IMG/VR virus record: IMGVR_UViG_3300037042_003862
Location: 1-54,531 of that record
Reading direction: 5' to 3' (one strand)
Source of the DNA: a virus
DNA: 54,531 bases
A model generated the notes under the pieces. That model did no database searches, was not told where the DNA came from, and saw only the letters and a list, made by a program, of their open reading frames with translations. Position numbers and translations under genes: made by a program. Numbering within the stretch: the first letter of the stretch is position 1; every line of letters starts with the position of its first letter. Shown piece by piece: positions 1 to 54,531 of the stretch.

Positions 1-18
1 CCCGGCCTACGGGTCGCG

Positions 19-63
19 GAGTCGCGACTCTCGGACTCGCGACGGGTCCGAATCCCAGGACCC
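19..63. repeat. palindrome cluster at left edge
   Basis: GAGTCGCGACTC at 19-30 is a perfect 12-bp palindrome. GGGTCC (45-50) and GGACCC (58-63) form an inverted repeat. Together with the tandem repeats just downstream they make a compact palindrome-rich block with no credible gene. Function is unknown; operator, partition or origin-type sites are possible. Confidence 0.5.
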
Positions 64-70
64 GCGGAAA

Positions 71-118
71 GTCCCGATTCGGGACCGTCCCGATTCGGGA
101 CCGTCCCGATTCGGGACC
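71..118. repeat. three tandem 16-bp palindromic repeats
   Basis: Three perfect tandem copies of GTCCCGATTCGGGACC lie at 71-86, 87-102 and 103-118, followed by a partial GTCC. Each copy contains the inverted repeat GTCCCGA-T-TCGGGAC. The half-site TCGGGAC recurs in several intergenic spacers of the left arm (for example near 1965, 6789 and 8242). Phased dyads like these are typical of protein-binding arrays such as repressor operators, iterons or partition sites. Which one applies cannot be told from sequence. Confidence 0.8.
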
Positions 119-122
119 GTCC

Positions 123-138
123 GGGGGAGGCCTCCCCC
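123..138. repeat. 16-bp perfect palindrome
   Basis: GGGGGAGGCCTCCCCC is a perfect palindrome just after the tandem repeats. It has no T-run and is therefore not a classical terminator on its own. Confidence 0.6.
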
Positions 139-188
139 TGGGCAACCCACCCGAGCCTGACACCGAGCTATCGTCCACAACTCAGCAA

Positions 189-226
189 CCCACGGACGTC
201 CACATCTGGACCACCGTGGGTTTTCT
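189..226 (+). terminator. Rho-independent terminator, plus strand
   Basis: CCCACGG (189-195) pairs with CCGTGGG (214-220). An inner stem GTCCA/TGGAC (198-202/207-211) closes on a CATC loop. TTTT follows directly at 221-224. It would stop plus-strand transcription coming from the left edge before the minus-strand gene ending at 248. Confidence 0.7.
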
Positions 227-247
227 CGTTTCAAGAATCAGCACCAC

Positions 248-661
248 TCAGTAGTGGATCTTGAACCCGAGCATCTCCAGTTCGTTGCGAGTCGCGTCCG
301 ATCGGATGTGGCGCACCGTCCAGGCCAGCACCTCCTCCCTCGTGGGCGCAACGTTCGCGAAGGTCAGCTCAGCGGCGTGGACGTTCTCACCATCCTCCGA
401 CACGAACTCCAGAGCGACCATCGAGCGTTCCACGTTGCTCGGGTCCGCAGCGACGATCACGACAACGTTCGGAGCCTCCTCGAACACAGCGTCCATCGTG
501 AGTTTGCCAAAGAACGGTTCGGTGCCGTCGTCCCAGTCCTCGGCGCCACTGTAGTCCTGGTAGGTGTTCGTGTCGTGCTTCAGCTTGAGGCCTCCCTCGC
601 GTTCCGCGATGAGCTGGTCAACCATCTGGAACACCGCCGCACGTAGCTCGCTGGTCTTCAT
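248..661 (-). CDS. conserved hypothetical protein, paralogue of the gene at 787
   Basis: This 137-aa acidic protein has no recognised domain. Its central and C-terminal parts align with the divergent gene 787-1134. Both share a W-x-DG-x-EPFF-x4-MD-x-VF block, a VVV-x-AAD strand, and a C-terminal W-x-x-RHI-x-x-D-x-T-x-x-EL-x-x-LGF block, so they arose by duplication. The start follows a minus-strand copy of the start-associated element (662-697) with GGGGAG just upstream. It is the only minus-strand gene in the first 9.6 kb. Function unknown. Confidence 0.85.
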   Translation of the reverse strand: MKTSELRAAVFQMVDQLIAEREGGLKLKHDTNTYQDYSGAEDWDDGTEPFFGKLTMDAVFEEAPNVVVIVAADPSNVERSMVALEFVSEDGENVHAAELTFANVAPTREEVLAWTVRHIRSDATRNELEMLGFKIHY

Positions 662-697
662 ACTCCCCTTATCGGCCGAATCCTGTCAGGACTTTAG
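662..697 (-). promoter_or_regulatory. start-associated promoter-like element
   Basis: Minus-strand copy: TAAAGT (complement of 691-696), 17-bp spacer, GATAAG (complement of 668-673), then GGGGAGT and the ATG at 661. It is divergent from the plus-strand copy at 752-786. Confidence 0.7.
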
Positions 698-751
698 CAA
701 AGCTCCCAGAAAACCCAGTCTCGGAGCGGGACTCGGAAAAGCGAACCCGAG

Positions 752-786
752 CTAAAGTCAGCACACGCCCGAGCCGATAACGGAGT
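752..786 (+). promoter_or_regulatory. start-associated promoter-like element
   Basis: TAAAGT at 753-758, 17 bp, GATAAC at 776-781, then GGAGT directly before the ATG at 787 (the usual ATC spacer is missing here). Confidence 0.75.
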
Positions 787-1134
787 ATGGACCTAAAGCA
801 CAACCCTCTCCGACGGAGAGACTTCCACGCCGAGGCCTGGGCCGACGGCGCTGAGCCGTTCTTCGCAGAGGTTCGGATGGACAGCGTATTCACAGGGACC
901 TCGAAAGCGTGGGTTGTCGTCTGCGCCGCTGACGACAATCGGACCCAGAGCGTGATCGCGCTGGCGTTCATCGACAACCAGGGGCTGGAGGTAGACATCC
1001 TCCAGGAGGCCTCCCGCACGTTCCCCGCAGACGTGGAGCGGTGCGAGGTCCTCTCCTGGGCTCGGCGCCACATCCTCCCAGACACCACCGAGGCCGAGTT
1101 GAAGCTGCTGGGCTTCATCTTCACAGAGGCCTAA
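787..1134 (+). CDS. conserved hypothetical protein, paralogue of the gene at 248
   Basis: This 115-aa protein is the diverged duplicate of the minus-strand neighbour and is shorter at the N terminus by about 20 residues. It keeps the DG-x-EPFF, MD-x-VF and C-terminal RHI-x-x-DTTEAEL-x-LLGF blocks. The start is fixed by the element ending in GGAGT at 786. Its stop TAA lies in a CTAAAGTCC sequence at 1131-1139, an extra TAAAGT half-site without the GATAAC part. No enzymatic motif is visible and the role is unknown. Confidence 0.85.
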   Translation: MDLKHNPLRRRDFHAEAWADGAEPFFAEVRMDSVFTGTSKAWVVVCAADDNRTQSVIALAFIDNQGLEVDILQEASRTFPADVERCEVLSWARRHILPDTTEAELKLLGFIFTEA

Positions 1135-1163
1135 AGTCCACATCTCAGCAACCTCAAAAACAG

Positions 1164-1202
1164 CTAAAGTCAGCACAGCAAACAGCCGATAACGGAGTCA
1201 TC
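1164..1202 (+). promoter_or_regulatory. start-associated promoter-like element
   Basis: TAAAGT 1165-1170, 17 bp, GATAAC 1188-1193, GGAGTCATC, ATG at 1203. Confidence 0.75.
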
Positions 1203-1475
1203 ATGAGCAACATGTCCTACTGCCGCTTCCGAAACACCGTGAGCGACCTCCGTGACTGCAAGGAGGAGTTGAAGCTCCTCATGACGGGACGGCCGCACAC
1301 CATGATCAAGGACCCGGACGAACGGGAGGCGCGTGAGGAGTTAGTGCTGCTGTGCCTCCGCGTGGCCGCGATGTTCCCGGAGGCCGCAGAGCAAGAGGCT
1401 CCGGGAGACGCCATGCGCAGCGCCATCGCCCAGGCCGAGGAGGACTCGCCAGGGCAGGCCGAGGAGGAGTCCTGA
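1203..1475 (+). CDS. small conserved phage protein (MSYCRF-type)
   Basis: This 90-aa protein begins MSNMSYCRFRNTVSDLRDC. I recall that N-terminus (MSYCRFxNTxxDLRDC) as a small phage/plasmid family of unknown function. The C terminus is a low-complexity acidic tail rich in Glu. An upstream in-frame ATG at 1041 exists, but the element and its GGAGT place the start at 1203. The spacer after the stop carries a CGAGATTC block followed by CCCACAACGC, a context repeated before other elements of this arm. Confidence 0.85.
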   Translation: MSNMSYCRFRNTVSDLRDCKEELKLLMTGRPHTMIKDPDEREAREELVLLCLRVAAMFPEAAEQEAPGDAMRSAIAQAEEDSPGQAEEES

Positions 1476-1499
1476 ACCGAGATTCCGCAACCCACAACG

Positions 1500-1537
1500 C
1501 TAAAGTCCCCAGCACAATCAGCCGATAACGGAGTATC
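1500..1537 (+). promoter_or_regulatory. start-associated promoter-like element
   Basis: TAAAGT 1501-1506, 17 bp, GATAAC 1524-1529, GGAGTATC, ATG at 1538. This copy matches the consensus. Confidence 0.75.
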
Positions 1538-1714
1538 ATGAGCAAGTTCACGATCAAGCAGCCCACCCCAGCGCAGCTGGCGGTCCTCTTCCGAGCGAAG
1601 TCTGACTGGCAGGACTCGGACGGCACCAGCAAGAAGGCCGCAGCGACCTTCAACGCACTCCTCGCTCCGTTCGGCGAGTGCGAGGACCTGGGCCTGTTCT
1701 TCCTTCCGGAGTGA
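1538..1714 (+). CDS. small hypothetical protein (58 aa)
   Basis: A 58-residue ORF runs from the ATG set by the element to TGA at 1712-1714. It begins MSKFTIKQPTPAQLAVLF and has a Trp/Asp-rich centre and a hydrophobic end (GLFFLPE). No domain is recognised. The perfect placement after a consensus element and the in-frame length argue that it is real despite its size. Confidence 0.7.
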   Translation: MSKFTIKQPTPAQLAVLFRAKSDWQDSDGTSKKAAATFNALLAPFGECEDLGLFFLPE

Positions 1715-1745
1715 ATCCTGAATCGAGACTCCGCAACCCACAACG

Positions 1746-1783
1746 CTAAAGTCCCCAGCACAATCAGCCGATAACGGAGTATC
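1746..1783 (+). promoter_or_regulatory. start-associated promoter-like element
   Basis: TAAAGT 1747-1752, 17 bp, GATAAC 1770-1775, GGAGTATC, ATG at 1784. The 60 bp before this ATG are nearly identical to those before 1538, so the spacer itself has been duplicated. Confidence 0.75.
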
Positions 1784-1993
1784 ATGAGCCAAGAACAACG
1801 CGAGATGAACGCTCGGGCCTCGGCGAGGTCCTACCACGCAGCGATGGTCCGCCTGGGCGACTGGATGCCGTCGGAGTTCGATGCCGCGGACCGCTGCGGA
1901 TTCGCCAATTTCTTCGGAGACGGAGCCGAGCGCAAGGCCTTCATCGCCGAGTGGCTGCGCCTCGATTCGGGACTCCAGCAACCACAACGCTAA
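1784..1993 (+). CDS. small hypothetical protein (69 aa)
   Basis: This 69-aa protein is rich in Ala, Arg and Asp with a predicted mostly helical sequence (SARSYHAAMVRLGDWMPSEF, then FANFFGDGAERKAFIAEWL). Its last codons run into the conserved CGATTCGGGACTCC / ACCACAACGC block, and its stop TAA (1991-1993) is the first half of the next TAAAGT. No family recognised. Confidence 0.75.
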   Translation: MSQEQREMNARASARSYHAAMVRLGDWMPSEFDAADRCGFANFFGDGAERKAFIAEWLRLDSGLQQPQR

Positions 1994-2028
1994 AGTCCCC
2001 GCCACACCCGAGCCGATAACGGAGTATC
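1990..2028 (+). promoter_or_regulatory. start-associated promoter-like element
   Basis: TAAAGT 1991-1996 (its TAA ends the upstream gene), 18-bp spacer, GATAAC 2015-2020, GGAGTATC, ATG at 2029. Confidence 0.75.
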
Positions 2029-2313
2029 ATGAGCAAGATCAACAAGTCAGACATGATCGTTGCGGCCACGATGGCGAGTCTCTTCGCAAACTCCTCGGAG
2101 GTGGGCTGGGCCCAGATCAGTGCCGCGGTCCGAGCCTCGGAGGCTCGGGTGCCCAAGAACGGCTGGCTGCGCGTCCGGAGCCTCCTGCAGGGCACCTTCC
2201 TCAACGAGAAGGTGGTCGAGAGGACTGAGGATGTGTTCGGCGAGACCTACCGCGTGGTCAACGCCAAGGCGGCACAGTCCCTGAACGAGAACCTGAAGTG
2301 CTGGCTCAGCTAA
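2029..2313 (+). CDS. hypothetical protein, possible winged-helix fold
   Basis: This 94-aa protein has a helical first half (IVAATMASLFANSSEVGWAQ) and a basic segment WLRVRSLLQGTFLNEKVVER followed by VFGETYRV. The layout is compatible with a small winged helix-turn-helix, but no diagnostic motif is present. The stop TAA overlaps the next element. DNA binding is inference only. Confidence 0.75.
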   Translation: MSKINKSDMIVAATMASLFANSSEVGWAQISAAVRASEARVPKNGWLRVRSLLQGTFLNEKVVERTEDVFGETYRVVNAKAAQSLNENLKCWLS

Positions 2314-2347
2314 AGTCCGACCCACAATCAGCCGATAACGGAGTATC
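2310..2347 (+). promoter_or_regulatory. start-associated promoter-like element
   Basis: TAAAGT 2311-2316, 17 bp, GATAAC 2334-2339, GGAGTATC, ATG at 2348. Its TAA is the stop codon of the preceding gene. Confidence 0.75.
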
Positions 2348-2515
2348 ATGAGCAACTACGGTCTGCGGTGGAATGAGTTCAACAAGAAGGGTGAGCTGGT
2401 CGCGAAGGAACGCTGGTTTGACTCGGAGGAGAGCCGCGAGCGTTTCCTGGACAAGCTCTACTCCAAGGAGAGCTTCCACAGCGTCAGCTCAACGTCCGAC
2501 CCGAAGCCCTCATGA
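2348..2515 (+). CDS. small hypothetical protein (55 aa)
   Basis: A 55-aa charged protein begins MSNYGLRWNEFNKKGELV and continues with a helical stretch ERWFDSEESRERFLDKL. It ends at TGA 2513-2515, overlapping the ATG of the next gene (ATGA), which implies translational coupling. No family recognised. Confidence 0.7.
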   Translation: MSNYGLRWNEFNKKGELVAKERWFDSEESRERFLDKLYSKESFHSVSSTSDPKPS

Positions 2516-2745
2516 ACGCCACTTACACGGTCCTCCGCAAGATCGGCTCCCGCGAGCTGATCCACCGCTCCGCAGGCTCCGCGGCCGCAGGCTCCGGCAC
2601 CACACCAGTCCGGGAGGCCTGGGGGTCCATCAGCACCGCCAGGGACGGCACCACCCACGGCCGCTGGTTCCGGACCCGGGAGGAGGCGGAGGCCGACATC
2701 AACAACCACCTAGCGTCCACATCTCAACAACCCGACAGCAAATGA
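2512..2745 (+). CDS. hypothetical protein (77 aa)
   Basis: This 77-aa protein has no element of its own and starts by ATGA overlap with the upstream gene. It has an N-terminal strand (MNATYTVLRKIG), an Ala/Gly-rich centre and a conserved-looking C-terminal segment WFRTREEAEADINNHL. That pattern, a strand region followed by an (R/K)TxEEAE helix, is common in small phage proteins. Function unknown. Confidence 0.7.
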   Translation: MNATYTVLRKIGSRELIHRSAGSAAAGSGTTPVREAWGSISTARDGTTHGRWFRTREEAEADINNHLASTSQQPDSK

Positions 2746-2760
2746 GAGGTATGCTCTAAC

Positions 2761-2985
2761 ATGGCACACACCAGCATCACGCTCATCACCATCACCGGAA
2801 AGCCAGTCAGTCTCGTTTGCGACTCACGGGAGGGAGCCGAGGATGCAGCTCAGGACGTCATCGTGCGCGGTCTCGACCGTCCGAGCCCACTCGACGAACC
2901 CATCATCCGAGCCTTCATCAAGGAGGAGGGCAAGCCGCTGGAGGAGGTCCTCCCCAGCACACTCCTCAAGGAGGCCGACTCATGA
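2761..2985 (+). CDS. hypothetical protein (74 aa)
   Basis: This 74-aa protein begins MAHTSITLITITGKPVSLVC and has a helical, acidic remainder. It is preceded by a GAGAGG ribosome-binding site rather than the repeated element. Its end overlaps the next gene by four bases (ATGA at 2982-2985). No domain recognised. Confidence 0.7.
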   Translation: MAHTSITLITITGKPVSLVCDSREGAEDAAQDVIVRGLDRPSPLDEPIIRAFIKEEGKPLEEVLPSTLLKEADS

Positions 2986-3143
2986 AGCCGCTCTCAGCAT
3001 CCGTCACCGCCTTCCTGGCAGCACTCCCGCCAGTCGTCCACACCTCACACAATCCCTCCCTCAGGTTCGACACACGAACCGAGCGAGGGTGCTGGGTGGT
3101 CAGCGGGTGGGGCCGCATCCGACCAATCCGCCTTTCCAACTAA
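2982..3143 (+). CDS. small hypothetical protein (53 aa)
   Basis: A 53-aa basic protein is coupled to the upstream gene by an ATGA overlap and ends in TAA at 3141-3143, inside the next element. The C-terminal part (TERGCWVVSGWGRIRPIRL) looks beta-rich. No family recognised. Confidence 0.6.
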   Translation: MKPLSASVTAFLAALPPVVHTSHNPSLRFDTRTERGCWVVSGWGRIRPIRLSN

Positions 3144-3177
3144 AGTCCCCCCAGCAAACGGTCGATAACGGAGTATC
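3140..3177 (+). promoter_or_regulatory. start-associated promoter-like element
   Basis: TAAAGT 3141-3146, 17 bp (variant AAACGGTC end), GATAAC 3164-3169, GGAGTATC, ATG at 3178. Confidence 0.75.
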
Positions 3178-3423
3178 ATGGACGAACAAGACAACAAGGA
3201 CCAGGTGCCCTGCGACACCTGCGAGCAGTGGGGATACGGGGCCATCCGACTGAAGGGGGTGCTGATCTGTGAGCTGGGAACGGGAGGGCAGTGGCCACGC
3301 CTCGTGGTCAACCGTTGCGATGCCTGCCGCTTGTTCGACTCGGATGACGATGCCCTCCAGGCCCTGCTGAAGGAACTGATCGAACGGACAAAAGCTAAAG
3401 TCCCAGGCACAAACGGTCGATAA
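3178..3423 (+). CDS. zinc-ribbon-like small protein
   Basis: This 81-aa protein has two CxxC knuckles (C12/C15 and C47/C50) about 30 residues apart with strands between them, as in a zinc ribbon. A helical acidic C terminus follows. The reading frame continues through the start of the next element, so the last residues (KAKVPGTNGR) are encoded by it. A nucleic-acid or protein-binding adaptor is plausible, but the specific role is unknown. Confidence 0.75.
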   Translation: MDEQDNKDQVPCDTCEQWGYGAIRLKGVLICELGTGGQWPRLVVNRCDACRLFDSDDDALQALLKELIERTKAKVPGTNGR

Positions 3424-3432
3424 CGGAGTATC
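3395..3432 (+). promoter_or_regulatory. start-associated promoter-like element
   Basis: TAAAGT 3396-3401, 17 bp, GATAAC 3419-3424, GGAGTATC, ATG at 3433. The upstream gene reads through the -35-like half and stops in the GATAAC (TAA 3421-3423). Confidence 0.75.
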
Positions 3433-3816
3433 ATGCTCAGCAACCCAGACTTCCAAGTCATCCCAGGAGTCCTCGCTCTGATCCCCAAGCCGGGCCAGCA
3501 ATCCCGATACATCTTCCGGATCAGCGAAGGGGCCAAGAAGTGGGACGGACACGGTTGCGACATCGCGGTCGAGTGCCCACGCACGGCCACCTACGCACCC
3601 TGCCTCATCAAGATCACCGGCCGCAAGGTCCGGATCGACTACCGAAGCTGGTCGCACACTACCTTCCGCGTGTCGGCTCAGATCTGGTTTCCGGCCGAGC
3701 CCTGGTCCGAGCCCCAGGAGTGGTCCGAGGCCGAGTCGGTGGAGCTGATCTTCAGCGAATCGGTCGAGCTGGACCAGGTCAAGTCCCTGTTCGAGACTCC
3801 CGCCACCCAGAGCTAA
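3433..3816 (+). CDS. hypothetical protein (127 aa)
   Basis: This 127-aa protein is mainly beta-strand in appearance (KVRIDYRSWSHTTFRVSAQ) with an acidic C-terminal third. No signal peptide, membrane segment or known motif is seen. It ends in TAA that belongs to the next element. Function unknown. Confidence 0.8.
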   Translation: MLSNPDFQVIPGVLALIPKPGQQSRYIFRISEGAKKWDGHGCDIAVECPRTATYAPCLIKITGRKVRIDYRSWSHTTFRVSAQIWFPAEPWSEPQEWSEAESVELIFSESVELDQVKSLFETPATQS

Positions 3817-3851
3817 AGCTCCCCCCACACCCGAGCCGATAACGGAGTATC
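3813..3851 (+). promoter_or_regulatory. start-associated promoter-like element (variant)
   Basis: Variant TAAAGC at 3814-3819, 18 bp, GATAAC 3838-3843, GGAGTATC, ATG at 3852. Confidence 0.7.
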
Positions 3852-4247
3852 ATGACGATCCAACTGAACCACCTCCACTTCCAAGAGTTCCTGCGAGGAT
3901 ACCGCGAGGGCCTCCGAGCCTACAACACGATGGTCGAAACGGAGGGCGGTGAGCTGGAGTCCACGCCAGACATCCCCGACCAGCCCCTGGGGCTGGGCTT
4001 GACGATGGCCACGGCGAGGGAGGCCCAGGACTTCATGGCCGGCAACGTTCGGGACCTCGACCGATTCTGCCACGAGTTCGGCGAGAGCTACCGTCGCGTG
4101 GGCCTGCTGTTCGCTCTGAACAAGAACGGCCACGGCGCTGGGTTCCAGAACTACAACGGCGAGGCCGCTCGGGCCCTGCGCTCGGCCGCCAAGACCTACG
4201 GTGCGACCACGCTCCTGGTCTCCGGAGGAGTCCTGGTGAGTCTCTGA
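3852..4247 (+). CDS. hypothetical protein (131 aa)
   Basis: This 131-aa, mostly helical protein has an N-terminal FQEFLRGYREGLRAYNTMVE helix and a middle helix with ARDFMAGN-like sequence. It ends in a hydrophobic segment ATTLLVSGGVLVSL that is short for a membrane span. No family recognised. A TGATCGAGACCG block follows the stop before the next element. Confidence 0.8.
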   Translation: MTIQLNHLHFQEFLRGYREGLRAYNTMVETEGGELESTPDIPDQPLGLGLTMATAREAQDFMAGNVRDLDRFCHEFGESYRRVGLLFALNKNGHGAGFQNYNGEAARALRSAAKTYGATTLLVSGGVLVSL

Positions 4248-4270
4248 TCGAGACCGCATCAACCACAACG

Positions 4271-4306
4271 CTAAAGTCAGCACAACAATCAGCCGATAAC
4301 CATACC
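4271..4306 (+). promoter_or_regulatory. start-associated element lacking GGAGT
   Basis: TAAAGT 4272-4277, 17 bp, GATAAC 4295-4300, then CATACC before the ATG at 4307. It is the one copy in which the Shine-Dalgarno part has been replaced, which separates the promoter-like half from the ribosome-binding half. Confidence 0.7.
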
Positions 4307-4840
4307 ATGAACGCCAAGCAACTCGACCTGCTCTCGATCCCAGCCCTGTTCGCCATCCTCAAGAGCGTGGAGACGCGCATGGCGGTCCTCTCGCGGTCCG
4401 CGGTGGGCACCAAGAGCGACTGGGTGCCCAACCTCAACCTCACGCACGATGAGGCCCTCGCGGAGTTCTCGGAGTGCGTCACCCTCCACCAACTCCTGGT
4501 CCCGCGGCTGGATCGGGCAATGGCCGAGGCAGCCTCCTCGGTGAAGCTGGTCTTCACCCCCAACGGAACGGGTCGCAACTTCGGGCTGGATGTCCAGGCA
4601 AACCTCGGCCACGGGATGGAAACGCTCTACCGCACCGGCCTCTACCTGAGCGAGAAGGCTGCCGTGGATTGCGTCGAGCAAGAAGGGCCCGACAACATCG
4701 CCAAGACCGTCATCCGCTACCTCAGCGAGAAGGCCACGGTCCAGCTGGAGGATCGAGACTCCTCACTGGTCCGCATCGCGGTCGCAACGCAGTTCCGCCA
4801 GCTGGCGGCGTCGGTCTCGAAACAAGACGCCAAAGTCTGA
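4307..4840 (+). CDS. hypothetical helical protein (177 aa)
   Basis: This 177-aa all-helical-looking protein is one of the larger proteins of the left arm. No recognised domain. Its start has no Shine-Dalgarno sequence because this copy of the element ends GATAACCATACC. If the message starts at the ATG, the gene would be read as a leaderless transcript. Both this gene and the next end with the same CCAAAGTCTGAGGCGGAG sequence, showing local duplication of the 3' end. Confidence 0.8.
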   Translation: MNAKQLDLLSIPALFAILKSVETRMAVLSRSAVGTKSDWVPNLNLTHDEALAEFSECVTLHQLLVPRLDRAMAEAASSVKLVFTPNGTGRNFGLDVQANLGHGMETLYRTGLYLSEKAAVDCVEQEGPDNIAKTVIRYLSEKATVQLEDRDSSLVRIAVATQFRQLAASVSKQDAKV

Positions 4841-4847
4841 GGCGGAG

Positions 4848-4886
4848 CTAAAGTCCCACCACCACCCGAGCCGATAACGGAGTATC
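4848..4886 (+). promoter_or_regulatory. start-associated promoter-like element
   Basis: TAAAGT 4849-4854, 18 bp, GATAAC 4873-4878, GGAGTATC, ATG at 4887. Confidence 0.75.
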
Positions 4887-5273
4887 ATGGGGAAGCTAAC
4901 TCTCGCAGCCGCTCGGAAGCAACTCAAGCGCACGTATGAGCTGAAGGATCAGCGAGTCAGCATCCGGAGCCCAGGCTCCCTGGGCCAGCGAGTCTACCAG
5001 CTGGAGGGAGGTATCCAACTCCGCAAGGAGATGGCCTACAAGCACGCTCGGGACCTCGTGGAGACCATGGTTGCCCGCGAGGTTACCAGCCTGACCAAGA
5101 TTGTCCTGCGTGAGAACACGTGGGAGGATTCGGGCTGGTCCACAGTCTACCTGATCGGCACCGAGGTAGTATTGATTCACCACAGCTCAGTGGATCGCAC
5201 CGCCCTCGGGCCCTTCCGGGAGGCGGAGTTGAAGCGTCAGATGGCCGTCCTGATTCGGGACACCAAAGTCTGA
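4887..5273 (+). CDS. hypothetical protein (128 aa)
   Basis: This 128-aa protein has a basic N terminus (MGKLTLAAARKQLKRTYELK), a helical middle and a beta segment WSTVYLIGTEVVLIHHSS. No catalytic motif is visible. It shares its terminal codons (TKV stop) and the following spacer with the end of the preceding gene. Function unknown. Confidence 0.8.
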   Translation: MGKLTLAAARKQLKRTYELKDQRVSIRSPGSLGQRVYQLEGGIQLRKEMAYKHARDLVETMVAREVTSLTKIVLRENTWEDSGWSTVYLIGTEVVLIHHSSVDRTALGPFREAELKRQMAVLIRDTKV

Positions 5274-5280
5274 GGCGGAG

Positions 5281-5318
5281 CTAAAGTCAGCACAACAATC
5301 AGCCGATAACGGAGTATC
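5281..5318 (+). promoter_or_regulatory. start-associated promoter-like element
   Basis: TAAAGT 5282-5287, 17 bp, GATAAC 5305-5310, GGAGTATC, ATG at 5319. Confidence 0.75.
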
Positions 5319-5873
5319 ATGGCACGAGTCGAACACGTCAAGTCAGCGCGCAAGGAGCAGGGCAACTGCGGTAGGTGCGGCGCTGAGATTCTCAAGGGCA
5401 TGCCCTACAAGTCAGTGGCGTTCTTCCGCGGACCGCGGAAGGTCCGGTGCGGCAACTGCTCGTTCCGGCCGTCGGAGTTGACGCAGAGCAAAATGAGCCA
5501 GGCCCTCGCGGCCGAGGAGACCATCCAGGACATCATCAACCAGTGGAACGGCGAGGACTTCGACTCGATCAAGAGCGACATCGCGGACCAGGCGCAGGAG
5601 ATTCGGGACGTGGCGGAAGAATACACCAGCGCGGCCGACGGCATGGAAACCAACGGCTCAAACAGCATCTCCGACGAATGGCGGGAGAAGGCTGACGCGC
5701 TGGAGGACTACGCCAGCTCGATCGAGGATGCCACCGAGGAGGTGCCGGACTACGAGGGCCCGATGGAGGAGGGCGAGGACCCCCAGCCGAAGAAAGATAG
5801 CGATGAGTTCAAGGCCTGGGTCGATGAGGCCAGGGGCATCCTCGCCGGACCGCTGGGGAATATGCCGGACTGA
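5319..5873 (+). CDS. zinc-ribbon protein with acidic helical tail
   Basis: This 184-aa protein has an N-terminal MARVEHVKSARK segment, then a four-cysteine zinc ribbon (C17/C20 and C44/C47), and a motif RPSELTQSKMSQ. The remaining 120 residues are strongly acidic and helical, probably a coiled coil (residues about 65-135). I recall proteins with this MARVEHVKSAR + ribbon + PSELTQSK architecture in many unrelated phages without an assigned function. A nucleic-acid-mimicking or host-interaction role is inference. Confidence 0.85.
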   Translation: MARVEHVKSARKEQGNCGRCGAEILKGMPYKSVAFFRGPRKVRCGNCSFRPSELTQSKMSQALAAEETIQDIINQWNGEDFDSIKSDIADQAQEIRDVAEEYTSAADGMETNGSNSISDEWREKADALEDYASSIEDATEEVPDYEGPMEEGEDPQPKKDSDEFKAWVDEARGILAGPLGNMPD

Positions 5874-5874
5874 G

Positions 5875-5912
5875 CTAAAGTCCCCAGCACAATCAGCCGA
5901 TAACGGAGTATC
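5875..5912 (+). promoter_or_regulatory. start-associated promoter-like element
   Basis: TAAAGT 5876-5881, 17 bp, GATAAC 5899-5904, GGAGTATC, ATG at 5913. This copy matches the consensus. Confidence 0.75.
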
Positions 5913-6227
5913 ATGAGCAACCTGTTCAGCAACAAGCAGACCCTCTCGGTGACGGTGACGGTGACGTTTGACCCGTCCGAGCTGATCGACCTCCTGTCCA
6001 TCAGCCACTTCCCCATGGAGTTCCTCCAAACGAACAAGGACATCAAGGCGGCCATCAAGCTGATGGTCGAAACGGAGGCCCTCCGGTGCAAGCAGCGCAT
6101 CCGAGACTTCCGCGCAGGCGGAAAGCCGCACGAGGCTCGGCTCTGCTGGGATGACGCGTCGATTGCGGTGCGGCAACGTCGCCTGGCGTTCCGCGTTGGG
6201 GCTGGGGGCACCGCCACCCCGTCCTGA
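5913..6227 (+). CDS. hypothetical protein (104 aa)
   Basis: This 104-aa protein opens with a beta strand (LSVTVTVTFDPSELIDLL), followed by helices rich in Arg/Lys. The short GTGACG repeats at about 5950-5965 encode the Val-Thr run. No domain recognised. A TGATCCGAGACTCCC block follows the stop. Confidence 0.75.
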   Translation: MSNLFSNKQTLSVTVTVTFDPSELIDLLSISHFPMEFLQTNKDIKAAIKLMVETEALRCKQRIRDFRAGGKPHEARLCWDDASIAVRQRRLAFRVGAGGTATPS

Positions 6228-6250
6228 TCCGAGACTCCCGACCCACAACG

Positions 6251-6285
6251 CTAAAGTCAGCACAACAATCAGCCGATAACGGAGT
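6251..6285 (+). promoter_or_regulatory. start-associated promoter-like element
   Basis: TAAAGT 6252-6257, 17 bp, GATAAC 6275-6280, GGAGT directly before the ATG at 6286 (ATC missing, as at 786). Confidence 0.75.
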
Positions 6286-6513
6286 ATGAGCAACGCACGC
6301 TACAAGGACCTGGCCGATTGCCTCTCGATCCGCTACGGTGTCTCGGCCATGGTCGCGAGTCCGACCACGGTGCTGTGGGCGGCCAACCACCTGATCGAGG
6401 TCGGAACGCTGGAGGTGGCCGCGGCCAAGAGCCAGCTGAAGGCTCTCAACGCCCAGCGCCACAAGCTCGGCGTGATCCCGGCATACGCTGACTTCGGCAC
6501 GAGGCTCTTCTGA
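6286..6513 (+). CDS. hypothetical protein (75 aa)
   Basis: This 75-aa protein begins MSNARYKDLADCLSIRYG and has a central helix with Ala/Leu heptads (LEVAAAKSQLKALNAQ). It ends TGA overlapping the ATG of the next gene (TGATG), so the two are probably co-translated. Function unknown. Confidence 0.75.
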   Translation: MSNARYKDLADCLSIRYGVSAMVASPTTVLWAANHLIEVGTLEVAAAKSQLKALNAQRHKLGVIPAYADFGTRLF

Positions 6514-6779
6514 TGACGACCATCCACATCCCAGCTCAGCAATGGACCCGCACCAGCGAGTGCCCCGCATTCGATACAACGTTTGAAGTCAAGGCAGGGG
6601 ACTACGAGGTGGTGACGGTGGAATACCACGCAGGCTACCCATTCTCGGCCGTCTGCGTCGATGCGGCCCAGGTCCGGGAGACTCCGGCCGCTCTCCTCGG
6701 AGGGATGCCGGTGGGCTGGACCAAGGAGGTCGGAAAGCCCACCCAGGTCCTCATCCCCCTCAAGGACCTCACCAAGTGA
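6513..6779 (+). CDS. hypothetical protein (88 aa)
   Basis: This 88-aa, beta-rich protein is translationally coupled to the upstream ORF. It has the aromatic motif YEVVTVEYHAGYPFSAVC and a C-terminal strand TQVLIPLKDL. No known fold is assigned. Confidence 0.75.
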   Translation: MTTIHIPAQQWTRTSECPAFDTTFEVKAGDYEVVTVEYHAGYPFSAVCVDAAQVRETPAALLGGMPVGWTKEVGKPTQVLIPLKDLTK

Positions 6780-6810
6780 GTCCTGAATCGGGACTCACTC
6801 GACCACAACG

Positions 6811-6848
6811 CTAAAGTCCCCAGCACAATCAGCCGATAACGGAGTATC
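6811..6848 (+). promoter_or_regulatory. start-associated promoter-like element
   Basis: TAAAGT 6812-6817, 17 bp, GATAAC 6835-6840, GGAGTATC, ATG at 6849. It is preceded by the TGAATCGGGACTC block at 6784-6796. Confidence 0.75.
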
Positions 6849-7178
6849 ATGACCCAGACCAAGCACCAGACCGACTGCTCCAGCGCGACACTGACCCGTT
6901 TCGAGAGGTTCGCTCTCGAAAAGAACCGCCAGATCGACTACCAGGACATTCGGCAGTTCCTGCTCGGCGAGGGATACCGAGACCCGGCACGCGCCACCGA
7001 GGGCCTCCTCGACAAGCTCCAGGTGGACAGCAAGGACATGTGGCTGATCGCCCAGGTGGGCCGAGCCTGTGCCCGCGAGGCCCGTGAGCTGCGCGAGGTC
7101 CTCCACGGCCTGGAGAGCGCCAAGCGCGCAGTCCGGGAGGAGGTTCGCAGCCGCTGGCCGGACTTGCTCGCAGACTGA
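6849..7178 (+). CDS. hypothetical helical protein (109 aa)
   Basis: This 109-aa protein is predominantly helical and highly charged, with a probable amphipathic C-terminal helix (ARELREVLHGLESAKRAVRE). No enzymatic motif. It is followed 21 bp later by a gene without an element, so the two probably share one message. Confidence 0.75.
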   Translation: MTQTKHQTDCSSATLTRFERFALEKNRQIDYQDIRQFLLGEGYRDPARATEGLLDKLQVDSKDMWLIAQVGRACAREARELREVLHGLESAKRAVREEVRSRWPDLLAD

Positions 7179-7199
7179 CACCGACCCCACGTCCACATC

Positions 7200-7382
7200 A
7201 TGACCAACGACACCACCACCGCTGCGATCCTCCTACTGGAGGGAGTCGTGCTCGACATCCACATCCACACCCACTTCCAGGAGGCACGGAAGCGCATCCT
7301 CAAGACAATCGACCTGCTGTCGGGAGGGAATGACGCGCTGATTCCGTCCTGGTTGCTGGCCGAGGTCCAGGGACTCCGCTAA
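7200..7382 (+). CDS. small hypothetical protein (60 aa)
   Basis: This 60-aa protein begins MTNDTTTAAILLLEGVVLDI and is followed by a His-containing segment HIHTHFQEARKRIL. It ends in TAA at 7380-7382, which is the first part of the next element. No family recognised. Confidence 0.65.
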   Translation: MTNDTTTAAILLLEGVVLDIHIHTHFQEARKRILKTIDLLSGGNDALIPSWLLAEVQGLR

Positions 7383-7416
7383 AGTCAGCACCTCAATCAG
7401 CCGATAACGGAGTATC
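7379..7416 (+). promoter_or_regulatory. start-associated promoter-like element
   Basis: TAAAGT 7380-7385, 17 bp, GATAAC 7403-7408, GGAGTATC, ATG at 7417. Confidence 0.75.
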
Positions 7417-8241
7417 ATGACGACGCAACGAAATGACGCGCACCTCCCGAGCAAGCTGGTCCCGGCCGACTACACGCACGTGATGAGCTTTGTCTACCCG
7501 AGCGAGGGCCTCCCGTTCGGGTTCGGAGTCGTGCAGCTGAACGCTCTCAAGGCCTCGGCTCCGTTCTTCCGCAAGCCGTCGGGCAAGAGCGGCTGCGCGA
7601 TCTGTGGGGCCCACTACCTCAGCGGTGACGTGTTCTTCCACGCGCCGACGGGCCAGCACATCGAGGTCGGTTGGGAGTGCGGCGACAAGCTGAACGCCCA
7701 CATCGACAGGAGCGAGACCGTCCAGGGAGCCCAGCGGGGCAAGCAGGAGAACCTCCTGCGCCTGGAGCGGGAGCGTCGCAAGGAGGAGGCCGAGCAGTTC
7801 TGCCTGGCCAACGAGGGCCTCAAGGAGGCTCTCCTCCTCGACCACCCGATCACCAAGGACCTCGCAGCCTCGCTGGCGAAGTGGGGCTGCCTGAGCGAGA
7901 AGCAGGTGGCGCTGGCTCTGAAGCTGGTGAAGGATGCGGCGACTCCGCCCAAGGCCAAGGCGGACGTTCCGGAGGGCAAGCAGACCCTCGTGGGCAAGCT
8001 GATCAAGATCAAATACGTGGACAGCAACTTCGGAGTCTCGGTCAAGATGCTGGTCGAGGTCGAGACTTCGACGGGATTCTTCCGAATCTACGGCACCAAG
8101 CCATCGGCCCTCCCGTCCAGCACTCCGGCTGGGACGATGCTCAGCTTCACGGCCGCGGTGGATCGGTCGGAGGATGACCCCTCGTTCGGGTTCTTCGCTC
8201 GGCCGACCAAGCTCGTGGTCCTGACCGCCACCCCGTCCTGA
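7417..8241 (+). CDS. zinc-site phage/plasmid protein (274 aa)
   Basis: This 274-aa protein is the largest of the left arm. Residues 60-88 form a likely zinc site: C60-x2-C63, H81 and C88, with the phrase GWECGDKL. A charged helical linker (about 105-135) and a helical domain follow. The C-terminal 85 residues are beta-rich (QTLVGKLIKIKYVDSNFG, then STGFFRIYGTKPS) and resemble an OB-like barrel. I recall similar architectures in actinophage and plasmid proteins of unknown role. Single-stranded nucleic-acid binding is a reasonable but untested guess. Confidence 0.85.
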   Translation: MTTQRNDAHLPSKLVPADYTHVMSFVYPSEGLPFGFGVVQLNALKASAPFFRKPSGKSGCAICGAHYLSGDVFFHAPTGQHIEVGWECGDKLNAHIDRSETVQGAQRGKQENLLRLERERRKEEAEQFCLANEGLKEALLLDHPITKDLAASLAKWGCLSEKQVALALKLVKDAATPPKAKADVPEGKQTLVGKLIKIKYVDSNFGVSVKMLVEVETSTGFFRIYGTKPSALPSSTPAGTMLSFTAAVDRSEDDPSFGFFARPTKLVVLTATPS

Positions 8242-8264
8242 ATCGGGACTCCCGCGACACCTCG

Positions 8265-8302
8265 CTAAAGTCCCCAGCACAATCAGCCGATAACGGAGTA
8301 TC
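8265..8302 (+). promoter_or_regulatory. start-associated promoter-like element
   Basis: TAAAGT 8266-8271, 17 bp, GATAAC 8289-8294, GGAGTATC, ATG at 8303. Last plus-strand copy. The TGAATCGGGACTCCC block lies at 8239-8253. Confidence 0.75.
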
Positions 8303-8545
8303 ATGAAGCTGACCAAAGAACAACGCAAGGCCCTGTGGTGCTTCGACCTCGCAGGGAAGATGGGAGCGGTGGTGATCACCCAGCTGCGCGAGCGCATGAG
8401 CGAGGTCGATGCCTTGCTCGCGGCAAAGTTCATCACCAGGACCGACCGCATCGGCGGCCTGACGGACTCGGGCGAACTGAGCTGGGCCCCAGTCTACACC
8501 ATCACCAAGGCTGGCTGCGACTACCTGGACGGAAACCCGCAATGA
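8303..8545 (+). CDS. winged-helix-like small protein
   Basis: This 80-aa protein has the pattern LTKEQRKALWCF, a GAVVI strand, a helix, LLAAKFITRTDR and PVYTITKAGCDYL. The final (V/L)Y-x-IT-x-x-G wing is typical of small phage winged helix proteins. The gene at 8745-8969 shares the pattern and is a paralogue. Its stop overlaps the next ATG (AATGA). Probably DNA binding, by fold inference only. Confidence 0.75.
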   Translation: MKLTKEQRKALWCFDLAGKMGAVVITQLRERMSEVDALLAAKFITRTDRIGGLTDSGELSWAPVYTITKAGCDYLDGNPQ

Positions 8546-8748
8546 AGACCATCCACACGTTCACAAACGGAGCACGCCGAGTCGAGGTCGGAGGGATCAC
8601 CCTCACCGTCGACAGGACCGGCCGCATCTCGTGGGCCTCCGACTGGGGGGACATCAACAAGCTGGTGGAGTCCGGCCTCGTGCGCCGGGTCCACTACCCC
8701 CACCTGTGGGGCCACACGGAGTTCATCCTGGTGGAGGCCTCCAAGTGA
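8542..8748 (+). CDS. hypothetical protein (68 aa)
   Basis: This 68-aa protein lies between the two winged-helix paralogues and is coupled by overlaps at both ends. Its first half is beta-rich (RRVEVGGITLTVDRTGRISW). The second half, DINKLVESGLVRRVHYPHLW, again looks like a helix plus wing. Function unknown. Confidence 0.7.
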   Translation: MKTIHTFTNGARRVEVGGITLTVDRTGRISWASDWGDINKLVESGLVRRVHYPHLWGHTEFILVEASK

Positions 8749-8969
8749 CCCTCAACAAGGCCCAGCGCCACCTGCTCTACCGCGTGCGCATAGATGGAGC
8801 CCACGTCCACATCTTTGGAAGACAGCAGCAGGCCGTCGCCCACAGCCTCGTGGTCTTGGGCTACCTGAAGGTGTCCGCCACGCTCCGCAAGCTCCTGAAG
8901 GACCACGAGGAGCCGGTCCCACTCTACTCAATCACCGAGACCGGGGTGGCCTGGCTCCGGAGGCCCTGA
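8745..8969 (+). CDS. winged-helix-like small protein, paralogue of 8303
   Basis: This 74-aa protein starts at a GTG that overlaps the upstream TGA (AAGTGA). It matches the 8303 protein in the LNKAQRHLLYR opening, a central helix and the PLYSITETGVAWL wing. Its TGA overlaps the following ATG (CTGATGG). The GTG start is chosen because the frame is otherwise open far into the upstream gene. Confidence 0.7.
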   Translation: MTLNKAQRHLLYRVRIDGAHVHIFGRQQQAVAHSLVVLGYLKVSATLRKLLKDHEEPVPLYSITETGVAWLRRP

Positions 8970-9193
8970 TGGCCAAGCCGTTCACCGCGGAGCCCGAGTT
9001 TGACCCTCGGCGCAACGCCTTCAACTGGGGATTCTGGGCCGGATTCCACAACAGAGTCCCCGCACCAGCCCCTACGGACAAGGACTGGGTGGCCGGCATG
9101 AGCGCAGGTGCCTCATACCGAGCCTCGCCTCCTCCCGGTTGGGACCGCACAACTTCAGAGCCCGCATGGGCATCCTACAGGAAGAAACCATGA
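8969..9193 (+). CDS. hypothetical protein (74 aa)
   Basis: This 74-aa protein is rich in Trp, Phe and Pro (RNAFNWGFWAGFHNRVPA). It has no membrane segment or catalytic motif. It is coupled by overlap to both neighbours. Function unknown. Confidence 0.7.
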   Translation: MAKPFTAEPEFDPRRNAFNWGFWAGFHNRVPAPAPTDKDWVAGMSAGASYRASPPPGWDRTTSEPAWASYRKKP

Positions 9194-9282
9194 CCACAAC
9201 CCTCCTCACCCTGGCCGCTTGTCTCCTCGGCGCGGCCGTCATCGTCCTGGCTGCCTGCAACTGGATCCTTGAGCAGATCTGA
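9190..9282 (+). CDS. 30-aa single-span membrane peptide
   Basis: A 31-codon ORF overlaps the upstream stop (CCATGA) and ends at TGA 9280-9282, two bases before the next ATG. It encodes an almost wholly hydrophobic peptide (LLTLAACLLGAAVIVLAAC) with a short charged end, a typical single transmembrane helix. Size and hydrophobicity are compatible with a small membrane effector. The exact overlap spacing supports real translation. Confidence 0.55.
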   Translation: MTTTLLTLAACLLGAAVIVLAACNWILEQI

Positions 9283-9284
9283 CC

Positions 9285-9686
9285 ATGCAGACGTTCCTAC
9301 CCCTTGCGGACTTTGAGGCAACTGCGCTCATCCTCGACTGGCGCCGCCTGGGGAAGCAGCGGGTTGAGGCCCTCCAGATCCTCCGGACCCTCTCCGGAGC
9401 CTCCAAGGGCTGGGCCAACCACCCGGCCGTGGTCATGTGGCGGGGCCACCCCCTGGCCCTCCAGGCCTACCAGGACGCCATGGTGCGGGAGTGGGTCCGC
9501 CGGGGCTACCGCAACACCATAGAACTGGCGGGCGTCCACATCTCACCCACCGACCTCCCGCCCTGGTTCGGCGACCCGGCATTCCACGCGAGTCACCGGA
9601 GCAACCTACTGCGCAAGGATGCGGCGCACTACGGCCGGTTTGGGTGGGCCGAGCCGCCCGACCTCCCCTACATCTGGCCCACTTGA
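9285..9686 (+). CDS. pyrimidine-dimer DNA glycosylase-like (MSMEG_6728-type) protein
   Basis: This 133-aa protein has the hallmark blocks of the endonuclease V-like family often annotated MSMEG_6728/pyrimidine dimer DNA glycosylase: MQTFLPxxDFxxTAxxLDxRRLGKQRVEALQIL, then WANHPAVVMWRGH, REWVRRGYRNT, and SHRSNLLRKD near the C terminus. A role in base-excision processing of phage or host DNA is predicted by family only. It is the last plus-strand gene and converges with the exonuclease gene, their ends overlapping by 19 bp. Confidence 0.85.
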   Translation: MQTFLPLADFEATALILDWRRLGKQRVEALQILRTLSGASKGWANHPAVVMWRGHPLALQAYQDAMVREWVRRGYRNTIELAGVHISPTDLPPWFGDPAFHASHRSNLLRKDAAHYGRFGWAEPPDLPYIWPT

Positions 9687-10252
9687 CGGAGGCGGCGGAG
9701 GATCCGGATGGCGTGCCCGGCCTGGTGGTATGCGTCATCCAGGGCGTCGTGAGCCACCCCCACCCGGAGGGGCTCCTCCACCGCCAGGGCCTCGCCCACG
9801 ACCTTGCGCAGGGTCCTGAAGTCCCGCTCCCGGCTGTATCGTGGTAGGGCGTCCACATCCACATCATTGCGAGTGAAGGCCTGCCTCAGCAACCTGATGT
9901 CGAAGCTCGGGGAGTTCGCCCACAGCGCCACGGTCTTGCCCTGGGCCAACCAAGCCGCGAGGTCCGAGAAGGCAACAACGTGATCAACTCGCTCCGGGTC
10001 GCAGAGGACTCGTCGCTGAGCATCCGGAGATTGCTCAAACCACCAAGTGAGCGTTCCCTCCTCGATGCGGCCGAACGAGAAGTCATCCGGCTTGATTCGG
10101 ATGGAACTCCGAAACGAGCCCTCTGGGGAGCTGATCAGCCCCGCCTCTCCCTCATCCGGCCAGAACCTCACGGCTCCAATCTGGATGATGGCGGCATCGT
10201 CTCCAACGCCGAGGGTCTCAAGGTCGATCATCACGTGCGCGTCTGGTATCAT
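9668..10252 (-). CDS. DnaQ-like 3'-5' exonuclease (RNase H fold)
   Basis: This 194-aa protein has the DEDDh signatures: D10/E12 in VMIDLETLG (Exo I), WANSPSFD (Exo II) and VAHDALDDAYHQA (Exo III). The opening resembles the RecE/Rv2179c-like branch of phage exonucleases more than Pol III epsilon. It is last in a minus-strand run of coupled genes, after the nuclease at 10494, and its start overlaps the upstream stop (ATGA at 10249-10252). A role in DNA end processing or RNA turnover is likely; the exact substrate is unknown. Confidence 0.9.
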   Translation of the reverse strand: MIPDAHVMIDLETLGVGDDAAIIQIGAVRFWPDEGEAGLISSPEGSFRSSIRIKPDDFSFGRIEEGTLTWWFEQSPDAQRRVLCDPERVDHVVAFSDLAAWLAQGKTVALWANSPSFDIRLLRQAFTRNDVDVDALPRYSRERDFRTLRKVVGEALAVEEPLRVGVAHDALDDAYHQAGHAIRILRRLRQVGQM

Positions 10253-10497
10253 GGAGCTGGAACCTTAACACTGGACTTGGACATCGGATAGACGACAATG
10301 CCGCCCTTGGGGCCGAGCTTCAACGCAACAGAGCGGGTCGCCAAGTTCTGGTCGATCACCAGAACCGGGTCCCATCTCCAACCTGGGTGGGTGATCCAGT
10401 CTCCGTTCTGGATGGAGATGTCATGCATCTCGCGTCCGCAAAGCCAATGACCGAGTCGGTTCGTCCACATCTGAAGCCATAAGGGTCGGAGGTTCAT
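10249..10497 (-). CDS. hypothetical protein (82 aa)
   Basis: This 82-aa protein begins MNLRPLWLQMWTNRLGHW and has a beta-rich Trp-containing centre (NGDWITHPGWRWDPVLVID). The chosen ATG (10495-10497) overlaps the stop of the nuclease gene as ATGA. A longer in-frame start at 10539 is less likely because it would lie within that gene. Function unknown. Confidence 0.7.
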   Translation of the reverse strand: MNLRPLWLQMWTNRLGHWLCGREMHDISIQNGDWITHPGWRWDPVLVIDQNLATRSVALKLGPKGGIVVYPMSKSSVKVPAP

Positions 10498-10892
10498 GGT
10501 AGCCAAGCCGCCACAACAGCAAGCTCCTCCTCCGTCCACGGCGTGCGCCGTCCGCTGCTTGACGTCATCTTAACAAACCCCATTCGGAGGAGTTCATTGG
10601 TCAACCAACGTTGTTCGCGCTCGCTCCGGATGTCTCCAAGCACGCGGCCGAACTTGTCCAGGGTGTGAGACCGGAGGGTCAGCTCGGCTCCGTCGAGGAA
10701 CCCCTTTTGAACCCAACTGCCCACAACGACTGCTGCGGCCTTGCCCGGCCCTCGCATCTCCGGGGCGTCCACACCGTTGAGGCGGACATACACCTGTCGG
10801 CTGATGTGAAAGCCGAGGTCAACCACACAGCGGATCGTGTCACCGTCGATTGCGACGGCCTCCAGGATCGGAAAGTTGAACACACGGCTCAA
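10494..10892 (-). CDS. Staphylococcal-nuclease-like (SNase) protein
   Basis: This 132-aa protein has the thermonuclease core: VAIDGDTIRC (DGDT block), VYVRLNGVDAPEM with the conserved Arg and APE, and GRVLGDI. There is no signal peptide, so it would act in the cytoplasm. A TTG start at 10890-10892 is chosen because it overlaps the upstream TGA (CTTGAG) and gives the expected SNase N terminus. The longer upstream extension is Arg-rich and unlike the family. Predicted Ca-dependent nuclease. Confidence 0.85.
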   Translation of the reverse strand: MSRVFNFPILEAVAIDGDTIRCVVDLGFHISRQVYVRLNGVDAPEMRGPGKAAAVVVGSWVQKGFLDGAELTLRSHTLDKFGRVLGDIRSEREQRWLTNELLRMGFVKMTSSSGRRTPWTEEELAVVAAWLP

Positions 10893-10960
10893 GGCAGCAC
10901 CTCGCGGAGTGCGCGCAGGTAGGACTGTCCGATGAGATCGCGTAACTCGGCGGGGCTCAC
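10889..10960 (-). CDS. 23-aa micro-ORF between coupled genes
   Basis: A GTG-initiated 24-codon ORF overlaps the upstream stop (GTGA at 10957-10960) and shares its TGA with the TTG start of the nuclease gene. The peptide (SPAELRDLIGQ, then LRALREVLP) is an amphipathic helix. Its ALREVLP end matches the end of the protein at 11178-11444 (NALREVLPEILP). It fills exactly the space between two real genes. Either it is translated or it is a fragment left from a duplication. Confidence 0.4.
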   Translation of the reverse strand: MSPAELRDLIGQSYLRALREVLP

Positions 10961-11181
10961 GGCTTCTGCTCCTTGCCGTCGATGCCCGCCATCTCGGCGC
11001 GGAGGGCACGCTTCGTGCCCGCCAAAGCGATCATGTCAGCGGTGCAGCTATCCTCGCTGTCCATCGCATCGTCCGCCGCAATCCACCGCCGCACGGCTGC
11101 GCGGAGGGAGAGGAGGTCGGACATTACGACGAGCGGATAGTCCCACGGGTCAACCTGTTCGTCGTGCAGTTGCTGCGTCAC
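10957..11181 (-). CDS. hypothetical protein (74 aa), paralogue of 11441
   Basis: This 74-aa protein starts at a GTG overlapping the upstream TGA (CGTGAC). From MSDLLSLRAAVRRW to KRALRAEMAGI it aligns with the protein at 11441-11683 (MSSDLLALRAMVRDL to RSALRAAMGDI), so the two are duplicates flanking the gene at 11178. Mostly helical; function unknown. Confidence 0.65.
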   Translation of the reverse strand: MTQQLHDEQVDPWDYPLVVMSDLLSLRAAVRRWIAADDAMDSEDSCTADMIALAGTKRALRAEMAGIDGKEQKP

Positions 11182-11444
11182 GGCAGGATCTCCGGCAGCA
11201 CCTCGCGGAGTGCGTTGAGTGCGACCGCATCGACATGCGTCTCGCCTGCATACCCTGGGATGATCCCCATCGGACCGATCCCCGCGTCCGTCTCCACCAC
11301 CGCCCGCGCCCGGTCGCGCAGGGTGCGGACGGCAGCACGCTCTCCCGGGCTGATGTGTTCGGTCGCACAGCACTTGTCGTAGAACACCATCGCGTGCTCG
11401 ACGCGCAACAAGAGATTGTCCGTCAGCTTGATGGGGTTGGTCAT
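11178..11444 (-). CDS. hypothetical protein (88 aa)
   Basis: This 88-aa protein begins MTNPIKLTDNLLLRVEHAM and is helical at both ends. Its start overlaps the upstream stop (ATGA) and its stop overlaps the next GTG. No family recognised. It lies between two paralogous small proteins. Confidence 0.7.
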   Translation of the reverse strand: MTNPIKLTDNLLLRVEHAMVFYDKCCATEHISPGERAAVRTLRDRARAVVETDAGIGPMGIIPGYAGETHVDAVALNALREVLPEILP

Positions 11445-11683
11445 AGCGGTATGTCGCCCATTGCTGCTCGGAGGGCGGACCTCGCGGCGTGGAGTGGCTT
11501 CAGTGCCTCGCGAGCATTGTGGATGGGGTCATCGCCGGGAGCTTCCACAACCTTCTGAAAGTCATCCTCAGCCTTGTGGAGGTCCCTCACCATCGCTCGG
11601 AGGGCAAGCAGGTCAGAAGACATCTCCGCCACCGCCGGGTCGCTGGTGGACAACCCAATACTGAACACCTTGGAGGACCTCAT
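11441..11683 (-). CDS. hypothetical protein (80 aa), paralogue of 10957
   Basis: This 80-aa helical protein has the shared SDLLALRAMVRDLHKAEDD and RSALRAAMGDI blocks. It has an ATGA coupling with the gene upstream. Small helical duplicates in a coupled run may form complexes with each other, but no function can be assigned. Confidence 0.7.
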   Translation of the reverse strand: MRSSKVFSIGLSTSDPAVAEMSSDLLALRAMVRDLHKAEDDFQKVVEAPGDDPIHNAREALKPLHAARSALRAAMGDIPL

Positions 11684-12153
11684 GCCGGGTTCTCGTTGCG
11701 CAGGCCCTGCCTCATCAGGTCCGCCGCTAGGTGGATTTCACTGCGGTGGATCCGAAACACGTTGGGGGTCTCAGACGGGCAGGCTATGGCCTCGCGACAC
11801 CAGTTTGCTATAGCTGCCTGGGTCAGAGGAGCGGACGGGTAGGCCATCTGTGGGGACTTCTGAGGGGCCCCACGCAACCTACCCAGCTCAGCTCTCAGCT
11901 CCAGAGCTGTTGAAACAAGGCTCTCGTTGGGCGGAACCTGAAGCACCTCCCGGACCTCGCGCAGGGTCATCTCTGCCGCCCGGAGACGAGCATTGACCGC
12001 ATCCGTGGTCAACAACTCGTCCCCTGGGAGGGAGTCCAGCTCAACTCGCTCAAACGTGCGCCCGATCTCCTGGGCGATACGCTCCGCGCTGTCTGCGTCG
12101 GTGACGACATGATACCGGAGAATGCCGGCAATGATGACGTTGTTGTCATTCAT
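11680..12153 (-). CDS. hypothetical protein (157 aa)
   Basis: This 157-aa protein has a beta-strand N terminus (NNVIIAGILRYHVVTDADSA) and a central coiled-coil-like helix (VNARLRAAEMTLREVREVLQ). The C-terminal helical part contains NWCREAIACPSE. It starts within ATGA overlap of the micro-ORF upstream. No domain recognised. Confidence 0.75.
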   Translation of the reverse strand: MNDNNVIIAGILRYHVVTDADSAERIAQEIGRTFERVELDSLPGDELLTTDAVNARLRAAEMTLREVREVLQVPPNESLVSTALELRAELGRLRGAPQKSPQMAYPSAPLTQAAIANWCREAIACPSETPNVFRIHRSEIHLAADLMRQGLRNENPA

Positions 12154-12203
12154 GATCCTTCCAACTCAAACATTTGCCTGTAGGGGTGCTTGTAGCCCTT
12201 CAT
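12150..12203 (-). CDS. 17-aa micro-ORF
   Basis: An 18-codon ORF (MKGYKHPYRQMFELEGS) overlaps the upstream stop and the downstream start as ATGA at both ends and contains a GGAAGGATC ribosome-binding region for the next gene. It may be a real micro-protein, or a translated leader that keeps ribosomes coupled across the gap. Confidence 0.4.
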   Translation of the reverse strand: MKGYKHPYRQMFELEGS

Positions 12204-12403
12204 GACTTCAGCGCCAGCATCGTCAGCAACCAGCACGCTGAGAGCACGAGGCAGACCACGACCACCACCCAGCGTTCGCGTCGAGCGGCACGCTTCAGTC
12301 GGTCCGGGCAGCTGACGAACGGAGCACCGCCGTAGCCGATGCCGCAGTCAACACATCCGTCGTAGTCGGGGTTGAACCTGTGTCCTGAGTAGTGCTGATC
12401 CAT
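12200..12403 (-). CDS. tail-anchored membrane protein with CxxC knuckle
   Basis: This 67-aa protein has an N-terminal domain with C17/C20 and C32 (CVDCGIGYGGAPFVSC), then a basic patch KRAARRER. A C-terminal transmembrane helix of about 20 hydrophobic residues ends in LALKS. It is likely anchored in the inner membrane with the Cys-rich part in the cytoplasm. The start at 12403 is chosen over an upstream Arg/Pro-rich extension to 12475. Function unknown. Confidence 0.65.
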   Translation of the reverse strand: MDQHYSGHRFNPDYDGCVDCGIGYGGAPFVSCPDRLKRAARRERWVVVVVCLVLSACWLLTMLALKS

Positions 12404-12498
12404 GATAGGGAAGTAACCTCTGGGCCGACTCGGGAAGGGTGCTGTCAGTCGATTTCTGCGCCGGTCAGAACGCACCCAGAGGTCTTGTTAGAGAAAAT

Positions 12499-12615
12499 GC
12501 TGCCCTCGGCGACCATCCATGCGGGACGCCCTCACAGCGTCCGTCTCTCTGTCTCAGTCTATCCCTTTACCAAGATCACCATGCATTCACAAACTGACTT
12601 TCCGCCGAGGGCAGC
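12499..12615 (-). ncRNA. candidate structured RNA (possible Y-RNA-like partner of Ro60)
   Basis: GCTGCCCTCGGCG (12499-12511) is perfectly complementary to CGCCGAGGGCAGC (12603-12615), so the 5' and 3' ends of a 117-nt RNA would form a 13-bp end stem. Inside, GGACGC/GCGTCC (12524-12529/12537-12542) closes a 7-nt loop. On the minus strand the 3' arm runs into ATTTTCTC, a weak terminator-like tail. Known Y RNAs pair their ends into the stem bound by Ro and are usually encoded beside the Ro gene. The conserved Y-RNA bulge motif and tRNA-like module are not clearly present, so the assignment is tentative. Confidence 0.4.
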
Positions 12616-12751
12616 AAGAACAGAAAGGCCAGACAAAAGATGCGGGAGCCTCTAACCGATGAAAGCCCTCGCGACATTCCAGCCGAATACGAAAGACAGC
12701 GACAAAGACAGCCCGAGCCGTTTCTATTGGATGAAAGCCCGGGCAACATTC
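12609..12751 (-). repeat. imperfect ~72-bp tandem repeat
   Basis: On the minus strand GAATGT-x-GC-xx-GGGCTTTCATC occurs at 12751-12730 and again at 12679-12658 (19 of 22 identical). The downstream sequence also stays similar (TAGA, then CTTTGTC / TTTTGTC and TATTCGGCTG / TTCTTGCTG). The unit is about 72 bp and noncoding. The first copy can fold GCCCGGGC against GCTCGGGC. Confidence 0.5.
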
Positions 12752-12814
12752 GCTGAGTGGTGCTGTCGCAGTCCGAAGGGGCGACCGTTTCGGACTCCGA
12801 CGGCACTGAGAAGT

Positions 12815-14317
12815 CTACCCCGAGAATGCTGAGACGGTCGAGGCCCAGTCTCGCTTTTCCAGCCAGCAAGAGATTGCTTTGAATACGGCATCGCTGAAAC
12901 CACCAACCCTCAGCACGTCGGGTTGCGCCGACAGCGTGTCCGTGGCGTTGGGCTCGATGTTGAGCCGAACCTGCTTCACCCCCGGGTTGATGCGGCGAAT
13001 CTCCCTCCAGTGAACGTCGGAGGCTCCGGCATACTCCATCCAGCTCATGTTGTCGCTGATCATGATGAGTTGGTTGAACTCGACTCGATTTGAGACGAGG
13101 TGCCTCAGAACAGAGTCTGCGTCCGTCCCCCCGAGGGGCCGGGGGAACCCGGCCATCAGAGTCGGGACGCTGTCTAGGGGGTTGAGGGCATGCTCGACAC
13201 AACTGTCGTTGAAGACGAGGACCTGGGTGTTGGTCGGGTTGCGCTTCACGAGGGCCGCCGCGAACAGCGCCGCCACGTCGCTACAGGTCATGACGGACTT
13301 CCCTACCGCGCTCGTCATCGAGCCCGAGATGTCGAGGGCCACGACCGTCTTGCCTGGGAACACCGGAACGTTCTGCGTGGAGATGTCTAGGGCCTCCTGG
13401 ACAGCGATCTTCACCGCCATCGGGACCTCGGAGTTGTCCTTGGCGGCCAGGAAGGTCGCCAGGATCTGGTAGGGGAACTGTCGGGACCTCCGCACCAGAG
13501 CCTCGTCGCAGAGCTTGCGGGTGATGAGGCTGGTGAGGGAGATGTCCTTGAACAGGCCGTGGCGAGCGAACGTGTTGAGGTTCATCCGGATGAACTGCCA
13601 GCCGCCTCGCTCGGCGACGATCCGCCACTGCGCCGGAGTCATCTGGACGCTGTCGATCATGTTGAACGGAACGTCCGGCGGATCGCCCACAGGGTTCTCG
13701 CGGAAGGCCAGTGTCTGGCGCACCACCTCCGGCAGGACCTCGGGGGTGGGCTTGCCGCAGAGGAGCTTGAACAGGCCCTCCCTCTCCGGACCTCCGGCCT
13801 TGGGCGACGGATGCGACAGGCGGAGAACGTCGGCCAAGCTCGGGTTCTTGGCGATGCTCTGTGTCCAGAGGTAGTCGTTGGTTTGCTTCGCCAACCAGTT
13901 GTTGATCAGCCGCTTGCCGGCCGTGCCGAGGCTCTTGCGCCCGAGCTTCCCCGAGCGGACCGCCTGGACGAAGTTGGACAACATCTTCACGTTGTCGATG
14001 ATCTTGTCGAACACCGGCTGCGTGATCACCGGGCTGCGCTTGCCGAACAGGTATGCGGCGAGAACGGCCGGAGAGTCCTTCATGAACCCCGCGTGCCGAG
14101 CGTAGATGGCCACCTGAGCAACGAAGTTGTCTGGGCAGAGACGGGCGGCCTCCAAGAGCTGATCGAGCTGAGTCTCAGCCTTGGTGTAGAAGGTGTCCTG
14201 AAACATCCCAGTCACAGCAAGCTGAGCCAGGGCGTCCTTCGGAGAGTAGGAGTATGCTGCTCCGCCGGCAGCGTTGTTGGTATCCGGCGAGTTGCCGGCA
14301 AATAGGTCGAGGTTCAT
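12815..14317 (-). CDS. rsr: Ro60-like TROVE/vWA RNA-binding protein
   Basis: This 500-aa protein is close to the usual 520-540 aa of Ro60/Rsr. The N-terminal two thirds are the helical TROVE ring (for example FVAQVAIYARHAGF, PAVLAAYLFG, FIRMNLNTFARHGLF). The C-terminal third is a von Willebrand A domain with an intact metal site: VALDISGSM (DxSxS), GGTDADSV (Thr) and MISDNMSW (Asp). Family members bind misfolded RNAs and Y RNAs and can tether PNPase. The start ATG overlaps the upstream stop (CTATGA), and the run belongs to the operon beginning at 16508. The adjacent gap downstream is a natural place for a partner RNA. Confidence 0.95.
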   Translation of the reverse strand: MNLDLFAGNSPDTNNAAGGAAYSYSPKDALAQLAVTGMFQDTFYTKAETQLDQLLEAARLCPDNFVAQVAIYARHAGFMKDSPAVLAAYLFGKRSPVITQPVFDKIIDNVKMLSNFVQAVRSGKLGRKSLGTAGKRLINNWLAKQTNDYLWTQSIAKNPSLADVLRLSHPSPKAGGPEREGLFKLLCGKPTPEVLPEVVRQTLAFRENPVGDPPDVPFNMIDSVQMTPAQWRIVAERGGWQFIRMNLNTFARHGLFKDISLTSLITRKLCDEALVRRSRQFPYQILATFLAAKDNSEVPMAVKIAVQEALDISTQNVPVFPGKTVVALDISGSMTSAVGKSVMTCSDVAALFAAALVKRNPTNTQVLVFNDSCVEHALNPLDSVPTLMAGFPRPLGGTDADSVLRHLVSNRVEFNQLIMISDNMSWMEYAGASDVHWREIRRINPGVKQVRLNIEPNATDTLSAQPDVLRVGGFSDAVFKAISCWLEKRDWASTVSAFSG

Positions 14318-14592
14318 AGTTGGTTGTAGAAGGTTCTGTTGACGTTCACTCGTTGAGTTGCTTCATCCCCGTATCGGCGGAAGGCACACACGACATCGGC
14401 GTGCGCTACGGGGTAGGGGAGCAGGGTAGCTGCGTGAGACGGGTGCTTGTAGATGGCCTGGACCCATTCGTTGATCTCGTCCGGGTCGGTCTCTCCAAGC
14501 TCCTCAGCAATAGCCATGGCGCGGTCCGATGCTGAGACGTTGTAGTTGTAGAGCGCGATCACGGTCGCAGCAACGAAAGGGTCCCAGGTCAC
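14314..14592 (-). CDS. hypothetical protein (92 aa)
   Basis: This 92-aa helical protein begins MTWDPFVAATVIALYNYN and contains a MAIAEELGETDPDEINEWVQ helix pair. It is coupled by overlap to both neighbours, directly upstream of Ro60. No family recognised. Confidence 0.7.
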   Translation of the reverse strand: MTWDPFVAATVIALYNYNVSASDRAMAIAEELGETDPDEINEWVQAIYKHPSHAATLLPYPVAHADVVCAFRRYGDEATQRVNVNRTFYNQL

Positions 14593-14870
14593 TTCGGCCT
14601 CCGGTCCATGATGTTGTGGATGGCACCCCCGATCTGGGCCTCGTTCTGGAGGCCGCGCAGCGCCTGGGCTACCGCCCCGAGAGCCTGGGACGCCATCCCC
14701 AACTCCTGGGCCGCCTTCTCAAAGTGCCGGCTGGAGGCCATGAGCCCACAGGGAGGGCAGGGCTGGAGGGACCTGGTCTTGTCGGAATACTCCGTCATCA
14801 CGCAGCCGCAGGGGCGGTTCTCGTTGCTGGTGACGAGGCGGACGGAACTCGGTTGTTGTTTTTCGGTCAT
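14589..14870 (-). CDS. hypothetical Cys-containing protein (93 aa)
   Basis: This 93-aa protein starts at an ATG preceded by GAGAGAAAG. Cysteines PCGC and PCPPC suggest a small metal-binding loop, followed by an Ala/Leu-rich helix (EKAAQELGMASQALGAVAQA). An upstream in-frame ATG at 14900 adds only a Pro-rich stretch and is not preferred. Function unknown. Confidence 0.7.
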   Translation of the reverse strand: MTEKQQPSSVRLVTSNENRPCGCVMTEYSDKTRSLQPCPPCGLMASSRHFEKAAQELGMASQALGAVAQALRGLQNEAQIGGAIHNIMDRRPK

Positions 14871-14919
14871 GATGCTTTCTCTCGGGGGAGGGGGGTTCAT
14901 GGTTCTGCCGCTCCGGCGG

Positions 14920-15201
14920 CTAGGTTGAGAGGGAGGTTAGGACGCCCAGGAAGAACCCGAGCAGGCGCGCATCCGCGCTGTCGGCATTGCGGACTGCGGA
15001 GATGCCGGCGAAGAGAAGCACGTTGTGCGTCTCCGCGGTCACGGCCTCCTCCCAACCCGGCTGGACAACGCCGCCAGCATTGAGGTAGGCAGCGCGCTGG
15101 ATTGCGTAGGCAGCGACCTCGGCCGCGGACCTCTGGAGCTGGACTCCGGAGTCCTTGACCAACTGGTCGAGCATCGTCTTGATCTGTTGTTCCTTGCTCA
15201 T
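14920..15201 (-). CDS. hypothetical helical protein (93 aa)
   Basis: This 93-aa protein is helical (QQIKTMLDQLVKDSG, then AAEVAAYAIQRAAYLNAGG) with a hydrophobic C-terminal segment LLGFFLGVLTSL that may associate with membrane. It begins by overlap with the lipoprotein gene stop (ATGA). Function unknown. Confidence 0.7.
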   Translation of the reverse strand: MSKEQQIKTMLDQLVKDSGVQLQRSAAEVAAYAIQRAAYLNAGGVVQPGWEEAVTAETHNVLLFAGISAVRNADSADARLLGFFLGVLTSLST

Positions 15202-15566
15202 GGCTGCCTCAGGTAGGTGGCCCGGGCCTCAGCCCAACGGAGTAGACGCTCCCGGAGGGACCCGGCAGCTACTGTGCCCAGCTGCCCCGCGTTGAGGCGG
15301 CGGTTGATGTCGCTATTGGCCAGACCGTCGAGGAGGGTCCAGTTCACCGTAGCGAATGTGATGGGGTCGTTGTTGGCCAGCGACTCGTTCACCTTCACTA
15401 CCTGTGGGGCAACGTCGATCTGGGCCAGAACAGCCTCCCGCTCTACCTGGGCCTGAATTGCGGCCCAAGAGGTGATCATTGCGGGGAGTAGGGTGTTGGA
15501 GCGGATCAAGGAGCCGCTACACGCGGCAACCAAGAGGGCGAGCCCTAGGAAGAGACTTCTGCGCAT
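15198..15566 (-). CDS. predicted lipoprotein (122 aa)
   Basis: A 122-aa protein starts at 15566, where GGAGG lies eight bases upstream and the ATG overlaps the preceding TGA. The N terminus MRRSLFLGLALLVAAC is a lipoprotein signal with lipobox LVAAC. The mature part is helical (AAIQAQVEREAVLAQID). It is probably attached to the envelope. Phage lipoproteins of this size can act in superinfection exclusion or lysis (Rz1/Cor-like), but no specific family is recognised. Confidence 0.75.
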   Translation of the reverse strand: MRRSLFLGLALLVAACSGSLIRSNTLLPAMITSWAAIQAQVEREAVLAQIDVAPQVVKVNESLANNDPITFATVNWTLLDGLANSDINRRLNAGQLGTVAAGSLRERLLRWAEARATYLRQP

Positions 15567-15742
15567 CAGACAAACCTCCATTGAGGGGGGAACCAAACCT
15601 GACACTCCAGGATGGAGTGGAACACTCGGACCATAGCGGGGGTCACATCACGCGACCTCCGCAGAACTGCGCAAAACAGAGCGGAGCGAGGGCCGTGGAA
15701 CTCGGAGCAGATCGACAGCATTGCTTTTGCCTGGGGGTTCAT
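15566..15742 (-). CDS. small hypothetical protein (58 aa)
   Basis: A 59-codon ORF starts at 15742 (GGAGAG 11 bases upstream) and shares its TGA with the ATG of the lipoprotein gene (TGATG). It contains two helices (NPQAKAMLSICSEF, then TPAMVRVFHSILECQVW) and aromatic C-terminal residues. It fills the interval exactly; no family recognised. Confidence 0.6.
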   Translation of the reverse strand: MNPQAKAMLSICSEFHGPRSALFCAVLRRSRDVTPAMVRVFHSILECQVWFPPQWRFV

Positions 15743-15810
15743 TTCTGAATCACTCTCCGCACGATCGGTTGGACCAGCACATCGTCAAGGAACTCAGACA
15801 GGCCGCTCAC
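15739..15810 (-). CDS. 23-aa micro-ORF between coupled genes
   Basis: A GTG-initiated 24-codon ORF overlaps the upstream TGA (GTGA at 15807-15810) and ends in TGA overlapping the next ATG (AATGA). The peptide (SGLSEFLDDVLVQPIVRRVIQ) is amphipathic. It has the same length and the same overlap style as the micro-ORF at 10889-10960. Confidence 0.4.
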   Translation of the reverse strand: MSGLSEFLDDVLVQPIVRRVIQK

Positions 15811-16508
15811 AGATCGTCCGCCAGGTAGATGCGTCCGGCCTTCATCGTGATGCCGTGCCCGGCCGTGTAGTGGAGGTCTCGGATTGCGTAGCAGGCCTGC
15901 GCGTAGCTGAGGCCGAGCAGCTTCATCACCTCGGGGAGGGTCGTGCCGGCCGAGCGCATCACCGTCACCAGCTTCTCGCGGTTGGTCCCCGGCCGGATGT
16001 CCTTGATACGCTCCTTGCGGCGGTAGTTGAAGTTGAGCTTGCTGTTGACCTCCTGCGCATCCTCCGGCTTGGGCGGAGCCTCGACAACTCCGGCAAGGAC
16101 TTCCCCGGCGAGGACTCGCGCAGCGTTCTTCGGCAGCACGGCTCGGCCCTTCACGCGGACTCGGCCCTGCTTGCTGGCTTCGATGGCCTCGACCGCAGCG
16201 ACCGGCTTGCGGACACGCCGCTTCTCGATCTGCTTGATGAGCGTTGCTGATTCCTTCTCCGCCACGAGGGTGAAGATGTCGTCCACCGACGGGATCGGCC
16301 CACCCGCATCGAACATCTGGATGCGGGTCTGGAGGACTGCGTTCAGCTTGCTGGCCACTTCCGGGTAACGGTTGGCCATGTTGCGGAAGCGGAACAGCGC
16401 GGCCTCTCGGCTGGCAAACCGCTTGACCTTCTTCTCGGCCACTTGGTTCCAGACGTGGACCAGCTCGGGCCCGGTGAGGTCAGACAGGAGGTCGATTGGT
16501 GTGCTCAT
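15807..16508 (-). CDS. DNA-binding-like protein with C-terminal helix-turn-helix
   Basis: This 233-aa protein has three parts. An N-terminal helical module carries ELVHVWNQVAEKKVKRFASR, a pattern I associate with phage proteins having a (L/Y)NxxxxKPVKRF motif. A basic linker KKRRVRKPVAAV-like region occupies about residues 95-135. The C-terminal winged helix has EKLVTVMRSAGTTLPEVMKL then SYAQACYAIRDLHYTAGHG, similar to DUF3489-type domains. It is the first gene of the minus-strand run and the only one there with a start-associated element, so it may regulate the run. Confidence 0.75.
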   Translation of the reverse strand: MSTPIDLLSDLTGPELVHVWNQVAEKKVKRFASREAALFRFRNMANRYPEVASKLNAVLQTRIQMFDAGGPIPSVDDIFTLVAEKESATLIKQIEKRRVRKPVAAVEAIEASKQGRVRVKGRAVLPKNAARVLAGEVLAGVVEAPPKPEDAQEVNSKLNFNYRRKERIKDIRPGTNREKLVTVMRSAGTTLPEVMKLLGLSYAQACYAIRDLHYTAGHGITMKAGRIYLADDL

Positions 16509-16551
16509 GGTTCTTGGGGTTCTTATCGGCTGAAACGTTTGCTGACTTTAG
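16509..16551 (-). promoter_or_regulatory. start-associated promoter-like element
   Basis: Minus-strand copy: TAAAGT (complement of 16545-16550), 17-bp spacer ending CAGCC, GATAAG (complement of 16522-16527), then a longer GAACCCCAAGAACC leader before the ATG at 16508. The ATG sits further downstream than in other copies, which fits promoter rather than ribosome-binding function. Confidence 0.7.
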
Positions 16552-16853
16552 TCTGTCTTGATATTTCCAGACTGGTTTCGCCACTTGATGGCGGCGGCCC
16601 TCACCGCCGGATCCGGACTCAGTATGGCCGCATCAGCAAGAGCGTTGTTGAACTTTACCCTATCCTTTTTGAGGCGGGGGATCTGAGCCAACAACTGGCG
16701 GAGGTTTGCTGTGTTGAAGGCCTGCCCCAGGTCGGTCAGGGTGTCGTAGCAGCACTTGTTGAGCGGTTCCGTCTGCGAGGCTAGACCCCTCACCTCAAAT
16801 GAGGTGAGGCAGGTCCAGCAACGGAAGTGGACTGGATTGACTGACTCAGGCAT
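16548..16853 (-). CDS. hypothetical protein with CxxC (101 aa)
   Basis: This 101-aa protein has C12/C15 (RCWTC) and C34/C35, a possible zinc knuckle, then helices (QLLAQIPRLKKDRVKFNNAL and AVRAAAIKWRN). Its last codons overlap the downstream element. Function unknown. Confidence 0.7.
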   Translation of the reverse strand: MPESVNPVHFRCWTCLTSFEVRGLASQTEPLNKCCYDTLTDLGQAFNTANLRQLLAQIPRLKKDRVKFNNALADAAILSPDPAVRAAAIKWRNQSGNIKTD

Positions 16854-16855
16854 GA

Positions 16856-17155
16856 TCAGCCTGCGTAGTTGCGCAGGCGTCCCGCTCCGCGGCGGGTCAG
16901 CAGCATGAGCCCCTTCGGGTTGTCCCTGACGCTGCCGTCCTTGCGGAGACCTGCGAGGACACCCTCGATGGGCTCTCCTCGGACGCGCACGACCTTGGCC
17001 ACAGCGGCCTGGGTCCGCGAGCCGCTGCCGATCGCGCTCAGCACTCGCAACTCCGTCGTGGTGACGGCCTTCTTGGGGATCGCACGGGGGGCCTTCTTTG
17101 GGGAGACTACAACCTTGACGGCCTTCCGGCGTCCCTTCTTCTTCTGCTTGCTCAT
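16856..17155 (-). CDS. basic winged-helix-like protein (99 aa)
   Basis: This 99-aa protein has a Lys/Arg-rich tail (residues 1-40, KKKGRRKAVKVVV) and a C-terminal helix-turn-helix-like part: ELRVLSAIGSGSRTQAAVA, then GVLAGLRKDGSV and a GLMLLTRRGAG wing. It looks like a small nucleoid-type or regulatory DNA-binding protein. Start at 17155 is preceded by AGGAACCC. It lies first downstream of a promoter with two dyads. Confidence 0.75.
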   Translation of the reverse strand: MSKQKKKGRRKAVKVVVSPKKAPRAIPKKAVTTTELRVLSAIGSGSRTQAAVAKVVRVRGEPIEGVLAGLRKDGSVRDNPKGLMLLTRRGAGRLRNYAG

Positions 17156-17222
17156 TGGGTTCCTGTTTCTAGTTAATGGGACCTCAGCGCGGTCACGCTG
17201 AAGTCCCGCGTTCTCGTTCATT

Positions 17223-17242
17223 GTGCTGACACACATCAGCAC
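17223..17242. promoter_or_regulatory. inverted repeat, possible operator
   Basis: GTGCTGA (17223-17229) and TCAGCAC (17236-17242) form a perfect 7-bp dyad with a 6-bp centre, just downstream of the predicted minus-strand promoter. Confidence 0.5.
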
Positions 17243-17245
17243 GCA

Positions 17246-17279
17246 GCGGAGTATAGCTCCGCCCTCCCCAAAAAGTAAA
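17246..17279 (-). promoter_or_regulatory. sigma70-like promoter overlapped by a dyad
   Basis: On the minus strand TTTACT (complement of 17274-17279) and TATACT (complement of 17250-17255) are 18 bp apart. The -10 lies inside the perfect dyad GCGGAG-5-CTCCGC (17246-17262). The layout suggests a repressible promoter for the basic winged-helix gene at 17155 and the run beyond. Confidence 0.5.
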
Positions 17280-17312
17280 ACACCCCTGATGAGGACCTCC
17301 TCATCAGGGGTG
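17274..17312 (-). terminator. Rho-independent terminator, minus strand
   Basis: CACCCCTGATGAGGA (17281-17295) and TCCTCATCAGGGGTG (17298-17312) form a perfect 15-bp stem. On the minus strand it is followed by TTTTACTTTTTG. It ends the replication-module transcript just after the gene ending at 17336, directly before the promoter of the next run. Confidence 0.9.
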
Positions 17313-17335
17313 CGTTACTGACGGTCCCGAGGTCT

Positions 17336-19441
17336 TCAGGACGGTGGGGTCATCGTGCGAGCGGTCGCAAACCACTCGGCTGTGCGTCGGTCGAGAGCCT
17401 CGACCGACCCCGTCAGCGCCGCGATGTAGCGGTCCAGCTTGTCCCGGAGGCCGGGATGCGCTGTGTTGTCGCGGAAGAACTCGCGACAGGCGATGAGGCC
17501 AGCGAGCGTCCATGACCCGACTCCCGGGGAGCCCGGGTTGGCGACCATGAAGCGCGCACCAGGAACCAGAGGCGAGGGCGGTGCGATTCCGTTGTCCTGG
17601 TAGAGTATGTCATCCACCGTATACCAAACCCCGCTCGTGGCCTGGAAGCATGCGAACTCCGCCAGCATCGGCATGAGGATCTGGAGGAGGTCGGTGGCCA
17701 CCCGGTAGCCCTGCTTGTGGAGCTTGTAGAGGTCGATCACAGCCAGACCGTGCTCCCACATCGAGGCCCAACGCCCCAGCGTGCCGTCCGCGTTGTAGAT
17801 CTGTTTGCGCGGATCCGGGTTGCCGAAGGCCAACACGCGCATTGGTCCGCTTACTCGGAGCATCCAGTTGTCGCGGGTCGTTGCGAGTCGGGAGTCGATG
17901 ATGTGCTTCCACTTCTGAGCATCGGCCGGAGCCGTGACCAGAGGGAAGTTGGCCCACGCACCGAACGTCCTGCCCTGGGCGCGGGCAGCACCGTTACCGA
18001 ACTGCGGGAAGCGCATCCGGTAGCAAGCCCGGTCCGTGATCTCCTGGAAGCGCAGATGGTCCTCCATCAGAGGGTCATCCGTGAGCATCAGGTAGGCCGC
18101 CAGGTTGTTCTGGCTCCTATGCTCGTCATCGTAGCCTCGCCAGCCGGTTCCGGGAGGAGCCGACATCAGAGGGTCCTTGCCCAGCCGGTCCTGACTGACC
18201 CCGGTGTGGAAGTGGGTCACGCTGTCCCAGGTCACCCAGTTGGGGTGGTTGGCTAGGTTGAGTGGTGTCCGGTCCTGTTCGTAGTGGTGAACCCCTCGGA
18301 ACAGCTCGCCCTGGACGGAATACTGGAGGACTCGGATGTGCCGAGGGTCTTGGCTGACTCCCACGATGTGGGTGCCCTTGGTCGCACCGAAGTCCTCTTG
18401 GTCCCCCGTCTGTCCTGGCTCCCGCGCCGAGCCCACCGGGCGCGGGGCGAACCAGCCGCCGACGTTCTGCTGAGCTTCCACAAACTGCTGCCAGTCCCGC
18501 TCTGCGGTGAGCGTAGCTCCGAGAGCCAAGCGCGGGACGTTCTTGTTGCCCAGCCAGTTTCCTTCCCAGTGATGGCACACGCCGACAATCGGCCCATGCA
18601 TCGCCGAGTTGAGGTCCCGGAGTCCCCGCTCCAGCACCAAGTCTGGGGCGGGCTGCATGATCTCCCCCTCCTCCGTGGTCGGGCTGGGCACAGCAAGCCG
18701 AGCTGCAGATGTGCGGACACCGCGCTGGAAGCTAAGCATGACGCCCGACAGCGGGAGTCCGGCTCCATCATTTAGCGTCAGGGGCTGCGTGTTCAGGAGC
18801 ATCGGCCAGTCATTCGTGATCGGGTCCTGCGTAGCCTGGAGGGCTCCGTGCCGCCGAGCGAAGTCAAGCACGACCAGCTCACCCGCCCTCAGCACGAGGT
18901 GTTGGAACGTGCGGTTGGGTCTCGGGTCGTTGCGGGCACTCCAGACGATCTTGCCGTAAACTGGCATGACTGGGTCATTGTGGAGAAGGTCCGCCACCCA
19001 CTCAAACACGACTCCTAGGGCGGGGATGTGCTTGCGCAGGATCCAACGCTGATGAGCCGGACCTTGCTCCAGCGGAAGCGGTCCCTCCAGATACTGGTCC
19101 CAGTGTTGGACCCCGTTGGCTTCCAGGATTCCGAGGTTGGGCACGAGGGCCGGAAGATCATCCGCCGTCCAGGGGTGTGGTGTCCAAGGGGTGACGTCAG
19201 TGACGTGGGGGCGGTTGGCCAGCTGTCCAGTCAGCCTTTCCGAGCCTTCCATGAAGGCTCGGATGCGGTAGACTGTCTTGCCGCCCTTCGTTGAGCCGCG
19301 CACGGCCCGATACTCTTGGCCGCCTGGGCGGATGAAGACACACTCAACGCCGAACGCGGCGACGAGGTTGGTGGGGTAGGTGACCGTTGCCCAATGCTGT
19401 CTGGGTAACGGAGAGAGGTTTGTCAGTGTGGTGGTTAGCAT
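17336..19441 (-). CDS. large protein of unknown function (701 aa)
   Basis: This 701-aa protein has a beta-rich N terminus (TVTYPTNLVAAFGVECVFIR, then KTVYRIRAFMEG) and a long second half with many His/Trp/Asp residues and helical pairs (DDEHRSQNNLAAYLML, HLRFQEITDRACYRM). That look suggests a beta-sandwich plus alpha/alpha toroid, as in some polysaccharide lyases or glycosidases. I cannot place it in a family. There is no signal peptide. Its ATG overlaps the stop of the primase-helicase (TGATG) and it is the last gene before the terminator. A link to a sugar-based DNA modification is speculative. Confidence 0.9.
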   Translation of the reverse strand: MLTTTLTNLSPLPRQHWATVTYPTNLVAAFGVECVFIRPGGQEYRAVRGSTKGGKTVYRIRAFMEGSERLTGQLANRPHVTDVTPWTPHPWTADDLPALVPNLGILEANGVQHWDQYLEGPLPLEQGPAHQRWILRKHIPALGVVFEWVADLLHNDPVMPVYGKIVWSARNDPRPNRTFQHLVLRAGELVVLDFARRHGALQATQDPITNDWPMLLNTQPLTLNDGAGLPLSGVMLSFQRGVRTSAARLAVPSPTTEEGEIMQPAPDLVLERGLRDLNSAMHGPIVGVCHHWEGNWLGNKNVPRLALGATLTAERDWQQFVEAQQNVGGWFAPRPVGSAREPGQTGDQEDFGATKGTHIVGVSQDPRHIRVLQYSVQGELFRGVHHYEQDRTPLNLANHPNWVTWDSVTHFHTGVSQDRLGKDPLMSAPPGTGWRGYDDEHRSQNNLAAYLMLTDDPLMEDHLRFQEITDRACYRMRFPQFGNGAARAQGRTFGAWANFPLVTAPADAQKWKHIIDSRLATTRDNWMLRVSGPMRVLAFGNPDPRKQIYNADGTLGRWASMWEHGLAVIDLYKLHKQGYRVATDLLQILMPMLAEFACFQATSGVWYTVDDILYQDNGIAPPSPLVPGARFMVANPGSPGVGSWTLAGLIACREFFRDNTAHPGLRDKLDRYIAALTGSVEALDRRTAEWFATARTMTPPS

Positions 19442-21882
19442 CAGAACGGCAGGACATCCTCGTGGGATGCTTCAACGGTAGCATCGACAGCAGGCCATGG
19501 CTCCGAAGGAGCCCCAAACCGCCGCTCCCACCAGTCTCGACACTGCTTGAGTGGCGGGAGGTCCCAGGCTGGGGTGTTGACGGCGATACGTTCGTTGCCC
19601 TGGGAGTCTCGCCAGGTGATAGTCCCAGACAGGCGGATGTCTCGGGCGCAGACCTCGGGGGGCAGCAACTTCTTGGCAAAGACGATCCCCAGGCTGATAT
19701 TGTTCCATCGGTTGATGGTAGGCATCCGCCTCTTGACCTCATCGAACAGCACCACCTTGGCCACCCGCTCGGGCCAGGATGCGTTGTTGCCGTCGAGGAG
19801 CCCTAGGCTGCCCGTCCGCAAGCACTCATACCAATAGGCCTCTACGGGCCCGAGGCTCATCATCTTCTCCGCACCCAGGGCAGAGGTCTCCGGCCGCGCC
19901 CGGACGTTGAACGTGGTCAGGTCCATCGTCATCAGCGTATGGAGCAGGGCGGAGTAGCCTCCAGACTCCATCTGATCGCGGATCGCTGCGAAGTGTTGGT
20001 GGGAGTTGCGTTGGTCATCCTTAACTTCCAGGATGAAGAACCGACGGTCATCCATCGCCGCAGGCACAGCCCAATCCTCGTTTGAGGACATGATGATGTG
20101 GAGGCATGATGCCCCCATCTCGATGTCTTTGCCTTTCGCCTCGATCGCCAACATGTCCTCGGTGATCAGGGCCTTCAGGATTGACTCGTGCTTTTTGTCA
20201 CCGGCATAGAAGGCCTCGTCAGCAAACAGAACCACGCAGTCACGGAGATGCGAGTTGAAGTTGCTGACGAGTCGCTTGGAGTCGCTGACGGCGAGGTAGT
20301 GGCGGCCAAACAATCGCCCAAACGTCTTGGCGAAGAATGACTTGCCTGTGCCCATCCGGCCCTTGAGCACGATCGCTGTCTGACCGCTCTCTCCCGGCCT
20401 CTGGACCGCACGAGCCATCCACCTCAGCACATACAGGTAGTTGTCCTCATCCCCACCGCAAAGGGTTGAGCGGATGTGGTGGAGGAACAGGGCGCAGTCT
20501 CCTGGGGCGGGCTCTACCCCGAACCCGCGCCAAAGGTTGTAGCAGCCCGCCACCTCCTCGTCCTCGTTCGGACGGAACACCACGCGGTCGTATTGGCGGC
20601 GCTGAGGATGACGGAGCCACCACTCAGCCAGAGGCATTTTCTCTTTGTCGCTGAGTTCCTTCCGCTGATGGAGGAATGCGTTGCGGAGGTCGTCAAACGT
20701 CATGCTCGTCAGAGTAGCCCTCTGGAGGGCCTCGTCGAAAACTTCCTCAACGACACGACAGCGTCCGCCGAAGTTGGTGATGACGGCAAACCTCTCGTTG
20801 AAAGCGCGGAGGTCCGGGTCAATCGCATACTCATGCGCCCGCTCGATCTGCCTCAGCGCATACTTCTCGGGGCGAGGCTGGTCCAGCACGTGCGCACTGA
20901 TCCCGAACCCCGGGTCAGTGACGATGCTGAAGATGGTCTCATCAGGGACCTGGTTGCGGACTAGCTCGCAGATCACATACCAGACAGCTCGCGAGCGGTC
21001 CCCGTTGAACTGAGCGAAGTCGTCAGGATTGTCTCCCTGGACGATGATGACCTTGGCTACACCCGGGACAGTCTCCGGCAGCTCGTTGATGTCGGCCAAC
21101 CGGCGAATGTTGCCGCTGACCTCGACCCGTCGCTTGGTTCGACTCTTCACAGCCCCTCCGATCCTTGAGGCTGCGGTCTCTACCGTCTGAACCTCGGGAG
21201 CTTGGAGGAACTGCTTGATGTCATAGATTCGGTCGTCATGCCTCTCAGCAACATAGGCCAGCGCCGGCACGCGGCCCTTCTTGTCCCTCTTGAGCTTGTT
21301 CGGCCAGTTGATAGTCCCGGGGAGGCGGAGGATGCGACTCACATCCTGAGCGCTGTCTCCCTCCAGCAGGTTACGGATCTGGAGGTTGTATCGAGCGAGG
21401 TCCTCAGCGTGAGCCGCATCTCGGATAGGCACCGGCTCGCGGAGCTTCCACAGCACCTGATACCCGCCGCCGGTGAATACGACTGCGGTGGGCCCAGGGA
21501 GGTCGCGGGGGCGGTCCGCGGTGACTAGGTCTCGGATGCGTTGCTGCTCGGCCTTTACATCCTCTCCCGCTCTCGGGTCTACGTCTGCGTGAAGACAAAC
21601 CAGCGCAGCGAGGTCCCCTCGATCCGGGCGGTTGCTGTTCTTGGTAGCCCAATCGGCCCGAGGCTTGGCCTGATTGGCAGTGTAGTAGAGGTTGTGATCA
21701 CTGTGATCGTCCAGCCACTTCAGCACAACATCATCGCCCTCCGAGGGGGAGAACACGCGTGACGTGATGTAGTTCTTCTTGTCCCGCTCGTCCGGATGAA
21801 TTGCGGCGAGACACCAGGGACCGTTGGGGAGCCACCAGTGAAGGAACTCCAGTGATGCCTTGTGATTAGGCTTGGGGGACAT
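19441..21882 (-). CDS. primase-helicase (prim-pol N terminus, SF3-type helicase)
   Basis: This 813-aa protein has an N-terminal archaeo-eukaryotic-type prim-pol: CLHADVDPRAG (acidic pair) and FTGGGYQVLWKL with downstream RILRLPGTINWPNK, as in RepB/D5-N-like primases. The C-terminal half is a DUF5906/D5-type superfamily 3 helicase with Walker A GRMGTGKSFFAKTFG, Walker B CVVLFADEAFY and sensor HIIMSSNEDW. ATG 21882 has GGAGG four bases upstream; a TTG at 21897 is the alternative. It would prime and unwind at the phage fork, working with the family A polymerase encoded upstream. Confidence 0.95.
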   Translation of the reverse strand: MSPKPNHKASLEFLHWWLPNGPWCLAAIHPDERDKKNYITSRVFSPSEGDDVVLKWLDDHSDHNLYYTANQAKPRADWATKNSNRPDRGDLAALVCLHADVDPRAGEDVKAEQQRIRDLVTADRPRDLPGPTAVVFTGGGYQVLWKLREPVPIRDAAHAEDLARYNLQIRNLLEGDSAQDVSRILRLPGTINWPNKLKRDKKGRVPALAYVAERHDDRIYDIKQFLQAPEVQTVETAASRIGGAVKSRTKRRVEVSGNIRRLADINELPETVPGVAKVIIVQGDNPDDFAQFNGDRSRAVWYVICELVRNQVPDETIFSIVTDPGFGISAHVLDQPRPEKYALRQIERAHEYAIDPDLRAFNERFAVITNFGGRCRVVEEVFDEALQRATLTSMTFDDLRNAFLHQRKELSDKEKMPLAEWWLRHPQRRQYDRVVFRPNEDEEVAGCYNLWRGFGVEPAPGDCALFLHHIRSTLCGGDEDNYLYVLRWMARAVQRPGESGQTAIVLKGRMGTGKSFFAKTFGRLFGRHYLAVSDSKRLVSNFNSHLRDCVVLFADEAFYAGDKKHESILKALITEDMLAIEAKGKDIEMGASCLHIIMSSNEDWAVPAAMDDRRFFILEVKDDQRNSHQHFAAIRDQMESGGYSALLHTLMTMDLTTFNVRARPETSALGAEKMMSLGPVEAYWYECLRTGSLGLLDGNNASWPERVAKVVLFDEVKRRMPTINRWNNISLGIVFAKKLLPPEVCARDIRLSGTITWRDSQGNERIAVNTPAWDLPPLKQCRDWWERRFGAPSEPWPAVDATVEASHEDVLPF

Positions 21883-22288
21883 TTTGCCTCCGGTCAAACA
21901 TCGCCAACAGGTCCTCGTCGCTCGGGGTTTGCGGCCAGTGTTTCACAGAAGCCGCGATCAGCTGCGCCCGTGTTGCCAGGCCCACTATATCGGAGGCTGT
22001 CTGTCCGGAGAACACCAACCACTCTTTTCCTACACGCAGAAGCAACCAAGCATTTCCGCCACGACGGCAATGCCGACGCAACCACAGTCGTTGTAGGGGG
22101 GTGTAGCGTTTCAGCGACAGGATCGTGTCGGCCCTCTTGGGCCAAGCGTCCTCGCTCTTCAGCTCAATCCAGCCCCCGATGAAGGCGACATCGGGAGTTC
22201 CGGGCAGCACCCCGTTCTCGACGGGGATTGCGTCGAGGTCTCTGAGGGCTCGGACTACGCGAGACCTCATGCTTGATTCGCTGGCCAT
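21866..22288 (-). CDS. VRR-NUC nuclease
   Basis: This 140-aa protein has the small phage VRR-NUC (PD-D/ExK) core: an N-terminal helix, GVLPGTPDVAFIGG and WIELKSEDAWPK, followed by RYTPLQRLWLRRH. PGTPD supplies the catalytic Asp and ELK the Glu/Lys. Members act as structure-specific or Holliday-junction-type nucleases. Its ATG overlaps the stop of the polymerase gene (TAATGG). Confidence 0.9.
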   Translation of the reverse strand: MASESSMRSRVVRALRDLDAIPVENGVLPGTPDVAFIGGWIELKSEDAWPKRADTILSLKRYTPLQRLWLRRHCRRGGNAWLLLRVGKEWLVFSGQTASDIVGLATRAQLIAASVKHWPQTPSDEDLLAMFDRRQNVPQA

Positions 22289-24177
22289 TACTCAATCTCA
22301 CCCCAACTTGGGCCCACCTCAACGTCCACGCGGCTCGGGACGCTGAGAGGAACAACCGTGCGCATGATCTCAGCAAGGCCCTCGGCCTGCTGTCTGTCGG
22401 TGACGCTGAGGTCCAGCTCATCGTGGACCTGGAGCTGAATCTCGTATCCAGCAGCGTCTCCAGCAACCATTGCGGCCTTGGTCTGGTCACCGCTGCCGCC
22501 CTGGATCAGGCGGTTGAGGGCCTTGTGTGTCCAGTCGTAGCCCTTCCCATCCTCGTTCTTGGGGAACCTACAACGACGGCCCAGGACGGTCTTGAGGTAG
22601 CCCTTTGAGTTGGCCACGTTTGAGCACCGCTGTGCAAGCTCCTTGACGTAGGGGGCTCGCCTCTCAAACTGCTCAATGATGGCCTTCCCCTCCGGCCCAG
22701 CCACCTCGATCATCCGCCCGTGGGTTGGGCTCATGATCCACTCAGTGGGGAGGCCGCAGTCCTTCGCCATCTTGGCCGCCCCCATCCCGTAGCACTTACC
22801 CAGGAACAGGTTTTTGGCCTGCTTCCTCGGGAGCCCCGTCAGCTCCGCCATCATCTGATGGTTGTCTGTCAAGGGGTCATCTCGGTATCGCTGAGCAGCG
22901 GACATGGCCCCGCGACAGTGCGTCATCTCCGCGTAGTGGGTCAGGAGCCGAGGCTCCTGCTGACTGTAGTCGAGACATGCCCAGAGCTTCCCCTCGTCCG
23001 GGATGAAGATGCGGCGCCACATGGGCCCAACCTCCTCGTCCCGAGCCGGTTGCTGCTGCATGTTCGGGTGCTCTCCGCTGAGCCGACCGTATGCCGCCCC
23101 TCCCAGAGAGCCGTCATCCTTCTCCTTTCGGAGCTGGTTGAGCACACCATGGATCCGGTCTCCAATCGCATAGTCACGGATGGACTGGACAAAGGTAGTC
23201 CGGATCTTGTTGACCTTGCGCGCACGGGCAAGGGCGTCAGCGACTGGATGCTTGACCTCGGCGAGGAACTCCGCGGTGATCGAGGGCGCACCCTTCGCCG
23301 TAGTGGGGGGAGTGATCCCGATAGCCTTCAGAGGCTTGGACATGACTTCGGCTGACCAGACATCACCTACCGCGATGTTGACGCTTGTCAGTTCGGCCAC
23401 AATCGCCAGGGCCTGAGCCTCCTGAGCTAGGCTCCATGACTCGATGGCGTCGAGCCTCTCGTGGCTAAACCGGACGCCACGCCGTCGCACCTTCAGAAGG
23501 ACGGGCAGCAGCTTCGACTCTAGGTTGTAGATGTCCCAGAGGTCCTGCTCCTCAATCAGCTTCTCCTGGCGCCGGAGGATCTTGAGGGGCAGGAACACGT
23601 CCTGGATTGCGTATTCAGCAACAAACTTGGCAGGGAGCTTCCAGATGTGCTGAGCCGCGTTGCCCTTCAAGCCGTAGGCCGCAACAGCCTCGCTCAGCAC
23701 TGACTTGTCCTTGCCAGGCATCTTGTAACGCTTGGCGATGGCGTCCAGGTTGTAGGTATCCTGAAGCTCGTCAAGGAGCGGCTCAGCAACCTGCACATCG
23801 CGAACCCAGGAGGCCGAGCTGTAGTGGACTCCGACCTCGGCAAGGTAGTCGAGGTCATACGTTGCGTTGGTCGCGACAATCGTGCCCTTGTAGTTGCGAG
23901 CCTGGTCGCGGAGGTAGGCCAGCGCGTGGTCGCGGTCAACGTTGCCGCCGCCCTCATGAGCAATCGGGAGGTAGAACGCCGGACCATCCTCGATCGCGAA
24001 CGCTACGCCGGCAATGAACCCGCCTCGACGAACTCCGGGCCCAAGCTCCCTCAGCTTGGGGTCGCAGGTCTCGATGTCGACAGCTACCCTCTGGGCAGCT
24101 GACCAGCTCGGCAGCTCGCTGATCTTCGGAGCAACCCAGTCGGACTTGGGCAGGAACAACGCACCTTGGAGAGCCAT
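22288..24177 (-). CDS. polA: family A DNA polymerase with 3'-5' exonuclease
   Basis: This 629-aa protein lacks a 5' nuclease domain. Exo I is VDIETCDPKL, and ATNATYDLDYLAEVG gives Exo II. Polymerase motif A is CLDYSQQEPRLLTHYAE, the O-helix RKQAKNLFLGKCYGMG and motif C QVHDELDLSV. At the position equivalent to E. coli Pol I Phe762 (K758-N-L-F-Leu-G) it has Leu. Phage polymerases with Leu762 have been linked to slower or temperate replication styles. It lies in a coupled cassette with VRR-NUC and the primase-helicase and is the replicative polymerase of this phage. Confidence 0.95.
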   Translation of the reverse strand: MALQGALFLPKSDWVAPKISELPSWSAAQRVAVDIETCDPKLRELGPGVRRGGFIAGVAFAIEDGPAFYLPIAHEGGGNVDRDHALAYLRDQARNYKGTIVATNATYDLDYLAEVGVHYSSASWVRDVQVAEPLLDELQDTYNLDAIAKRYKMPGKDKSVLSEAVAAYGLKGNAAQHIWKLPAKFVAEYAIQDVFLPLKILRRQEKLIEEQDLWDIYNLESKLLPVLLKVRRRGVRFSHERLDAIESWSLAQEAQALAIVAELTSVNIAVGDVWSAEVMSKPLKAIGITPPTTAKGAPSITAEFLAEVKHPVADALARARKVNKIRTTFVQSIRDYAIGDRIHGVLNQLRKEKDDGSLGGAAYGRLSGEHPNMQQQPARDEEVGPMWRRIFIPDEGKLWACLDYSQQEPRLLTHYAEMTHCRGAMSAAQRYRDDPLTDNHQMMAELTGLPRKQAKNLFLGKCYGMGAAKMAKDCGLPTEWIMSPTHGRMIEVAGPEGKAIIEQFERRAPYVKELAQRCSNVANSKGYLKTVLGRRCRFPKNEDGKGYDWTHKALNRLIQGGSGDQTKAAMVAGDAAGYEIQLQVHDELDLSVTDRQQAEGLAEIMRTVVPLSVPSRVDVEVGPSWGEIE

Positions 24178-24347
24178 TAGCTGACCTCGACCTTCTTTGC
24201 GGCTTCTTCAGCAAACCAGCGCAGCTTCAGGAGGGCTGTCGTCCGAGCCGGGATGTTACACCCCGGGTTGTCGCAGTATCTGTTGATGGCCCCGACCAGG
24301 GTCCGAACCAGGACAGCAAGAGCGTCGGCGCGTTCCTTGTCCGTCAT
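24177..24347 (-). CDS. small hypothetical protein (56 aa)
   Basis: A 56-aa helical protein (MTDKERADALAVLVRTLVG, then CDNPGCNIPARTTALLKL) has an overlap with the upstream stop (ATGA) and its TAA overlapping the polymerase ATG (TAATGG). The tight fit supports translation. Function unknown. Confidence 0.65.
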   Translation of the reverse strand: MTDKERADALAVLVRTLVGAINRYCDNPGCNIPARTTALLKLRWFAEEAAKKVEVS

Positions 24348-24547
24348 TCCTTGCCCTTACCCTCGGCCGCGGACTCCTGCCCCAGGGCCTTACGGTTTTC
24401 GTGGATGTAGATGAACAACTTGATCTTGTCGTCGTTCTCCTTCATCTCATCATACAACCAGAGGAGGTATCGGGCCTCGACACCCTCCAGTCGCTCGCCC
24501 TTGAACTTGCCGAACGGCATTCGATCCTGGTCAGTGAACTTTGGCAT
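24344..24547 (-). CDS. DUF3820-like protein (67 aa)
   Basis: This 67-aa protein carries the short signature DRMPFGKFKGERLEGVEARYLLWL in two parts (MPFGKFKGERL; ARYLLWLYDEM), characteristic of DUF3820, a small family common in phages and often next to exonucleases or polymerases. Biochemical role is not established. The start overlaps the end of the protease gene by 17 bp. Confidence 0.8.
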   Translation of the reverse strand: MPKFTDQDRMPFGKFKGERLEGVEARYLLWLYDEMKENDDKIKLFIYIHENRKALGQESAAEGKGKE

Positions 24548-25112
24548 GTTGGGTAGGTCTCACCGCAATCTGTAGGTGTTCATCGCCGTAGTCGGCCCGA
24601 CCGACTAGGAGGGCAACGACAACGTTGTCGAGAAGGACGGCACCGCCGGACAGGCCGGGGTGAATCTCGTCCGTGGGGAACCGTAGGGCCAGAGTCCCAG
24701 GCTCGGTAGCTCTGCTGGAAACGACGGCCGGGATCAGCTTGCTCTCCGGCCGGAGGCAGCCCGCGCCGCGGAACCCCGACACCCACACCCAGGTCCCCGT
24801 GGGCAGGGGCCGGTGGAAGTCCGAGGGGAGAGGAGGGGGACCCTCGGAGGCCTCAAACACCACCCAGTCGGCACTCACCGCTGTGCCCACCCCCCGCAGG
24901 CGGGGGAGGAACTCCGCCGGGGCCCTGTCTAGGGTCCCTGACACATCTTCGCACAGGACATGGGCACAGGTCAGCCACAGTCCACCTCCGAGATGGGTGG
25001 CCGTCGCTCGGCGGCCAGAGGCCGTTGTGACCTCGGCCGTCGGGAGCCGGTCCGGCGGCGGGCTCGGGGGAGCCGCACAAGCCGCCAGGAGAGCTACCAG
25101 GAGCCACCTCAC
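24531..25112 (-). CDS. trypsin-like serine protease lipoprotein
   Basis: This 193-aa protein has a lipoprotein signal MRWLLVALLAAC (Cys12) followed by a Pro-rich linker, then a chymotrypsin fold with all catalytic residues visible: His51 in LTCAHVL, Asp82 in SADWVVFE and Ser155 in HPGLSGGAVLL. It would act outside the inner membrane, anchored by lipid. It is coupled (ATGA) to another lipoprotein gene and sits inside the replication operon, an unusual place. It may be a moron that alters the envelope or excludes other phages. Confidence 0.85.
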   Translation of the reverse strand: MRWLLVALLAACAAPPSPPPDRLPTAEVTTASGRRATATHLGGGLWLTCAHVLCEDVSGTLDRAPAEFLPRLRGVGTAVSADWVVFEASEGPPPLPSDFHRPLPTGTWVWVSGFRGAGCLRPESKLIPAVVSSRATEPGTLALRFPTDEIHPGLSGGAVLLDNVVVALLVGRADYGDEHLQIAVRPTQHAKVH

Positions 25113-25921
25113 AACGGGATGCGGGCTACCCGAGCCCCGTTGATGTCGATGTCGACGAACTGGCCCTGGCAGGCGAACCCGATCTGTTGGCCGCCGTTCG
25201 CAGCCGTCCAGCGGAAAGTGTTCACCCGGTTCTGGATCAGCCAGAGGATGACCTCGACGAGAGGACCCTCCACGTGGGTGACCAGGAAGTGCGGCCCCGT
25301 CGCACCGGCCGCGGGACCCGACCCCAGAATCTCATACTTGAGCCTGCGGAAGGACTGGGCATCGGCCATCGGCCAATCCGAGGACTGACGGAGGCCGATG
25401 CTGGTCCAGCTCTTCAGGGGGCTGGCGCCGTCGAACTCGATGCCGTAGACCAGCAGCGCGTTGTCCAGGTCGTAGGTCCCGCCTCCGGCCCTCGTGATGG
25501 CGTTGAAGCCGGTCATCTCGCATAGAGTGGGGCCGTCAATCAGGGGGAGGTCGTTGATCGGCGCAATCGGGTCCTGGCGCAGCACCTCCACGAGGAACAT
25601 GGGGGTGGGCGAGGAGCGGCGCTGATTCATCGGTTCCACCGAAGTGATCCTGTAGAACTTGCCCGTGGTCGTGTCCTTGCCCAGGTCCGGTTTGTCGTCG
25701 CCGTCCTGGTCATAGGCCTCAAACCGTCCGCCGTCTGGGGTGGTGGCCTCACCGACCTTGACCATCAGTCCGGGGGTGCGGACCTCGGTGGGGTCGATCG
25801 TGATGCGGATCAGGAACTCGCCGGTCACCTCGCCCGTCTCCGGGTCGAACGTGCGCCAGGTGGCGGTGATGGAGCAGGCCGCAACCAAGGCCAGCAGAGT
25901 AAGCAAAAGCAAACGAGTCAT
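25109..25921 (-). CDS. predicted lipoprotein (270 aa)
   Basis: This 270-aa protein begins MTRLLLLTLLALVAAC, a lipoprotein signal with lipobox LVAAC16. The mature part is beta-rich, with an acidic DQDGDDKPDLGKD loop resembling calcium-binding repeats (residues about 71-83). No enzymatic motif is recognised. It is co-translated with the serine protease downstream, so the two probably work together at the envelope, perhaps as protease and partner. Confidence 0.8.
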   Translation of the reverse strand: MTRLLLLTLLALVAACSITATWRTFDPETGEVTGEFLIRITIDPTEVRTPGLMVKVGEATTPDGGRFEAYDQDGDDKPDLGKDTTTGKFYRITSVEPMNQRRSSPTPMFLVEVLRQDPIAPINDLPLIDGPTLCEMTGFNAITRAGGGTYDLDNALLVYGIEFDGASPLKSWTSIGLRQSSDWPMADAQSFRRLKYEILGSGPAAGATGPHFLVTHVEGPLVEVILWLIQNRVNTFRWTAANGGQQIGFACQGQFVDIDINGARVARIPL

Positions 25922-25981
25922 GTTGGTTCTCCGCCCCGAGAGTTGTGGATGGCCGGGGCGCAGCGCATCCGGGTAACCATA

Positions 25982-26003
25982 CCCCGACCTCAGGTGGTCG
26001 GGG
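25982..26003. other. hairpin containing a stop codon
   Basis: CCCCGACC (25982-25989) and GGTCGGGG (25996-26003) form an 8-bp stem whose loop holds the stop codon of the gene ending at 25990. There is no T-run on either side, so it is more likely an mRNA-stabilising or pausing structure than a terminator. Confidence 0.5.
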
Positions 26004-26364
26004 GCTGATTATCTCGGTGGATGCTAGTTGCTGACGCCGCACTACGGGCGAGCATCTCCGCCTCTACCAGCAAGAGATACCGGCGGAGGTCTCGGATGTC
26101 GTCGATGATGCCCTCGGCACGCTTGTCTGCCTCGATGTGGGAGAAGATGTCCCAGGCGTCCGCGTCGGTTCGATTCGGGGCAACACCTTGGTGAATACCT
26201 TCCCGCACCCGGTTCTCCAGGCGGTCCCACTTGCGAGCGAGCATCATGAATGCGCCCACCCCTCCCCGCTTCTTCCAGGAGTCGCCATAGCTCTCCTCGG
26301 CCTTGAAGAGGCCGATGACGTCTCGGTCAGAGACCTCTTTGATGTGATCAAGGTAGTTGGTCAT
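25990..26364 (-). CDS. DUF1599-like / nucleotide-modification-associated protein
   Basis: This 124-aa protein has SYGDSWKKRGGVGAFMMLARKW and the following DRLENRV helix, a signature I associate with phage proteins near DUF1599, a domain tied by genomic context to nucleotide modification. The remainder is helical (RAEGIIDDIRDLRRYLLLVE). It sits at the distal end of the candidate modification cluster, directly after the HD phosphohydrolase. The family link is from memory and should be treated as tentative. Confidence 0.65.
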   Translation of the reverse strand: MTNYLDHIKEVSDRDVIGLFKAEESYGDSWKKRGGVGAFMMLARKWDRLENRVREGIHQGVAPNRTDADAWDIFSHIEADKRAEGIIDDIRDLRRYLLLVEAEMLARSAASATSIHRDNQPPTT

Positions 26365-26869
26365 TGTTTCTCTTCCAGCTGTAGGATTCTACGAACCTCA
26401 AGACTTCTGGAGGGGTGAGGTTGTTCCCGTTATTGAACCAGGTCCTCAACGCCCTCAGGCAAGGCATCACGTGAAGGTTGCCGAGGGCCTCCTGGTCGTA
26501 GGCCCAGAGCAGGAGTTCCAGCTTGTCCACCGCGGACAACCAGGCAAGGTCGTTGAGAGACAGCGGATAGTTCAGCAGGCCGAGTTTCGTCAGCACCGCC
26601 ACCTCAGCGTCCTCTTGCGCCTCGGCGAGCTTGGGGTGGGCCCATTTCGTCGGAGCCGGCATGTCCCCGCAGTAGCGTTCCGCCACGTCGTGGAACATCA
26701 CCGCCTTGACCAGGTCCAGGCTCGGGTTCGGGTGGAGGTGGAGCAGCAACATCGCAGCCTGCCAGGAGTGCTCGGCGATGTTGTAGGACCCGTGATGGGG
26801 AAGCGTATGGCAACGCTTCACGTGACCGGCCTCCCGGATGATCCGGATGACTTCTTGAGGGTCCATCAC
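26348..26869 (-). CDS. HD-domain phosphohydrolase (YfbR-like)
   Basis: This 173-aa protein has the YfbR/YedJ-like HD pattern: RCHTLPHHGSYNIAEHSW with His34, then AVMFHDVAERYCGDMPAPTKW with the H60-D61 pair, and an Asp in SAVDKLELL. Characterised relatives dephosphorylate deoxynucleoside monophosphates. Phage members can remove canonical dNTPs or dNMPs to favour a modified one. Its overlap (ATGA) with the thymidylate-synthase-like gene upstream suggests a nucleotide-pool role. Confidence 0.85.
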   Translation of the reverse strand: MMDPQEVIRIIREAGHVKRCHTLPHHGSYNIAEHSWQAAMLLLHLHPNPSLDLVKAVMFHDVAERYCGDMPAPTKWAHPKLAEAQEDAEVAVLTKLGLLNYPLSLNDLAWLSAVDKLELLLWAYDQEALGNLHVMPCLRALRTWFNNGNNLTPPEVLRFVESYSWKRNNDQLP

Positions 26870-27876
26870 TTCGCCCCCTCCTTGCGTCGCTCGATCCAGT
26901 CCCTTGCCGCCAGCCTCCAGTCGGCGGCCTCGACCCGGAGGATGTGCTGGGCCATGTCGCCGAGGCGACCCTCCTTGCGAGACAGCCAGGCCTCTCGCAT
27001 AGGCACAGCGACATCGCCGAAGAAGGAGTTGCTGAACCCGGAGGCCCCACCAACCATGAACTTCTCCAGGTCAGTGAACCAGGTGCGAGAGTCCTGGACC
27101 ATCGGGTAGGGCTGAACCTCCCCCGCGCTGTAAGGGTCCGATACGGTTCGGCTGCTGAAGAAGTCCGGCACGCAGCCCGCGAGCTTCTCTGCCATCTCCC
27201 AGTGCCCCTGGTAGATGTGGGTGTTGAAGGAGGTCTGGGTGTAGGTTCCGACCCCGAGTCCGGTGAGGCTGGCCATGACCTCCTGTAGGACGCTGAACTG
27301 GACAGCGTTGGCCCCGTGCGCTCCCCAGATCAGGTCGTTGCTGCGATTGAATACCATGAGAGCCAACCTCCCATCTGTATCGACCTGGAAGCAAGCCGAG
27401 ACGTTGCACGGGACATCCTTGGTATGCTGATGGGAGAGGTCCTGTCGAGGGTCCCACATCGAAAGGACCTGCCGGCGGTCATCAGGGTTCCGTCGCAGAC
27501 GGTCCGCGATCACGAGGAGCTGATCCATACCATAGTGGTATCTCCAGCGCCAGCCATAGGCTCCGTTGAACACTTTCCCATCGTCGGAATAGTTGGCGAT
27601 GTTCGCGCTGAACCTGCTAATCCACTCCACGTCTCTCCGGCCGTCGAGCATCCAGAGAGCTTCCATCAAGTGGAAGAACGGGTTGGCGTCCCGAGCGTCC
27701 CAGAACAGGACTCGCTCCTGGGGCTTGAGATAGACGGTGGACATGGCCGACGGGAACACCTTGACGGGCCCGTTTCGAGAAGCTCTGACAACACCCTTCT
27801 CGTTGATGCGCATGCAGCCGATCGGCAAAGCATGCTGAACGTTACGAGCTACAATGACTTCCACACACGCTCCCAT
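26866..27876 (-). CDS. thymidylate synthase-fold enzyme (possible dUMP hydroxymethylase)
   Basis: This 336-aa protein is of the thymidylate synthase/dNMP hydroxymethylase superfamily. It carries the catalytic Cys in KDVPCNVSACF, the phosphate-binding Arg-Ser in NRSNDLIWG and HGANAVQFSVLQE, and the C-terminal HIYQGHW block. Relative to classical ThyA, the G-x-PFN loop is one residue longer (GAHGAN), as in phage forms. The product may be dTMP or 5-hydroxymethyl-dUMP. The downstream HD hydrolase and upstream aGPT-Pplase/kinase-type proteins favour the latter by context. Confidence 0.85.
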   Translation of the reverse strand: MGACVEVIVARNVQHALPIGCMRINEKGVVRASRNGPVKVFPSAMSTVYLKPQERVLFWDARDANPFFHLMEALWMLDGRRDVEWISRFSANIANYSDDGKVFNGAYGWRWRYHYGMDQLLVIADRLRRNPDDRRQVLSMWDPRQDLSHQHTKDVPCNVSACFQVDTDGRLALMVFNRSNDLIWGAHGANAVQFSVLQEVMASLTGLGVGTYTQTSFNTHIYQGHWEMAEKLAGCVPDFFSSRTVSDPYSAGEVQPYPMVQDSRTWFTDLEKFMVGGASGFSNSFFGDVAVPMREAWLSRKEGRLGDMAQHILRVEAADWRLAARDWIERRKEGAK

Positions 27877-28139
27877 CTTGCTAGGGTTTCTGGCAAACAG
27901 ACCACGCGGAACCGTCCGGTGATCGGGTATGACCGACTCAGGCCCTTGGGCATGACCCAGGCCCGCCCAGAGTCGCAGTCTACTTTCGTGACATGTTCGA
28001 CAAAGTTGTTTGTCTCCAGGTCGAGCACATACAGGTGTTGCCAGCCCGGAGTTTCCTCGGCAGCAACAAACCGTATCGGGGCTGAGATGGTATCATCAAC
28101 CCTAGGTGCCTTGATACTTTGCTCGTGGTCGGCCTTCAT
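27849..28139 (-). CDS. hypothetical protein in the modification cluster (96 aa)
   Basis: This protein of about 96 aa has a basic N terminus and then a beta-rich body (HLYVLDLETNNFVEHVTKV, then ITGRFRVVCL). It overlaps the upstream gene by about 38 bp and the thymidylate-synthase-like gene by 28 bp. The start could be ATG 28139 or the adjoining GTG 28142; GAGGG lies just upstream. No family recognised. Confidence 0.7.
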   Translation of the reverse strand: MKADHEQSIKAPRVDDTISAPIRFVAAEETPGWQHLYVLDLETNNFVEHVTKVDCDSGRAWVMPKGLSRSYPITGRFRVVCLPETLARWERVWKSL

Positions 28140-29007
28140 CACGTTGGACCCTCGTGTATTTGTCGAACTCGCACAAAGAGTGCTCGATGTCGCGCATCTC
28201 TAGTGTAGCATCCCATCCAACAAAAGCTAGCTTGTGGGCCTTCGCATGCTGAAGCAGCACACGCATCCCCCCCAGGGCCGCCGCCGCGGAGAGGGGTTGA
28301 GGGTGTAGGGACCCATCCTCAGTCATGAGGCGGCGGAGCCCACGCAGCGCCCCGGGGCCTGCGTTCGCCCAATCCATGATGTCCTCGGCGTCCCGGAGGT
28401 AATGCGTGTGGCGGAGGTCGGTGACCCACTCGTAGGACATGAAGGGCCCCCAGCCAATGTAGTGAGGCTCCTGGGCCAGCAGAGCCCAGGTCTCTCGGAG
28501 GGTCCGCGCCGAGTCCAGTTCCTCCTCCAGCTTCCTCCGGTCATCCCAGAGTCGGCCCAAGACGATCTCGCTGATGTATCGTTGCTTAGTCCAGCTATAC
28601 CAGGGCTTGGTCGAGTCGGATTCCGCCCGGATCATGTAGGCCCCCGTGTAGACCTGCTCGCCCCGAGCCTTGCGAGCGTCGAGGAGTTCAGTCATGCGGT
28701 TCGGATGAAACACCTGACTCGACGGCCAGGCACTCCGGCTGCCGATCAACTCCGCCAGGGTGGGTGGGTGATTGATCGTCCGAGCTATCGCCAGCATGAA
28801 CCAGAGATAGGGGTGAGTGGCGAATGGGATCCGGATGTTGTCTCGGATCCACAACGTGACCGTGTCCAGCTCGCGGAACACGTTGCAGAACCGATACTGC
28901 TGAAGGATCGGGTCCGCGGTCCATGGCTTGGGCTTTCCCTCGGACCTCCGAACCCAGATGTCGTGACGCTTCAGCATCCAGTCGAATAACCCTGAGCCGT
29001 CGATCAT
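28102..29007 (-). CDS. 5-hmdU DNA kinase helical-domain / aGPT-Pplase-type protein
   Basis: This 301-aa protein opens with FDWMLKRHDIWVRRSEGKPK, PWTADPILQQYRFCNVFREL and DTVTLWIRDN. That block marks the helical (DNA-glycosylase-related) domain found in 5-hydroxymethyluracil DNA kinases and in alpha-glutamyl/putrescinyl thymine pyrophosphorylases. These enzymes act on 5-hmdU or its pyrophosphate in DNA to install hypermodifications. The ATG overlaps the stop of the kinase-like gene (ATGA), so the usual order of kinase part then helical part is kept as two genes. Assignment to family is confident, exact reaction not. Confidence 0.8.
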   Translation of the reverse strand: MIDGSGLFDWMLKRHDIWVRRSEGKPKPWTADPILQQYRFCNVFRELDTVTLWIRDNIRIPFATHPYLWFMLAIARTINHPPTLAELIGSRSAWPSSQVFHPNRMTELLDARKARGEQVYTGAYMIRAESDSTKPWYSWTKQRYISEIVLGRLWDDRRKLEEELDSARTLRETWALLAQEPHYIGWGPFMSYEWVTDLRHTHYLRDAEDIMDWANAGPGALRGLRRLMTEDGSLHPQPLSAAAALGGMRVLLQHAKAHKLAFVGWDATLEMRDIEHSLCEFDKYTRVQRDEGRPRAKYQGT

Positions 29008-29474
29008 GAGGGGATCCCCAGAGCGTCGCAAAGGAGCCCCCAGGCCCGCCCGGGCTCTAGTTGAAGGACCTCGACACCTTCCGTCTCCGAGGCCCTCGCC
29101 ACGAGGCCAGGGTGATCCAGAACCCCGAGATTGAGCAGCACCCAGATCACGCGGAAGCCGTCCCCCAGGAGGTCCCGCGACAGGTCGCGCTCCGCTCGGT
29201 AGCCGACTCCTGGGCACTGAACCACCACGGTCTGAACATCCGGTTCAGTCAGCGCCTGACGCACGGACATCTTCCGGATCCGGTGACTGACGTTCTGCTC
29301 GATCAGGCAGGTTTGGAGGTCCGGGTTGATCGTGCCCAGGACCATCCGAGCGGCTCCCGTCTCATCGATGAACGGAACCAGGTCCAGAACTCCGTCATGC
29401 GGCCCGAGGAACCCCAGGCCGATGGTCTCGCGGAGTCGAGCGTTACCGCGGAGCAGCACAATGGTCTTGGTCAT
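29004..29474 (-). CDS. P-loop-kinase-like protein with an eroded Walker A
   Basis: This 156-aa protein opens with KTIVLLRGNARLRETIGLG. The frame matches the common small-kinase opening LRGNxGSGKST, but the two glycines are Arg and the catalytic Lys is Glu. The rest keeps a P-loop-kinase-like alternation: VQTVVVQCPGVGYRAERDL, then GFRVIWVLLNLG. Position before the helical-domain gene matches the N-terminal kinase part of 5-hmdU DNA kinases. It is either a non-catalytic partner or uses different chemistry. Confidence 0.7.
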   Translation of the reverse strand: MTKTIVLLRGNARLRETIGLGFLGPHDGVLDLVPFIDETGAARMVLGTINPDLQTCLIEQNVSHRIRKMSVRQALTEPDVQTVVVQCPGVGYRAERDLSRDLLGDGFRVIWVLLNLGVLDHPGLVARASETEGVEVLQLEPGRAWGLLCDALGIPS

Positions 29475-30034
29475 GCAACCACCAGCTCACAGGTTTGGAT
29501 CAGCTTCTCAGCCGGGTTGTAGTGGTAGAACTTAGCCTGGTCCGAGAATAGCGGAATGTGCCTGTATTTCCTGATGCCGGGTTTGCGGTAGCTGAGGACC
29601 TTCTTGCCCCGGAGAAGCTCCGAGACCACCTCGCCATGCTTCTGGGTGATGGCGTAGGGCTGGTCCATGTAGAAAGCAATCTGGTTGGGCGGGTATCGCT
29701 TCTCGCAAGCCATCCGAACCTGGACATGCTCCGGGTGTTGAATGCCCAGGGGCACGACGATCAGGGCCTTGCCGAAGAACTCCGCGGAGGGGAAGTGATC
29801 ATCCAGGAGGGGCTGGCCCTCCACCGCTCCGGTCCCCATCCACTCGGAGCCCACCGCCTCGGCGTAGGCCAATGCGTCGTGGGCCCGCTTGCGGGTGGCA
29901 CTGAACACCGTCCAGATGATAGTCCGCTTCCCCGCCTTGACGCGGTCCTCGATGTGCTGCCCCATCGACAGGAACGCATCATCAGCGTGCGGCTCGACCA
30001 CGACCAGGTGATCAACGTCCAAGGATTGTATCAT
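29471..30034 (-). CDS. PIG-L/LmbE-family deacetylase
   Basis: This 187-aa protein begins with VDHLVVVEPHADDAFLSMG, the zinc-site motif (P/A)HADD (His16, Asp18, Asp19) of the PIG-L/LmbE family. These enzymes remove N-acetyl groups from GlcNAc-type substrates (GlcNAc-PI, GlcNAc-inositol). It overlaps the glycosyltransferase gene upstream by 23 bp, the same pairing (transferase then de-N-acetylase) as in mycothiol and GPI synthesis. In this cluster the substrate may be a sugar attached to a modified base or its precursor. Confidence 0.85.
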   Translation of the reverse strand: MIQSLDVDHLVVVEPHADDAFLSMGQHIEDRVKAGKRTIIWTVFSATRKRAHDALAYAEAVGSEWMGTGAVEGQPLLDDHFPSAEFFGKALIVVPLGIQHPEHVQVRMACEKRYPPNQIAFYMDQPYAITQKHGEVVSELLRGKKVLSYRKPGIRKYRHIPLFSDQAKFYHYNPAEKLIQTCELVVA

Positions 30035-31133
30035 ACAGCACCGCGGCGGAGTGGTTCTTCAGAACGTAGGCCCGAGCCTCCTCGGCGTTGAAGCTCGATC
30101 GGTCATAGCTGAGGAGCGCATCCGCCCAAGTCTCGGGGGTGTCGAGTGCGCAGATCAGGTGGGATGGGATCGGGGTGTTCTTCACGCTGCTGTGAACCAC
30201 CGGAACACAGCCATAGTAGAGAGCTTCGATGATCGTGTGGTTGTAGCTGCCGGCCCTGTAGGCCGCATACTTGGGCTTCCCAGAGCCCTGGAAGTCGATC
30301 ATGAAGGAGCCTCGGCTCAGGATCGTCGGCACCTGGGTCTCCGGCACACAGCCGAAGAACTGCGCTGGGCCCACCCCACTATAGTCCGGGGCAAAGTGGT
30401 CGCGGCCGACACGCTCCTTCCACTCGGGCTCAAGGCGCATGTTGTAGTATTCGATGCCGTTGCCATACATCTCAACGGTCCATCCGTTGGTGCTGGCGGC
30501 CGGGAGACCTTCCCAGAACTTGCTAATGCCCTTGATGTTCTTCCACTGGGGCAACCAGATCACCAGGTTGGGGTCTCGCTCGACCTCGGGGTGCTCTGCG
30601 AGTTCCCGGAACGGCACAAATGCGTTCGTGACTGGGTATCCCGCCTTGATCATCGGGTCGCCGTATGCCGGCTGGCAGACCATCGTGCGGTCGCAGAGCG
30701 GGAGCACCATCTCCCCAAACTCCTTGTATGAGTCCCAGTAGCCGTCATGGACGTAGCCGATGATGGGGATCCCGGCAGCCTTGATGCCTTCCAGGAGGGG
30801 AAGGAACAGCGGCTGGTCGCCATAGGCCTTTGTCGGGTGGGGGCAGAGGAACGACAGGATGACCGCGTCGTAGTTCTGCTGAATGAACCGCAGCGTTGCC
30901 TTGAAGTTCAAGGGGTGGTGCGGCGCGGTCCCGTCGATCGTGATGAAGGTATCGCCGCCACGAACCCGCTTGCGCTGGATGAACTTCCCCGGAGCTTTTG
31001 TCTTCTGGGGATCCGAGGCCAGGATGTCGAACTCATCACCTCGGGAGAGGGCCTCGGCCCTCAGCGTCTGGAACGTGGTGTTGATTCCCCCGACGCTGGA
31101 GGTGGACCAATGTAGCACTGCGACTCTTGTCAT
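30012..31133 (-). CDS. GT-B fold glycosyltransferase (GT4-like)
   Basis: This 373-aa protein has a Rossmann start VAVLHWSTSSVGGINTTFQT (glycine loop), an inter-domain region with NLVIWLPQWKNIKGISKF, and the donor-site pattern YNHTIIEALYYGCVPVVHSS with the conserved Glu typical of GT4-like enzymes. There are no membrane segments. The donor is probably a nucleotide sugar; the acceptor could be hydroxymethylated DNA or another molecule. It is the first gene of the modification cluster, 13 bp after the helicase. Confidence 0.85.
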   Translation of the reverse strand: MTRVAVLHWSTSSVGGINTTFQTLRAEALSRGDEFDILASDPQKTKAPGKFIQRKRVRGGDTFITIDGTAPHHPLNFKATLRFIQQNYDAVILSFLCPHPTKAYGDQPLFLPLLEGIKAAGIPIIGYVHDGYWDSYKEFGEMVLPLCDRTMVCQPAYGDPMIKAGYPVTNAFVPFRELAEHPEVERDPNLVIWLPQWKNIKGISKFWEGLPAASTNGWTVEMYGNGIEYYNMRLEPEWKERVGRDHFAPDYSGVGPAQFFGCVPETQVPTILSRGSFMIDFQGSGKPKYAAYRAGSYNHTIIEALYYGCVPVVHSSVKNTPIPSHLICALDTPETWADALLSYDRSSFNAEEARAYVLKNHSAAVLYDTILGR

Positions 31134-31146
31134 GGTTCTCTTGTTT

Positions 31147-32346
31147 CTAGAAGTTGGTGACGACAGTAACCCGCTCAGCGGCTCGGGTCACGGCGGTATA
31201 GAGCCAACGCACGCGGTCAGCTCGGAAGCATGCGGACTCATCAAACACAATCACCGACGGCCACTGCGAGCCCTGGGCCTTGTGGGTGGTGAGCGCATAA
31301 CCAAAGTCAAACTCTTGAGCCAGCCGCTTCTCCCTGAAGTCTAACTCCCTCCCCTCAAAAAGGGCGGTGTGGGCTTCACAAGTCAGCGTTGCCTTGGACT
31401 CCTCGTTCTGGATCGTCAATGAGAGGGTGTCGTCCGACAACTTGGTGCTCTCGACGGTCATCCAGATCTCGCCGTTCAGCAGGCCGAGCTTGTGGTCATT
31501 CCTCAGGCACACGAGCTTGTCCTTGACCTCGGGGAGGTGGCTGGTTCGCCCAAGCAACTCGCGAGCCCGGGCGTTGCTGGCCGCCCTCGTCTTGTTTCGT
31601 CCAACCAGGATCTGGTCGTGGTCCATCGCAGTTGACCTGTCGAAGTCTGACTTGTCGACAACCAGCGACTCGCCAAAGCGGCCGGAGCTGAGCCCACGAC
31701 CCTCGCGGATGCGGGTTGCGATCTGAATGATGGGGCTGTCCTTCGCCTGCCGGTGGATCTCCGTCAGCATCACGTCCGGATCGGCGTTGGTGAAGTAGCC
31801 CGCCCCGCCCACCGGGGGGAGCTGGGCCGGGTCCCCAAGGACCAGGATGGGGGTCCCGAATGACATGAGGTCCTGCCCCATGTATTCGTTTACCATGGAG
31901 CACTCGTCGATCACGACGAGCTTGGCCCGCTTTACCTCGCTGTCCAGATTGAGAACGAAGCTGGGCCGCTTGAGGTCCTGCTCAATCACCTTCATCTCGG
32001 CCCGGCACTTTGCGAGGTCCGCCTCCGGAGCCTTCTTGGCGACCAGCTCGGCGAGATGCCCACGCAACTCCAGCAGCCGGACCTCGCTCTTGGGCGCGGG
32101 CTTGTAGATGAGGCGGTGAAGGGTCGTGGCGTTGTGGCAACCGTTGTTGCGCATCACACTCGCCGCCTTCCCGGTGTAGGCCGCAAACAACACCTGTCCG
32201 CCGCACGACTCCGCGAAGTGTCTTGCGAGGGTTGTCTTGCCGGTCCCAGCGTAACCAAACAGGCGATATACTGGATTGCGGCTCGGGCTGCTAAGCCAGT
32301 TGCTGACCGAGACCAGGGCAGCATCTTGAAGTGGGGACCAGTTCAT
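31147..32346 (-). CDS. Dda/RecD-like SF1B helicase
   Basis: This 399-aa protein has Walker A LFGYAGTGKTTLARH, motif Ia FAAYTGKAA, Walker B KLVVIDECSMV, motif III LVLGDPAQLPPVGG and motifs V/VI GYALTTHKAQGSQW and LYTAVTRAAERV. Length and motif set match phage Dda and RecD-like 5'-3' helicases. It probably aids replication restart or recombination. Confidence 0.95.
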   Translation of the reverse strand: MNWSPLQDAALVSVSNWLSSPSRNPVYRLFGYAGTGKTTLARHFAESCGGQVLFAAYTGKAASVMRNNGCHNATTLHRLIYKPAPKSEVRLLELRGHLAELVAKKAPEADLAKCRAEMKVIEQDLKRPSFVLNLDSEVKRAKLVVIDECSMVNEYMGQDLMSFGTPILVLGDPAQLPPVGGAGYFTNADPDVMLTEIHRQAKDSPIIQIATRIREGRGLSSGRFGESLVVDKSDFDRSTAMDHDQILVGRNKTRAASNARARELLGRTSHLPEVKDKLVCLRNDHKLGLLNGEIWMTVESTKLSDDTLSLTIQNEESKATLTCEAHTALFEGRELDFREKRLAQEFDFGYALTTHKAQGSQWPSVIVFDESACFRADRVRWLYTAVTRAAERVTVVTNF

Positions 32347-32391
32347 GTTTCTTTCCGGGTCAGGGAGCGGCCGGAGCCGCCCCCGCGTTGA

Positions 32392-33270
32392 TCAGAATGG
32401 CGACTCACCATCGCCGCCGGTTCCGCCGTCGGGACCGCTGCTGCTGACCGACTCGTCGGCCATCTTGCGAGCACCGGACGCCACCTGCTGGTTGAGCAGC
32501 ATGCCGAACTGAAGCAGCGGGTGTGGCTGCTTGTCTACGGTCTGGGGAGGGATCAGCGACTCTCCAACCTTGCCATTCACCGCCGGGGCGATAGCGAAGT
32601 TGAAGAAGCTGCCCTTGTTGTTCTTCTGCGACACGGTCGTGATTCGCAGGATGTTGGCGAACAGCGGCGGACGCTCCTTGTAGGTGCGAAGCTGCTGCAT
32701 GATCGCCCTGTAGACCTTGATCTTGGTCGAGGTGAAGCTGACCACGATCACGTTGCCCGGCTCCGTGGCCGTCACGCAGTCGAGCATGTAGCCGAACATG
32801 TAGAAGGTCTCGCTGAGTTCGTTGCCCTCGTCGGTCTTGAGGTTCCCGAACTCTCCCGAGGCCTTGACTGCGCGGACCATCTCGCTGTCCTTCTCGTGGC
32901 GAGCGACGATCCCGCCGCCGGCACTGCGCGGCCGCCACTCCACGTAGACATGGTTGGTGGCGACGGGGACGAACAGCACGCCCTCCTTCCCACTGAACAG
33001 TTCCTTGGTCACGCTGTTGATCAGCATGCCCGGACGAGCCCCCTCCAGGGCCCCACCTTCGCCCTCACCACTGACCTCGGGCGACATCGCCTGGAGAACC
33101 CCCAGGAACGGCATCGTGAAGTCATCTTGGTCCGTCCCCTCGTAGCCAGCACCGGCCATGTTGCCGTAGTTGTAGGCTGGGGCGACCTCCTGCTTGACCG
33201 GAGCGGTAGGCAGGTTCTTCTTCTTTTCCTCGACCGGAGCCGGGGTGTTTGTCTTCTTGGCAGTTGCCAT
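32392..33270 (-). CDS. putative single-stranded DNA-binding protein
   Basis: This 292-aa protein has a basic N-terminal tail, a beta-rich core (GVLFVPVATNHVYVEWRPR, GNVIVVSFTSTKIKVYRAIM) and a Ser/Gly/Asp-rich tail ending GDGESPF. An acidic tail with terminal Pro-Phe is the classic protein-docking end of SSBs (DDIPF). I do not recognise the core family with certainty. It lies between the two helicases and is preceded by a degenerate start-associated element, so it may be highly expressed. Confidence 0.7.
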   Translation of the reverse strand: MATAKKTNTPAPVEEKKKNLPTAPVKQEVAPAYNYGNMAGAGYEGTDQDDFTMPFLGVLQAMSPEVSGEGEGGALEGARPGMLINSVTKELFSGKEGVLFVPVATNHVYVEWRPRSAGGGIVARHEKDSEMVRAVKASGEFGNLKTDEGNELSETFYMFGYMLDCVTATEPGNVIVVSFTSTKIKVYRAIMQQLRTYKERPPLFANILRITTVSQKNNKGSFFNFAIAPAVNGKVGESLIPPQTVDKQPHPLLQFGMLLNQQVASGARKMADESVSSSGPDGGTGGDGESPF

Positions 33271-33306
33271 GAGTCATCCTTTCTGAGTTCGCGGTCCCCA
33301 CTTTAG
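33271..33306 (-). promoter_or_regulatory. degenerate start-associated element
   Basis: Minus strand: CTAAAGT (complement of 33300-33306), then AAAGGATGACTC and the ATG at 33270. The GATAAC box is missing. It keeps the -35-like half and a Shine-Dalgarno-like AAGGA. Confidence 0.4.
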
Positions 33307-33359
33307 CGTCCGGGAGCGCATAGGACGTTCGGGGTGGAAGGCCCCCGAGGGCCTGTAGG

Positions 33360-33899
33360 TCACTTCGTGGTGATCTTTGCGATCCTCTGCTCCCAAGCTC
33401 CGAACAGCGGGAGCGGGATAGCCTCGCCGCCGGACAGCTGCTCAGCGATGAACGCCCGGAGGGTGCTGGGCTCAACCTTTCGATCGGTAGCCACGTTCTC
33501 AAACTTCTTGCCGAGTTCGGTGACGAGCTTCGCAGCCTTCACCTCCTCCTCTCGACTGAAGCTCACGAGGACGGTGCGCTTGACGAGACCTCCGTGGCCG
33601 TGCTCGTCGAGCCAGTCCATGGCCGCATCCTTCTGAGCTGCGGGGATGCTGGCTCGGATCGTCTTGGCGATCTTGATGCGGAACCCTTCAGTGGTCCGAT
33701 ATTCGGCGAGGCCGAGCTGGTCCATGAGTTCCGGGATCTGGCGCTCAGCGAGGTCCGTGACGACCTCGTTGGCCTTGGCGAGAGACTCCTTTGCCTTCTC
33801 CGCCTCTACCTCCGCCGCGTTGAGTTCCGCAGCAAGTCGGTTGAGTTGGGCGAGGGCATCGGAGGTTGGTGCTGTCTTGAATTGGTCGTAGCCTGACAT
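33360..33899 (-). CDS. coiled-coil phage protein (179 aa)
   Basis: This 179-aa protein has an N-terminal coiled coil of about residues 15-55 (LNRLAAELNAAEVEAEKAK) followed by a mixed domain (FRIKIAKTIRASIPAAQKD, TVLVSFSREEEVKAAKLV). Similar proteins often sit beside SSB-like or recombination genes in phages, but no function is established. A hairpin-rich spacer separates it from the SSB-like gene. Confidence 0.8.
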   Translation of the reverse strand: MSGYDQFKTAPTSDALAQLNRLAAELNAAEVEAEKAKESLAKANEVVTDLAERQIPELMDQLGLAEYRTTEGFRIKIAKTIRASIPAAQKDAAMDWLDEHGHGGLVKRTVLVSFSREEEVKAAKLVTELGKKFENVATDRKVEPSTLRAFIAEQLSGGEAIPLPLFGAWEQRIAKITTK

Positions 33900-33926
33900 G
33901 TCTGCTCCCAGTTAAACGGACAGTCC

Positions 33927-34292
33927 CTATACCCCAAGATGGGCGATCGGCAAGCGAGATTTTGCAGGCGTGTAACGTTGATCTCTGCTGGACCATACCA
34001 GAACAGCAACCTTGCCTTCATTGTTGGCAGCAGCAAGTGCCATGGCCCAACCAATCAGGACCGGATTGCCGATGGGCAGCAAATAGTCATCATCAGTGAA
34101 CCCCTGTAGCACCAGGTCCATCTTGGCGATCACTGCCTCAGGACGCTGGACCGTAGCCCGGGAGTCAAGGATGAACCGGAGCTTGCCCCAACGCTCAGCG
34201 GGCTGTAGGTTGTATCGAGGCACTAGCTCCCCGAGGTCCGGGTCATAGCGCAAGTGGTGCTGGACGACATAGACGTTGCCGCTGTTAGCCAT
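33927..34292 (-). CDS. hypothetical protein (121 aa)
   Basis: This protein of about 121 aa has a beta-rich N terminus (GNVYVVQHHLRYDPDLGELV) and helices after GNPVLIGWAMALAAANNEGK, then KVAVLVWSS. The ATG 34292 overlaps the helicase stop (TGATGG); an ATG nine bases further up is possible. Function unknown. Confidence 0.75.
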   Translation of the reverse strand: MANSGNVYVVQHHLRYDPDLGELVPRYNLQPAERWGKLRFILDSRATVQRPEAVIAKMDLVLQGFTDDDYLLPIGNPVLIGWAMALAAANNEGKVAVLVWSSRDQRYTPAKSRLPIAHLGV

Positions 34293-35743
34293 CAGATCCA
34301 TTCCTTGAGACGGTCGCCGGTGATTGAGGAAGCGATGTCGAGTTTGTTGCGGAGGGCTTCAACAATCCCCTCGTCGACAGTGTCGGCAGCGACCAGGTCA
34401 ATGTAGGTGACGCTGACCTTCTGCCCGATGCGGTGGGCCCGATCCTCCGACTGGAGGCGGTCCGTCAACTTGAAGGAGTTGTTGAAGTAGATGACGGTTC
34501 TGGCGGCATGAAGAGTCAACCCCTCGGAGGCCGCGGCCGGATTCGCTAGGAACACCTGGGCCGTTCCGTTTTGAAACCGCTCTACAGCCTCTTGGCGGTT
34601 CTGGGCGGAGGTGGAGCCGTCATACCGCACGACCTCCAAACCGTCCTCGGCTAGGGCCTTCTGGATGAGGTCGATGTCGGCCTTGAACTTGGCCCAGACA
34701 ATCATCTTCCCCTGGGTGTCTTCCACGACCTCGCGGAGGAGGGCCAGGCGGGGGTTATCCGCCAAGGGGATCGTCACGCCCTCGTCTGTCGTCAGGAAGC
34801 CGCTGACGATCTGCTGAAAGCGGAGCAGCTGAACGATGGCAAGCATCGCAGTAACTTCTCCTGAGGCATGGCGGATCTCATAGCTGTCTGACATCTCCGC
34901 ATACATGCGCTTTTGCTCCGCCGTCATGTCGAAGTATCGAGTGACGTAGACCTTTGGGGGAAGGTCCAGCACATCTTCCTTCAGCACTCGACAGGTGATG
35001 GTGGCGACGATCTCCGCGAGCTTCTCCAGGTTCCGGTAGCGCACCAAGTCCCTGAACGGCCTCCCCGAACGCGGGTCAACCCGATCCTGCCACACGCCAA
35101 AGAAGGACTTGAAGGCCAAATACGTGGAGCAGCCGATTGAGTGCCAGATATCCGGCTTCAGAAAGGCCAGCTGCGCATACACGTCAAACGGAGAGTTGGA
35201 CACGGGGGTCCCGGTGAGGATGCGACGGTAGATGGCAGCCTTGCCCCGAGCGAGCACCCGCATCGTCCACTTGGCTCGCGGGTTCTTGATTCGTGCGCTC
35301 TCATCGAGCACCATCGCGCAGCGTCGAGTCGTCAAGAACTTGTGCAGATACTTGTCGCCCGCCTCCGTCATGATGCCGTGGTAGGACATCGCCAGGACGC
35401 TGAGCCCAGGGGCCTTGAGGACGGACTCCGCCTCAGCCTTGGCGGACTTGTTTGCCGCCTTGCCTGACTGCCAGTAGAGCGTGCGCACCTTCTTCTCCAC
35501 CACCTTCGGGAGGTGCGTGGGCAGCTCGTTCAGCACCCAGTTGCGATGGACTCCGTTGGGCGCCAGTACAACAAGGCCGTCGATCTTCCCCGCCAAGAAC
35601 AAATGCGACACGGTATCAATCGTGAGTTTGCTCTTCCCCGTTCCCTGCTCCCACAGCACGCCCCATGCCGCCGTGTCCTTGGTTTTGTCCCACCACTCTC
35701 GTTGATGGCTGTAGGGGGGAGTCCGCCAGGGGTAGTCTGTCAT
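34292..35743 (-). CDS. SNF2/SF2-type helicase
   Basis: This 483-aa protein has motif I GVLWEQGTGKSKLTID, motif II MVLDESARIKN (DESA), motif III LTGTPVSNSPFD, and C-terminal motifs V/VI QVFLANPAAASEGLTL and DRLQSEDRAHRIGQKV. The DRxxRxGQ arginine-finger block is SNF2-like. Phage members of this type are taken to remodel DNA at replication or recombination sites. It is the first gene of the replication transcript, right after the 35.77 kb terminator. Confidence 0.95.
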   Translation of the reverse strand: MTDYPWRTPPYSHQREWWDKTKDTAAWGVLWEQGTGKSKLTIDTVSHLFLAGKIDGLVVLAPNGVHRNWVLNELPTHLPKVVEKKVRTLYWQSGKAANKSAKAEAESVLKAPGLSVLAMSYHGIMTEAGDKYLHKFLTTRRCAMVLDESARIKNPRAKWTMRVLARGKAAIYRRILTGTPVSNSPFDVYAQLAFLKPDIWHSIGCSTYLAFKSFFGVWQDRVDPRSGRPFRDLVRYRNLEKLAEIVATITCRVLKEDVLDLPPKVYVTRYFDMTAEQKRMYAEMSDSYEIRHASGEVTAMLAIVQLLRFQQIVSGFLTTDEGVTIPLADNPRLALLREVVEDTQGKMIVWAKFKADIDLIQKALAEDGLEVVRYDGSTSAQNRQEAVERFQNGTAQVFLANPAAASEGLTLHAARTVIYFNNSFKLTDRLQSEDRAHRIGQKVSVTYIDLVAADTVDEGIVEALRNKLDIASSITGDRLKEWI

Positions 35744-35760
35744 TGTGGTTCTGTGGTTCT

Positions 35761-35802
35761 GTTAAAAGACGGGCCCGACCCACTCAGTGGGGCGGGCCCG
35801 TC
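35761..35802 (-). terminator. strong Rho-independent terminator, minus strand
   Basis: GACGGGCCCG (35768-35777) pairs with CGGGCCCGTC (35793-35802), and the stem extends through CCCAC/GTGGG with one mismatch to a 3-nt loop. On the minus strand it is followed by TTTTAAC. It ends the structural-gene transcript before the helicase operon. Confidence 0.9.
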
Positions 35803-35835
35803 AACGGTCCTTTGGGAGCAGCAGACCTGAGCCCG

Positions 35836-35964
35836 CTACCGTAGCGACGAGAGCCATTGGGGTCGAGTGGCGAAAAACAAGATGAGCACGAGGCCCACGA
35901 TCAGCGCGAACAGAACGCTGAACAATATTGCCTCTACAACAACTTGAAGCCAACGACGGCTCAT
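35836..35964 (-). CDS. small membrane protein (42 aa)
   Basis: A 42-aa protein has a short basic start (MSRRWLQ) and one long hydrophobic helix (AILFSVLFALIVGLVLILFF). It overlaps the upstream gene stop as ATGA and ends just before the terminator. With its neighbour it makes a pair of small membrane proteins after the tail genes, where holin or spanin genes are often found. No lysis function can be proven. Confidence 0.65.
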   Translation of the reverse strand: MSRRWLQVVVEAILFSVLFALIVGLVLILFFATRPQWLSSLR

Positions 35965-36281
35965 CCCGTTTTGGACATTCTGCCGTTAATGTCATCAAGC
36001 TGCTCTTCCATCTTCTGCGTCCGCCTGTCGATGATGTCCAGGGTCTTTTGACCGTCGTTCGCGAGTCGGTGAAGGGACTCCCGCATGTCCGGCACCGCCT
36101 CAATGATCACATCCTGAGACTTGATCGACGCCTGGAACCAAGCGACCACGTGAGGGAGTAGTTTCCAGATGATGGCGCAGATGAACAGAACCAGGAAGAT
36201 GGGGACCCCTAGCCGCTCCACCAAAGACAGCCCCGACGCCTCTATTGGGGGAGGGTCCTGACTAGTCAGATAGGACGCCAT
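35961..36281 (-). CDS. holin-like membrane/coiled-coil protein (106 aa)
   Basis: This 106-aa protein has one transmembrane helix (about residues 25-45, VPIFLVLFICAIIWKLLPHV) and a C-terminal coiled coil (DGQKTLDIIDRRTQKMEEQL). The topology resembles single-span phage holin or BhlA-like proteins. Start at 36281 overlaps the end of the tail-tip gene by 20 bp; a start at 36311 would add ten residues. Function is inferred from topology only. Confidence 0.7.
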   Translation of the reverse strand: MASYLTSQDPPPIEASGLSLVERLGVPIFLVLFICAIIWKLLPHVVAWFQASIKSQDVIIEAVPDMRESLHRLANDGQKTLDIIDRRTQKMEEQLDDINGRMSKTG

Positions 36282-39174
36282 AGGCAACGATGTTTGTAGA
36301 GGGGTTTTCAAGTTGGACCAGCTGAGGTGAAGGTGTTTCGTTGGTAGTGTGTCGGACCTCTACGGTATCGCCGCTGGTGACTGCGAACGTCGCTGAAGTA
36401 GCCCCCGCCGCAACAATCGTCACCCAGGCCCCGACGTTGAGCCGAGCTTGGACATTGGAGGTAGAGTAAGCCGCCCCTAGGCGCAGGGTGAATGTGCCCG
36501 TAGCCACCGCGGTGTATGCGTTACTGACGTCATTGGCTCGGAGGTCTCCTCCGAAGTAGAACCTAGCATCATAGCTGCTAGTTGGGACAACATCATGGAT
36601 CAGGTATTGGCGACCCACCAGGTTGGTCTCGGCCTGAATGTCGTGCCGCACCTCGATCTGAACTCTGATCTCTGTGCCCGCGGCCGCTTCGTTCCACAGC
36701 AGTAGTCGGTTGATGAACTCCGGTCCCGTCCCGGTCGCCCAGGACCCGGTATGGACCTCGGTGTTCGCCCCGTCCGGAGCGACGAACACACGCACGCGAT
36801 ACTCTGTGCTGGCGTCCACCGCGGTGTTGTCGGCCAGCAGCTCAGAGACCTCGTTGGTGGTTTCAAAGTCGCGACGGCGCCAACTGACGTTAAAGCCCAG
36901 GCCGTTCAGGCCGGAGCCGTCCGCGTCCGCGTTGATAGCTCCGAAGGCTGTGGAGCTTCCATTATACAGGGAGGCATTGGGAGGGTAAGGCCGCAACGCT
37001 CTCTTGTCCATCAACAAGGCAATCTCCGTGACTGCCCCGGGGAACGTAGCCTGGGTGCTCTGGGCACGGAGTTCGATGCCGACGTTGTTGGTTGTGGGGA
37101 ACGTCGTGTCTGTGAGCCCACCCCCGGCAAACAGTATGTAGACCGGGGCGTTGATCGCATGGTTCGCCTGGGCGCTGTCGAGGGCCCCCCGATAGACGTT
37201 CTGGAGGTTCACGTTGGCGCCGCTGTTCGCCGCCGAGGTTACCAACATGAACTCAGACCCTACAAGGATCAGTTGGACCAGGTCCGTCCCCATGTCCTGA
37301 ATCGTTGTGGTGTCCTCAAACAAGGCCTCCAGACGTGTCTGGGAGTCCGGATCCGGGCTGATGGTGATGGTCGAAGTTGGGATGGCCGTTCCTGCCGAGA
37401 TGGCGCTGGTCAACTTCCCGACCAGCATGAACTGCATCACGTCTCCGGCATCCGAGGGAGCCCCGGAGAGGGCCCCAGAGGAGTTTCTCTGTCCGATGTT
37501 GAAGGCCAGCTCACTACCTTGTCGCCTTGCTGCGGCGAACACCTTGGCCACATACGGGTCCCCCGTGTAGTCCGGGTCCCGGACGATCAACGCCCGAGGA
37601 GCCTCAAAGGCGAGCTGTGCCGCGCTGGGATACGCCACCAAAGCCACCGTAGGCTCATTCCACTGAGTTGCGGAAGGAGCGCCGCCGCTCGCAGCGGCGA
37701 ACCTGAACACGTCCTGAACGCACTGAAGGATCAGCTGGTTGTCGTCTGGCTTCCCGTAGTCGGCCCTCAGCACACGCATGGGTAGTCTGACGAACCCGTA
37801 GCGGGTGTTGCTCCAGGCGACAACATCCCCGACTCTGGTGCTCCAGCTCTGGCGGTTGAGGACGAACTGAGCCCTGGCAAGAGGATAGCTCTGGGTTCTG
37901 ATGTCGCGCCAGGCGATGTAGTTGGCGAGGTCAGACCTCTTGACGCCGGGATACTTCGCCACCGCGGAGACTGCCTGGGGGCTAGTCAGCGAGCCGCCGG
38001 ACATGATCACCGCATTTGCGGTGTCCTGGGCCAAGGCATAGCTCTCCTTGTATTCATCGTCACGCTTAGTGAACTGAACCTGAATCTGGTTGGTGGTATC
38101 CTCCCAAGCCCCCTTGGTGTAGTCCCGAATCTCCTTGATGTTGGACTCATCGATCAGCAAGGCGGTGTTGATGTCGTAGTCGTCACGAACAAGCTTGATC
38201 CGCCACTTACCAGTTCGGTGGTCCAGGAACACCAGGGCCTCCATCTGACGCTGAAGCTCCTCCAGCATCTGATTGGCGTCGATCGTGTTGTCCAGCAGCA
38301 TGGAGAAGCCATTCTGCTCGGTGATCATCTGGTCCGCCGCATCCAGAAAGGAGGACCCAGGACCAACGTCAACCTCCGAGGCCGCGAACCCAAACCCCCA
38401 CTCAGTGTTGGTCAGCAACTCGTAAACAACATTGACCGGGTTCGCATCATCAGACCCCACCTTGTTCTCGCCGGCACTCTGGCCGCTAAACAGGTTAGGG
38501 TATCTCTCCAGCTCAAACGCCCAGGGGGCGATCGTCGTGCCGTTGCCGAAGTATGCGCCCCGGTCTCCCGCTGCCGGCCCTGCGTTGGTCAGCTCTCGGG
38601 TCACGACGTAGCAGGTTCCGGAGTATCGCGGCGCGGTGGGCGTGGCCGCCGTGCCAATCCTCTGCCGTGCCGTTGTGTCTAGGTAGGGGCTGACCGTCTG
38701 TGAGGTAGACCCGACGTAGAAGTCAACGCTGGTTTGGATACCTCCGTTGCCGTAGTCGTCACCTCCAAAGAGGTCGGGAACATCGAGATGTAGAGAGCCC
38801 TCGACCGACTGCGTGCCGGACCACACCGCATCTTCGCCCACCCAGATCCGGCGGAGGATGACCCCGGGACCGCGACACAGGGCCATCTGGACACCGATGT
38901 AGTAGCGGAACCCCTTGATGATACGGGTGCTGGACCAGAGGCCCGTCTTGACCTTCTCGCGGATGGCGTCAACTTGGAGGTCGCCATACCAGACTACGTT
39001 CGGCCCAGCTGCCTTGACCCGGCCCCAGATCAGTGGGACGGGCCTACCTTCGGTGGCGGTAGGGAAGTTGAAGTCACCGAGGCCTGCCGGCCTCGCATTC
39101 TCAAACTTGGGCTTGGGCCGCAGAAGCTCCGTGAGGACTACCGAGACCACCAGGAAGATCAGGGTCTCAATCAT
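36262..39174 (-). CDS. tail tip / central fibre protein (J-like)
   Basis: This 970-aa protein begins with a hydrophobic stretch (LIFLVVSVVLTELLRP) and RPVPLIWGRVKAAGPNVVWY, features of the phage J-type tail tip family. The hub-like domains follow to about residue 520. The C terminus carries fibronectin-III-like segments (NVSWRRRDFETTNEVSEL) and a short beta domain, the likely receptor-facing part. It follows the BR0599 and minor-tail genes in the usual order. Adsorption specificity probably lies in the C-terminal 300 residues. Confidence 0.85.
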   Translation of the reverse strand: MIETLIFLVVSVVLTELLRPKPKFENARPAGLGDFNFPTATEGRPVPLIWGRVKAAGPNVVWYGDLQVDAIREKVKTGLWSSTRIIKGFRYYIGVQMALCRGPGVILRRIWVGEDAVWSGTQSVEGSLHLDVPDLFGGDDYGNGGIQTSVDFYVGSTSQTVSPYLDTTARQRIGTAATPTAPRYSGTCYVVTRELTNAGPAAGDRGAYFGNGTTIAPWAFELERYPNLFSGQSAGENKVGSDDANPVNVVYELLTNTEWGFGFAASEVDVGPGSSFLDAADQMITEQNGFSMLLDNTIDANQMLEELQRQMEALVFLDHRTGKWRIKLVRDDYDINTALLIDESNIKEIRDYTKGAWEDTTNQIQVQFTKRDDEYKESYALAQDTANAVIMSGGSLTSPQAVSAVAKYPGVKRSDLANYIAWRDIRTQSYPLARAQFVLNRQSWSTRVGDVVAWSNTRYGFVRLPMRVLRADYGKPDDNQLILQCVQDVFRFAAASGGAPSATQWNEPTVALVAYPSAAQLAFEAPRALIVRDPDYTGDPYVAKVFAAARRQGSELAFNIGQRNSSGALSGAPSDAGDVMQFMLVGKLTSAISAGTAIPTSTITISPDPDSQTRLEALFEDTTTIQDMGTDLVQLILVGSEFMLVTSAANSGANVNLQNVYRGALDSAQANHAINAPVYILFAGGGLTDTTFPTTNNVGIELRAQSTQATFPGAVTEIALLMDKRALRPYPPNASLYNGSSTAFGAINADADGSGLNGLGFNVSWRRRDFETTNEVSELLADNTAVDASTEYRVRVFVAPDGANTEVHTGSWATGTGPEFINRLLLWNEAAAGTEIRVQIEVRHDIQAETNLVGRQYLIHDVVPTSSYDARFYFGGDLRANDVSNAYTAVATGTFTLRLGAAYSTSNVQARLNVGAWVTIVAAGATSATFAVTSGDTVEVRHTTNETPSPQLVQLENPSTNIVAYGVLSD

Positions 39175-39995
39175 CGGTCCAATCCCGTCTGGAACACGTT
39201 GCGGTTGGGCACAAAGGCAAAGCCGCCGAAGTTGGCCACGTTGTCAAACACCAGGGCGCAGTCTCCGTCCACGGCGTGGTTGCATCCGGCGAACACCTGA
39301 ACGTTGCCGCCGAGGACCGTGCCGCTGAAAGGGAGGAGGAGGGTCAGGTCATCCCCCGACTGAGCGATGACCATTCGGTAGTCCATCGCAGAGGAGGGGC
39401 GGCAATACCCGCCTGTGAAGTCCAAGCCCGAGGCTCCGGCTCCAGCGACGGTGATCACGCTTCCTGTCACAGCCGTCACTTCCCCCGTGTGGGAGAACGG
39501 GGTGGGGTCGACACCGCAGCTGGAGTCATACACGAAGTGGTTGCACAGCCCCATGAAGGTGAACCTCGGGACCGATCGGTTGAGAGCCGATTCGATCGAC
39601 CGGGCCGCGATCTGGGCGGTGTAGCCGTCCTCGGGGAACTGAACTGACTGGATGATGCCCTTGAACAGAAGCACCGGGGTGTTAAACGCTGGGGACTCGT
39701 CGCGCTGGTATCGGTAGATGGACAACGTGGCCCTCTGCCCAGGGACAACGTCTGTGTACAGCGCCGCAACTGCGTTGTCTGAAGGGACCGTCACGACCAA
39801 GTTGCGGTTCCTCGCGTCGGCTCCCTGCTCAACCCTGTTGCGGGAGATGGACTCAGGGAGGAAGGTGAGGCCGTCAACAACCAACTCATCGGCCGTGCTC
39901 GTGTAATAGTAGCTGTCTGTCCCAATCGTGAACTGATACAACTCGATGGGGCGCGAACTCTCCCTGCTGATCTCGTAGTCGTTGAAGCTAGTCAT
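39171..39995 (-). CDS. tail assembly protein, DUF2163/BR0599 (lambda L-like)
   Basis: This 274-aa protein has the diagnostic C-terminal half: CNHFVYDSSCGVDPTPFSH, a beta segment, and GCNHAVDGDCALVFDNVANF then GGFAFVPNRNVF. Four cysteines in two pairs match the arrangement in lambda gpL, which binds an iron-sulfur cluster. The N-terminal half resembles DUF2163. It overlaps the J-like gene by four bases. Acts in tail-tip assembly. Confidence 0.9.
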   Translation of the reverse strand: MTSFNDYEISRESSRPIELYQFTIGTDSYYYTSTADELVVDGLTFLPESISRNRVEQGADARNRNLVVTVPSDNAVAALYTDVVPGQRATLSIYRYQRDESPAFNTPVLLFKGIIQSVQFPEDGYTAQIAARSIESALNRSVPRFTFMGLCNHFVYDSSCGVDPTPFSHTGEVTAVTGSVITVAGAGASGLDFTGGYCRPSSAMDYRMVIAQSGDDLTLLLPFSGTVLGGNVQVFAGCNHAVDGDCALVFDNVANFGGFAFVPNRNVFQTGLDR

Positions 39996-39997
39996 GG

Positions 39998-41842
39998 TCA
40001 GTTATCATCGAACACGCGGAGAACTGGGACGTTGACTCGGGCAAGCCCGATCCGGTCGTGCTGAATCTTGATCTCGTCCGCATCAAAGCGGCACAGCTCA
40101 TAATACATCACCCGACTAACTTCCGCAACCGTCCTGTTTGCCGGCCAGGTCGTGTTTAGAGTCAGCCGCTCGACCGTGGAGCTGATGGTGGCCGAGGAGA
40201 GGACCGACCTTACCAGGCTGGTTCCGTCCGTGAAGGTGATTCGGAACAGGTCCGACGGGGCCCTATCCTGAATGAAGCGGACATACTCATGAGCCTCAAC
40301 ATCCATGGTGGTGGCGCCGGAGACCAAGTTGGCTACCACGGTCAGGTCCTCGCCGAACGTCGGGATGTAGAAGGCCTTCTGTCGGCCGCGGATGGCACTG
40401 AGAAGGTTCCTGAACTGGAGCATCTCCTCCCGATCGCGCAGCACAAAACCCTTTTCGGACCCTCGCTTGCTTCGGTCCCAGGAGCTTTGCTGAGTCACCT
40501 TTCCGGTGCCGTTGTCGATCCGATAGATGCGCCTCGGGTATTCCGTCCGCATCGCCGACCCCTCCACGATGTTCGGATCATCGAACAGAACGCGGGTGTT
40601 GTAGATGCTCCAGAACCCCGGAGTGGTAGACCCGGCCAGTGCCCCGGTGTCATTGTCAGTGACCTCAAACGTGATGTTGAACGACTCTAGGTTGTTCAAG
40701 AACCTCGCCCCCGAGGCCGCTCGGATGATGAGGGCGGTCCGCAGAGGCATGATCGCAGTCCCGGCCGGATATCCGTTCACGCTCGCATCCGCGGCGGTGA
40801 TCAACGTGTCCGTGATCGCCTGAATCTCAATCACGTCATACGTGTAGTTGTTGCTGATGATGACCGCTAGGCCGCCAACTCTGAAGTCGCAATCCGCCGC
40901 CCCCGACACCGCATAGGCTGTTGCGCCAACGGAGACTGCCGCAGTGGTGAAGATTCTTTCGTGCCAGAGCGGGAACCCAAACGCATTGTCAGTCCAGTCG
41001 AGCAGCAAGGCATGCATCCGCTGACGCTCGTTCGCGTCGAGCAGATAGGTGACCTCAAAGATCTGGCGGGGATTCTTGCGAAGAGCTATGCGCTGCTCCT
41101 CCCCGTTGATCGACTCGATGATGTCCGTGAGGAAAGCCAGTGTCTCAACGGCTGGCGCCTCATACACCATGGGCATGAGGACGATTCGCGAGCCCGAGAT
41201 GAGCAGCTCCAAGTCCTCTGCCGGCAAGGCGAACCCAAACACGATGTTCGTGTCGAACTGGGGCAGCCCTTCCTGGAGAGCCTGGATGCGAGTCTTGTCC
41301 AGCCCTCCGTTTGCTAGTGTCCCCAAGCCCACCCCGCCGTCGTTCCCGGTGGAGGTGGAGCGCAAGAACGAGGAGAGCCTCCCCAACGCTTGCGGTGCGA
41401 CCGCATCGGGGAGGTCAACACCTGGGAGGGCGTTATTGGTGATCGCCGTCAGCGTGACTTCTTGATTCCGGAATGCGCTGTAGATCTCATACACATCCTC
41501 GACGAGGGTGATAATGTTGCCGAACGCAATCGGAGCCTTGGGCGTGAGGTGGACCTTCTCAAACCAGTCCTGGTTGAACCCTCCGCCCACGTCGAGGTCC
41601 GGCGACCCGAGCCAAGAGGTGTTGGTGTCTGTGCCTGCGGTTCCCTGCTCGGCCGAGGTCCTCAAACCGCCCGCCGAGTCCAGGGTGGGGTCAAGGTCCT
41701 GTGCGGTAGGGGCCCCTCCTGGGGCCGTTCCCGACTCCCACTGACTGAACGGAACGCCGAGGCCCGAGGAGGTGCCGCTGAAGTAGGCCCCGACAGTGAA
41801 GTCAAACAGGCCCCCTGTTCCGGTTCTCGCGGTTCCAGACAT
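39998..41842 (-). CDS. minor tail protein (614 aa)
   Basis: This 614-aa protein has a low-complexity Gly/Thr-rich N terminus (about 80 residues), and the rest consists of two beta-rich repeats: each has an R-QIFEVTYLL-like or RRIYRIDNGTGKV region followed by an FWSIY or FYIPTF segment. It is conserved in position between a virion protein and the L-like gene, as in other siphoviruses where it helps form the distal tail. Exact homologue (M-like, DUF2460-like) not certain. Confidence 0.75.
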   Translation of the reverse strand: MSGTARTGTGGLFDFTVGAYFSGTSSGLGVPFSQWESGTAPGGAPTAQDLDPTLDSAGGLRTSAEQGTAGTDTNTSWLGSPDLDVGGGFNQDWFEKVHLTPKAPIAFGNIITLVEDVYEIYSAFRNQEVTLTAITNNALPGVDLPDAVAPQALGRLSSFLRSTSTGNDGGVGLGTLANGGLDKTRIQALQEGLPQFDTNIVFGFALPAEDLELLISGSRIVLMPMVYEAPAVETLAFLTDIIESINGEEQRIALRKNPRQIFEVTYLLDANERQRMHALLLDWTDNAFGFPLWHERIFTTAAVSVGATAYAVSGAADCDFRVGGLAVIISNNYTYDVIEIQAITDTLITAADASVNGYPAGTAIMPLRTALIIRAASGARFLNNLESFNITFEVTDNDTGALAGSTTPGFWSIYNTRVLFDDPNIVEGSAMRTEYPRRIYRIDNGTGKVTQQSSWDRSKRGSEKGFVLRDREEMLQFRNLLSAIRGRQKAFYIPTFGEDLTVVANLVSGATTMDVEAHEYVRFIQDRAPSDLFRITFTDGTSLVRSVLSSATISSTVERLTLNTTWPANRTVAEVSRVMYYELCRFDADEIKIQHDRIGLARVNVPVLRVFDDN

Positions 41843-41847
41843 GGCTG

Positions 41848-42870
41848 TTAGGTGGTGACCTTCTTGTAGGCAATCCCCTGATACCCGCTGTAGCCAACGG
41901 GGGAGTTGCCGTCAACCAAGGCCTTCCGAGCCGAGGGGAACATCACCCAGACATCGCTGCCAACGGTGATCTCCTCCGCCGCCGCGAAGTCCCGAATGTT
42001 GACCATGCGGACATCCTTCATCTGCCCCATGGGCCCATAGATCTGATCCGGGGACCGCCGCCAGTAGTAGGAGACGATGGGGGACATGGGACACAGACCC
42101 CGAGCGTTGCTGCCTCGGAACATCCCAAAGGCCTTGGCAAACGGTCCGCCGCGGTATCCTCCCATCCAGTGCCCACGGGCGTTGCCTGCGCGGTCCGTCC
42201 CCAAGCTGCCGGAGGCTTGGTCACCCATCGACACTAGCCAGATCTCAGAACCGCCCTGACCAGGAAGAGATGCTGCGTGAACGGTCGCCGCGTAGAGCTG
42301 GGCGTTGGAAAGGGTAGTGGACCCGCTGGTCGCTAGGATCCCGTCCAGGAGCTTGGTGCAATCGTTGTACACCATGGTGTTGGCGTTAACCGCGCTCTGG
42401 CGGAACCCATACACATACTCCCCTCCCGACCAGTCATGGAACTTGTCGAGCTGACCCGCCCCAAAGTGGACATAGTCATCCGAATCAACCTGGACCACTA
42501 CGTGGAAGTATTGGTCATCCTCAAAGCACCAATACTGGGTCGGCGTGTTGGTGATCGGAACGTGACGCCCGGTAGCGAGAGTCGCGTTGGTGCTCGTGTT
42601 GATGCCGTTACCGCTATCCGCCGTCTGGGCGCTAGCGTGAACTGCGTTGTTGTAGGCTGCTCCAAACCACTGATACAGCCCAACGTTCGACGGCGTGGCG
42701 CCGTCCCAGTGAGCAGCAAAGCAGATGTCATAGCCTGCCGCATTCTTGCGGGCCGCAAACGAGTTAGCTGCGGGCGTTGGAATCGTCCAGCCTGGGGTGC
42801 TGACGAGGAAGGTTCCGAGCTTGGTGAACAAGTCGGAGATGCTGGAACACGCTTCGTTGATGTAGCTCAC
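41848..42870 (-). CDS. virion structural protein (340 aa)
   Basis: This 340-aa protein has few charged residues and is rich in Gly, Ala, Ser, Tyr and Trp, as is typical of tail or fibre parts. It contains ICFAAHWDGATPSNVGLYQW and YFHVVVQVDSDDYVHFGAG. The C terminus SGYQGIAYKKV is typical of phage virion proteins of this class. It shares strands such as YWCFEDDQYFHVVVQ with the neighbouring 551-aa protein's FWVYNTDS region, suggesting common ancestry. It overlaps that gene by four bases. Confidence 0.7.
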   Translation of the reverse strand: MSYINEACSSISDLFTKLGTFLVSTPGWTIPTPAANSFAARKNAAGYDICFAAHWDGATPSNVGLYQWFGAAYNNAVHASAQTADSGNGINTSTNATLATGRHVPITNTPTQYWCFEDDQYFHVVVQVDSDDYVHFGAGQLDKFHDWSGGEYVYGFRQSAVNANTMVYNDCTKLLDGILATSGSTTLSNAQLYAATVHAASLPGQGGSEIWLVSMGDQASGSLGTDRAGNARGHWMGGYRGGPFAKAFGMFRGSNARGLCPMSPIVSYYWRRSPDQIYGPMGQMKDVRMVNIRDFAAAEEITVGSDVWVMFPSARKALVDGNSPVGYSGYQGIAYKKVTT

Positions 42871-44522
42871 ACCGTCTCCTTGACGCAGACATAGTGGTAG
42901 TTTTCAGTCTGGACGTGGGTATGGAACACCCGGTAGCGGTCACTACCAATCGTGATGTAGTCCTCGGAGAAGAGGGCAATGGTTGCGGCGCTGCTGTCCG
43001 TGTTGTAGACCCAGAACCAGTTGGCGAGATTTCCAACCACCTTGTCGTTGGTGTTCGTGTCGCCTCCGATCGGGCTGCCGCCGCTGGCCCTGTGGAGAAC
43101 CGTTAGCGGAATGGGGTAGTGGAGATGGGTTGAGGATCCTGGGATGGGGACGATGCGGCGGGAGGAGACTGCCCGTGCGGTGCTGCCTACCCCAGTCCAA
43201 AACACCACCGGGCCATCATCAACAATATCGTCGGAGCGGTAGTTTACGCCCTTGTCGGGAACCTGGGCCATCGGGAAGATACAGCTGCCGCGGGCCGTGT
43301 TTGCCGAGCTGGTCGAGGTATTCGCCAGCATCACCCAGTCTGAGGTCTCCGTGAGATAGAACCAGAGGCCGGTGTTGGTGTTGTCGTCGCGGAAGGCCTC
43401 CGAAAGGCCGGTGATGTCGCCGCTCGACAAGCTGGGGTTGATGTTATACTCCCGAGCCGCGGCCCCTACAAACATGGGGTAAGGGTCCTCCGTCTCCGTG
43501 GCGAAGCTGTCCAGGAAGCCGGCATACCAGTGATGGTATTGGTTGTTGTCGCTTGTAGCTCCGGCGGAGTTAGTGTCCAGGACACCGCTGATGCGCATGT
43601 CGTCAACACTGATCCAGAAGTCCATGTCCTGAAGATCATTCTCGTCGCAGAGGAGATAGGGGAGCCCGGTGCTGTGGGTTCCCGGGTCTCCCAGAATCCC
43701 CGGCTGCGCCGACATCGCGGTGCCGGCGTTGTGGGCGATCATCCCGTGGAGGGAGAGGGCGTATCGAGTGTTGAGCCCCGAGGTCGCCGTGATCGAACAG
43801 AAGCCGATGTATGGCTTGTTCGTCCTTCCCGAGGCATCGCCCTTCAGCACCACGTGCTTCTCGTCGGTGAGGGCGTTGAACGTCAAGTTGTTGACGTTAC
43901 GCTCCGCGGTCCAACCACTCTCGGCCAGGGTGATGTCCACCGTTCCCCCTGTGCCCACCCCCGTCACCGCAGTCGTTGCGAGGGCGGTGGAGCCGATCAA
44001 GCCGGTCATCGTTGCTGTGATCGTTGCTCCGGATCCGGACCCTGCTGTGGGACCGATCTTGGTCGTGGTGTCTGCGGCCCCCGGGGCGCTGGTGTAGGCC
44101 CCACCAGTTTCAAACACGGTGACCGTGGCCACAGTAGAGGTGGCTGGAACCAGAGTGGCCACCTGGACTTTCCCTTTCTCCCGAGCCGTCCCGCCCGCTA
44201 GCTGAAGGATGTCCCCTACAGCATAGCCGGTTCCGGCAGCCACGGCCACCGCGCTGGCAATGCGGTTGGAAAACGCACCGCTGGCCACGATGCGCAGCGC
44301 GGTGATCGCACCAGCAACCGCAGTAACCTCAAACCGAGCATCGAGGTAGGCTCCGGCGTGGGTTAGGGCGATAATGTCACCGGTCACGTATCCCGAGCCC
44401 GCCGCATTGAAAGCAACTGTTGCGACATGCTTCGATGTGGCCATGGCCACGATCTTGACGAGCAGGTCGCGATAGCCGGTTGCGCGATCCGTCCCAGCAC
44501 CAGTTTCGTATTGCCACGCCAT
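42867..44522 (-). CDS. virion structural protein with GSGY repeats (551 aa)
   Basis: This 551-aa protein has an N-terminal region of tandem beta repeats: AGSGYVTGDIIALTHAG, then AGTGYAVGDILQLAGG and GGAYTSAPGAADTTTKIG. The (G)xGY-x-x-GD-(I/V) motif is known from phage tail and fibre proteins. The C-terminal 300 residues hold a globular domain with PYPMFVGAAAREYN and a His/Trp-rich end. Its ATG overlaps the tape-measure stop, so it is probably a distal tail protein. Confidence 0.75.
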   Translation of the reverse strand: MAWQYETGAGTDRATGYRDLLVKIVAMATSKHVATVAFNAAGSGYVTGDIIALTHAGAYLDARFEVTAVAGAITALRIVASGAFSNRIASAVAVAAGTGYAVGDILQLAGGTAREKGKVQVATLVPATSTVATVTVFETGGAYTSAPGAADTTTKIGPTAGSGSGATITATMTGLIGSTALATTAVTGVGTGGTVDITLAESGWTAERNVNNLTFNALTDEKHVVLKGDASGRTNKPYIGFCSITATSGLNTRYALSLHGMIAHNAGTAMSAQPGILGDPGTHSTGLPYLLCDENDLQDMDFWISVDDMRISGVLDTNSAGATSDNNQYHHWYAGFLDSFATETEDPYPMFVGAAAREYNINPSLSSGDITGLSEAFRDDNTNTGLWFYLTETSDWVMLANTSTSSANTARGSCIFPMAQVPDKGVNYRSDDIVDDGPVVFWTGVGSTARAVSSRRIVPIPGSSTHLHYPIPLTVLHRASGGSPIGGDTNTNDKVVGNLANWFWVYNTDSSAATIALFSEDYITIGSDRYRVFHTHVQTENYHYVCVKETV

Positions 44523-47326
44523 TATCGAATCACCTGTGACACGCGGTCCTTGTTTCGAGCCAGAGCATTGATGATGGCCTCGTCCGCCTCGCCGTTGGTG
44601 ATGGCTTGGGGGACCTTACTGGGGTCATCGACGTTGACCACCTGAACGTTCACCTGGGGAGCGGCCCCAGACTGTCCGTTGGGGACGATGCGGCCGGAGC
44701 GTCCCGGCTGGAACAGCTCAGGACCTTCCTCACCCACCATGTAGGAGCGGCCGGCAGTCACAGGCCCACCGGCAGCGCGAGCTTCCGGCAGCTGGGGACC
44801 GTAGGAGTCTGGATTCATCAGAGAGTTGGTTGTGGCGACCCCGGCTGGAGCGCTCAGGCCGAGGGCGGCGCTGATGGCCTGGACAACCAAAAGCCGAATC
44901 AGGACTTTGGTGATCTCTTCCAGCACGCTGACGGCGAACTGCTTGAACGCGAACTCGCCCGTGCGGGTGAACTCAAAGATGGCATCCGTAGCCTTGTCCG
45001 CGAACGTGGTGACGATCCGGTCGCCCACCGAGGCAAAGTCCTCCGCCTCCATCTTCATGCGGAGAAAGGCTCGGCTGAATCCGTCCGCCAGATCGGTCGA
45101 GGACTGGAGCGCCTGGAGCCGAACTCCGTCTAGGGCACGGTTGATCTCCTCGTGGAGAAGCGGCTGTTGACGCAGCAGCTCCTGGAGCCTCAACTCCTCC
45201 TCAACCAACTGCCTCTTGTAGTTGAGGCTCTCGCCGAGCTGGTCGATGGATGCCTGTTGTGCGGCTGCCTGGGTGACCCTTCTTTGCTCTTCAACGAGCT
45301 GCGTCAGGAGCGCAGCCTGCTCCCCTGTCAGTTGAATGCCCTCCCTCCGGAGCTGCTGCTCAATCTGGAGAGTGGAGGCAACAAGCTCGCCCTGCTGAGC
45401 CCGGACGCTCTCCAGTTCGATTGCCTCACGCAGCGACTCGACCTGAACTGCGAACGGGTCCGAGCCCACCGCCTTCTCGGTGTTGTCGCCCAGGCGAGAC
45501 AGGAATGCGTTGTATTCACCCAGACTGATCGTGCCTTGGGCGAGGAGTGCGTTGAGGGCCTCCTGCTTTCGGTTGGCCTCCTCTTGCGGCCCTCGGATCT
45601 CTTCCAGGACGCCGCGCTGATCGGAGAGGAGCTGATTCAGCTCCAGCTTGCCCTGGATGGCGTCGATGTCCGCGGTGTTGGGCACCACGCCAGCCTTCAA
45701 CAACTCCTGGAGACGCTCCTCCAGGTCAATCTGGACTTGCGACTCGCGAGAGAAGGCCCTGCGCCTCTCGATCTCTCGGTCCAGGGAACGCAGCGTGTTC
45801 TGAACAGAGATTGCGTCCAGATCTCTTGCAGCAGCAATCTTCTTGTAGTCCTCTACTTCCTTGACAATCTGTCCTCGCCGCCGTGCGATCTCGCTGGTCA
45901 AGAGCTTGACGCGCTCCCTCTGCTCATCTGTGGCCTCGCCGTTCTGCCCGATGACCCGGTTCAGCTGGTTCAAGTCTCGCTGAAGTCCGGTCAGTCTGTT
46001 TGCCGTCTGGACAAGCGCAGCATCCTTCTCCAGGTTCTCAAAGATTTCCTGGAGTAGCTTTGTCTCCTTAACAGCACCCGCTGTCGCCAAGGACACCAAG
46101 GCGATGGCCGCCGCTCCCAGGGCGAGAAGCGGGTTGAGTGTTGCGAACTTAACAACCAAACTCCCGATCAACGGGATCAGCTTTGTGGCGAATGCCGCAG
46201 CTAGGCCAAGTGCTGCCTGAGTGGTGATCTCGATGTTACGGGCGAAGAACTGAAACACCGCGGAGACGGCATTGAACGTCTTGGTCAGGGCGCTGTTTGC
46301 CCCCAGCTCTCCAACACGGAGAACAAAACCTTCAATTGCGGCACGGGAACGAAGGAGGGCCCCGTTGAGGCTGTTGTCGATATCCGCTGCTGTCCTCTTT
46401 GCTGACCCACCGGCCTTGTCAAGTCGATCCGTCAGCTGAGTCAGCTTGGGGATCTGGTTGGCAAGGACTTCAAAGGCCGGACCGCCGCGGTCACCGAAGA
46501 TTTCAAGGGCGAGACCGGCGTCAACTCCGGCATCCTTGAGGACAGTCAGCGCCTGGGTCAGGCCTACCTGAGACACCGAGACCTCAGCAGCGCTGATGCC
46601 GAGGGACTCCAGAACGCGCCTCGTGGCCGTGGTCGGGCCTTCCAGCTCGGAGAGGATGCGCTTGAGGCCCGTGCCGGCAAGGCTGGCCTTCAAGCCCGCG
46701 TCCGAGAGGATGCCGAGAGCCGCGTTGGTGGACTCAAACGAGATGCCGACGCTCGCCGCAATCGGAGCGACAAACTTGAGGGCGTCACCGAGTTCTTGGA
46801 CGCTGGTGTTGGTCTTGTTCGCCGTGTCGGCAAGAACGTCTGCCACGCGACCCATCTGCGTGGCCTGGAGTCGAAACCCGCGGAGAGAGGTTGCTGCGAT
46901 GTCCGCGGCGTCCGAGAGGCCCAGGCCGCCCGCCGTCGCTAGCACGAGGGTGTCTGATACCGCCTCAAGGGCCTCGGTTCCAGAGAAGCCGGCACGACTC
47001 AGGTTCAGCAACGATTCCGCCGCGGCGGTGGCCGTGAATCGAGTCGTTGTGCCTAGTGAGAGGGCCTTCTCCTTCAGGTCCTCAAATGCCTGCCCTGTGG
47101 CTCCGGAAACGGCACGGACCGTAGCCATGGCCTCGCTGAACGCGGCAAGAGAGCGGACCCCCGCGGTGATGAGGGAGCCACTAACAATGCCACCAAACAC
47201 CCCCAAGATCGTGTTGCGCAGGCGGTTGGCGCGGTCATTGATGTTGTCCAGCTCGTCACGAACCCGCTTTGCGCCCGGGGCGGCTCCGCGTGGGTTGATG
47301 ATGACGTCAATCCGGAACTCAACCAT
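44522..47326 (-). CDS. tape measure protein
   Basis: This 934-aa protein has the TP901/PhageMin_Tail core at about residues 60-310 (FSEAMATVRAVSGATGQAFE, LSLGTTTRFTATAAAESL, FVAPIAASVGISFE). Hydrophobic segments lie near residues 370-420 and 800-840, with a long coiled coil between. At roughly 0.15 nm per residue the length predicts a tail of about 140 nm. It follows the frameshifted chaperones as expected. Confidence 0.95.
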   Translation of the reverse strand: MVEFRIDVIINPRGAAPGAKRVRDELDNINDRANRLRNTILGVFGGIVSGSLITAGVRSLAAFSEAMATVRAVSGATGQAFEDLKEKALSLGTTTRFTATAAAESLLNLSRAGFSGTEALEAVSDTLVLATAGGLGLSDAADIAATSLRGFRLQATQMGRVADVLADTANKTNTSVQELGDALKFVAPIAASVGISFESTNAALGILSDAGLKASLAGTGLKRILSELEGPTTATRRVLESLGISAAEVSVSQVGLTQALTVLKDAGVDAGLALEIFGDRGGPAFEVLANQIPKLTQLTDRLDKAGGSAKRTAADIDNSLNGALLRSRAAIEGFVLRVGELGANSALTKTFNAVSAVFQFFARNIEITTQAALGLAAAFATKLIPLIGSLVVKFATLNPLLALGAAAIALVSLATAGAVKETKLLQEIFENLEKDAALVQTANRLTGLQRDLNQLNRVIGQNGEATDEQRERVKLLTSEIARRRGQIVKEVEDYKKIAAARDLDAISVQNTLRSLDREIERRRAFSRESQVQIDLEERLQELLKAGVVPNTADIDAIQGKLELNQLLSDQRGVLEEIRGPQEEANRKQEALNALLAQGTISLGEYNAFLSRLGDNTEKAVGSDPFAVQVESLREAIELESVRAQQGELVASTLQIEQQLRREGIQLTGEQAALLTQLVEEQRRVTQAAAQQASIDQLGESLNYKRQLVEEELRLQELLRQQPLLHEEINRALDGVRLQALQSSTDLADGFSRAFLRMKMEAEDFASVGDRIVTTFADKATDAIFEFTRTGEFAFKQFAVSVLEEITKVLIRLLVVQAISAALGLSAPAGVATTNSLMNPDSYGPQLPEARAAGGPVTAGRSYMVGEEGPELFQPGRSGRIVPNGQSGAAPQVNVQVVNVDDPSKVPQAITNGEADEAIINALARNKDRVSQVIR

Positions 47327-47335
47327 CAGACTACC

Positions 47336-47725
47336 TCACCGCTTCAGCGTGGACTTCGACCGCTTTGCCTTTCGAGCCTGATCTTGTTCTTTGTGACGTT
47401 GGGTTTCTCGGAGGTCGCTGAGGTAGACCTCATCCATTTCACGGATGAGGACCTCCAGGACTCCTATCATAGCACGGTCGAGGCCTTTGCGCTCGCCATA
47501 CATCACAATCTTAGACCAGGGGATGGGGCCGATGGCGGTTCCAAACGCCCGCTCGCTGCACAGGTCAGCGAAAGCGCGCAGCCAGAAGTCATCGCCCCGC
47601 ACCTCCGCGGGCTTCTTCACATACCAGTCGGGAAGTCGCCCCGAGTTGGCGTTTTGGTACTGACCCGACTCCACCGCCCACCCGTCCCGGGCGTAGCGGA
47701 GGTCCCAGCGGAGCCGGTCGGTCAG
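47336..47725 (-). CDS. tail assembly chaperone extension (GT-like, by -1 frameshift)
   Basis: This is the continuation of the chaperone frame after a -1 slip at GGGAAAC. The frame downstream of the slip reads LTDRLRWDLRYARDGWAVES and on to YVKKPAEVRGDDFWLRAF, and is clearly protein-like upstream of its first possible start (GTG 47674). The fusion with the 149-aa upstream product would be about 278 aa. The short basic C terminus is (KRSKSTLKR). As in lambda gpG-GT, the longer product would bind the tail tube protein and the tape measure. Confidence 0.75.
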   Translation of the reverse strand: MTDRLRWDLRYARDGWAVESGQYQNANSGRLPDWYVKKPAEVRGDDFWLRAFADLCSERAFGTAIGPIPWSKIVMYGERKGLDRAMIGVLEVLIREMDEVYLSDLRETQRHKEQDQARKAKRSKSTLKR

Positions 47726-48171
47726 TTTCCCGCCAGCTCCTGGGCATCCGGCGGCAGTTCGTCCCCCTGCTGGAGGAACCGCTCCGGGGTCGAGGCGAAG
47801 GTGCGCAGGCGGTCAAAGAGCCAGGCGGGGAGCTTGGCGCAGAACTCTCGGCAGTGGTCCGCGCTGAAGGGGATCCCCTCGTTGGTCTTGCGGTTGAGGA
47901 CGCCCTCCCAACCGACGATCACAAACCGGGGATACAGCTCCCGGTCCTCACTGCGGTTGAGTTCGGCGTCCTCGACCGTCACCCGGTCCGTCCGGACCGC
48001 TCGGCGGGCCCGATTGCCGGCGCGGCGCAACAGGCCGTTGTAGTAGCCGCGATTGGCCTCAGTCGCAGGACGGAGCTGGATGCGCGCACCGGGGGAGAGT
48101 TCCGGAAGGTCGCACCAGGCAGTGTTCTCCTGGGCAACTTCCAGATGGTCGAAGTCGAAAGTGTCGCTCAT
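47722..48171 (-). CDS. tail assembly chaperone (G-like)
   Basis: This 149-aa protein is encoded between the tail tube and tape-measure genes, the normal place of G-type chaperones. It contains GARIQLRPATEANRGYYNGL and a C-terminal helix region AWLFDRLRTFASTPERFLQQ. Its last sense codons GCG GGA AAC are followed at once by TGA, and form the slippery heptamer for the GT-like extension. Confidence 0.85.
   Translation of the reverse strand: MSDTFDFDHLEVAQENTAWCDLPELSPGARIQLRPATEANRGYYNGLLRRAGNRARRAVRTDRVTVEDAELNRSEDRELYPRFVIVGWEGVLNRKTNEGIPFSADHCREFCAKLPAWLFDRLRTFASTPERFLQQGDELPPDAQELAGN
47725..47731 (-). other. programmed -1 frameshift site GGGAAAC
   Basis: On the minus strand the 0-frame codons GCG GGA AAC place G-GGA-AAC in slippery register, immediately before the TGA stop (47722-47724). 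Lambda uses the close relative GGGAAAG. Confidence 0.75.
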
Positions 48172-48202
48172 GGTTCTACAGGTTCAGGGGGTTCGGGTCC
48201 TC

Positions 48203-48217
48203 GGGCCTATCAGGCCC
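48203..48217. other. short hairpin over the tail tube stop codon
   Basis: GGGCCT (48203-48208) and AGGCCC (48212-48217) pair around a loop that contains the stop of the tail tube gene. There is no T-run. Possibly an mRNA 3'-end stabiliser. Confidence 0.35.
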
Positions 48218-49805
48218 AAGGAACAACGGGGAACAGGCTGATGCCGAGGTTGTAGCCGTAGGTGGACGAGGTGAACGTCTGCCCGGTGATGGACACCAGG
48301 ACCGACGCGTCAACCGGGAACTCTCGCGCACCGTCGCCAAACGTCATCTCGGGGATGTCAAAGGCAACGGCCCCGTCCTCGTTCTTGAGGATGGCGAGGA
48401 ACGTCACTGTCTCATTGTCCTTGATGGCGTTGACGATGTCCTTGCTCGTGAAGAGCATCTGGCCCTCCAGGTCCACTTCAAACAGGCCGCTGTTCATGAA
48501 GCGGGCTCCGAGCGTGCCCAGGCACTTCTCCGGGCTCACGTTGTTTCGGATCGACAGCGTCAGGTCCTTGAAACAGACATCGGAAACGCTGCTGATGACG
48601 TCCGTCGAGAGCGCGGCAAAGTTGGAGGCCGTGTTCACGGCCGTGGTCCGGAGAGGAGTCACGGCGCTGCTCGGCCCGGTCTTGCGGGTGGGTGTGATGT
48701 CGTCCGAGTTAGTCCCAATGAAGGAGTAGCTCATCGTGGCCTTGTCGCTGATCGGCATCGTGATGCTGACCTCGTTGACAAAGTTGCCGATGGCATACTC
48801 ATACTCTGGGGTGCTGACTCCGCCCAGCTCGGGATACGTCACCTCCATCTGGTAGCTCAGCTCCAGATAGCGGGTGTCGTCCGAGTTGGAGGTGACAGCA
48901 ACGTCGCGCAGGAAGCGACCAAACAGGAGGTCCTGGCTAGCCCCCGCGCCCGGGCCTACGTGAACGTCACTCGCAATGCCGAGCGTCGAGGACAGCTTGT
49001 CCAGGTTGAGGGTCGTTGCGGAGATGGCCGTGATGCGAGCGTAGCCGTAGCTGACCACGCCGCCGGCACCCAGACCGTTCTGGACCACACCCGTAGTCGG
49101 GTTGGCCGAGCCGATGTGGATGAACTGTCCGACCTTCAGACCCAGGGTGGTGAAGCTAACAGCCGTGGCCGAGACCAACGTGGCAGTCAGGCCCGACCCG
49201 GCAATCGTCAGAGTCAAGTCCGCGTCGTTCAGGACGCGCAGACCGCAAACCTGAAGACTGGCGTTGGTGGGGGGAGTCTCCACCACCAAGGACGAACCAC
49301 CACAGGTGATCGTTGAGCCTGCCGCGCCAAGGTCCGCCGTCAGGACATGAAGGCCGTTGTTGGCCGCGTTCGTGTAACCCTTCGCCCAGAGGAGGGTGGC
49401 GCGGTCGCCTGTCACCCACTGGACCTTGCCGGCGAGGAGGGTTGTGGCCGACACGACGGTGAACGTGGTTCCCGAGGCGACTGTGGGAGGCAAAAGGCCG
49501 CCCGTGAACCGGAGGTTGAACTCATCGTTTGCGAACTCCGCGAACATGAACCCCTCGGCGAAGTCCGCGAACGCATCCATGGTCAGGTCCGTCTCAAACT
49601 CGACAGCCGAGTCCAAGTCCGTGACCGTGCCCTTGCGGCGGCCGCGGTCCTGGCTGATGGGCCGACGGACCGTAGTGGCGATGGTGGCGCCATACGAGCC
49701 GATGGTGTCGAACTCAGCGAGACGCCAGCCGGTGGTAACGGCCACGCCAATGGAAGATTCGGTGCAGAACCGAAGGCTGGTGTTGTTGGTATTGACGCGT
49801 GCCAT
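48210..49805 (-). CDS. major tail tube protein
   Basis: This 531-aa protein begins MARVNTNNTSLRFCTESSIG and has the pattern of phage tail tube proteins (R-x-I-x-x-DRGRRKG near residue 50 and YLELSYQMEVTYPEL, YEYAIGNFVNEVSI later). It is about 200 residues longer than usual: residues about 105-285 hold an inserted beta-rich stretch with repeats such as GGLLPPTVASGTTFTVVS and GLKVGQFIHIGS. The insertion probably forms surface-exposed Ig-like domains on the tail. Confidence 0.85.
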   Translation of the reverse strand: MARVNTNNTSLRFCTESSIGVAVTTGWRLAEFDTIGSYGATIATTVRRPISQDRGRRKGTVTDLDSAVEFETDLTMDAFADFAEGFMFAEFANDEFNLRFTGGLLPPTVASGTTFTVVSATTLLAGKVQWVTGDRATLLWAKGYTNAANNGLHVLTADLGAAGSTITCGGSSLVVETPPTNASLQVCGLRVLNDADLTLTIAGSGLTATLVSATAVSFTTLGLKVGQFIHIGSANPTTGVVQNGLGAGGVVSYGYARITAISATTLNLDKLSSTLGIASDVHVGPGAGASQDLLFGRFLRDVAVTSNSDDTRYLELSYQMEVTYPELGGVSTPEYEYAIGNFVNEVSITMPISDKATMSYSFIGTNSDDITPTRKTGPSSAVTPLRTTAVNTASNFAALSTDVISSVSDVCFKDLTLSIRNNVSPEKCLGTLGARFMNSGLFEVDLEGQMLFTSKDIVNAIKDNETVTFLAILKNEDGAVAFDIPEMTFGDGAREFPVDASVLVSITGQTFTSSTYGYNLGISLFPVVPWA

Positions 49806-49813
49806 TTGTTACC

Positions 49814-50236
49814 TCACTTGCGTTCGTCGTATTCAAACTCGCACTCAACCAGCACCTGATACCATCCACCGTCATCCGGCCCGATCTCTCGGATGATGAC
49901 GTCATTGAACCGTATCGCATTGCTGGCGAGCGTTGTGCCCTCAAAGATATCGCGAGCAGATTGCGCAAGCGTGTCTGCTTCCCGGGTTCCTTGATTCAGG
50001 GGCGTGAAAACTTGGATGAAGCAGACTCCCGAGCGGCTGTAACGGTTGAGCCCGCCGGACCCCATCCCACCCTTAGCCTCCAAACTGGAGCCTTGGTGAC
50101 GGACGGAGACTCGGACCCACTCAGAGCCCGCAGGGGGGTCATAGGCCTCGTTGTCCAGGGTGATGGGGCTAGTAGCCCCCCACCCCGTGATGAAATGCTG
50201 ATAGATGGTCTCTCGCGCATCTACGAGGGTGACCAT
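49814..50236 (-). CDS. tail terminator-like protein
   Basis: This 140-aa protein fits the DUF4128/tail-terminator pattern: a short N-terminal helix (LVDARETIYQHFITGW), then beta strands EWVRVSVRHQGSS, GVCFIQVFTPLNQGTREAD and a C-terminal WYQVLVECEFEYDERK. It is encoded between the neck and tail tube genes, where the terminator gene is expected. Predicted to cap the tail tube and meet the connector. Confidence 0.85.
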   Translation of the reverse strand: MVTLVDARETIYQHFITGWGATSPITLDNEAYDPPAGSEWVRVSVRHQGSSLEAKGGMGSGGLNRYSRSGVCFIQVFTPLNQGTREADTLAQSARDIFEGTTLASNAIRFNDVIIREIGPDDGGWYQVLVECEFEYDERK

Positions 50237-50667
50237 CAGACCACCCTCCCGAAGAAGCCCGCCCCGCCGCCAAAGAGGTCCGACTGAACAGCCTTGCGGA
50301 TGGCGTTCTGAACGAACCCGGCCGGGGCCTGTCGAGAGCTTCCCTGGTTCAGGCGGTAGATGTAGGGGACTGCGTTGCTGATGTAGATCGGTCCCTGGTC
50401 TCGCCGGTATGACGTGACCACGCGAACCGTTCCGGCCTGCTGGTCCGCTCCGCTGACCGCCTGCTTCGACCCGGTAGGGCTGTCCACACGCGACCCGATG
50501 TTGGGCACCCAGTTGGACCGAGCCCAGCCGGTGTCCACCGGGGTTCCATAGTCGTTGTTGGGGGTCGTCACCAGGTTCGCCACGATGTCCAACGCGAGCT
50601 TCTTGAGGATCTTGTCAAGGAACTCCTCCAGGCTCGTGATGACCAGGCGAATGCTGTTCTGGCTCAT
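50236..50667 (-). CDS. head-tail joining protein (HK97 gp10-like)
   Basis: This 143-aa protein has an N-terminal helical part and a PVDTGWARSNWVPNIG motif that matches the PVxTGxLRxS signature of HK97 gp10-like neck proteins, followed by PIYISNAVPYIYRLNQGSS (NxxxYxxxLExG equivalent). ATG overlaps the next gene's stop. Head completion/neck role. Confidence 0.85.
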   Translation of the reverse strand: MSQNSIRLVITSLEEFLDKILKKLALDIVANLVTTPNNDYGTPVDTGWARSNWVPNIGSRVDSPTGSKQAVSGADQQAGTVRVVTSYRRDQGPIYISNAVPYIYRLNQGSSRQAPAGFVQNAIRKAVQSDLFGGGAGFFGRVV

Positions 50668-51104
50668 GAGTCAGACAGAGCGACCTTCAGGGCCTTGTCG
50701 AGGCCCTTCACCATGCGCCACTTTCCGTTGCGGAGAAGCACGTCATAGCTGTTCCCGCCGAGGGACTTGACGTTGGGGGGCAGGTCCGACTCTTCGCAGG
50801 CCGCCTCCGGCTCCTGAGGCAGCTCAGCCGCCGCTGGCGCCGGGGACAGCGATGCCTCGGGAACCACGAGCAAGCCGAGCTTGACCGCGAACTCCCGAGA
50901 GCCGATCACACGAGCGTTCCACCACACCTTCATACGGTGAGCCCCGATGAAGGCGGAGATGTCCGGCGTCACATCCTCTCCAGGCAGCACAATATCCTTC
51001 CCGGGCATGCCGAGGCGGAGACGCTTGATGAAGACCATCGCAGCGTTTGGGCTGTAGTGCTCCTTCCAGGAGCGAACCAGGCGACGGACTACGGTATTGC
51101 TCAT
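50664..51104 (-). CDS. probable head-tail connector-region protein
   Basis: This 146-aa protein begins MSNTVVRRLVRSWKEHYSPN and has a Pro/Ala/Glu-rich linker (residues about 85-105) and a compact C-terminal beta hairpin (SYDVLLRNGKWRMVKGL). It lies between the capsid gene and the neck gene, where head-tail connector proteins are encoded. No sequence family is recognised, so the role is from position only. Confidence 0.7.
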   Translation of the reverse strand: MSNTVVRRLVRSWKEHYSPNAAMVFIKRLRLGMPGKDIVLPGEDVTPDISAFIGAHRMKVWWNARVIGSREFAVKLGLLVVPEASLSPAPAAAELPQEPEAACEESDLPPNVKSLGGNSYDVLLRNGKWRMVKGLDKALKVALSDS

Positions 51105-51120
51105 GATTCTCGGTTGTTGG

Positions 51121-51142
51121 GCCCCGGCATCGCTGCCGGGGC
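51121..51142. other. strong hairpin after the capsid gene
   Basis: GCCCCGGCA (51121-51129) and TGCCGGGGC (51134-51142) form a perfect 9-bp stem, 7 bp past the capsid stop. Without a T-run it is more likely an RNA-stabilising or partial terminator structure. Confidence 0.6.
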
Positions 51143-51148
51143 GTTGGA

Positions 51149-52138
51149 TCAGGCCACGACGCCGCTGAAGAAGTAGCCGAGGTCAGCGGCCACCTTCTTG
51201 TGGCTGAACGCCATCTCGATCTCCACGCGGTCCGACTCCAGGTGCTCCATGCGCATGCGCTTCATGCGCGTCCCGAGCGCGCCCGCGCCGAGGAAGCCGG
51301 TCCAGGAGAAGGTGTAGCCCGCGCTCGGGATCATGATGCCCGGCGAGGGCGCAGCGTAGACCAGCAGCGCGTGCTTGCCACCGATGTAGCTGTGGACGTT
51401 GGTCGCACCCTCGTTTGCGGTGTTGGAGATGGAGTCCATGACGAGGATCTCATCCATCTCAAACAGAGCCGCGAGGTTCTGCTTCATCACCAGCGCCGTG
51501 CCCGCCGTCTGGCCGCGGTCAACACGACCGACGATGTCGGGGTGGTCGAGCAGGTAGTCAAAGGCCGAGCGGCCCAGGACCATCTTGTTGGGGCGGAAGC
51601 CCGTGCGCTCATGGACCGTGCGCGCAGCCAATCGCACGTTCTCGATCGGCGTGCTGGCGGCCTCGTTCCACTGCTGAACCTGACTCGCGCCAGGGGCCCC
51701 CGAGACGCCAGTGACGTCCGTGGTCCAGATGCTGGTCGTGAAGAAGTTGTCCACCCAGTTCTTCTCCTTGCGGATCAGAGCCTTGGTAGTCAAGAACTCG
51801 GTGGCCTCACGGTCGAGCTGGAGCGGCGAATCCGCGTTGGATCGAACCTGGTCGGCGATGTCCTTGTGCAGAGCCCAGACATCGGCGGAGTAGCTGTCGG
51901 TGGACAGGCTGTAGGACGAACCCGCCGACTCCGCGCCGGGGGCGCGCAACTTCATCTCATCGCGGTTGAACATGCCGCGATCATAAGTGAAATACTTGTC
52001 GGACTGCTTGCTGACGGGAACGACGGGGAACACGCGGTCAGCCACGAAGTTGGCCGCCGCCTGCATGAAGGCAACGCTGATGTTCGACAGCGGCCTGTCG
52101 ACATGAACGTCACTGCGAGACGGTTGAATGTAGGGCAC
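51149..52138 (-). CDS. major capsid protein (E-type)
   Basis: This 329-aa protein of the Phage_cap_E family (lambda E-like branch of the HK97 fold) has FVADRVFPVVPVSKQSDKYF near the N terminus, NWVDNFFTTSIW, ARTVHERTGFRPNKMVLG and the C-terminal VEIEMAFSHKKVAADLGYFF. AAGGAG lies ten bases before the ATG. Flanking hairpins and the preceding decoration gene fit a highly expressed capsid unit. Confidence 0.95.
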   Translation of the reverse strand: MPYIQPSRSDVHVDRPLSNISVAFMQAAANFVADRVFPVVPVSKQSDKYFTYDRGMFNRDEMKLRAPGAESAGSSYSLSTDSYSADVWALHKDIADQVRSNADSPLQLDREATEFLTTKALIRKEKNWVDNFFTTSIWTTDVTGVSGAPGASQVQQWNEAASTPIENVRLAARTVHERTGFRPNKMVLGRSAFDYLLDHPDIVGRVDRGQTAGTALVMKQNLAALFEMDEILVMDSISNTANEGATNVHSYIGGKHALLVYAAPSPGIMIPSAGYTFSWTGFLGAGALGTRMKRMRMEHLESDRVEIEMAFSHKKVAADLGYFFSGVVA

Positions 52139-52163
52139 TTTAGAAACTCCTTGAAGATGGTTG

Positions 52164-52195
52164 GATCAGAATGCTGCTCCCACGGCATCCTGATC
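52164..52195. other. imperfect 13-bp hairpin between decoration and capsid genes
   Basis: GATCAGAATGCTG (52164-52176) and CGGCATCCTGATC (52183-52195) pair with one mismatch and one wobble. It lies in the capsid leader, so it could protect the message or act as a processing site. Confidence 0.5.
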
Positions 52196-52198
52196 AGA

Positions 52199-52582
52199 TC
52201 AGGCCTGGTCGCGGTCCTTGAGGAATTGGATCTCGATGATGTCGCCAGCGACGGTAGCCGCCGTCAGGGCCTTGCCGGCCGTGTAGTTGTTCACGCCCGA
52301 AACGGCCGTGATGGCGCGGCCCGAGGTGTCGCTGCCAATCGTGTCGCCCACCGACACCGCCGCCCCGGCCGTGACCTTGGCAATGCCGCCGTTGGGAATG
52401 ACCATGGGGAACACGTCCCCGTCAGCCGCGCCGGTCTCGGCCGCGATGCCGTCGAAGTCGCCTTGCGCGCTCGACACCTGGTCATACTTGCTATCGCCCG
52501 CGGCCAGGACCACGAAGCGGGAAGCCGTGATGGCCGAGCCGGCAATGCGGCTGACCGTTTGAACACCCTGATAGGTGGACAT
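52199..52582 (-). CDS. head decoration protein (DUF2190-like)
   Basis: This 127-aa protein is rich in Gly, Ala, Val and Thr: GSAITASRFVVLAAGD, GIAAETGAADGD, GGIAKVTAGAAVSVGD and SGRAITAVSG. This pattern is that of DUF2190/capsid-cement proteins that trim and stabilise capsids. It is encoded directly before the capsid gene, as in many siphoviruses. Confidence 0.85.
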   Translation of the reverse strand: MSTYQGVQTVSRIAGSAITASRFVVLAAGDSKYDQVSSAQGDFDGIAAETGAADGDVFPMVIPNGGIAKVTAGAAVSVGDTIGSDTSGRAITAVSGVNNYTAGKALTAATVAGDIIEIQFLKDRDQA

Positions 52583-52621
52583 GTTAACTCCTGCGGAAGA
52601 TCTGTTGGTTGGATTGGGAAG

Positions 52622-52641
52622 GAGCCCGCCGAGGCGGGCTC
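52622..52641. other. GC-rich hairpin after the scaffold gene
   Basis: GAGCCCGCC (52622-52630) and GGCGGGCTC (52633-52641) form a 9-bp stem four bases past the scaffold stop. It is the first of three hairpins that bracket the decoration and capsid genes. Confidence 0.55.
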
Positions 52642-52644
52642 AGG

Positions 52645-53796
52645 TCACACGCGCTCCCGGGTCCGGGACACGTGCTGTTCGTAGGCCTTCTGGCCTTCGG
52701 GAGTGCCGAGGGCCTTGGTGTAGGCCCGCTCAAACGTGACGTTGTCGCGCTTGGCGATCTCCGTGGCCAGTCGGTCGATCGGCGACAGGTCGTTGTCCTC
52801 GTCGTTCGTGCCGCCCGCGCTCGTGCCGGCGCGCTTGAAGGCCTCCGACAGTCGGAGGTCCTGGGCCTTGAGGACCGAGAGTGCGCCTTCACGCTCCGAC
52901 TCGGGCAGCAAATCCAGGGCCTTGAGCAAGGACATGCGGGACTCGTCCGTGCCGGGGAGGTGGGCGAAGTCCTTGGAACGCTTCTCCAGGTCGGACTTCT
53001 TGGCCTTCTCCTCCGCCAACATGCGCTTCTTCTTCTCCTCGTCCATCATCTTGGCGAGGTTGATCATGCGCGTGTCGTCGTTCTTGCGGTAGGTCGTGCC
53101 GTCCATGGCCGTGTAGACCACCTGGTTGGCTTCCGCCGCCTTGCGAACCGTCTCGTCACGATCAGTGTCGCTGGCGGTCAGGAACGCTTCCGCGTCCTCG
53201 CCCTTCAGCAAGCGGAAGTGGGAGCGTTGAACGTCGGACAGGTTGGAGATGGTCTCTGCGCGCTCAACACGCTTCGCCATCTTCTCCATGTCCGCCTTTT
53301 GTGCCGCCGCAGCTGCCTCGGCGGCCTTCTTTTCCTCGGGGGTCATTTCGTGATCCTCGTGATTGCCGATTGCCTCGGCGGCCGTAGTGCCTGCGGATTT
53401 GGTGGCGTCATCAGCGGCGGCAGGCTCGCCCTCCGATGACGTAATGTCCGGCACCAAGCTACCCTTGGTGATGATTTCGATTCCGTGGTTGTGGCCCATA
53501 GCGTGGCCTACCGTGACGTTGCCGGCCTCATCCATCAACCACGAATGGGAATGGCCGTCGACATAGTCGGTCTGGCCAGCTCGGCGGACGAACTCCCCGC
53601 CACCCATCGTGATGTAGTGGGCATGGCCACCAGTCATCGTCGTGAGGGCCATCGACATCTGAAGCTTGGTGAGAGGAGCCTCCCGCTTCATGATCGCGAC
53701 CCGGGCCCCTTGCTGAGCAGGCCGATCCACTCCGCTGATCTCGTCCAGCTTGAAAGACCGCATCACTGTGCGAACAACCTTGCCGTCCTTGATCAT
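52645..53796 (-). CDS. XkdF C-terminal part fused to scaffold-like coiled coil
   Basis: This 383-aa protein begins with FKLDEISGVDRPAQQGARVA, which matches the conserved end of XkdF/prohead-protease proteins (EVSxVDxPAN). A histidine-rich stretch follows (residues about 55-110, including GHAHYITM, DGHSHSW and GHAMGHNHG). The rest is an Ala/Glu/Lys coiled coil (about 150-300), typical of scaffolds, and a helical C terminus. It starts by ATGA overlap with the protease gene. The protease probably cleaves it during head maturation. Confidence 0.75.
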   Translation of the reverse strand: MIKDGKVVRTVMRSFKLDEISGVDRPAQQGARVAIMKREAPLTKLQMSMALTTMTGGHAHYITMGGGEFVRRAGQTDYVDGHSHSWLMDEAGNVTVGHAMGHNHGIEIITKGSLVPDITSSEGEPAAADDATKSAGTTAAEAIGNHEDHEMTPEEKKAAEAAAAAQKADMEKMAKRVERAETISNLSDVQRSHFRLLKGEDAEAFLTASDTDRDETVRKAAEANQVVYTAMDGTTYRKNDDTRMINLAKMMDEEKKKRMLAEEKAKKSDLEKRSKDFAHLPGTDESRMSLLKALDLLPESEREGALSVLKAQDLRLSEAFKRAGTSAGGTNDEDNDLSPIDRLATEIAKRDNVTFERAYTKALGTPEGQKAYEQHVSRTRERV

Positions 53797-54194
53797 GCGT
53801 CCTCCAAGTCTCCGTAGGCTCCGCCAATGCTGAACCCGGTATAGACACCGCTCTGGAACTTCTCCAGCATCTCGGGCTCCGGCTTCATCGCAATCAGCAG
53901 TCCGGTTGTAGGGGTTTTGATCCCGAGAGACTTTGCAATGTCCGAGGTGAGCGGAAACGCGAACACCACGGAACCGCGAGGACCGCCGGAGTGCATCTCC
54001 TTGGCCACTCGGCTGTTCTCCATGAAGTCGGTCGCAGCTTTCAGCATCGCATCTTCGGGAATGTGGTCGCCCTGAATGTCGTAGTAGGGTTCGCCCCCAG
54101 AAGTAGAGACGATCGCAAACCCGAAAACTAGCCCCAGGTTGTTATCAACCTTGAGAACGGTCGCTTTGTCAGCGAACTTCAGCGGTTCAGTCAT
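53793..54194 (-). CDS. prohead protease (XkdF-like, Peptidase_S78_2)
   Basis: This 133-aa protein has the XkdF signature: LGLVFGFAIVSTSGGEPYYD and QGDHIPEDAMLKAATDFMEN, followed by KEMHSGGPRGSVVFAF and a C-terminal FQSGVYTGFSIGGAYGDLED. The His in KEMH and Ser in TGFSIGG are the candidate catalytic residues. It is about half the length of full XkdF, whose second part is encoded by the next gene. Head maturation protease. Confidence 0.85.
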   Translation of the reverse strand: MTEPLKFADKATVLKVDNNLGLVFGFAIVSTSGGEPYYDIQGDHIPEDAMLKAATDFMENSRVAKEMHSGGPRGSVVFAFPLTSDIAKSLGIKTPTTGLLIAMKPEPEMLEKFQSGVYTGFSIGGAYGDLEDA

Positions 54195-54390
54195 CGCTAT
54201 CCTCCGACATGCGAATGCTGGTGGGGTGGGGCTTCTCCACTACGGGAGCTGGGGCCTGGACCTCCGCCCGAGGGGCACGCATGAGGCTCCCCACGAGGCT
54301 GTGGACTTCTTGGAAAGGTCTCTGCTTCAGGAAGTCCACGAGGGCCTGAGCAAGCGAGACGGGGATCAACAGTTGGGGTTCTTGGGTCAT
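54187..54390 (-). CDS. hypothetical head-gene-cluster protein (67 aa)
   Basis: This 67-aa protein begins MTQEPQLLIPVSLAQALVDF and has a Pro-rich, charged C-terminal half. Start 54390 is the ATG one base after the upstream TGA; a TTG at 54405 is an alternative. It overlaps the protease gene by eight bases. Function unknown. Confidence 0.65.
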   Translation of the reverse strand: MTQEPQLLIPVSLAQALVDFLKQRPFQEVHSLVGSLMRAPRAEVQAPAPVVEKPHPTSIRMSEDSDD

Positions 54391-54391
54391 G

Positions 54392-54531
54392 TCAGATGAT
54401 CTCAAACTCGACGATCACACGAACGAGGATGATGTTCCTCTCGGTTCCGTCGATCAGGAGGTGGTACTGGTCAGTAGGGCGGATCACGACCTCTGTCGAC
54501 AGGTTTCCGCTGAAGACGTCATCCGTGGTGG
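54392..54531 (-). CDS. partial gene at right edge (C terminus only)
   Basis: The minus-strand frame is open from the window edge to TGA at 54392-54394. The last 45 codons read as a beta-rich end (STEVVIRPTDQYHLLIDGTE, then NIILVRVIVEFEII). The start lies beyond the window. By position it belongs to the head module, but it cannot be identified. Confidence 0.65.
   Translation of the reverse strand, partial: TTDDVFSGNLSTEVVIRPTDQYHLLIDGTERNIILVRVIVEFEII

Follow-up and report, generated by a model that had tools for sequence, protein, structure and literature searches.

A putative sugar branch of thymidine modification in the 5-hmdU cassette of a Mesyanzhinovviridae-like siphophage

Composition and position of the cassette

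The window (the whole stretch of viral DNA that was analysed, 54,531 nucleotides) comes from a Mesyanzhinovviridae-like siphophage and probably lacks its right end. A thymidine-modification cassette was identified on its minus strand at positions 25990-31133, where eight overlapping ORFs, all with coding-type GC3, are joined by stop/start overlaps, three of which are of 4 bases (Table 1); the original prediction of one coupled set of genes was right, both in its extent and as an operon. The cassette lies where Pseudomonas phage M6 holds its 5-hmdU hypermodification genes, and reads GT/PIG-L/g06/HMUDK_hel/g04/TS/HD/polA; at the same place M6 and Sonora have the order aGPT-Pplase2/(PLP, rSAM)/kinase/HMUDK_hel/Nmad5/TS/(HD)/polA. 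The same gene set was found again in independent viral contigs, which places the association far beyond chance.

Table 1. Genes of the cassette, with coordinates in the window and the basis of each assignment
Feature	Length (aa)	Position	Strand	Basis
Glycosyltransferase (GT), GT-B fold, GT4-like	373	30012..31133	-	weak PF13439; AF2 + Foldseek; homologues beside PIG-L/HMUDK_hel in other contigs
PIG-L-type de-N-acetylase	187	29471..30034	-	PF02585 below cut-off; motifs; solved relatives
g06, 5-hmdU DNA kinase relative without P-loop	156	29004..29474	-	phmmer, alignment
HMUDK_hel / aGPT-Pplase1	301	28102..29007	-	PF18723 5.9e-54
g04, small protein	97	27849..28142	-	sits at Nmad5 position of relatives
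dUMP-type TS-fold hydroxymethylase (Cys157, Asn190)	336	26866..27876	-	PF00303 2e-26; PHROG 5131 8e-113
HD-domain YfbR-like deoxynucleotidase	173	26348..26869	-	PF12917 2.5e-10; PHROG 6047 2.6e-51
g01, conserved companion of 5-hmdU cassettes	124	25990..26364	-	homologues in other cassettes

The labels first given to the TS-fold enzyme, the HD hydrolase (a YfbR-like 5'-nucleotidase) and the HMUDK_hel/aGPT-Pplase protein were all borne out by profile searches; the PHROG matched by the TS-fold protein (8e-113) is thymidylate synthase. The TS-fold protein is approximately 50% identical to M6 gp58 and has the CMP hydroxymethylase MilA as its closest PDB relative, and the Asn typical of dUMP enzymes (residue 190 here) is conserved across the classes, a single exception aside. 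For the HD nucleotidase, the predicted role is to reduce the pool of competing nucleotides. HMUDK_hel, whose ATGA start overlaps the stop of g06, is 53-56% identical to M6 ORF055 and the Sonora protein; no match to its sequence was found in the PDB, and the only plausible structural neighbour of its model (AF2 pLDDT 92) was the 5-PmdU glycinyltransferase PUGT (8z2n; prob 0.98, E 0.08).

The sole homologue of g04 that was found lies in locus L008, adjoining kinase, HMUDK_hel and TS genes, and Nmad5 occupies the g04 position in the relative L005 and in M6-like phages. Homologues of g01 occur in kinase, GT and TAGT cassettes. A DUF1599 identity for g01, as first suggested, was unsupported: the window protein has no Pfam match, and the contact with DUF1599/Nmad1 comes from a single distant homologue (E 0.05).

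A kinase relative lacking the P-loop

The gene product g06, originally described as kinase-like, is indeed a homologue of the 5-hmdU DNA kinase: against the L008 kinase it scored 33.1 bits by phmmer (E 1.2e-9), while 500 shuffles reached 5.0 bits at best. This homology is visible only through L008, its nearest relative; g06 was not matched by PF18748, and a family-wide kinase profile scored it no better than shuffles. The Walker A sequence GTNGSGKST is replaced by NARLRETIG and the LID region is deleted. A role as an active kinase was rejected on the absence of the P-loop and on the shuffle-level profile score. The reading frame is intact with coding-type GC3 and, judged from its sequence, g06 would be either a pseudokinase or a decaying gene. 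In L005 the kinase gene is absent.

No PF18748 kinase was detected within the window, nor were aGPT-Pplase2, a PLP enzyme or a radical SAM enzyme (searched with profiles from the M6 and Sonora genes). In M6, ViI and phiW-14, the hypermodified thymidines that have been characterised arise by way of phosphorylated 5-hmdU. The original prediction had matched the first genes of the set to these pathways and added a sugar branch; the 5-hmdU basis of the cassette stands, but the M6/ViI/phiW-14 route does not appear to run here, with the active kinase and the three other enzymes all missing. A kinase could lie outside the window, as the right end is probably absent.

The glycosyltransferase, the deacetylase and their distribution

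The sequence of the GT matches PF13439 weakly, under the Pfam cut-off, and it was the structural model (AF2 pLDDT 86, pTM 0.84), with its clear GT-B fold, that confirmed the glycosyltransferase label. When this model was searched with Foldseek, the T4 DNA alpha-glucosyltransferase (AGT) was the best match (E 7e-13), followed by the GlcNAc transferases MshA and BshA. The nine top matches were all AGT (E 7e-13 to 1.5e-10), several of them hmU-DNA complexes; the TM of approximately 0.6 to AGT is alike for BshA and others, so that the match of this predicted model is not exclusive to AGT. GT4-type glycosyltransferases usually carry an E-x7-E motif, in which the window protein has Gly at the first acidic position. 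The GT is predicted to glycosylate 5-hmdU in DNA.

The PIG-L protein scored 21.8 bits against PF02585 (cut-off 28.2), and a homologue exceeded the cut-off at 32.8 bits. Its ligand/catalytic motifs, H16-A-D18-D19 and H100-P-E-H103 (metal and base), are intact and align with those of solved sugar deacetylases, and residues H16, D18, D19, H100 and H103 are invariant among 8 viral homologues; together with the higher-scoring homologue, this established the PIG-L label. The nearest solved relatives are the teicoplanin/A40926 pseudoaglycone deacetylases, which act on attached amino sugars, and BshB. The protein is predicted to deacetylate the attached HexNAc.

No match was found when GT, PIG-L and g06 were searched by tblastn against 50,697 phage records, and single-protein scans of IMG/VR with GT and g06 likewise found nothing; IMG/VR homologues of these two were reached only with alignments or with PIG-L as bait. 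In a PIG-L search run without HMUDK_hel as bait, HMUDK_hel, TS and GT were nevertheless present in 7 of the 8 viral records with this PIG-L, and an active kinase was detectable in none. GT, PIG-L, HMUDK_hel and TS occur together in L005, L088, L089, L092 and the L091 record; in L090, TAGT takes the place of GT in this combination. A second scan with the 8 PIG-L sequences gave no further loci.

At the 85 viral HMUDK_hel loci, kinase and GT excluded each other: 54 loci carried the kinase alone and 25 GT/TAGT alone, 6 had neither and none had both (GT class being GT4-like or TAGT, and kinase loci being searched for two GT families only). Over whole records, PF18748 was absent from 19 GT-class records and present in 12/12 of the kinase class. 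At least six kinase/GT changes are needed on the tree, of which starred branches force four; the window, L005 and L088 are placed within groups of kinase rows. A sign test on independent pairs gave 4/4, with n too small to reach 0.05. The mutual exclusion indicates that the kinase branch has given way to the sugar branch. A GT cassette is also present in the cultured Brevibacterium phage LuckyBarnes (host B. iodinum ATCC 15728), whose complete genome is kinase-less and has two TAGTs beside HMUDK_hel, in the order TS-TAGT-TAGT-HMUDK_hel.

Proposed modification and alternative readings

It is proposed, with a probability of roughly two in three, that the cassette makes an amino-sugar-modified thymine, in which 5-hmdU in DNA is glycosylated with HexNAc and then de-N-acetylated to an amine. 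The TS-fold enzyme would produce 5-hmdUMP from dUMP, with the HD nucleotidase removing nucleotides that compete, and 5-hmdU would enter the phage DNA, replacing T partly or wholly. After replication the GT, probably guided by HMUDK_hel to 5-hmdU in DNA, would attach a sugar at the hydroxymethyl group, whose hydroxyl would in M6 receive phosphate from the kinase instead. The sugar would most likely be GlcNAc from host UDP-GlcNAc, a guess drawn by analogy from the BshA/MshA-like GTs and the PIG-L partner. PIG-L would then strip the N-acetyl group, and the base would be left bearing a glucosaminyl-type amine; thymine would thus end up aminated, as in M6 and ViI, but through other steps. By calculation, 5-hmdU (258.085 Da) would rise to 461.165 with HexNAc and fall to 419.154 after PIG-L. 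The kinase gene would be obsolete, persisting here as a P-loop-less remnant and gone in L005. An amino-sugar-decorated base had been suggested at the outset, and the presence of a GT and a PIG-L deacetylase in a 5-hmdU cassette points that way.

HMUDK_hel is predicted to be the 5-hmdU-DNA recognition partner common to the kinase and GT branches. A broader proposal is put forward tentatively, at a little under even odds: HMUDK_hel may be a general 5-hmdU-DNA adaptor, repeatedly paired with a kinase (amino-acid branch) or with a GT of two unrelated families (sugar branch), and the window phage, with its dead kinase, may make 5-(glucosaminyl-oxymethyl)-deoxyuridine, a base not previously described (judged apart from Iyer 2013, Lee 2018/2022 and Wen 2024).

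The GT may glycosylate 5-hmdU in DNA while PIG-L acts elsewhere, on a nucleotide sugar, another host or phage substrate or with another acyl group, leaving an acetylated or plain sugar on the base. GT-class loci without PIG-L (L077, L079 and the TAGT class) suggest that a pathway can workably stop at the glycosylated base, and in the L091 record PIG-L is separated from the GT, lying approximately 9 kb past TS. This reading is nonetheless considered unlikely, because in most PIG-L records the PIG-L gene directly follows the GT gene, and because the known GT4/PIG-L pairs BshA/BshB and MshA/MshB work in series on one acceptor, family links to which were seen for both window proteins.

More improbable still is a reading in which the GT and the deacetylase act on a small thiol, a phage protein or the cell surface and are in the cassette by chance or for co-regulation, with the DNA containing plain 5-hmdU. 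Substrates of this kind are the usual ones of the GT4 and PIG-L families, and L006 (a T4-like fragment of 84.7 kb) has the GT and PIG-L pair but neither HMUDK_hel nor TS, the latter having been sought throughout that record; the pair is therefore not strictly tied to 5-hmdU. Against this stand the 7 of 8 PIG-L records noted above, the strict replacement of the kinase by a GT among the 85 loci and the use of TAGT, a DNA glycosyltransferase family, by other kinase-less cassettes. An M6-type amino-acid route, in which g06 or an off-contig kinase phosphorylates 5-hmdU, HMUDK_hel attaches an amino acid or amine and GT and PIG-L add to it, would fit the PUGT-like fold of HMUDK_hel, the probably incomplete contig and the intact g06 frame, but is very improbable given the loss of the P-loop and LID, the absence of the aGPT-Pplase2, PLP and rSAM genes from the window and the recurrence of kinase-less GT cassettes, the complete LuckyBarnes genome among them.

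The proposed amino-sugar pathway was compared with known systems. M6-type thymidine hypermodification, reportedly described by Lee et al. (2018, 2022) in Pseudomonas phages M6, YuA and SN1, is encoded at the same genomic place in the same phage lineage and likewise includes a dUMP hydroxymethylase, an HD nucleotidase and HMUDK_hel, but the window has GT and PIG-L in place of the active kinase, aGPT-Pplase2, PLP enzyme and radical SAM enzyme. As in the T4 AGT pathway, a GT-B enzyme is predicted to glycosylate a hydroxymethylated pyrimidine in DNA, AGT being the top structural match; however, the base would be 5-hmdU rather than 5-hmC, the GT sequence is not recognisably AGT, and an HMUDK_hel partner and a de-N-acetylase are added. 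The GT4 and PIG-L pairs MshA/MshB, BshA/BshB and PIG-A/PIG-L resemble the window in having a GT4-like transferase adjoining a motif-intact PIG-L deacetylase, but sequence similarity is low and the predicted acceptor is DNA rather than inositol phosphate, malate or lipid. A sugar on a thymine-derived base is also found in base J (beta-glucosyl-hmU, kinetoplastids) and in the glucosylated DHPU of phage SP-15, and to our knowledge neither route employs HMUDK_hel or PIG-L. JBP oxidation together with a glucosyltransferase produces base J (PMC6449724), and SP-15 has dihydroxypentyl-U carrying glucose and phosphoglucuronate (PMC5977210).

If the amino-sugar reading is true, the kinase/GT switch around a conserved helical protein would constitute a second, sugar-based branch from 5-hmdU, and HMUDK_hel would gain a testable role. 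The predicted aminated sugar base could block host nucleases, and the cassette would be a source of enzymes for labelling DNA. The DNA of phage SP8 is 100% 5-hmdU (PMC7653180); with it as substrate, and with the cultured phage LuckyBarnes, the GT branch can be tested.

Gene content and setting of the cassette

The cassette, part of a 54,531-base IMG/VR virus record, was found to be filled by eight ORFs, all with coding-type GC3, whose stop and start codons overlap (by 4 bases in three cases). The original prediction of a thymidylate-synthase-fold (TS) enzyme, an HD phosphohydrolase and HMUDK_hel (aGPT-Pplase1) was borne out by Pfam and PHROGs matches, the HD protein being a YfbR-like nucleotidase and HMUDK_hel matching PF18723 (5.9e-54). 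The PIG-L de-N-acetylase and the GT4-like glycosyltransferase (GT) gave weak matches only in these databases, and g01, g04 and g06 gave no firm match in either.

HMUDK_hel is 53-56% identical to the versions in Pseudomonas phage M6 and Stenotrophomonas phage Sonora; because the TS and polA identities to these relatives are 46-50% and 48-53%, respectively, the phage is classed, from sequence, as Mesyanzhinovviridae-like. A Dda-like helicase precedes the cassette in the window, as in M6 and SN1, and is followed by GT, PIG-L, g06, HMUDK_hel, g04, TS, HD, g01 and polA. The M6 and SN1 order is aGPT-Pplase2, PLP enzyme, radical SAM, kinase, HMUDK_hel, Nmad5, TS, HD and polA; GT and PIG-L therefore stand where the amino-acid branch is found in those phages.

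By sequence similarity, two neighbouring proteins (see table) connect the phage with cyanophage Pam3, which itself has a kinase-type cassette, and a further product is a predicted phage-encoded Ro60-like protein. The contig is probably incomplete at its right end, since it stops past an XkdF-like protease with no terminase or portal identified in the window.

Coordinates of features in the window and in compared records
Record	Position (strand)	Feature
Window	12815-14317 (-)	500 aa protein; Ro60-type vWA domain (PF25045, 3e-11), TROVE trace
Window	25990-31133 (-)	Eight-ORF cassette
Window	25990-26364 (-)	g01
Window	27849-28142 (-)	g04
Window	29004-29474 (-)	g06
Window	32392-33899 (-)	Protein pair with matches to the Pam3 gp34- and gp33-like families (1.7e-53, 1.8e-30)
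Window	53793-54531	Right end; contig ends just beyond XkdF-like protease
L006	5455-8546	GT (45%) and PIG-L (52% identical to the window's); two GIY-YIG-like ORFs between
L065	4351-5863	Tandem TAGT pair directly preceding HMUDK_hel, as in LuckyBarnes
L080	8.9-12.1 kb	TAGT and methyltransferase-like, acyl-carrier-like and radical SAM-like proteins at an HMUDK_hel locus
L110 (JAKOUY010000020.1)	7992-8543	PIG-L relative (32% identical), Actinomycetes MAG contig
L112 (Microbacterium phage Golden)	1353-2823	Gene before HMUDK_hel, annotated 'terminase small subunit', with P-loop GYPGAGKST

Kinase and glycosyltransferase partners of HMUDK_hel

The nearest relative by HMUDK_hel (L008, 63%) carries radical SAM, a PF18748 (5-hmdU DNA) kinase, HMUDK_hel, g04 and TS. 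The predicted kinase-like protein, g06, aligned to this kinase along most of its sequence (33.1 bits, E 1.2e-9, against at most 5.0 bits in 500 shuffles), which upheld the relationship; kinase function fared less well, as NARLRETIG stands in place of Walker A (GTNGSGKST) and a deletion has removed the LID region. PF18748 was not found in the window, nor was g06 recognised by a family-wide kinase profile. We interpret g06 as an inactivated kinase that is decaying or has been retained for another purpose.

Among 85 HMUDK_hel loci, 54 had a kinase without a GT, 25 a GT or TAGT (a second GT family) without a kinase, six neither (four of these cut off immediately upstream of HMUDK_hel) and none both, the window being scored as kinase-less since g06 has no P-loop. 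Where at least 2.5 kb was available on each side the figures were 30, 20, one and zero. In the full set, PIG-L occurred in 6/25 GT loci and 0/54 kinase loci. Over whole records, PF18748 was detected in 12/12 kinase-class and 0/19 GT-class records searched (L006 included). As these counts take in closely related loci, tree-based figures are safer: the HMUDK_hel tree required at least six partner changes, four forced by starred branches, with the window, L005 and L088 nested among kinase rows, and all four independent pairs ran in the expected direction, a number too small for a significant sign test.

The so-called terminase gene of phage Golden is, from its motif, probably a kinase partner of HMUDK_hel; M6 gp54 bears the same misleading annotation.

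Predicted folds and proposed pathway

The GT model (pLDDT 86, pTM 0.84) best matched T4 DNA alpha-glucosyltransferase, hmU-DNA complexes included (E 7e-13, TM ~0.6), followed by MshA and BshA. Among solved structures, PIG-L was nearest to the deacetylases of the teicoplanin and A40926 pseudoaglycones, with BshB next. For HMUDK_hel (model pLDDT 92) a single neighbour was plausible, namely PUGT, a glycinyltransferase acting on 5-phosphomethyl-dU (prob 0.98, E 0.08, TM 0.44), and a core of residues invariant across kinase and GT loci fits a partner-independent role. The TS was nearest, among solved structures, to the hydroxymethylase MilA, but has Asn, the uracil-type residue, at the position of the MilA Asp; in each class nearly all loci carry this Asn motif.

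What the data show is the gene content and synteny, the dead kinase, the mutual exclusion of kinase and GT, and the folds and motifs. In the proposed pathway dUMP would be converted to 5-hmdUMP and 5-hmdU incorporated into DNA, where it would be glycosylated, probably with GlcNAc, and the attached sugar de-N-acetylated to give an amine; HMUDK_hel would be the DNA-recognition partner common to the kinase and GT branches. Phage bases derived from 5-hmdU and glycosylated 5-hmC are already known, and such GT/PIG-L cassettes may have been predicted earlier in the literature. Glucosylated 5-hmdU was unreported in phages according to a 2019 paper (PMC6449724), and the glucose of SP-15 is attached to another base (PMC5977210).

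Recurrence of GT, PIG-L and TAGT genes

With PIG-L as bait against viral contigs, seven records were recovered besides the window. GT, PIG-L, HMUDK_hel, TS and HD occur in that order in four (L005, L088, L089 and L092); L091 has HMUDK_hel, GT and TS, with PIG-L ~9 kb past TS, and L090 has TAGT, PIG-L, HMUDK_hel and TS. The last, a T4-like phage fragment (L006, IMGVR_UViG_3300010371_000033), carries only GT and PIG-L of the cassette set, with neither TS nor HMUDK_hel in 84.7 kb; GT and PIG-L may act on a further hydroxymethylated base as well. Near the PIG-L relative of L110, HMUDK_hel, TS and GT were not detected.

In the complete genome of the cultured Brevibacterium phage LuckyBarnes (50,774 bases), which has no PF18748 anywhere, a TS with the dUMP-type motif, two TAGTs and HMUDK_hel are consecutive. 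In T6-like phages the TAGT family has been associated with the step that adds a second glucose to glucosyl-5-hmdC (PMC13390438). The tandem arrangement in L065, shared with LuckyBarnes, suggests disaccharide addition. The L080 locus possibly directs a further elaborated modification.
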